Under the pieces are notes generated by a model that saw only the letters and a list, made by a program, of their open reading frames with translations, did not search any database and was not told the DNA's origin. DNA of 21,547 nucleotides from a virus: positions 1 to 21,547 of the IMG/VR virus record IMGVR_UViG_3300005098_000189; one strand, 5' to 3'. Below, one piece after another: positions 1 to 21,547 of this stretch. The translations under genes and the position numbers were made by a program. The first letter of the stretch is position 1, and the number at the start of each line of letters is the position of its first letter.

Positions 1-209
1 CCTCCTTCTTCTAATTTAATTGCTTCTTTAAAACACCGATTTGTCAATCCTTGAATTACTGTTTTTAATTGCATGTGAAGGATAAACTCAGGATGTTTAG
101 GTCTGCCTTTATAGTAAACCCACTCCTTATGAAGAATTAATAATCTTACTAAAGTATCAATACCCCATATTTCTTGTCCTGGTTCATATTTCTTCATCCA
201 TTTTGCCAT
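1..209 (-). CDS. Hypothetical protein, cut by left window edge
   Basis: The open frame starts at ATG 209-207 and runs off the left edge, giving 69 residues that begin MAKWMKKYEPGQEIWGIDTL. A GGAGGG ribosome-binding site lies 7 nt upstream, inside the last codons of the gene before it, whose stop is 1 nt away, so translation is probably coupled. It is the last visible gene of leftward unit A. The sequence is Lys/Trp-rich with no motif I recognise, and no function is assigned. Confidence 0.7.
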   Translation of the reverse strand, partial: MAKWMKKYEPGQEIWGIDTLVRLLILHKEWVYYKGRPKHPEFILHMQLKTVIQGLTNRCFKEAIKLEEG

Positions 210-210
210 C

Positions 211-888
211 TCAAACCCTCCTTGTGGCAATTTTCACTTCTTGATAGATTTCAAGCCCTGCTATTTCCCTAACTCCTGCTCTTATAGCTGCATTCACTTT
301 TTTATCATCCACCTTTTCAATTTTAAATTCATCTGGCACTTCTTTGATGTTTATCACTCTAAAAGTCCAACGTTTTCTTTCATACACAGTGCCATTATCT
401 GTGGTTACTTTAAGTTTTTCTTTAGGCATAGCAATTTCAGGTAGTTTAACAGGTTCAATGCCCTTTTCTTTGGCTTCTTTATTCAATTGCTCTTGCAACC
501 GTTTCCTTTCTTCTTCAGCCTTCTTTTCCATTTCACGCCTTTCTAGTTCAAGGCGAGTTTTGTAATCTTTTATTTTGGCCTTTAAATCCCGTTCCAGCTT
601 TAATAAGGGGTTAAGGAATTCTTTAGCTCTAGCATTAACTTTTCTTACAAATTGATTAGGAATAGCTACCCTTTTTTTGCGTTCCTCATCTAATTTTTTT
701 TCACACTTCTTAATCATTACTAACATTTCACTCGCCTTTTCGCATGTCTCATCATTCACAACTTCAAGAGCCTTTACTTCTTCTCCCAATTCATCAAACC
801 GTTTTTTTAGGGCCAAAAAAGCGTTTTGAGCTTCAATCAGGGCTAGATTAGCCTTAAACTCGGTAAATACTCCATTACTGTTTTCCAT
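211..888 (-). CDS. Coiled-coil phage protein (225 aa)
   Basis: The 225-aa product is mostly helical and highly charged. Residues about 15-150 form Lys/Glu-rich heptads (for example EKKAEEERKRLQEQL). A small folded C-terminus follows with the pattern W-T-F-x-V, V-P-D-E-F, A-I-R-A-G-V-R-E-I-x-G-L-x-I-Y. In my recollection this combination of long coil and C-terminal segment recurs in phage replication/recombination modules without an assigned activity. It lies directly downstream of the RecB-like nuclease cluster, so a structural or partner role in recombination is possible but inferred. The start has AGGGAGG 6 nt upstream. Confidence 0.8.
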   Translation of the reverse strand: MENSNGVFTEFKANLALIEAQNAFLALKKRFDELGEEVKALEVVNDETCEKASEMLVMIKKCEKKLDEERKKRVAIPNQFVRKVNARAKEFLNPLLKLERDLKAKIKDYKTRLELERREMEKKAEEERKRLQEQLNKEAKEKGIEPVKLPEIAMPKEKLKVTTDNGTVYERKRWTFRVINIKEVPDEFKIEKVDDKKVNAAIRAGVREIAGLEIYQEVKIATRRV

Positions 889-900
889 TTTTGCCTCCCT

Positions 901-1194
901 TTAAAAAAAACTTAAAATAAAATATGGACAAAATATACCTCGGCATTCCTTTTCTTGTTTCAACCATTGGCAGGGCACATTTTCAATATCTCCATACTTA
1001 CAACGTTCATCGCATATCTTAAAATCTCCACTTCCATTTTGCAAAAATGACAAATTACCTCTGCGTCCATAAAGAATATCTATAAATTCATCATCTTCTA
1101 ACTCATTTATTGCCTGAATAATCCTATTGAGTAATGCTTGATTTTTCTCTTCAATTAAATTTAAGTTTCTATCGGTTCTTAATTTGATTTCCAT
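901..1194 (-). CDS. Small protein with cysteine-rich C-terminus
   Basis: This 97-aa protein has a helical, charged N-terminal half and a C-terminal cysteine cluster C-x3-C-x9-C-x8-C-x4-C, ending in a hydrophobic tail (FCPYFILSFF). The five cysteines could bind zinc or an iron-sulfur cluster; which one cannot be read from sequence. A GGGAGG ribosome-binding site precedes the ATG. It sits between the coiled-coil protein and the RecB-like nuclease. No family is recognised. Confidence 0.7.
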   Translation of the reverse strand: MEIKLRTDRNLNLIEEKNQALLNRIIQAINELEDDEFIDILYGRRGNLSFLQNGSGDFKICDERCKYGDIENVPCQWLKQEKECRGIFCPYFILSFF

Positions 1195-1213
1195 CTTTGC
1201 CTCCCTTTAAAAT

Positions 1214-1729
1214 TTATCCTTTCAAATATCTCCACCCGTTTAGAAAATTTAAAAAAGCCTGAAAGCCTTTATTCAGGTCATCAATAAAAATAGTGTCAAC
1301 AATAGCAGGCTTACCGTCTTTTTTTAGACGCACCGCCGCCACTTTATCAGGCTTCAATTTTTCAGGTAGAGCATAATAATAAGCTCCCAACTGCATTATC
1401 CACGCCTTGTTTGCTACCTCAGATGTCTTTAAATCCCACAACCATCTTTCACCCTTCCACTCAACCACCATATCAGGATGCCCTATATAACCAAACTGCT
1501 CATGCTTCACTTCAAACTCAGCCTTGATAAGCTTTACAGGTAACAAGCTTCTGAATGAATTTATGTATCCTTCCAGCTCTCCATATTCGGGCACAAACAA
1601 ATCTTCAAGCTCGGCTACACAATATTTATGAATTAACTTACCTCGTTCACAGGCTAATTCTAATGTATTGCTTGAGACAGGAAATTCTAAGAAAGGTGAT
1701 ATTACTTCTGTAACTCTGGGATAACGCAT
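1214..1729 (-). CDS. PD-(D/E)XK nuclease, RecB/Cas4-like
   Basis: This is a 171-aa single-domain nuclease. Visible motifs in RecB/Cas4 order are His34 in ERGKLIHKYC, Asp86 in GHPDMVVEW, the catalytic D99-L-K101 in WLWDLKTS, and Gln113 with Tyr117/118 in QLGAYYYA. These correspond to the H, D, DxK and QxxxY motifs of two-metal RecB-type exonucleases. There are no cysteines placed like those of the Cas4 iron-sulfur cluster. Phages use such nucleases to resect double-strand ends for recombination or to degrade host DNA; the exact substrate is inferred. It follows a 67-aa ORF by 2 nt, so its weak AGGGAAT ribosome-binding site lies within that ORF's end, suggesting coupled translation. Confidence 0.85.
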   Translation of the reverse strand: MRYPRVTEVISPFLEFPVSSNTLELACERGKLIHKYCVAELEDLFVPEYGELEGYINSFRSLLPVKLIKAEFEVKHEQFGYIGHPDMVVEWKGERWLWDLKTSEVANKAWIMQLGAYYYALPEKLKPDKVAAVRLKKDGKPAIVDTIFIDDLNKGFQAFLNFLNGWRYLKG

Positions 1730-1731
1730 AA

Positions 1732-1935
1732 TTATTCCCTTAAACCAAGTCTTTTACTGTCCTCTTCCAATACCTCATACAAATAAGAACTAATCCTCTC
1801 AATTTCTGTATCAGAAAGCCGTTTTTCTTTAGGCAAAAGATTATTTAAGGCGTAAAAGAAGTTGTGTATTCTGCGATTATGACCAATGGGTATATATTTC
1901 CCGTCTTTTTTTTTATAATTTATGAAAGAACGCAT
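1732..1935 (-). CDS. Hypothetical protein (67 aa)
   Basis: This small basic protein (start MRSFINYKKKDGKYIP) has an AGGAG site 7 nt upstream of its ATG. The C-terminal half looks like two amphipathic helices ending in KRLGLRE. It directly precedes the RecB-like nuclease with 2 nt between stop and start, so the two are probably translated together. It could be a partner of the nuclease; nothing in the sequence proves it. Confidence 0.65.
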   Translation of the reverse strand: MRSFINYKKKDGKYIPIGHNRRIHNFFYALNNLLPKEKRLSDTEIERISSYLYEVLEEDSKRLGLRE

Positions 1936-1944
1936 AATTTACTC

Positions 1945-2172
1945 CTATTCCACAAAACTATGATTGCAAATAATACATCCAGTAATCCGTCTGTTTGACA
2001 CAATGAATGCTCCACAAGTAGGGCAACTATCCCACTCAAACAAATCCCACTTCCTTTGAGCTTCCTGAAAATGTCCATTTTCCCATAACTTAACTAGTTC
2101 TTCTGCTTCCGTTTCAGTAAATCCTTCAAAGTGGTAATTTGACCTTCGTGCTACTATGCGTTTTTCATTCAT
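1945..2172 (-). CDS. Zinc-ribbon protein (75 aa)
   Basis: The C-terminal third carries a four-cysteine knuckle pair, CPTCG then CIICN about 13 residues later, a typical zinc ribbon. The N-terminal half (WENGHFQEAQRKWDLFEWD) is helical. The start is the first of two overlapping ATGs, chosen because AGGAGGG lies 6 nt upstream. It is the second gene of unit A. Such ribbons often bind nucleic acid or protein, but no specific role is visible. Confidence 0.75.
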   Translation of the reverse strand: MNEKRIVARRSNYHFEGFTETEAEELVKLWENGHFQEAQRKWDLFEWDSCPTCGAFIVSNRRITGCIICNHSFVE

Positions 2173-2182
2173 TTTATCCCTC

Positions 2183-2428
2183 CTAAATAAAAACTTTCAA
2201 TCTAATTCCATTTTTACTATACTTTGAATACTTGAAATCCCGACACCAAATAATTCCAGTCTCCATAATTCCAATAAAGTCTTCAATACCATCTTTATCT
2301 TTGAGAAAAACAAAAATAGGAATTTGAGAATGAAAAACTGGGATAATTAAAGGTTCTTCCATACATTTAGGATAGTAATGACAAAATACGCCTTCTTCGT
2401 TAATCGTAATCGTTTTTAATTCGCCCAT
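2183..2428 (-). CDS. Hypothetical protein, first gene of unit A
   Basis: This 81-aa mostly beta-strand protein has a strong GGGAGGAG site and lies directly downstream of a consensus promoter (2451-2479). The central pattern P-I-x-V, F-I-G-I-M-x-x-G-I-I-x-C closely matches the product of 5744-5977, so the two are probably diverged copies of one family. The function is unknown. Confidence 0.75.
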   Translation of the reverse strand: MGELKTITINEEGVFCHYYPKCMEEPLIIPVFHSQIPIFVFLKDKDGIEDFIGIMETGIIWCRDFKYSKYSKNGIRLKVFI

Positions 2429-2450
2429 TTTCTCCTCCCTTTTTCTTTTA

Positions 2451-2479
2451 ATTATAAAACAGTTAAATTATTTTGTCAA
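2451..2479 (-). promoter_or_regulatory. Consensus sigma-70-type promoter of unit A
   Basis: Read leftwards, -35 TTGACA (2479-2474) is separated by exactly 17 nt from -10 TATAAT (2456-2451), with 12/12 matches to consensus. The -35 half lies in a 21-nt stretch (2464-2484) repeated without mismatch at 9782-9802, in the promoter of unit C. It should drive 2428 leftwards. Confidence 0.85.
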
Positions 2480-2514
2480 GAGGTAAATTTAATTTTCAAA
2501 ACCCTTAAACTATC

Positions 2515-2543
2515 TTGCACCTTGTATGCTGTTAAGTTATAAT
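2515..2543 (+). promoter_or_regulatory. Rightward promoter for 2593-2868
   Basis: TTGCAC (2515-2520), a 17-nt spacer and a perfect TATAAT (2538-2543) lie about 50 nt upstream of the only rightward gene in this half of the window. It is divergent from, and only 35 nt away from, the unit A promoter. Confidence 0.6.
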
Positions 2544-2592
2544 CAGCTTTTAAGTGTTCTACTATGTGCTTCTTATGGAGGGATAGTAAATC

Positions 2593-2868
2593 ATGCCAAA
2601 ACGGCTTGTTTACCGCATTAAAACAGAAAAAAATGAAACTGTAACCCTGTATCCGCCAAAGCTTCATTCCTTTGAACAGATTTTGAATTATATTGCATCC
2701 ATTTGCAAACAAATAGAAAAAGGATTTATTTCGGAAACTCAAGCAACAACAATTAAGGAATTGATTAGTGTTGCGATAGAGGCCGTGCGTAAAAAACAAG
2801 AGTTTGAGAAATATGATGAGGTAGTAAGGTTTAGAGAGAAAGATGAAGAGGAAGACGAGGAAGAATAA
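2593..2868 (+). CDS. Small acidic-tailed protein read against its neighbours
   Basis: This 91-aa protein has a short N-terminal beta segment, a central helical region (FEQILNYIASICKQIEKGF) and a strongly acidic end (EKDEEEDEEE). ATG 2593 has GGAGGGA 6 nt upstream and a promoter-like pair 50 nt upstream. It is the only gene read rightwards between 1 and 14491 and converges with 2882-3220, 13 nt away. An independently transcribed small gene between two oppositely read units often encodes a regulator, but no helix-turn-helix is evident. A real gene is likely; its function is unknown. Confidence 0.65.
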   Translation: MPKRLVYRIKTEKNETVTLYPPKLHSFEQILNYIASICKQIEKGFISETQATTIKELISVAIEAVRKKQEFEKYDEVVRFREKDEEEDEEE

Positions 2869-2881
2869 ATTTGTGTTAGCA

Positions 2882-3220
2882 CTATTTAGCATCATTATCT
2901 TCCCTCCATATCACCCATACATTCGTTTTAACTGTATAAAGAATAGTTATCCGCTTTATCTTAGCCTGTTTGCATCTCTGTTTCACAAAGTATTGTGCTA
3001 TCTTTATTGCATCATTAGGAGAAAGATTTGGTTTGAGAGAAATGGAAGTTTTATAAGTGTTTCTGGTGATTTTTCTGGTAGAAACCCAATTAGCAGGCTC
3101 ACTATTTGCTATTTGGTCTTGGGACGGATTATGAGGCAATTCTATCTCTTGCCAGATATGATAACCTATAGCAACAGAGGCAATCCATAGAGCGGTTAGT
3201 AAGATAATTAGGTCTTTCAT
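2882..3220 (-). CDS. Membrane-anchored hypothetical protein (112 aa)
   Basis: An N-terminal hydrophobic segment (about residues 4-21, LIILLTALWIASVAIGY) preceded by a Lys suggests a signal anchor. The rest is a soluble domain ending EDNDAK. The ATG overlaps the stop of the upstream gene as ATGA, so translation is probably coupled. It is the last gene of leftward unit B and meets the rightward gene 2593-2868 tail to tail. No lysis or exclusion motif is recognised. Confidence 0.7.
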   Translation of the reverse strand: MKDLIILLTALWIASVAIGYHIWQEIELPHNPSQDQIANSEPANWVSTRKITRNTYKTSISLKPNLSPNDAIKIAQYFVKQRCKQAKIKRITILYTVKTNVWVIWREDNDAK

Positions 3221-3405
3221 TTGCTAACCCCTTTAACCAATTCTCGTTCCAATCTTTTACACTGTTTATGCAAGACACTTTCAATTTTTCTCCTAAACGA
3301 TTTATTTGCTATCATGCGTCCAAATCCTTTAATATGAGACCTATGCCCGACACGGTTGAAACCGATTTTAGGCAGTTTCTTTTTTTGATATTTTTTTTTA
3401 TACAT
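3217..3405 (-). CDS. Very basic small protein (62 aa)
   Basis: I start this gene at ATG 3405-3403 (MYKKKYQKKKLPKIGFNR), because the apparent upstream in-frame ATG (3423) is followed by AGGAGG, which serves this start with 6-7 nt spacing. The product is dominated by Lys, Arg and His, with a predicted pI well above 10, so nucleic-acid binding is plausible. Its first 8 nt overlap the -1-frame end of the clamp gene, and its end overlaps 2882-3220 as ATGA. No family is recognised. Confidence 0.65.
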   Translation of the reverse strand: MYKKKYQKKKLPKIGFNRVGHRSHIKGFGRMIANKSFRRKIESVLHKQCKRLERELVKGVSK

Positions 3406-4029
3406 TGCCAACCTCCTTTTCATCTAAGCAAGCTAATAAACCTTTCATTCTTTGGTCTGTTATATTGTTAACGGCTTCAAACTTAATAAATTTGTGGAAT
3501 TCATTTTGATAAATAGAAATAGCAATTGGTTTTTTTCTGCATCACTAAATTTCTCAACTTGAGTAGCTATTTCTTTCAAGAGCTTTGCATTTACGATAAA
3601 TGTTGCAACTGGATTTTCTTTAGGATATATCTCATCTGTCTTGGGATATTTTATATCTCTATCCTTTACAGACATTGTGAAGGTATTAACCAAATCCGTT
3701 GTTACTAAGGTTGTTTTATCTTTTTTCTGAGATACCATAATATTTTCAATAATAGGAAAAGGAGAATTTTTAGGAATTAATTTTTGAATTTTGGCCACTT
3801 CATTTTTTGTAAGATAAAAATCTTTGTCTTGTTTATATTCATGTCCAGTTTCGGGATATTCTTTATAAGATAAATTTGGTCTTGTTATTTCTATAAGTAA
3901 ATGCCTTTCTGTAGCGATTGTTTTTTCCTTAGTTACTTTGATGACTTGTGAAATATCAAAATCATTTGAGATACAATTGCCTTCTTTTTCAAGCAAACTC
4001 GCTATTTGAAGATTATATTTGTTTAGCAT
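3398..4029 (-). CDS. Probable sliding-clamp-like protein, needs a -1 frameshift
   Basis: Starting at ATG 4029 (AGGAGG 7 nt upstream), the zero frame gives 189 aa ending at 3460. At codon 167 it meets the heptamer A AAA AAC (3535-3529). A -1 shift there replaces the last 22 residues with 43 others (PIAISIYQNEFHKFIKFEAV and onward) and ends at TAA 3398, giving 210 aa. The joined protein shows clamp-like features: TIATERHLLIEI, LVTTDLVNTFTMSV, YPKTDEIYPKENPVATFIVN, and a C-terminus of the type P-I-x-I ... F-E-A-V-N-N ... M-K-G-L-L. The size suits a two-domain clamp (T4 gp45 is 228 aa) rather than the three-domain bacterial beta clamp. It could be programmed frameshifting or a 1-nt loss from an eight-A run. 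The clamp assignment is from pattern only. Confidence 0.5.
3529..3535 (-). promoter_or_regulatory. Candidate slippery heptamer A AAA AAC
   Basis: In the zero frame of the clamp gene the codons GAA-AAA-AAC place A AAA AAC exactly in X XXY YYZ register, a known -1 frameshift site class. I see no strong internal Shine-Dalgarno upstream and no obvious stable stem just downstream, so the stimulators seen in dnaX-type sites are not evident. Confidence 0.4.
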
Positions 4030-4043
4030 TTCATTACCTCCTT

Positions 4044-4118
4044 TCAATCATTTATCCATTTATAAATAATCCATCCAATCAACCATATTGCTATTAAAAA
4101 GCCAAAGAATTCAATCAT
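4044..4118 (-). CDS. 24-aa single-span membrane peptide
   Basis: A short ORF with an excellent AAGGAGG site and ATG 4118 encodes MIEFFGFLIAIWLIGWIIYK plus four more residues. It is almost entirely hydrophobic and ends with charged residues, as a one-span membrane peptide would. Its ribosome-binding site is coded by the last codons of the upstream gene, and its stop abuts the clamp's ribosome-binding site. It could be a small membrane toxin or accessory peptide; there is no direct evidence for either. Confidence 0.55.
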   Translation of the reverse strand: MIEFFGFLIAIWLIGWIIYKWIND

Positions 4119-4120
4119 TT

Positions 4121-4342
4121 TTACTTACCTCCTTTTTTTAATTGTTTGAGACATTTTTTGCAACAATCATTTTTGGATAATGCACTTGTTGGGAGATAGT
4201 TTCCTATATTATTTTCATATTTACCACATAGAGAAAGGCCATTTTTAAAATAATGAAACTTTGAGCTACTTCTCCATTTTCTCGTTTGCCTATTTTTGAT
4301 TCTGAAATGCCATCCTTCTTTCCGCTTTTCTAACAATTGCAT
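4121..4342 (-). CDS. Small basic protein with cysteine pairs
   Basis: This 73-aa basic protein contains SLCGKYENN in the middle and DCCKKCLKQL near the end, together a plausible zinc-binding set. The last residues KKGGK are encoded by the ribosome-binding site of the following 24-aa gene. The start has AAAGGAGG upstream. The function is unknown; DNA or RNA binding is possible. Confidence 0.7.
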   Translation of the reverse strand: MQLLEKRKEGWHFRIKNRQTRKWRSSSKFHYFKNGLSLCGKYENNIGNYLPTSALSKNDCCKKCLKQLKKGGK

Positions 4343-4369
4343 CTTTGCTTACCTCCTTTCACAAACAAT

Positions 4370-4609
4370 TTAGTCTAGCCTTTGTTTAACCTCCTTCCAC
4401 GCTAGTCCACTCCTAACAGCTTCTTGGACATCTTCATTGTCCAAATAACTATCAGAAATGATAAAGATACCATTTCCTGCCCAATGTTCACATCCAACAT
4501 CATCTATCCCTTGAGCATCTAGTGCAACTTGTCCCGTTTCCTTCCCACATATAGGGCATTGCCAAATTTCAAATGCCTCATCTCTTCTAAGATACTTTCC
4601 AATTTCCAT
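4370..4609 (-). CDS. Small zinc-finger-like protein (79 aa)
   Basis: The protein has a CPICGK knuckle near residue 18 and a GCEHW segment about 20 residues later, which could complete a metal site, followed by an acidic C-terminal helix. The ribosome-binding site (GGAGGG) is unusually far from the ATG (about 13 nt). A better-placed ATG upstream is out of frame by one base in an A6 run, so an indel at the start is possible. It is the first gene after the terminator at 4641-4680. Confidence 0.65.
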   Translation of the reverse strand: MEIGKYLRRDEAFEIWQCPICGKETGQVALDAQGIDDVGCEHWAGNGIFIISDSYLDNEDVQEAVRSGLAWKEVKQRLD

Positions 4610-4640
4610 TTTTTCATTTCAACCCTCCTTTTTTTTCAAA

Positions 4641-4680
4641 ATAAAAAAAGCCCGATGCTCCTAAAAGGAACACCGAGCCT
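4641..4680 (-). terminator. Rho-independent terminator inside unit B
   Basis: On the leftward strand, arms 4680-4667 and 4661-4648 form a 14-bp stem (four G-U pairs) with a 5-nt loop, followed at once by a T-rich tail (TTTTTTTATTTT). It lies between the zinc-ribbon gene 4709-4900 and 4370-4609, so expression of the clamp end of unit B may be reduced or depend on antitermination. Confidence 0.75.
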
Positions 4681-4708
4681 TTAAGTTAGGGTGGGTGCTT
4701 AAATATTC

Positions 4709-4900
4709 TTATAAATCAACTTCTGAATGTTCCCCACAATATTCTTTTTCCATTTCCTCCCATTTTTGTTTTTCTTCTTTATAATAGCAATCTTCACAAA
4801 GTCCGTGTGCCCATTCTGCTTGAGGTGGAAGGATTTTTCCACATCTTTTACAAGTAAAAGTTTCTTCTTCCCATCCTATTTCTTCTTTCTCTTTTGTCAT
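4709..4900 (-). CDS. Zinc-ribbon protein (63 aa)
   Basis: The CKRCGKIL and HGLCEDCYYK segments give C-x2-C then C-x2-C about 14 residues apart, a zinc ribbon, set in a Glu/Lys/Trp-rich chain. It resembles the ribbon in 5343-5522 (same C-G-[KR]-I-L and H-G-[IL]-C order), so the two may be related. AGGAGG precedes the ATG. The function is unknown. Confidence 0.75.
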   Translation of the reverse strand: MTKEKEEIGWEEETFTCKRCGKILPPQAEWAHGLCEDCYYKEEKQKWEEMEKEYCGEHSEVDL

Positions 4901-4926
4901 TTACTTACCTCCTTTCTCTTAAATTC

Positions 4927-5340
4927 TTAAATATTCAATGTTTCTTTTATTTTTGCTATTTTTTCTGCCTCTTCCTCAAATGTTTTCATTTTTGAGATAT
5001 TTTCAAGAAATTCCTCAAGTGCAATAACCGCTTTTGCAAGATTGATATAGAGGAAATCTACTACATCTACCGATACAGGAAAGTCATAGATTTTCACCAC
5101 TGCCCGACCGTCATCTAGTTCAAAGCGTGCATCACCATCATTACGCCGCCAATTGCTTCCATTCCAATAATCATATTTGATGTGAAATGTTTGACGGGTT
5201 TCATATCCTGTTACAGCGTCAGGCACTTGTTTGGATATCCAGTCTAATATAGCTTGGATATCTTCTTTCGCCTTCTGTGTAGCCCTTTCCCTCTTTTTCA
5301 TTCTTTCAATGATGCCTGCAATTTTTTGTATTTCTTGCAT
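4927..5340 (-). CDS. Hypothetical protein (137 aa)
   Basis: Helical segments at both ends (residues 1-45 and 95-137, Lys/Glu-rich) flank a central beta region (YETRQTFHIKYDYWNGSNW, then FELDDGRAVVKIYDF). The start has AGGAGG 9 nt upstream, overlapping the end of the previous ORF (KKGGK). No family is recognised; it could be a small phage-specific binding protein. Confidence 0.7.
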   Translation of the reverse strand: MQEIQKIAGIIERMKKRERATQKAKEDIQAILDWISKQVPDAVTGYETRQTFHIKYDYWNGSNWRRNDGDARFELDDGRAVVKIYDFPVSVDVVDFLYINLAKAVIALEEFLENISKMKTFEEEAEKIAKIKETLNI

Positions 5341-5342
5341 TG

Positions 5343-5522
5343 TTACTTTCCTCCTTTCTTCAATAATTTCTCCGTCGCCCGCTCAGCACCGATTAGGTGC
5401 CGGCGGAGAGTGGCCATTTCTTGTTGCAACTTTGCAAGGCATTGAGGACAAATGCCATGAGTTACGCCCTCGCCTTGCTTTTCACCCAAAATACGTCCGC
5501 ACCACGCACAAATAATAGTCAT
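5343..5522 (-). CDS. Zinc-ribbon protein with HGICPQC motif (59 aa)
   Basis: I place the start at ATG 5522 (MTIICAWCGRILGE), because AGGAGG lies 7 nt upstream; the longer frame above it belongs to the broken gene 5527-5725. CAWCG and HGICPQC form a C-x2-C/C-x2-C ribbon of the 'CaWCg ... GxtHGICpxC' type that I recall from many bacterial proteins. A helical tail ends in KKGGK, which encodes the next ribosome-binding site. Regulatory protein binding is a guess. Confidence 0.7.
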   Translation of the reverse strand: MTIICAWCGRILGEKQGEGVTHGICPQCLAKLQQEMATLRRHLIGAERATEKLLKKGGK

Positions 5523-5526
5523 GACC

Positions 5527-5725
5527 TCACCTCCTTTCTTTTTTCCAATCTGCCAAAGTGGAAATGTGTGAGCGGTCTTCCCACCCGCATTCATGACAGG
5601 TATAGCCCTCCCCCGTCACATTTTTTCACGAATACGTCCTCTTTCCCTCCATCTGCACAATACTTTTCTGCACAAACCTCACAAAAAACTCTTCCTGTCT
5701 CATCCATCAGCATTTCTCTTTTCAT
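5527..5725 (-). pseudogene. Zinc-ribbon gene broken by +1 shift in an A6 run
   Basis: ATG 5725 has AAGGAG 8 nt upstream and opens MKREMLMDETGRVFCEVCAE, but the frame ends early at TGA. Dropping one A from the A6 run at 5621-5626 lets reading continue as VKNVTGEGYTCHECGWEDRS and on to a TGA at 5527-5529, where the AGGAGG of the next gene begins. The joined 65-aa protein would have CEVC, a third Cys and CHEC, a believable zinc ribbon. It is either a frameshifted gene or an assembly indel. Confidence 0.6.
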
Positions 5726-5743
5726 AGTATCATCTCCTTGTTT

Positions 5744-5977
5744 TTAATCTTCTATTTGGCAAACTACAATAAGCTCTCTTCCAAATTTTACTTTGTATTG
5801 CCAAGCTGAGCAATGTATATATCCATTTCTGATTATTCCTAAAAAATTGTATCCGTGATATACCCATACCTCAATCGGCCGATAAGCAAGAGGTGCCTTA
5901 TTCTTAAAACAAAAATGCTCATCTGAAAAAGATATAATAGTTTTATCTTCTCGGACATGAATACAAAATTTAGACAT
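5744..5977 (-). CDS. Hypothetical protein, related to 2183-2428
   Basis: This 77-aa beta-rich protein contains R-P-I-E-V-W-V ... F-L-G-I-I-R-N-G-Y-I-H-C. The order and spacing match the product of 2183-2428 (P-I-F-V-F-L ... F-I-G-I-M-E-T-G-I-I-W-C). The start (AGGAGG upstream) overlaps the end of 5970-6323 by 8 nt. The function is unknown. Confidence 0.7.
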   Translation of the reverse strand: MSKFCIHVREDKTIISFSDEHFCFKNKAPLAYRPIEVWVYHGYNFLGIIRNGYIHCSAWQYKVKFGRELIVVCQIED

Positions 5978-6323
5978 TTTTACCTCCTTTCTTTAGTATT
6001 TCTTCATATTTTTGGATTCCTTTCTTTAAAATGTCTAACGCTTCTTGATAATCATCAACTACCTTACAAAACCCTAACTGCTTCCGTTCTTTATTAGGTA
6101 ATGTTAAACTAACCTGTGTTAAGTATCCCTTGCCTTGATAAGATTCAACGGATGCATACAGTCCGTCTGTGAGATTTGTCCAATAACTATTTCTAACACG
6201 GTGACTGTAAACTGCATATTCATAACCGCCCTCTGATATAAAGTTTCTCTGTATCACTAGCGTTTTTTGGTTCTCAAATGCTACATAACGAGTTGGATAC
6301 TCACAAGTTGTTATTTCTTTCAT
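5970..6323 (-). CDS. Hypothetical protein (117 aa)
   Basis: An N-terminal beta-rich region (residues 1-85, aromatic-rich) is followed by a helical C-terminus (EALDILKKGIQKYEEILKK). The last residues KKGGKNV are encoded by the ribosome-binding site of 5744-5977, which it overlaps by 8 nt. The start has AGGAGG 9 nt upstream. No family is recognised. Confidence 0.7.
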   Translation of the reverse strand: MKEITTCEYPTRYVAFENQKTLVIQRNFISEGGYEYAVYSHRVRNSYWTNLTDGLYASVESYQGKGYLTQVSLTLPNKERKQLGFCKVVDDYQEALDILKKGIQKYEEILKKGGKNV

Positions 6324-6341
6324 TTTTAAACCTCCTTTCTT

Positions 6342-6584
6342 TTATAAATGTAATAGAGCTTCGTCTAAATTTTCAAAAACATATTTTAATTCAGTTTCTG
6401 TGAAATTTGAAATCGGTGCAGTATCACCAGGGTCAAATTGCTCATTCTTTGTATATACCTGCAAGCAATCTTCCGTGCCTTTTTCATATTCATACACACA
6501 ATCAATACATTTTCCATTTTCAAAACAATACTCACCAATAACATAAAACCTTTCTCCTTCTCTTATTTCTTCTATCTTTTTCAT
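6342..6584 (-). CDS. Small acidic cysteine-containing protein (80 aa)
   Basis: The start is ATG 6584 (MKKIEEIREGERFYVIGEYC), 7 nt after GGAGGG; the longer frame from TTG 6605 would swallow this site. Cysteines in GEYCFENGKCIDC plus a later EDC could bind metal. The C-terminal helix (TETELKYVFENLDEALLHL) is acidic. It follows a possible weak terminator. The function is unknown. Confidence 0.65.
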   Translation of the reverse strand: MKKIEEIREGERFYVIGEYCFENGKCIDCVYEYEKGTEDCLQVYTKNEQFDPGDTAPISNFTETELKYVFENLDEALLHL

Positions 6585-6603
6585 TTCAAACCCTCCTTTC
6601 TCC

Positions 6604-6629
6604 AAAAAAAAGGCCGAGCCAACAGGCGG
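6604..6629 (-). terminator. Possible weak terminator within unit B
   Basis: On the leftward strand a short GC stem (GCC/GGC plus CC/GG with a 2-nt bulge, loop TGTT) is followed by CC and eight T residues. It lies between 6643-7182 and 6342-6584. The stem is short, so function is uncertain. Confidence 0.35.
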
Positions 6630-6642
6630 TGCGTTGCCGTAT

Positions 6643-7182
6643 TTAGTCTATTTTTACATCAAGAGCAATAGCAGTTCTTAAAATGTCTTCCGTGCTACTT
6701 TTACGTAAGCGGTCTTCAACTCTTCTGCGTATTTTTTTGATTTTCTCATTATCAAATGAAGAAATTTTATATAAGATAAAATTCCATTCGTTAACATATT
6801 CTGACCCTGGCCAGTCTTCCAGTTCATGTTCTACTTGCAATATGGCTAGTGGGAAACCATCTTTTTCTATTGCTTCTTTGATAGTAATTCCGTCTTTATC
6901 TTCCCACTCTTGGTCATGAGCGTAATTTGAACGATGTATTTCGTTGTATGGTATTTGAATAATATCCTCGGAATAAATCAAAAGAAAGTGACAAAAATCA
7001 ACGCTATCACCAAGCGAGCCTGTGTGAGTATTTTCATAAGGAATAACATTTAAGTCAAGCTCCTTGAAATCAGCAACTTTTATTTCTGCTTTTCTTAAAT
7101 CACCCCAAGCTTCTTTTATTAAGTAGCTTTTTAATACCTTTTCTCTTACTCCTAACAACTTTAATGCTTCGTTTAACCTCAT
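6643..7182 (-). CDS. Hypothetical protein (179 aa)
   Basis: The start is ATG 7182 (MRLNEALKLLGVREKVLKSY), directly downstream of AAAGGAGGAG; an extended frame to 7278 crosses a hairpin region and is not supported. The N-terminal 30 residues look like a small helical (possibly helix-turn-helix-like) segment, the middle is mixed alpha/beta and acidic, and the C-terminus is helical and basic (KIKKIRRRVEDRLRK). No family is recognised; a DNA-binding role is only a possibility. Confidence 0.7.
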   Translation of the reverse strand: MRLNEALKLLGVREKVLKSYLIKEAWGDLRKAEIKVADFKELDLNVIPYENTHTGSLGDSVDFCHFLLIYSEDIIQIPYNEIHRSNYAHDQEWEDKDGITIKEAIEKDGFPLAILQVEHELEDWPGSEYVNEWNFILYKISSFDNEKIKKIRRRVEDRLRKSSTEDILRTAIALDVKID

Positions 7183-7260
7183 CTCTCTCCTCCTTTCCCT
7201 TCCCTTGCCTTCATAGCCTTGGCTTGGAAAGGATTGTTTTATCCCCACCGTTGTTTTATT

Positions 7261-7285
7261 ACCCGCCACGGTAGGCACGGCGGGT
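7261..7285. other. GC-rich hairpin after 7291-7443
   Basis: A perfect 7-bp inverted repeat (7261-7267 with 7279-7285) around an 11-nt loop lies 5 nt past the stop of 7291-7443. No T run follows on either strand, so it is not a standard terminator. It may stabilise mRNA ends or be a processing site. The rest of 7183-7260 holds no gene that I can see. Confidence 0.5.
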
Positions 7286-7290
7286 TGAAT

Positions 7291-7443
7291 TTATTCTTCT
7301 TCGTCCTCTTCTTCAAGTTCTACTTCTACTACTTCGTTGCAACCGCTAGGATAGCTAGGGCATTCAAGCCCTGGGTCATCATGCCAAAAGGGGCATCTCG
7401 CCCCTTCCTTCTGCCTTTTTTCCCAACATTTTATCTCTTTCAT
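7291..7443 (-). CDS. 50-aa cysteine-rich protein with acidic tail
   Basis: ATG 7443 has AAAGGAGG 7 nt upstream and encodes MKEIKCWEKRQKEGARCPFW with later cysteines (LECPSYPSGC) and an acidic end (ELEEEDEEE). Four cysteines (6, 17, 28, 35) could hold a metal. The acidic tail resembles that of the rightward gene 2593-2868, suggesting a DNA-mimic-like or protein-binding tail; this is inference. Confidence 0.65.
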   Translation of the reverse strand: MKEIKCWEKRQKEGARCPFWHDDPGLECPSYPSGCNEVVEVELEEEDEEE

Positions 7444-7447
7444 TTTA

Positions 7448-7513
7448 TCACCTCCTTTCTTTATTTATTGGCTGGCAAATACTAGCCCATAATAACCTAA
7501 GCCAAAGAGACAT
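7448..7513 (-). CDS. Possible 21-aa leader-like peptide
   Basis: ATG 7513 follows a GAGGA site and encodes MSLWLRLLWASICQPINKER plus Arg. Its last codons are the AGGAGG of the next gene, the same arrangement used by certain genes nearby. It could be a translated spacer that couples 7521-7859 to 7291-7443. The short length makes this uncertain. Confidence 0.4.
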   Translation of the reverse strand: MSLWLRLLWASICQPINKERR

Positions 7514-7520
7514 AATTTCC

Positions 7521-7859
7521 TCAACTTGGACTATTTATTAAATCAGGATAATCTTTCAATACCTTTTGGGGTATGTGTTTACCCTGTAATAGAGCCACAT
7601 AAACAATATGTCTATGAGTAGAGCCACCATAAATCTTCTGTCTGAATTTTCCGATAATGCCTTTTTCAACTTCTCCAGTGTTTAAATTTTTCCAAATTAT
7701 TTGATAACCTAATCCTTCAGAATATTTATCCACAACTTGATAAATTTCTTTAGTAACCAGAGATTGGATTTTTTGCCCTTTTTTAATGTTTGCTATAGAA
7801 GGAATTTTGTCAATTTTCTCAAATTCTTGCTTTGTCATTTCCCAAGGTTGTTTTTCCAT
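7521..7859 (-). CDS. Polyvalent-protein-type small phage protein (112 aa)
   Basis: The N-terminus (PWEMTKQEFEKI) resembles the 'EMTKEEF' start, and the C-terminus (HIVYVALLQGKHIPQKVLKD then YPDL) matches the 'ALxxGKpVPxeVLxDYPDL' ending, both of which I recall from phage and conjugative-element proteins and from domains inside large polyvalent proteins. Between them is a small beta region (residues 25-80). No catalytic residues are seen. GAGAGGTG precedes the ATG. The role in polyvalent proteins is not established; this stand-alone version may be injected or bind DNA. Confidence 0.65.
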   Translation of the reverse strand: MEKQPWEMTKQEFEKIDKIPSIANIKKGQKIQSLVTKEIYQVVDKYSEGLGYQIIWKNLNTGEVEKGIIGKFRQKIYGGSTHRHIVYVALLQGKHIPQKVLKDYPDLINSPS

Positions 7860-7877
7860 TATTCACCTCTCTAATTC

Positions 7878-8033
7878 TCATTTATTAACCTCAATTTTTT
7901 CTAGCCAGCATTGATACTCATAATGGGAGATGCGACTCCCATAATTAAGCATTTCTTGGAGAAACTGCTTAGCCTTTTCTTTAGGCCAATTTACAATACT
8001 TGGTGGAACTTTGAAATATCCACTGCTAATCAT
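7878..8033 (-). CDS. Hypothetical protein (51 aa), first gene of unit B
   Basis: ATG 8033, 9 nt after GGGAGG, encodes MISSGYFKVPPSIVNWPKEK followed by a helical, aromatic-rich end (LEKIEVNK). It lies just downstream of promoter 8066-8094, so it should be among the most strongly transcribed genes of unit B. No family is recognised. Confidence 0.65.
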   Translation of the reverse strand: MISSGYFKVPPSIVNWPKEKAKQFLQEMLNYGSRISHYEYQCWLEKIEVNK

Positions 8034-8065
8034 TGCTTATTCCCTCCCTTTCCCATGATACCCAT

Positions 8066-8094
8066 TCTATACCACAACTAAATTTTTTTGTCAA
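8066..8094 (-). promoter_or_regulatory. Promoter of unit B
   Basis: Leftward -35 TTGACA (8094-8089), 17-nt spacer and -10 TATAGA (8071-8066) preceded by TGG, i.e. an extended -10. The A-rich spacer start and TTTAGTT core resemble the promoters at 2451 and 9769. Confidence 0.7.
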
Positions 8095-8099
8095 CCCCT

Positions 8100-9022
8100 T
8101 TTATGAAAAAAATCACATTCATTTAAATTTCTTTAACTGCCCGATTTTTCAAAGGAAGTTGCTGGTTTAGCCTTTTTAACTGAAAAAAATTTTAAAGAAA
8201 ATGAAAAAAAGTTTTCTGAGTTAGGGTGCCTTTGTGTGTGAGGTTTATTGGCTAGCTTATGCGTGAGGTTCTATGTTTGTTGCTATTGAATGCAGAAGTA
8301 GCAGAAAGGCTTGTTTTAGGCATTTGGACGGTCTTAAATTGCTTAATTACCAAGGCTTTGAGAGAAACACGCACATAATTGGCTTCTGAGCAAGGTTTAA
8401 GCCTTAACAGGATGTTTTATATGTCTTGGCTTTTAAAACTTGCTCACAATTGAAATATGAAGGCGTTTTGTCTGGGTGAGTGATTTAAACGGCTATTTTG
8501 CTTATTACGCTATTACCTATTCCACTATTACCCTATTGCCTATTGGAAATAGCCCAAAATGCCCAAAAATAAGCCCCTTTGAAATGCAGGAATAGCAAGG
8601 GTTTCAGAGGTGCTTTGAAAGCTTAGAGTATCAAGGGTTTCAGAGGTATGCTCTGAGATATAGGAATAATAAGGGTTTCAAGGGCATGTCTGAAACATAG
8701 AATTGACAAGGGTTTTGGGTGCGTGTCTGAAACATAGGACTGGTAAGGCTTTCAAAGGCGGTTCTAGGATATAGGATTTACAAGGGTTTGAGAGGCACGG
8801 CTAAAAGGCAATAATGACAAGGCTTTCAAAGGGGTGTCTGGAAGGCAGTAATAGCAAGGGTTTTAGAAGTAGGTAGTTTTGGAGGTGGTTTGAGGTTAGG
8901 GGAGGCTAAAAAAAGAAAGGCTAGGCTAGGAGAATGAGGCAAAGCTAAGTGAGGCAGGAAGGTTCAAACAAAAAAAGCAAGGCTAAGCAAAGGCAGGAAG
9001 CTAAGACAGAAAAGTCAAGACA
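8100..9022. other. Gene-free block with A-tracts and purine-rich strand
   Basis: No open frame with a ribosome-binding site is present. The left part (8100-8215) is AT-rich with many A/T tracts; the middle is unique AT-rich DNA with scattered CAAGG motifs; 8596-8880 is a 37-nt periodic array; 8880-9020 is very rich in A and G on the + strand, with short GGCTAGGCTAGG and GCAAGGCTAAG reiterations. Terminator 9023-9051 stops leftward transcription before entering it. An origin-like or packaging-site role is conceivable but unproven. Confidence 0.6.
8596..8891. repeat. Degenerate tandem repeat, 37-nt period, array 1
   Basis: Eight units begin with [CT]AAGG[GC]TTT at 8596, 8632, 8670, 8707, 8744, 8781, 8818 and 8855, spaced 36, 38, then 37 nt throughout. 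The second half tends to CTGAAACATAGGAATA. Several units contain GTTTCA ... TGAAAC, a potential small hairpin. Every position varies, so there are no constant repeats with unique spacers. Related units form array 2 at 10452. Confidence 0.8.
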
Positions 9023-9051
9023 TAAAAAAGCCCAGGCTGTGAAACCTGGGC
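9023..9051 (-). terminator. Strong rho-independent terminator of unit C
   Basis: Leftward strand: GCCCAGG (9051-9045), 8-nt loop, CCTGGGC (9036-9030), then six T residues. The 7-bp stem is all but one G-C. It lies 21 nt past the stop of 9073-9222 and isolates unit C from the repeat block. Confidence 0.9.
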
Positions 9052-9072
9052 GATGAGAGGAAAAGTCTGGGT

Positions 9073-9222
9073 TTATTCTTCTTTATCCTCAACCCAGACC
9101 TCGTAAAGGTCATTTTCACCTTTCATAACATAGACGTCCTTGTAGTGGTCAGAGGCCAATAATTCCATAGCTAGTTTATCCGCTTCTTCAAAAGGAAGTC
9201 TTGAAGCTACAATGCGTCTCAT
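9073..9222 (-). CDS. Hypothetical protein (49 aa)
   Basis: ATG 9222, with AAGGAGG 7-8 nt upstream, encodes MRRIVASRLPFEEADKLAME, then a strand-rich end (YKDVYVMKGENDLYEVWVED). The beta-alpha-beta look (RIVAS, helix, DVYVM, YEVWV) suggests a small ferredoxin-like fold. It is the last gene of unit C before the terminator. The function is unknown. Confidence 0.65.
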   Translation of the reverse strand: MRRIVASRLPFEEADKLAMELLASDHYKDVYVMKGENDLYEVWVEDKEE

Positions 9223-9234
9223 TTTATCACCTCC

Positions 9235-9363
9235 TTAATCTTTCTTTAAAAAGCTTACAATGAGCATTTTTCGGTCATTGAATGCCCACCACATAAGAAA
9301 GTGCAACTCCTTGAGCTGCAAGCCTCTTGTTACCTCTGCTACTTCTTTGATTTTCTCTAGCAT
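9235..9363 (-). CDS. Hypothetical protein (42 aa)
   Basis: ATG 9363, with AAGGAGG upstream, encodes MLEKIKEVAEVTRGLQLKEL, then HFLMWWAFNDRKM and a short hydrophobic end. It looks like one or two amphipathic helices. The stop runs straight into the AGGAGG of 9073-9222. The function is unknown. Confidence 0.6.
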   Translation of the reverse strand: MLEKIKEVAEVTRGLQLKELHFLMWWAFNDRKMLIVSFLKKD

Positions 9364-9379
9364 TTTATTATCACCTCCT

Positions 9380-9550
9380 TTACAGTTTAATCTTTAAATC
9401 TTCCCCTAATTTCTTTTGAATATAGCCCCAGAAAATCACCGCTCCGCTTCTTTCAGCCTCTCTCAATGCTTCTTCAAGAGGCCAGTTATCAACTGGAAAG
9501 CCCAAAAAGCTTTCCAATTGCTTCTTTAATTCTTTCAAATATTCTTCCAT
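9380..9550 (-). CDS. Hypothetical protein (56 aa)
   Basis: ATG 9550, with GGGAGG upstream, encodes MEEYLKELKKQLESFLGFPV followed by two predicted helices. It is helical and charged throughout, with no cysteines. Its stop adjoins the AGGAGG of the next gene. No family is recognised. Confidence 0.6.
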   Translation of the reverse strand: MEEYLKELKKQLESFLGFPVDNWPLEEALREAERSGAVIFWGYIQKKLGEDLKIKL

Positions 9551-9562
9551 TATCTCACCTCC

Positions 9563-9739
9563 CTAATCACTTAAAAGTTTATGAATTAAAAAGGCACAAA
9601 AACCTAACTGAGCAATGCCAAAAGGCACTGAGAAAGCTCCTGCTAAATGAATGCTAACAGGCACCACAAATATAAGGCCATACATGCATAAACCGATAGC
9701 TGCTAAAAGCCTAAGAGCTAAAATCAAAGTTTCTAACAT
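9563..9739 (-). CDS. Two-span small membrane protein (58 aa)
   Basis: ATG 9739 (MLETLILALRLLAAIGLCMY) is chosen because AGGAGGGG lies 7 nt upstream. Two hydrophobic segments (about residues 3-24 and 27-53), joined without a long loop, would form a hairpin in the membrane. The end HKLLSD is polar. This topology occurs in class II holins, but the location far from lysis or structural genes gives no support; a membrane partner of early phage functions is as likely. It is the first gene of unit C. Confidence 0.65.
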   Translation of the reverse strand: MLETLILALRLLAAIGLCMYGLIFVVPVSIHLAGAFSVPFGIAQLGFCAFLIHKLLSD

Positions 9740-9768
9740 TTTCTCCCCTCCTTTCTCAATTTTAATCA

Positions 9769-9797
9769 ATCCTAGCATAACTAAATTATTTTGTCAA
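9769..9797 (-). promoter_or_regulatory. Promoter of unit C
   Basis: Leftward -35 TTGACA (9797-9792), 17-nt spacer, -10 TAGGAT (9774-9769) preceded by TGC (extended -10). The stretch 9782-9802 is identical over 21 nt to 2464-2484 in the unit A promoter. Confidence 0.75.
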
Positions 9798-10024
9798 GAG
9801 GTTTTTCAAAGAAAAGTAGATTTTTTTCAAAAAAGTTTTTCAATGTAAGTAGCGGATAAATCAAGGGAAAGTGCATTTTAAGGCGTTTTGGTAGAAAAAA
9901 ATATTTTTGGAAGTGAAAAAAATTATATGGCCTTGGCCTTGATAGATTGCAATTAGGTTGATTGAGTATGGCCAATTGAATGTCCTATGCTTGCCTAGTC
10001 ATGTTTGAGTGCCTTGGTGATTAT

Positions 10025-10436
10025 ATGGCCTGTATATCCTGCTTATGGCTTAGCTTGGATATCCTGTATCAACCAGAATGGCCTTACTTGCCCAAGGAAC
10101 GTTGGCCTTGCCTTGTTTGAGTTATGAGTATATGTCCTGCCTTGGAATATCCTGTATAAGAAAAACCAGAATGCCCTGTATGAATATCCTGTGTAAGAAA
10201 AACAATGTCCTTGGAATACCCTGTATAAAGCTTAGAATGTCCTGTATGGCCTGTATGACCAAACAACCTGCTTTATATCTTGCTTGGTTATCACAATGTC
10301 CTGTATGAGAAAAGTTTGGATGTCCTGCCTAAATGGCCTGCATGACCAAATGGCCTGTCCTAGTTATCAGAGTGCCCTGTATTACCAGAATGACCAGCCT
10401 ATGGTCTTACCTCAGGTTGCCAAAATGGCCTAGTCT
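10025..10436. repeat. Irregular CCTGTAT / ACCAGAATG repeats
   Basis: CCTGTAT or close variants occur at 10029, 10063, 10151, 10175, 10188, 10220, 10241, 10250, 10300, 10337 (CCTGCAT) and 10377, interleaved with ACCAGAATG or ACCAAATGG. Spacings of 13 and 37 nt recur (10151-10188, 10300-10337), so the 37-nt spacing of the neighbouring array is partly kept. Read on the - strand it gives repeats such as HTGH and YTGYSK, without signs of translation. Confidence 0.65.
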
Positions 10437-10451
10437 GAAATGTAGCATCGA

Positions 10452-10636
10452 CAAGCCTTCTAGCATAGGCTTTGAAACATAGGAATAGCAAGGCTTACAA
10501 GACTACCTCTCAAACATAGGAATAACAAGCATTTCAAAGGCACTCATGAAACCCTACAATAACAAGGCTTCTAGCTATGCCTCTGAAACGCAATAATAAC
10601 AAGGGTTGTAGAAGGTAATCGTAAGTGCCCAATTTA
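10452..10636. repeat. Degenerate tandem repeat, 37-nt period, array 2
   Basis: Five units starting CAAG at 10452, 10489, 10526, 10563 and 10600 are spaced by exactly 37 nt each. The second half matches array 1 (CTGAAACATAGGAATAA or variants). Arrays 1 and 2 therefore belong to one family and flank unit C. Confidence 0.8.
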
Positions 10637-10716
10637 CCGGAAGATTCGGAATGAAGGGCAAAAGGGCTTAAAGCTGGTCTCCCTCAAAATTTTTTTAAAT
10701 TTTTTATGGTAGCTAT

Positions 10717-10887
10717 TTAACATTCATAATTTCTTTCACTGTCTATTGTAATGTAGTCTGATACAAATAGGCCAGTGATTTTTTCAGGGCATAGTTTTTG
10801 ATAGAACTCATGGATTACTTTAATTCTTTGCAACAGAGTTTCGGTTAGATTAATGGATTGGAGATATTTTATAAAGTCTTGTTTCAT
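10717..10887 (-). CDS. Hypothetical protein (56 aa), last gene of unit D
   Basis: ATG 10887, with GGAGG about 7 nt upstream, encodes MKQDFIKYLQSINLTETLLQ and continues as a helical chain with KLCPEKITGLFVSDYITI. It ends unit D just before the repeat block, and no terminator is evident. No family is recognised. Confidence 0.6.
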   Translation of the reverse strand: MKQDFIKYLQSINLTETLLQRIKVIHEFYQKLCPEKITGLFVSDYITIDSERNYEC

Positions 10888-10907
10888 AGTTTACCTCCAT
10901 TATTTAT

Positions 10908-11260
10908 TTACCACTCATCCACATCTATGATTTCTATGTTGTAGGGAATTTCTTTATACTCGGATTTCAATATTGCTATTGTTCCGTGTTTATTTGAAAC
11001 TCAATCAATTCTTCAAGTGTATTTACATTTATAGTCCAGACATCAAATTTATCTTTACTTTCGCCGACAAACAAATGTCCTTCTTTGCGTATATTTTTAG
11101 TTTTCTCAAAGAAGTCTTTAAGGTATTTATTCTTTTTAGCTTCTTCCAGAGTATAAGGACAAGACAAGGCCATTATTTTAGTAGCCTTATCTTTTACTGC
11201 TTCTTTACAAGGCTTAATTGCTCTTTGAATTAAAGAGGCTCTTGTAATAATGAATTTCAT
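10908..11260 (-). pseudogene. 117-aa phage protein gene with a 1-nt deletion
   Basis: The frame from 11260 (MKFIITRASLIQRAIKPCKE) stops at 10976 as EFQINTEQ. Restoring one base near 10990-10998 continues it as NKHGTIAILKSEYKEIPYNI and on to DVDEW, ending at TAA 10908. The join gives the layout that I recall for a common small phage/prophage family: 'MKFIITRAS ... PCxEA' at the start, 'LEELIEF' about 40 residues from the end, and an acidic 'IEIxDxxE'-type end. It has no recognised activity. No A/T run longer than three lies at the break, so a simple homopolymer error is less obvious here. Confidence 0.55.
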
Positions 11261-11585
11261 GTTTCTTTATAATATCTATTACATCACCGAGATGGAATGT
11301 TACCATATCTCCGAGAGATAAGCTAGTGATAAGAACAGGCTCATTATCCAATTCGCCATACCCATAGGTTTCTACAATTTTAGTGACTTTAACCCACATT
11401 CTTTCTGTTTCAACTACCTCATCAGAACCAAAGATAAGTTTTACCAAATCACCTGGTTCAATATTAAGCAACTCTTCTCTAGTTGGAAGTTCAAAGGTTT
11501 TCAAGATAGGTGGTCTGCAAATGTAATATCCGTGGTATGGTGGTGATGCTGAGGTTGTTGCAGATTTGAATTCGTATTTATTCAT
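11214..11585 (-). CDS. DUF2314-like small protein (123 aa)
   Basis: The start is ATG 11585 (MNKYEFKSATTSASPPYHGY), 6 nt after AGGAG. The core pattern P-G-D-L-V-K-L-I-F ... E-R-M-W-V-K-V ... G-E-L-D-N-E-P-V ... G-D-M-V-T-F-H recalls the DUF2314 (YegJ-like) family, whose role is unknown. The frame ends with about 16 residues that overlap 10908-11260 by 47 nt, much more than other overlaps here, so the true C-terminus may be shifted by an indel. Confidence 0.6.
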   Translation of the reverse strand: MNKYEFKSATTSASPPYHGYYICRPPILKTFELPTREELLNIEPGDLVKLIFGSDEVVETERMWVKVTKIVETYGYGELDNEPVLITSLSLGDMVTFHLGDVIDIIKKHEIHYYKSLFNSKSN

Positions 11586-11606
11586 TTGCAACTCCTTGTT
11601 TAAGTC

Positions 11607-11903
11607 TTAATCACAATCTTCTTCTATATATCCATTCTCTTTCAAAAGTTTTTTAGCTTTATTTATATTTTCTATATCGGATTCAGAAAATGGAGGCCAT
11701 AGTTTGATAATGCTTATTATTTCATTTTCATTAGGGAAATCCAAGAAATGTCTTATAATTTCCCAGTTATCCATTGGAAGAATGCGAGTGTATTCATTTG
11801 GTATTAATAATTCACCCTTAATATACTTTGTAAATCTCGTGCACTTCATTCCTTCTGTTGTTTTTTCCCAAATATCAATCCGAAACCATGTCTCTTTCTT
11901 CAT
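11607..11903 (-). CDS. Hypothetical protein (98 aa)
   Basis: ATG 11903 (MKKETWFRIDIWEKTTEGMK) lies 8 nt after GGAG and overlaps the previous stop as ATGA. A beta-rich N-terminal half is followed by a helical end (SESDIENINKAKKLLKENGY). No family is recognised; it is translationally coupled to 11900-12454. Confidence 0.65.
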   Translation of the reverse strand: MKKETWFRIDIWEKTTEGMKCTRFTKYIKGELLIPNEYTRILPMDNWEIIRHFLDFPNENEIISIIKLWPPFSESDIENINKAKKLLKENGYIEEDCD

Positions 11904-12454
11904 TTTGATTTGTCTCCAATACAATTTGTTCCTAATAATGTGCAAAATATGGGATTTGTAGGCTTTTCAGGTTCTGTTTGTGGGCATTCCAATCCAAGTT
12001 CATTAGCCAGATACAAGTCGCCTTGATTATATCTTTTGCATTCTTTGAATTCTGGAATTTCATTTTTGTCTAGGGGGAAATATTCATTTTCAGGTAAGGT
12101 TATAATCCATTTTTTATACAGTTCTATGGTTTTATTTTTCACTCCAACCCATTTATGTTTTATGTATCCATAACAACCTATGCCAAATAATGCTTTTATT
12201 ATATTCTTATTCCAGTCTTTATAAATTGCTACTAAAAAAATAGAAGATTGAATACTACGCTTGCCAAATAAGTATAGATTTCTATAATGGACTTGTCCTT
12301 GCCGAAATTGCATAATATTAGTTTTAAATTTATTTGAGATATTTGCCCAATTTTTATATATTTCTACTATAACTCCATTAGGACATTGGAGAATGCTTTT
12401 AGTAGGTTCTCCTTTTTCATTCCAAGCTATTGTATCCCAATTAGAAAGAGCCAT
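11900..12454 (-). CDS. Hypothetical phage protein (184 aa)
   Basis: The N-terminus reads MALSNWDTIAWNEKGEPTKS then QCPNGVIVEIYKNWANI. Later segments include a beta-rich core with LFGIGCYGYIKHKWVGV and a C-terminal NQGDLYLANELGLECPQ. I recall this 'NWDTIA ... PnGV.VEIYKNW ... GiGcyGf' layout from uncharacterised phage/prophage proteins, without known activity. Several cysteines near the end (CPQ, FCTLLGTNC) could be structural. The start overlaps the end of the broken gene upstream and has GGAG about 10 nt away. Confidence 0.65.
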   Translation of the reverse strand: MALSNWDTIAWNEKGEPTKSILQCPNGVIVEIYKNWANISNKFKTNIMQFRQGQVHYRNLYLFGKRSIQSSIFLVAIYKDWNKNIIKALFGIGCYGYIKHKWVGVKNKTIELYKKWIITLPENEYFPLDKNEIPEFKECKRYNQGDLYLANELGLECPQTEPEKPTNPIFCTLLGTNCIGDKSK

Positions 12455-12761
12455 TATTTTCTTTCTCCAATTCTTTTAATCTGTCCTTACAAAATTCAAT
12501 CATTTCTTTATATTTATCGGCTATATCTTTTTCTGCTAACTTTTTGCCTTAATTTCAAGTGCTTTTCAGCACTCCTATAAATTTCGTCTATATAAGTCTC
12601 TATTGCTAACTCAACCAATTCTCCTATATCGCCCTATATTCTCTCAATCTCAACAAATTCTTTCTCAGGATGCCTATCCTTCAAAAGTCCACAATTCCTC
12701 TTTTCTTAATTACCTCCATTGTTTTTCCTTCTATTGTTATCCAAATTTTTCCTACTGACAT
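12441..12761 (-). pseudogene. Degraded coiled-coil gene with three lesions
   Basis: ATG 12719 (GAAGGA upstream; a second ATG at 12761) opens MEVIKK. Adding an A to the A4 run at 12701-12704 continues as KRNCGLLKDRHPEKEFVEIE; an in-frame TAG follows at 12634-12636; the frame goes on as GDIGELVELAIETYIDEIYR; removing one A from the A5 run at 12541-12545 leads to KLAEKDIADKYKEMIEFCKD and ends at TAA 12441, overlapping the next start. The corrected protein would be mainly a charged helix. Three separate lesions make decay more likely than a single sequencing error. Confidence 0.6.
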
Positions 12762-12777
12762 CGGTCTATCTTTCTTG

Positions 12778-12993
12778 TTATTCTAGAATTAAAACCTTTA
12801 CTGGTTTCCCTTTATAAATATCATCAAAGTATCTTCTTACTGTAAAGATGTCATGTTCTAGTCTTACCTTCCAGTTAAATTTCAATGAGGCATTTTCATT
12901 TATTTCCATAATATATCCCACCAATTTAGCTAAAGTATCTATCTTAGTTGGTTTTGAGCTATACAAAGAAATTTCAATATTTCTTTCTGCCAT
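12778..12993 (-). CDS. Hypothetical protein (71 aa)
   Basis: The start is ATG 12993 (MAERNIEISLYSSKPTKIDT), 7 nt after GGGAGG and overlapping the upstream stop by one base (TAATG). A strand-helix-strand pattern (NIEISLY, DTLAKLVGYIMEI, KVRLEHDIF) suggests a small alpha/beta fold. The function is unknown. Confidence 0.65.
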   Translation of the reverse strand: MAERNIEISLYSSKPTKIDTLAKLVGYIMEINENASLKFNWKVRLEHDIFTVRRYFDDIYKGKPVKVLILE

Positions 12994-13466
12994 TATATAA
13001 CCTCCCATTTTTTCAATTCGTCTAGTGCTAATTGTAATTCATAAATTAATTTAGGTCTTAGTGTTTTAATTAGTTGGTGTGTGGATAATGGAGCAGTGTA
13101 TAAATGATAATATAATTCAGTTGAGGAAAGTAATAAATTATCTTCTTTAATAGTTGAAATACCTCTTAAATGGCAAGAAATATCATAAGGCACTCTCCAT
13201 GCAAATATTTTAAATGCGATATATTTAATTTTATTAAACCAAATACTGTCTTCTATAAGATAGATGAATGTTTCATTTAATTTTATGGTTAAAGAATATT
13301 TTTGGATAGCTTCCTTGAGCAAACTCAAAATATATTTACAAGTAAATTCTACGCCTTCGGTTAAAGGGTATTCATGAGGCTTGAAATATATAATATCTTT
13401 AAAATATTGGAATACATGAGGACGGTGCTTGTATTGAAACAGATATTGTGTTGCTTCTTCTACCAT
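12993..13466 (-). CDS. Hypothetical protein (157 aa)
   Basis: This is a mostly helical protein beginning MVEEATQYLFQYKHRPHVFQ, rich in Tyr, Phe and Ile, with a C-terminal helix TLRPKLIYELQLALDELKKW. A weak GGA site precedes the ATG. The last codons encode the GGGAGG of the following gene, whose ATG overlaps its stop by 1 nt. No family is recognised. Confidence 0.6.
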   Translation of the reverse strand: MVEEATQYLFQYKHRPHVFQYFKDIIYFKPHEYPLTEGVEFTCKYILSLLKEAIQKYSLTIKLNETFIYLIEDSIWFNKIKYIAFKIFAWRVPYDISCHLRGISTIKEDNLLLSSTELYYHLYTAPLSTHQLIKTLRPKLIYELQLALDELKKWEVI

Positions 13467-13511
13467 CGTTTCTTATCCGTTAAATTGCCCATATTTTTAC
13501 GGTTTGTATTT

Positions 13512-13673
13512 CTATTTGAACATTGGGTCGGGATGTGGCTTATGAATAGTATATACATGAAACACTTCCTCTGTCTCTTTTCTACCTTTTTCATAGGCTT
13601 CTTTAATATTTTCTGCCTCTATGTAGAACTGAATTGTATCTCCATATCCTATTGCTGTAACATTATATGTCAT
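13512..13673 (-). CDS. Hypothetical protein (53 aa)
   Basis: ATG 13673, with AAAGGAGG 7 nt upstream, encodes MTYNVTAIGYGDTIQFYIEA, then a helix (ENIKEAYEKGRKETEEVF) and a strand. The strand-helix-strand arrangement (YNVTAIG, helix, VFHVYTI) suggests a small single-domain fold. About 45 nt without a gene follow it. The function is unknown. Confidence 0.65.
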   Translation of the reverse strand: MTYNVTAIGYGDTIQFYIEAENIKEAYEKGRKETEEVFHVYTIHKPHPDPMFK

Positions 13674-13689
13674 TGTTTACCTCCTTTCA

Positions 13690-14022
13690 TTAGATTGCAT
13701 TGTAATCCTCCCACATATCAATATTAACAATCGTGTAATGCTCATTGTTTTGTTTATCTATGATTTCTTTAAGTCCAATGATGTAAATAGGTATTTTATT
13801 GCCTTCTGGGATGGGTCGGAACTTTGGATGATAAGCTGTATATTCAATCATTTCTCGTGCAAAGTTACATTTTGCATCTATAATGATAAATTTAGAAAAT
13901 AAGGTTTTTAGTTGCTTTAATAGTTCTTTATTTTCTTCATGAATTGCTTTGCGTAATATTTCTGTTGATACATGAAACTTACCAATTTTTAAATATTTTG
14001 TTTGGTGTTCTTTATCATTCAT
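13690..14022 (-). CDS. Hypothetical protein (110 aa)
   Basis: I choose ATG 14022 (MNDKEHQTKYLKIGKFHVST) over ATG 14028, because AGGAG then has normal 7-nt spacing. The middle and end (CNFAREMIEYTAYHPKFRPI, PEGNKIPIYII) resemble, in my recollection, a short domain of small prophage proteins with an 'HPxFRPIPEGxxIPxY' core. No catalytic function is known to me. Confidence 0.6.
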   Translation of the reverse strand: MNDKEHQTKYLKIGKFHVSTEILRKAIHEENKELLKQLKTLFSKFIIIDAKCNFAREMIEYTAYHPKFRPIPEGNKIPIYIIGLKEIIDKQNNEHYTIVNIDMWEDYNAI

Positions 14023-14032
14023 ATTCATACTC

Positions 14033-14491
14033 CTATTTCTGTTCTTGATTAATTACTGTTTCGCTATTTAACCATTCAGCCACATACCCTTTATATTTAA
14101 AAGCCAAGTCCTTGACTTGTTCTTTATTGAGGTCGCCACCATCACGGAATAAGGTATATATAATAGATTCAACTTTAGGATTAAAATAGTGCCATATCTT
14201 TGCAATATGATTTAGATAATGAAAATACTCATAGATATGTTTTTCATTATTCAGGTATTCAAAAACGCCTTCAATATCTTTTGGCCATGAGACCAAATAC
14301 TCTTCTACAATACTTTGCCCTCTTAAAGGATAAGTAAAGACTGTTTTAATCCATCTATGAGTTTCACCCAACGTAACTATTATATCAGGCCCTCTTAAAG
14401 CTGTGATATAATCCCAGAGTGCTTCTTTGCTATGATTTTTACATTCTTCCATAATCTCTATAAAAGTCTTGTCTTTATTTTTCTTGCCCAT
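14033..14491 (-). CDS. Hypothetical protein (152 aa), first gene of unit D
   Basis: This helical protein begins MGKKNKDKTFIEIMEECKNH, with ALWDYITALRGPDIIV near residue 25 and a C-terminal DLAFKYKGYVAEWLNSETV. AAGGAGAGG precedes the ATG. I recall 'xALRGPD' in small phage proteins without assigned role. It is read leftwards from the promoter at 14615-14643, back to back with the structural genes. Confidence 0.65.
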   Translation of the reverse strand: MGKKNKDKTFIEIMEECKNHSKEALWDYITALRGPDIIVTLGETHRWIKTVFTYPLRGQSIVEEYLVSWPKDIEGVFEYLNNEKHIYEYFHYLNHIAKIWHYFNPKVESIIYTLFRDGGDLNKEQVKDLAFKYKGYVAEWLNSETVINQEQK

Positions 14492-14614
14492 TTTCCTCTC
14501 CTTAAATTAATATAGCATGAAGGAGCTGATTGAGTAGTATGACTTTTGTCTTTAGATAGGTTTATTTTGATTAAATCAGGATGGTATGTGCCTTTATTCT
14601 GCACCATTAAGATT

Positions 14615-14643
14615 AAATTATCATGTCATTTCTTATTTGTCAA
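14615..14643 (-). promoter_or_regulatory. Promoter of unit D
   Basis: Leftward -35 TTGACA (14643-14638), 17-nt spacer, -10 TAATTT (14620-14615) preceded by TGA. The -10 is weak, but the extended TG and perfect -35 match the layout at 8066 and 9769. Confidence 0.55.
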
Positions 14644-14651
14644 GACCTAAC

Positions 14652-14680
14652 TTGACTTTTTCCTTGATTTGTGTTAACTT
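14652..14680 (+). promoter_or_regulatory. Candidate promoter of the structural unit
   Basis: TTGACT (14652-14657), 17-nt spacer, TAACTT (14675-14680) preceded by TGT. Transcription would begin about 7 nt later, at or next to ATG 14687, and no Shine-Dalgarno precedes that ATG, so a leaderless message is possible. Confidence 0.4.
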
Positions 14681-14686
14681 TGATAT

Positions 14687-14938
14687 ATGGCAGGAAAGAA
14701 AGCTAAAAAAGACAACAAAGTTTCAAGTAAGCCAAAGCCCATAGTTTCTCCTTCTAAGCCTAAACCTCAATCTCAACCTCAGCCTAGACCGAAGCCTAGA
14801 CCTGTTAAAACATTGGCTGATGCTTTGAATTATCTTAAAGTTTCAAGGAAAGATGTTGCGAGAGTGCATGAGTTTGAAGACCGCTTTCTGATTGATTTGA
14901 AAGTTGGTGGAAGGCAAGTTGTAGAGAAGACAAAATAA
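14687..14938 (+). CDS. Lys/Pro-rich small protein before terminase
   Basis: Residues 1-42 are a low-complexity basic stretch with K-P, Q-P and R-P repeats (KPKPQSQPQPRPKPRPVK). Residues 43-83 form a small folded part (TLADALNYLKVSRKDVARVH then EFEDRFLIDLKVGGRQ). It directly precedes the large terminase, where a small terminase subunit is often encoded, but there is no helix-turn-helix that I can see and 83 aa is short for one. The disordered basic tail could bind DNA. No ribosome-binding site is visible. Confidence 0.6.
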   Translation: MAGKKAKKDNKVSSKPKPIVSPSKPKPQSQPQPRPKPRPVKTLADALNYLKVSRKDVARVHEFEDRFLIDLKVGGRQVVEKTK

Positions 14939-14960
14939 GATAGGGCTTGAGTGGTTAAAG

Positions 14961-16508
14961 GTGATTGAACTTAATTTTAACAGTAGAGGTTTAGCACCGT
15001 CTTTAAGAAAAATTTTTCAAAAAGACCCATTAATTTTTCCTGAGAAAGTTTTGGGAGCTAATCTTTGGGATAAGCAGAAAGAAATTTTTAGAGCTATCTA
15101 TAAGAATGAAAGGGTTGCAGTGCCTGCATGTAATCATGCAAGTAAGACTCATACCGCTGCATGTTTAACTCTTTCATTTCTTTTTACATATTGTCCTTCC
15201 AAAGTTATTACAACTTCGGCTTTAAAAGAGCAAGTTAGGGATGCATTATGGAGTGAGATTAGAACTAGAGTTAGATATGCACGAATACCGTTAATGGAAG
15301 AAAAGCATGTAACAACTATGGGAATAAATTTAGGCCCTGATTGGTATGCTGTGGGCTTAAGACCTCAAGACTCTTCTCAAGAAGCTTTTCAAGGAAGGCA
15401 TAGCCCCAATATATTACTTCTGTTTGATGAGGCATCGGGTATATCTGAGAATATTTGGGAAGCAGCCGAAGGATTAATGACCTCTGCCAATTGTCATTGG
15501 CTTGCACTTGGCAATCCATTTGACCCATTATCTCCATTTGGAGAAGCTTGTAACAGTGATGAATGGGTAACCATTCATATCTCGGCTTATGATACTCCTA
15601 ATGTTAAGGCAGGAAGAAATATTTATCCTCGGTTGATGCCTTGGGATTGGCCTGAGAAAAAGAAAAAGCAGTGGGGTGAAGATAGTGCAAGATACCAAAT
15701 TAGAGTTTTAGGCCAATTTCCTGAAAGAGAAGAAGAAAAGTTAATTCCTTATTCACTTGCAAAACAAGTTTTTGAAAGAAAATATAATCGTTGCACTGAT
15801 GAGACATTGGTAATTGGTCTTGACCCAGCAGGATTAGGAAAAGATAAAACAGTTTGGGTTTTAAGACAAGGCTCATCCATTGTTACAATAAAATGGGTTT
15901 TGAATGCAACGGATGAAGCGATTGGCAGAAGAACTTTAGAGTTAGCAGAGACTTATAGAAGTGCTAACAAACCAACGATTATTAATATAGATGGTGGATG
16001 GGGAAAAGGAATATATGAATATCTTAGAAAACATGGCAATCCTGAAAAAGTAAAGATTAACTTAGTCTTTTTATCCTCCAACCCAGAAAATGATGAAAAT
16101 GAATATTATAATTTAAGAACTCAAGTCGGTTTTAGATTGAAAGAAGCTATAGAAAGAGGATTATGTTTATCTCCTTCAGCTAGGATAGTAAAGGATGCTT
16201 GGCTATCTGATATAACTGCTATAAAAGTCATTGAAGACCCCAGAACTGGAAAAAGAAAATTAGAGAATAAAAGAAAGCTGAAGAAGCGGTTGAAGCGTTC
16301 TCCTGATTTTTTAGATGCTACATTACTTAGCTTTGTTTCAAGTTATAGAACTCCTCCTGCTATGGTAACTGTTTCAGAATTTCAATATAAAGAAGCAAAT
16401 AAAGAAGTGATTGATAATTCTATGTTTCCATCTATGATGCACCAATTCAAGATTAAAAGAAGAAATCCAATATTCTTTTTCAGAAATAATATCAGGAGGT
16501 TTTCATGA
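14961..16508 (+). CDS. Terminase large subunit
   Basis: This 515-aa DNA-packaging motor cuts concatemeric phage DNA and pumps it into proheads. ATPase part: P-loop ACNHASKTHTAA (Lys62, Thr63), Walker B ILLLFDEASG (Asp156, Glu157) and coupling motif LALGNP (about 181-186). RNase H-like nuclease part: Asp288 in VIGLDPAGLGKDKT, Asp344 in INIDGGWGKG, and Asp449/Asp452 in SPDFLDATLLS. Length is normal for the family. The P-loop has Ser where Gly usually precedes the Lys. GTG 14961 is the best start, but its ribosome-binding site (AAAGG) is nearly adjacent, so the true start is uncertain. The end overlaps 16505 as ATGA. Confidence 0.92.
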   Translation: MIELNFNSRGLAPSLRKIFQKDPLIFPEKVLGANLWDKQKEIFRAIYKNERVAVPACNHASKTHTAACLTLSFLFTYCPSKVITTSALKEQVRDALWSEIRTRVRYARIPLMEEKHVTTMGINLGPDWYAVGLRPQDSSQEAFQGRHSPNILLLFDEASGISENIWEAAEGLMTSANCHWLALGNPFDPLSPFGEACNSDEWVTIHISAYDTPNVKAGRNIYPRLMPWDWPEKKKKQWGEDSARYQIRVLGQFPEREEEKLIPYSLAKQVFERKYNRCTDETLVIGLDPAGLGKDKTVWVLRQGSSIVTIKWVLNATDEAIGRRTLELAETYRSANKPTIINIDGGWGKGIYEYLRKHGNPEKVKINLVFLSSNPENDENEYYNLRTQVGFRLKEAIERGLCLSPSARIVKDAWLSDITAIKVIEDPRTGKRKLENKRKLKKRLKRSPDFLDATLLSFVSSYRTPPAMVTVSEFQYKEANKEVIDNSMFPSMMHQFKIKRRNPIFFFRNNIRRFS

Positions 16509-16804
16509 ATAGCGATGATAGGTTATTGAAGATAGTAAAAGAAATGTTAAAAGAAACTATTCAAACTCATGTAGGATATATTCGTAAGGATTTAGAGCGA
16601 TTTGATGGTAATTTTAAGATTTTATTTAGAAAGCATGATGAGACCTTACAGCAAATTGCAAAGCTTAATGCTGCAAAAAATAATCATGAGCAAAGAATTG
16701 GCAAGCTTGAGAATAAAAATCGGGTTAATACATTTATTTCAGGTTTGTTTGGCTTTTTAGGAGGTGTATTTTGGCAAGCCTCAAAATGGTTTTGGAGTAA
16801 ATAA
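16505..16804 (+). CDS. Coiled-coil protein with C-terminal membrane span
   Basis: Of 99 aa, residues 1-75 are helical and charged (heptads around DLERFDGNFKILFRKHDETL), and residues about 76-96 are hydrophobic and aromatic (FISGLFGFLGGVFWQASKWF). This layout resembles XhlA-like holin-accessory proteins, though placement between terminase and portal is unusual for lysis genes. AGGAGG lies 5 nt before the ATG, which overlaps the terminase stop as ATGA. A membrane-bound accessory to assembly or lysis is the inference. Confidence 0.65.
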   Translation: MNSDDRLLKIVKEMLKETIQTHVGYIRKDLERFDGNFKILFRKHDETLQQIAKLNAAKNNHEQRIGKLENKNRVNTFISGLFGFLGGVFWQASKWFWSK

Positions 16805-16821
16805 AATTAAAGGAGGAAAAT

Positions 16822-17040
16822 ATGAAAAGGGCTTACACTGAAATGAGCCAAGAGGCATTTAAAGAAATTTTAAAAGATGCTTTACCTGAAGATGCACGGA
16901 TTTACGGTTTTGAAGTAATACCTAATACAGCAAGTATTCGTATTTATTTCTATTCAGATGAAGCTCCTGATATGCCTGAGGCTACTACAGCAGGCTTCTT
17001 TGTTACAGAGGAAGTGCTTAAAAGATATCGGAGGAAATAA
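16822..17040 (+). CDS. Hypothetical protein between terminase and portal
   Basis: A 72-aa alpha/beta protein begins MKRAYTEMSQEAFKEILKDA and has a strand pair (YGFEVIPNTASIRIYFY). A strong AAAGGAGG precedes the ATG. Its stop TAA is followed immediately by the TTG start of the portal, and its last codons encode the portal's GGAGG site, so translation is coupled. No family is recognised. Confidence 0.7.
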   Translation: MKRAYTEMSQEAFKEILKDALPEDARIYGFEVIPNTASIRIYFYSDEAPDMPEATTAGFFVTEEVLKRYRRK

Positions 17041-18348
17041 TTGCCGTATTTTGTGAAAAAATCAACGCCTAAGCCTACAAGATTTTTTGAAGCCACCAAG
17101 CTTTCTTTACCAGGCGGTGAAGAAACAAAAGAAGAAGATTGGGCTGGGTGGAGAAAAATCTCTGGTGTAGGCTTATTAAGGGAATTACGCACTGATGTAT
17201 TTGTTAAGATGAGTCGTTTAGCCAAATGGCTTTATGACTCAAACCCCTTAGCCAAAAGGATAATTGAATACATCAAGAATTTTGTTGTAGGAGAAGGAAT
17301 TTATTTTGAGACCACCGATAAACGAGTTCAAGAAGTATTAAATGCGTTCTGGTTTGATGATGTAAATAATTGGCCTCTTAAACAGCACGATAGAATTTTG
17401 GAGTTATGTCTTTATGGCGAGTGCATTTGGCCTGTTACAGTAAATCCTGCTAATGGTCATGTAAGATTAGGATACATTGACCCTTTGGAGGTTAAAAAGG
17501 TTGTGCCTCATGAAGAAAATTGTTTGATTTTAGATAAGATTATTTTATATGCTCCTCTCAATAAGAAAAATGGGAAAAAGAGAGAACTCAAGATAATTCG
17601 CAGAGATGAAAATCCCAACAGTGATACTTATGGATACCTTACGGGTGAAACCTTTTTCTTTGCCATTAATAAAGTTTCAAATGCGACTAGAGGTGCGAGT
17701 GATTTATTACCTTTGATAGATTGGATTGACTCTTATGACCAGTTTTTATTCACAAGACTTGAAAGACAAATGAATATCAATAATTTTTGTTGGGATGTAA
17801 CGCTAGAGGGTGCAGATGAGCATGAAATAAAACAATTCCTTGATAATCTACCACCTCCCTCACCTGGAACAATCCGAGCACATAACGAAAAAGTTAAATG
17901 GGATGTGGTTGCTCCTAAGCTTGAAGCAAGAGATGCAAATCAAGAAAGCCGTTTGATAAGAAACCATATTTTAAGTGGTGCAGGTTTCCCACCTTATTAT
18001 TTTGCAGATACAGAAGGAGTAAGGGCGGTTGCTTATGAGCAGGCTTTTCCTACCGAAAAAATGCTTATTACCAGACAAAAATATTTTAAAGCAATGATTG
18101 AATATGTATTTAATTTTGTAATAGACCAAGCAATTCTTCATAAAAGATTACCAAGGAATGTTAATCGTAAGTTTGAAATAATTTTTCCTGAAATCTCATT
18201 AAGAGATATAGAGCGGTTAAGCAGAGCATTTAAAAATATCACCCTATCAATAGAACATTTAAAGCAAAATAATTTAATTTCAGATGAAGAAGCTAAGAAG
18301 ATTATAAGAAACTTATTGAGCCAGATGGGTGTTGATTTAGAGAGATGA
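17041..18348 (+). CDS. Portal protein
   Basis: The 435-aa portal forms the ring at the capsid vertex through which DNA enters and leaves. Supporting features are the N-terminal arm, LAKWLYDSNPLAKRIIEYIK then FVVGEGI (first 90 residues), the central LGYIDPLEV, the clip/wing signature ATRGASDLLPLIDWIDSYDQ (about 217-236), and a helical C-terminus (about 370-435). TTG is the start: GGAGG sits 6 nt upstream and no ATG competes. Length is typical of siphovirus-type portals. It follows the terminase by two small genes, and its stop overlaps the next start as ATGA, placing the large enzyme ORF in the head module. Confidence 0.88.
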   Translation: MPYFVKKSTPKPTRFFEATKLSLPGGEETKEEDWAGWRKISGVGLLRELRTDVFVKMSRLAKWLYDSNPLAKRIIEYIKNFVVGEGIYFETTDKRVQEVLNAFWFDDVNNWPLKQHDRILELCLYGECIWPVTVNPANGHVRLGYIDPLEVKKVVPHEENCLILDKIILYAPLNKKNGKKRELKIIRRDENPNSDTYGYLTGETFFFAINKVSNATRGASDLLPLIDWIDSYDQFLFTRLERQMNINNFCWDVTLEGADEHEIKQFLDNLPPPSPGTIRAHNEKVKWDVVAPKLEARDANQESRLIRNHILSGAGFPPYYFADTEGVRAVAYEQAFPTEKMLITRQKYFKAMIEYVFNFVIDQAILHKRLPRNVNRKFEIIFPEISLRDIERLSRAFKNITLSIEHLKQNNLISDEEAKKIIRNLLSQMGVDLER

Positions 18349-21300
18349 TGCGTATAACCGAACTGCATTTAGAGCAATTTAAGAAAGAAGGGGTTGATTA
18401 CGATATTAAACATGCCAAGACTAGATGGAGAGAGTTACTGGCGGATTTGAGGTATCTTTTCAATAATGCTCTACCAAGGATTTGGAAAGGCGAGAAATGG
18501 GGCGATTGGCAAGAAGAAGATTGTTTAAGATATGGAGGTAGGATTATAGATGCCCTTCGTTCTGTTTATTTTCCTTTAATACCTCCTTCAAAAGACGACC
18601 CAAGATATAATACAAGCTACTGGAAAGCCTATCGTAAGGCTGAAGAAAAAGGCTATATCAAATCTAAACCACCTAAACTAGAAGAAGTATCTGAATGGGA
18701 TAAGAAACGCAAAGATGTAATCAAGACATCTTTAGAAGAAGCAGAAAGAAAAATAGATGGTCTTTATTTAACTTATCCGCATGGAGAGTTATTTTGGACT
18801 AAAGAAAAAACTTTGTTAGTGAAGACTAGAAAGTTTGATTTATCCAAACCTCATTACCTTATTGATGATGGCCTTTGCTATGGAATTATCTCATTCAAAG
18901 AACCTAAACGGATTACTAAAAAGCAATTCTTTACAGAGGATTTAAAGAAAAAACATCGCATTTTAGATACAGAAGCTTGGCAGTGGTGGAGGATGTCAAG
19001 AGACAATGCAGTTGAGCCTGAACTTTGGGCTTATGAGGTTAAAAAATTTGAACCGTTTGAAATACCTAAAAGGGTAAAAATACCAAAAGGCATACAGGTT
19101 ATAGTTGATGCAGATAACATTGAATTTGTAGGAGAAGAAGATGAAGAGAAACCTGCAAGGATTGATTGGCCTACAATGGCTACTAAAGAAGCAAAAACTG
19201 ATTACATTAAATTCTATGGCACTAAAGGATATATAGAAGAGGAGAACGATGAGCATAAATATCATGCCTGTATTTTCTTATCTTTAAATAATACAAATAT
19301 CTTATTAGATTATGGAGAAAAGCATCCTGAAGAAATAAAGGAAAGAATAGATATAATTTTGAACTCGCATTGCCACATTGACCACATTTGTCCTGAAATA
19401 TCAAGCTTTGTTTGTCCTTTATATATATCAAAAGAAACCTTGAACAGAGTAGATTTTTCTTTACCTGAAGATATAAGAATTTATGAAGCCAGAAAAGCAT
19501 TTAGCATTGGTAATATAAAAATCACTACTTATCCAGTTTATCATTCTATTCGTGCTCCTATGCACATTTTTAAGATTGAAACAGATGACCTTGTAATAGG
19601 AGTAATGACTGATTTTTTAGGATTTAGAGATACAGATGATGAAGCATCGTTTTACCCAAATCTAGACATTGTAATAATAGACGGTAGTAGTATTACAAAA
19701 GATTTAAGAAGATGGAAGGAAGACCATAACTTAATATTTGGACATGAAAGTGTAATTCACCAAATTGAGAGAATTAAAGATAAATGTGAAAAAAATCCAA
19801 TAATAATCCTCACTCATATTGGGCGTGAAGGTATAGAATGGGGAGACTTACAAATATTACAATATTTACATGAAAGATTTGCTGGAATGCACATATATGT
19901 TGCCAAGGATGGCAGTGTATTTGACTTAAAAACAAAGCGATTTACTGAAGCATTTAAAGGCGAACAAATCTGTAAAGACATAGTTGCAAATCTTCCTTCT
20001 TTTACATGGATACCTGAATTTACAAGCATTACAGGTTCTACCTTATTTACAAAAGACCATGCACCAAGAGACTTAGATGTAATGTGCAAGGCAGAAGAAA
20101 TAAATGGTAAATGGTATATTCCTGTGGATACATCGTTACTGCTTAAGCTACAACGAGCCTATCAATACGCTACAAAGAAAGTTTTGGGGAAGGCGATTAA
20201 GCCTGAGTTTCCACCTCCAGCGTTAATCGGAGCCAACTGGGCTTCCATTCCTGCTTACGATTTAAAACTTGTCCCCAGAAAAAATTCAGAAGTAAGAAGG
20301 ACAGGCGAAGAAGAATTTGAAGAGAAAGTTTATGGAGTGGATTTTAAAGAAAAGCTAAGATTACGCACCAAATCTAAAGACATTGAAAAGATGGCACAGC
20401 AATCGTTAAAAGAAGACAAAATAAAACCACTTCGTTTCTTTATGCCTCTTAAACCAATACGAGTTCAAGGAAAGCATGGAGAAAGAAATACACCAGAAAG
20501 GCTTGTAGAGTTATTTGAACCTAAGCATTATCCTGTATATAACTCGGTTAAAAGGGATGGCTTTCGCTGTCAATGCCATTTTGATGGAAATAGAGTTGTA
20601 ATTTACTCAGAAGATGGCAATGATATTACAGACCAATTGCCCACTATTGTAGAAGCAACCAAAAAACTCAAAGTCAAATCGGTAATTCTGGATGCTGAAA
20701 TTGAACTATGGGAAGATGGATACCACCATCCAAGAGAAGCAGCCATTGCTAAAATTCATTCCAAGGCAATAGATGATAAGGATTTAATTGCCAATTTATT
20801 TGATTGTGTGTATTTAAATAGTGAAGATTTACATAAAGAGCCATTTGAAAAGAGATGGAAAGCATTAAATTCTCTTGGCGTTAAATATTCAAAAGAAACT
20901 AATTTAAATCCAGAAGAAAAACTTAATATTATTCCCCATATCTTATGTAAAACTCCAAAGGAATTACTTAGGGAAACAGAACGCATGAGAAAGGTTAAAT
21001 CAAGTGAAGGCTGTGTAGCTATTGCCCACAATGCAACTTATCCATTAGATGGTAAACCAGATGACAATTCATTTTGTAAGTTTCACAATAATGTGGTGAT
21101 AAGAGGGATAGTAATTGAACCTGTGCAGACTAAAGTAAGCACGGTATACAATTTGTCTTTTGGTTGTTTAGCAGGTAATCATGAAATATTAAAGAAAGAC
21201 CAGACAGAAGTAGGACCTTATGAAAAAGTTTTAATCATAGGAAGCACTTTTGCTGCACCTTATGTAAAACGAGGTAGTGTAATTGAGGTTGAATGTGAAA

Positions 21301-21547
21301 CAATTAACCATATTATTCATGAAAATATTGAAGGTAATCCAGTGGAAATTACAGCTTGGGCACCTAGATTTATGCGGGTAGTGCCAGGTGCTAAACCAGA
21401 TAGTATAGATGATATTTTAAGAAAAGCTAGAAAAGAAAATCATGTCTTACAAGAAAAAATAATCAAATCAGACGGCACAGTAATATATAAAGAAGCAAGA
21501 AAAGAGCTTTATTGCTTTCTTACAGAAGAACCTACATTAACAAGCAA
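18345..21547 (+). CDS. Giant MBL / nucleotidyltransferase-like / ATP-dependent DNA ligase fusion, cut by right edge
   Basis: ATG 18345 (a second ATG follows directly) overlaps the portal stop; the frame is open for 1067 codons to the edge. Residues 1-150 are uncharacterised (YGGRIIDALRSVYFPLIPP). Residues 155-245 form a compact domain (DDGLCYGIISFKEPKRI ... HRILDTEAWQWW) that might be PUA/ASCH-like. Residues 286-525 are a metallo-beta-lactamase fold with H342-x-H344-x-D346-H347, H400, D423 and H491. Residues 540-680 carry GS564/565 with D576-x-D578, as in Pol-beta-type nucleotidyltransferases. Residues 710-915 are a ligase core: K736-R-D-G-F-R741, D783-A-E785, F819-D820, E888-G889, K912. About 918-1035 is an OB fold (KRGSVIEVECETIN, WAPRFMRVVP). 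Ligase and MBL calls are firm; the others are inference. Confidence 0.85.
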   Translation, partial: MMRITELHLEQFKKEGVDYDIKHAKTRWRELLADLRYLFNNALPRIWKGEKWGDWQEEDCLRYGGRIIDALRSVYFPLIPPSKDDPRYNTSYWKAYRKAEEKGYIKSKPPKLEEVSEWDKKRKDVIKTSLEEAERKIDGLYLTYPHGELFWTKEKTLLVKTRKFDLSKPHYLIDDGLCYGIISFKEPKRITKKQFFTEDLKKKHRILDTEAWQWWRMSRDNAVEPELWAYEVKKFEPFEIPKRVKIPKGIQVIVDADNIEFVGEEDEEKPARIDWPTMATKEAKTDYIKFYGTKGYIEEENDEHKYHACIFLSLNNTNILLDYGEKHPEEIKERIDIILNSHCHIDHICPEISSFVCPLYISKETLNRVDFSLPEDIRIYEARKAFSIGNIKITTYPVYHSIRAPMHIFKIETDDLVIGVMTDFLGFRDTDDEASFYPNLDIVIIDGSSITKDLRRWKEDHNLIFGHESVIHQIERIKDKCEKNPIIILTHIGREGIEWGDLQILQYLHERFAGMHIYVAKDGSVFDLKTKRFTEAFKGEQICKDIVANLPSFTWIPEFTSITGSTLFTKDHAPRDLDVMCKAEEINGKWYIPVDTSLLLKLQRAYQYATKKVLGKAIKPEFPPPALIGANWASIPAYDLKLVPRKNSEVRRTGEEEFEEKVYGVDFKEKLRLRTKSKDIEKMAQQSLKEDKIKPLRFFMPLKPIRVQGKHGERNTPERLVELFEPKHYPVYNSVKRDGFRCQCHFDGNRVVIYSEDGNDITDQLPTIVEATKKLKVKSVILDAEIELWEDGYHHPREAAIAKIHSKAIDDKDLIANLFDCVYLNSEDLHKEPFEKRWKALNSLGVKYSKETNLNPEEKLNIIPHILCKTPKELLRETERMRKVKSSEGCVAIAHNATYPLDGKPDDNSFCKFHNNVVIRGIVIEPVQTKVSTVYNLSFGCLAGNHEILKKDQTEVGPYEKVLIIGSTFAAPYVKRGSVIEVECETINHIIHENIEGNPVEITAWAPRFMRVVPGAKPDSIDDILRKARKENHVLQEKIIKSDGTVIYKEARKELYCFLTEEPTLTS

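Follow-up and report, generated by a model that had tools for sequence, protein, structure and literature searches.

Immediately downstream of its portal gene, the 21,547-nt IMG/VR virus record IMGVR_UViG_3300005098_000189 (positions 1 to 21,547; hereafter the window) encodes a fused open reading frame (ORF) that we interpret, with a probability of about 50%, as the N-terminal two thirds of a LigD-like multi-domain enzyme of the capsid locus. The protein would be a polyvalent, Ku-independent enzyme for healing and sealing DNA ends, synthesised as a head component and probably packaged. The basis for this interpretation is the domain architecture, the catalytic residues, purifying selection, the genomic position and, in relatives, fusion to a prohead protease. 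From N- to C-terminus the full architecture comprises a small helical domain, a PUA/ASCH-like domain, a metallo-beta-lactamase (MBL) domain, a nucleotidyltransferase (NT)-like domain, a ligase core (adenylation and OB domains), a NifX-like domain and two LigD-type 3'-phosphoesterase (PE) domains (PE1 and PE2).

All window features described here lie on the plus strand. The gene for the terminase large subunit (14961..16508; phrog_2, E 2.5e-29) is upstream of that for the portal protein (17041..18348; phrog_10963 portal, E 1.8e-39), and the fused ORF (18345..21547) follows, cut by the contig end after its N-terminal 1,067 residues. The first-pass annotation had placed MBL, NT-type and ligase elements in one uninterrupted frame overlapping the portal stop, and both points held: 1,067 open codons (18345-21545) run up to the contig end, and the start codon overlaps the portal stop in the junction sequence ATGA (18345-18348). 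The catalytic residues that it had named, from the MBL metal ligands to the GS..DxD motif at 564-578 and K736, were likewise all in place. In PHROGs, the ORF scored E 7e-12 against ATP-dependent DNA ligase and 1e-11 against metal-dependent hydrolase. An assembly join, which the first-pass annotation had regarded as fatal to its proposal, or read-through of separate genes is a negligible explanation of the ORF. One relative (L004) has a frame break between the NT-like and ligase domains and two others (L011 and L065) carry the modules in separate ORFs, as such an origin might predict; against it, the frame is also uninterrupted in L002, L003, L005 and L069 from different metagenomes, close relatives with 81-94% identity found in other metagenomes by viral contig scans share the same frame, and dN/dS was 0.02-0.20 in all domains with measurable values. 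The independent contigs and dN/dS values together refute an assembly artefact.

The helical domain (residues 27-73; 18423..18563) was identified with a home-made HMM (E 8e-23, 17 loci) and sits between the ligase and PE1 in four relatives (L048-L050 and L052). For the PUA/ASCH-like domain (residues 139-254; 18759..19106), a profile of 18 relatives matched TTHA0113 (1wk2/2dp9) over the whole length of the latter (E 1.6e-4). The MBL domain (residues 285-524; 19197..19916) has the HxHxDH motif, the downstream His, Asp and His and the fold by which the metallo-beta-lactamase superfamily is recognised. Its dinuclear metal site is complete (H342, H344, D346, H347, H400, D423 and H491), as first proposed, and all seven residues are invariant across ten aligned MBL domains. 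Pfam placed Lactamase_B_3 and Lactamase_B_2 at residues 307-478 (E 2e-6 and 3e-6, both over cut-off), and the MBL profile matched PDB 1zkp (E 1.8e-7). In a structure model of window residues 1-690 (mean pLDDT 62), residues 284-528 adopt the MBL fold, superposing on BA1088/YhfI with a Z of 21.8 and an rmsd of 2.8 over 220 residues. Phosphodiester hydrolysis is the likely activity of the modelled domain, because the tied Z matches are to YhfI, PhnP, RNase J, CPSF73 and RNase Z-like proteins and Apyc1 (7u2r, E 3e-8) is one of the many Foldseek matches; a nuclease and a cyclic-nucleotide hydrolase are indistinguishable at this level.

The NT-like domain (residues 540-645; 19962..20279) carries a GS..DLD motif at residues 564-578, and the corresponding G[GS]x(n)DxD motif is conserved among 27 aligned relatives. 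NTP_transf_2 was matched by two of 27 members (best E only 0.017), the profile gave a weak match to an MNT protein (E 0.21), and the region has a pLDDT of about 30 in the structure model. The motif reported in the first-pass annotation stands; the NT fold itself, of the Pol-beta type, to which the motif and the weak profiles point, is a tentative assignment.

The adenylation domain of the ligase core (residues 691-917; 20415..21095) includes a DNA_ligase_A_M match (PF01068) at residues 731-901 (E 9e-21); two of the Pfam families named in the initial reading, MBL and ligase, were thereby recovered. The nucleophile K736 lies in VKRDG (codon at 20550-20552), and the motif-I lysine is present in all 46 relatives compared, as KxDG in 44 and KxNG in two. 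An OB domain (residues 911-1010; 21075..21374), delimited by phmmer alignment and HMM, follows, and the phmmer alignment to the archaeal DNA ligase 4eq5 spans residues 697-1026. The window protein thus combines the KxDG nucleophile and following OB domain of an ATP-dependent DNA ligase, confirming the core originally proposed around an adenylated K736, and its predicted activity is nick sealing. In a ligase tree, most head-locus ligases (40 rows) separate from host and ordinary phage ligases with 92/73 support, in a topology with several long branches of unsure placement.

The remainder of the window (21375..21547) encodes a linker to about residue 1067, and the NifX-like, PE1 and PE2 domains lie beyond the contig end. 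Full-length relatives (1,676-2,036 aa) supplied this missing C-terminus: L003 (1,677 aa) and L002 (1,676 aa), the closest complete relatives, extend the window protein by about 610 residues, and L005 reaches 2,036 aa with an intein. In L003 the NifX-like domain occupies residues 1065-1147, PE1 1164-1520 and PE2 1526-1677. The NifX-like domain (Nitro_FeMo-Co, PF02579) scored over cut-off (E 8.6e-8) and gave a structural Z of 12.7. In a model of L003 residues 1030-1677 (mean pLDDT 74), PE2 (1527-1675) superposes on the archaeal LigD PE domain 3p43 (Z 15.0, rmsd 2.3, 119 residues), the Pseudomonas aeruginosa LigD PE domain (Z 12.8) and the Methanocella NHEJ PE domain (Z 11.8), and the PE2 profile matches the same LigD PE structures by sequence (E 7e-8). 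PE1 is homologous to PE2 (hhalign probability 97, E 4.7e-11) and retains the H...HxDxR signature; its similarity in sequence searches is weak (E 0.16 against the PDB, where PE structures took the first four places; Pfam LigD_N in eight of 27 members, best 2.4e-4), and it is absent from the structural match list of the L003 model, which we do not count against it. HxDxR is present in PE1 of 32 of 33 members and in PE2 of 13 of 28, having been lost in the ANME-virus group. Since PE2 keeps the motif in just these 13, one PE copy is predicted to be often dead across the family; in the window lineage (L003, L002 and L005) both copies retain it. The relatives thus pair the PE domain and the catalytic HxDxR motif of LigD, past the point where the window ends. 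A POL (primase-polymerase) domain had no Pfam match up to E 5 in the complete relatives. The first-pass annotation had suggested looking for a protease or head-morphogenesis domain in the missing part: Pfam detected neither a protease nor a MuF domain in the complete fused ORFs of L003 and L005, and this candidate was set aside. The gene after the L003 fused ORF has a capsid domain (PF25209) and a protease-like N-terminus lacking a Pfam match, and in the window lineage the protease appears to be this N-terminal part, fused to the capsid protein.

Distant relatives were gathered by alignment-based scans and surveyed with home-made domain HMMs, giving 48 non-redundant loci; apart from ANMV-1, all contigs are metagenomic and none was rated complete. 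The common core is NT-ligase-PE1(-PE2). The MBL domain was found in 11 of the 48 loci and the NifX-like domain in four, and because of these low counts both are accessories. This corrects the original proposal, in which the MBL domain was an integral part of the enzyme. Of the 40 testable loci, 34 have a portal gene upstream in the same orientation, 25 of them at no more than 1 kb. In 30 of 35, the gene for the prohead protease or the capsid protein follows downstream or is fused. These counts are lower bounds, as portal and capsid detection used few seeds. The neighbouring portals belong to several Pfam families (SPP1-like, Mu-like, Phage_portal and Phage_portal_3), so inheritance of the slot from a single recent ancestor is unlikely. 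Six loci (L029, L034, L046, L062, L076 and L077, with L034 on the same contig as L013) encode an in-frame fusion to a prohead protease (XkdF/S78). The conserved position in many unrelated viruses and these six fusions lend weight to the earlier suggestion of a head protein, and localisation to the prohead may be predicted from the two together.

The composition of the chain varies further. Three of the protease-fused loci have further DNA-modifying or repair domains: a C5 cytosine methylase in L062; in L076, an adenine methylase together with a second methyltransferase domain; and in L077, an adenine methylase with a uracil-DNA glycosylase (UDG). The result is giant head-locus ORFs of fused methyltransferase, UDG, ligase and protease modules (L062:3372-10853, L076:6147-10421 and L077:5199-10736). 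The chain is split before PE1 in L032, and in L065 its modules are encoded by individual, adjacent ORFs. Intein-like insertions occur at different sites of the same protein, namely the N-terminal helical domain, the NT/ligase linker and PE1 (L004:2324-5245, L005:5977-12084, L031:2866-8523, equivalent to L052, and L048:6420-13286); a profile scan of L005, the one case so scanned, identified an intein and a LAGLIDADG domain. Elsewhere in these loci, a LAGLIDADG-type homing endonuclease lies between the portal and the fused ORF (L002:754-1614; E 2e-4, just under the Pfam cut-off), and the N-terminal 330 residues of a terminase large subunit contain an apparent intein-like insertion (L013:3090-5387). 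Downstream of the capsid gene, L003:14264-15196 encodes, as judged by eye, a sulfotransferase-like protein with a methyltransferase-like end, conserved in L005.

Among 50,697 described phage records the sole relative was ANMV-1, a methane-seep archaeal virus, whose protein AJP62006.1 (KP703175) is annotated just as 'ATP-dependent DNA ligase' and is encoded directly downstream of the portal. As a single query this protein retrieved no viral relatives, which alignment queries did find. The words 'ligase' and 'portal' are absent from the main text of the ANMV-1 paper (PMC4372165). The gene after the ANMV-1 ligase (L007:5868-9368) encodes a 1,166-aa cysteine-rich protein annotated as hypothetical, with a C-terminus (CDYCRDMW...PPYHEHCRCYG) that resembles a MuF head-protein end. 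MAGs with relatives were assigned to Methanophagales, Methanosarcinales and another euryarchaeon, and three of their four loci are next to portal genes. Besides ANME loci, the matches in a scan of Halobacteriota genomes were largely to cellular DNA ligases, about 560 aa long. One Halobacteriota relative (L087; genome G211, contig C77) comprises ligase, OB and PE1 with one in-frame TAG, which could be either pyrrolysine read-through or a broken gene. An MBL match in MT838806 (human gut) was rejected as a separate, ordinary MBL-family protein on a contig lacking recognisable phage genes. RecT and a SleB-type cell-wall hydrolase in the long relatives, and a DnaN-like clamp in the window itself, make a bacterium the more likely host of the window lineage; by the same markers an archaeal host is less likely for the window virus.

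In tailed phages the prohead protease works inside the procapsid. Given the fixed portal-protease slot and the fusion to this procapsid-acting protease, incorporation into the head is the probable fate of the protein, and we propose a model in which virion presence, injection, each activity, the order of steps and circularisation are all predictions. The fused protein would be expressed late, alongside the portal, as a component of the head, gain access to the procapsid by belonging to the portal-protease-capsid assembly or being fused to it, and remain with the packaged genome. Where a 3' end is blocked by a 3'-phosphate or a 3'-terminal ribonucleotide, the PE domains would trim it to 3'-OH; the NT-like domain might contribute a nucleotide, and the ligase, adenylated on K736, would seal a nick or join ends. 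The PUA/ASCH-like and helical domains would bind or position nucleic acid, and the optional MBL domain may hydrolyse phosphodiesters as a nuclease or as a nucleotide-signal phosphodiesterase. In this way the linear genome would be repaired or circularised independently of Ku, either as it is packaged or soon after it enters the cell. The methyltransferase and UDG partners point to a DNA substrate and to a purpose in genome repair and protection. More tentatively, the same reading may extend to a previously undescribed and widespread class of virion-carried, Ku-independent NT-ligase-PE machines of archaeal and bacterial tailed viruses that heal, protect and circularise the genome on entry, in a chain that often adjoins and is sometimes fused to the prohead protease, in some cases with methyltransferases and UDG.

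End-to-end joining normally requires Ku or another bridging factor. Ku (PF02735) was found in none of 25 records, some of which may be fragments, and was positive in a control genome. With Ku absent, the mending of nicks or ends in the incoming genome is at least as good a reading as the joining of two ends; the single-chain enzyme for end processing, nucleotide transfer and ligation first envisaged is strengthened by the LigD-type PE domains, and the joining of two ends stays conjectural. Viral ATP ligases are common, and the protein might instead be an ordinary viral DNA ligase with extra domains for replication or recombination, its gene merely relocated to the head operon. NAD ligase was found in none of 21 records, and in all but one of the 19 (incomplete) records with a ligase match the head-locus ligase was the sole ligase detected, as that explanation would predict. 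We nevertheless consider it unlikely, as the portal-protease/capsid slot is kept across viruses with different portal families, the prohead protease is fused in frame in six loci, the 88-kb record G026 has a stand-alone ATP ligase as well as the head-locus ligase (35735-36280 and 79546-80103), and each of the four ordinary phage ligases that we inspected is encoded by a short gene whose annotated neighbours include no head genes.

Two other explanations retain the multi-domain chain and change its target. A polyvalent, injected counter-defence effector, in which the MBL destroys cyclic-nucleotide signals in the manner of Apyc1, the NT modifies a host target and the ligase and PE domains repair nuclease damage, would accord with the presence of Apyc1 among the many MBL fold matches, with the DNA methyltransferases added in relatives and with the description of polyvalent proteins as packaged, injected mixed activities (PMC5512222). 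It is improbable in view of the restriction of MBL to 11 of 48 loci, the tie of its closest Z matches (including YhfI, PhnP, RNase Z and RNase J), the window protein's lack of a PADLOC family match and a common core of DNA-end chemistry. RNA is a frequent ligand of PUA/ASCH domains, 3' ribonucleotides are good substrates for LigD PE and MNT-type NTs can act on RNA or protein, so the ligase, PE, NT and PUA/ASCH-like domains could be imagined to mend tRNA or mRNA cut by host defences. Such an RNA repair enzyme is very doubtful: the ligase profile matches are DNA ligases, related chains carry DNA methyltransferase and UDG, and a head position offers no obvious advantage to tRNA repair.

A PE domain combined with an ATP ligase is the hallmark of LigD, an enzyme of end healing and break sealing (PMC7719229). 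As in the POL-PE-LIG protein of bacterial and archaeal NHEJ, the preferred LigD-like reading has an ATP ligase core and a PE domain of the same fold in one chain, and the ligase core likewise lacks a recognised N-terminal DNA-binding domain. The viral chain differs in having an NT-like domain instead of a detected POL, two PE copies and additional PUA/ASCH-like, MBL and NifX-like domains, and in its location in the head gene block with no Ku gene in 25 records. Archaeal split systems can have POL outside the LigD-type chain. ANMV-1 AJP62006.1 (866 aa, right after the portal) shares the NT-like, ligase, PE1 and PE2 domains and lacks the MBL, NifX-like and N-terminal domains of the window lineage. 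Mycobacteriophages Corndog and Omega provide a precedent for phage end joining on the phage's own genome, their Ku recruiting host LigD to circularise it, whereas here the LigD-like chain would come from the virus, and Ku was not detected. PMC7719229 refers to Corndog.

Polyvalent proteins are described as combining unrelated activities in chains that are packaged and injected (Iyer et al. 2017; PMC5512222), and the window protein resembles them as a very large chain of multiple unrelated activities encoded beside portal and terminase virion genes. None of their hub domains (zincin, ArdC, ART, SNF2, N6A methylase and MuF) was found in the window protein; N6-adenine methyltransferase, a listed hub domain (PMC5512222), occurs in relatives L076 and L077. 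That survey mentions neither LigD nor metallo-beta-lactamase, and those of its passages on 'ligase' that we consulted concern RNA ligases. It describes a paucity of polyvalent proteins in archaea, whereas the present family occurs in viruses of ANME archaea and is organised around a conserved DNA-repair core, not a changing set of domains. The methylase-helicase DarB of phage P1 is a head-packaged DNA-protection enzyme that acts on injected DNA (PMC5512222); it too is a multi-domain DNA enzyme, and the protein described here would likewise travel in the head, with a ligase-phosphoesterase core instead. The open-licence literature searched, on ANME-1 viruses, jumbo phages, NAD systems and polyvalent proteins, yielded no earlier account of a LigD-like protein at a head locus.

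Little is known of how a linear viral genome withstands nicks, blocked ends and attack by the host from its packaging to its first replication. A conserved chain of ligase and phosphoesterase domains at the capsid locus of many unrelated tailed viruses makes particle-borne DNA repair a testable idea. It widens the concept of polyvalent proteins to include a DNA-repair core and viruses of archaea, and it may open a way to Ku-free end joining from thermophilic settings. The capsid locus and the protease fusions raise the possibility that a DNA repair kit may travel inside the virus particle.
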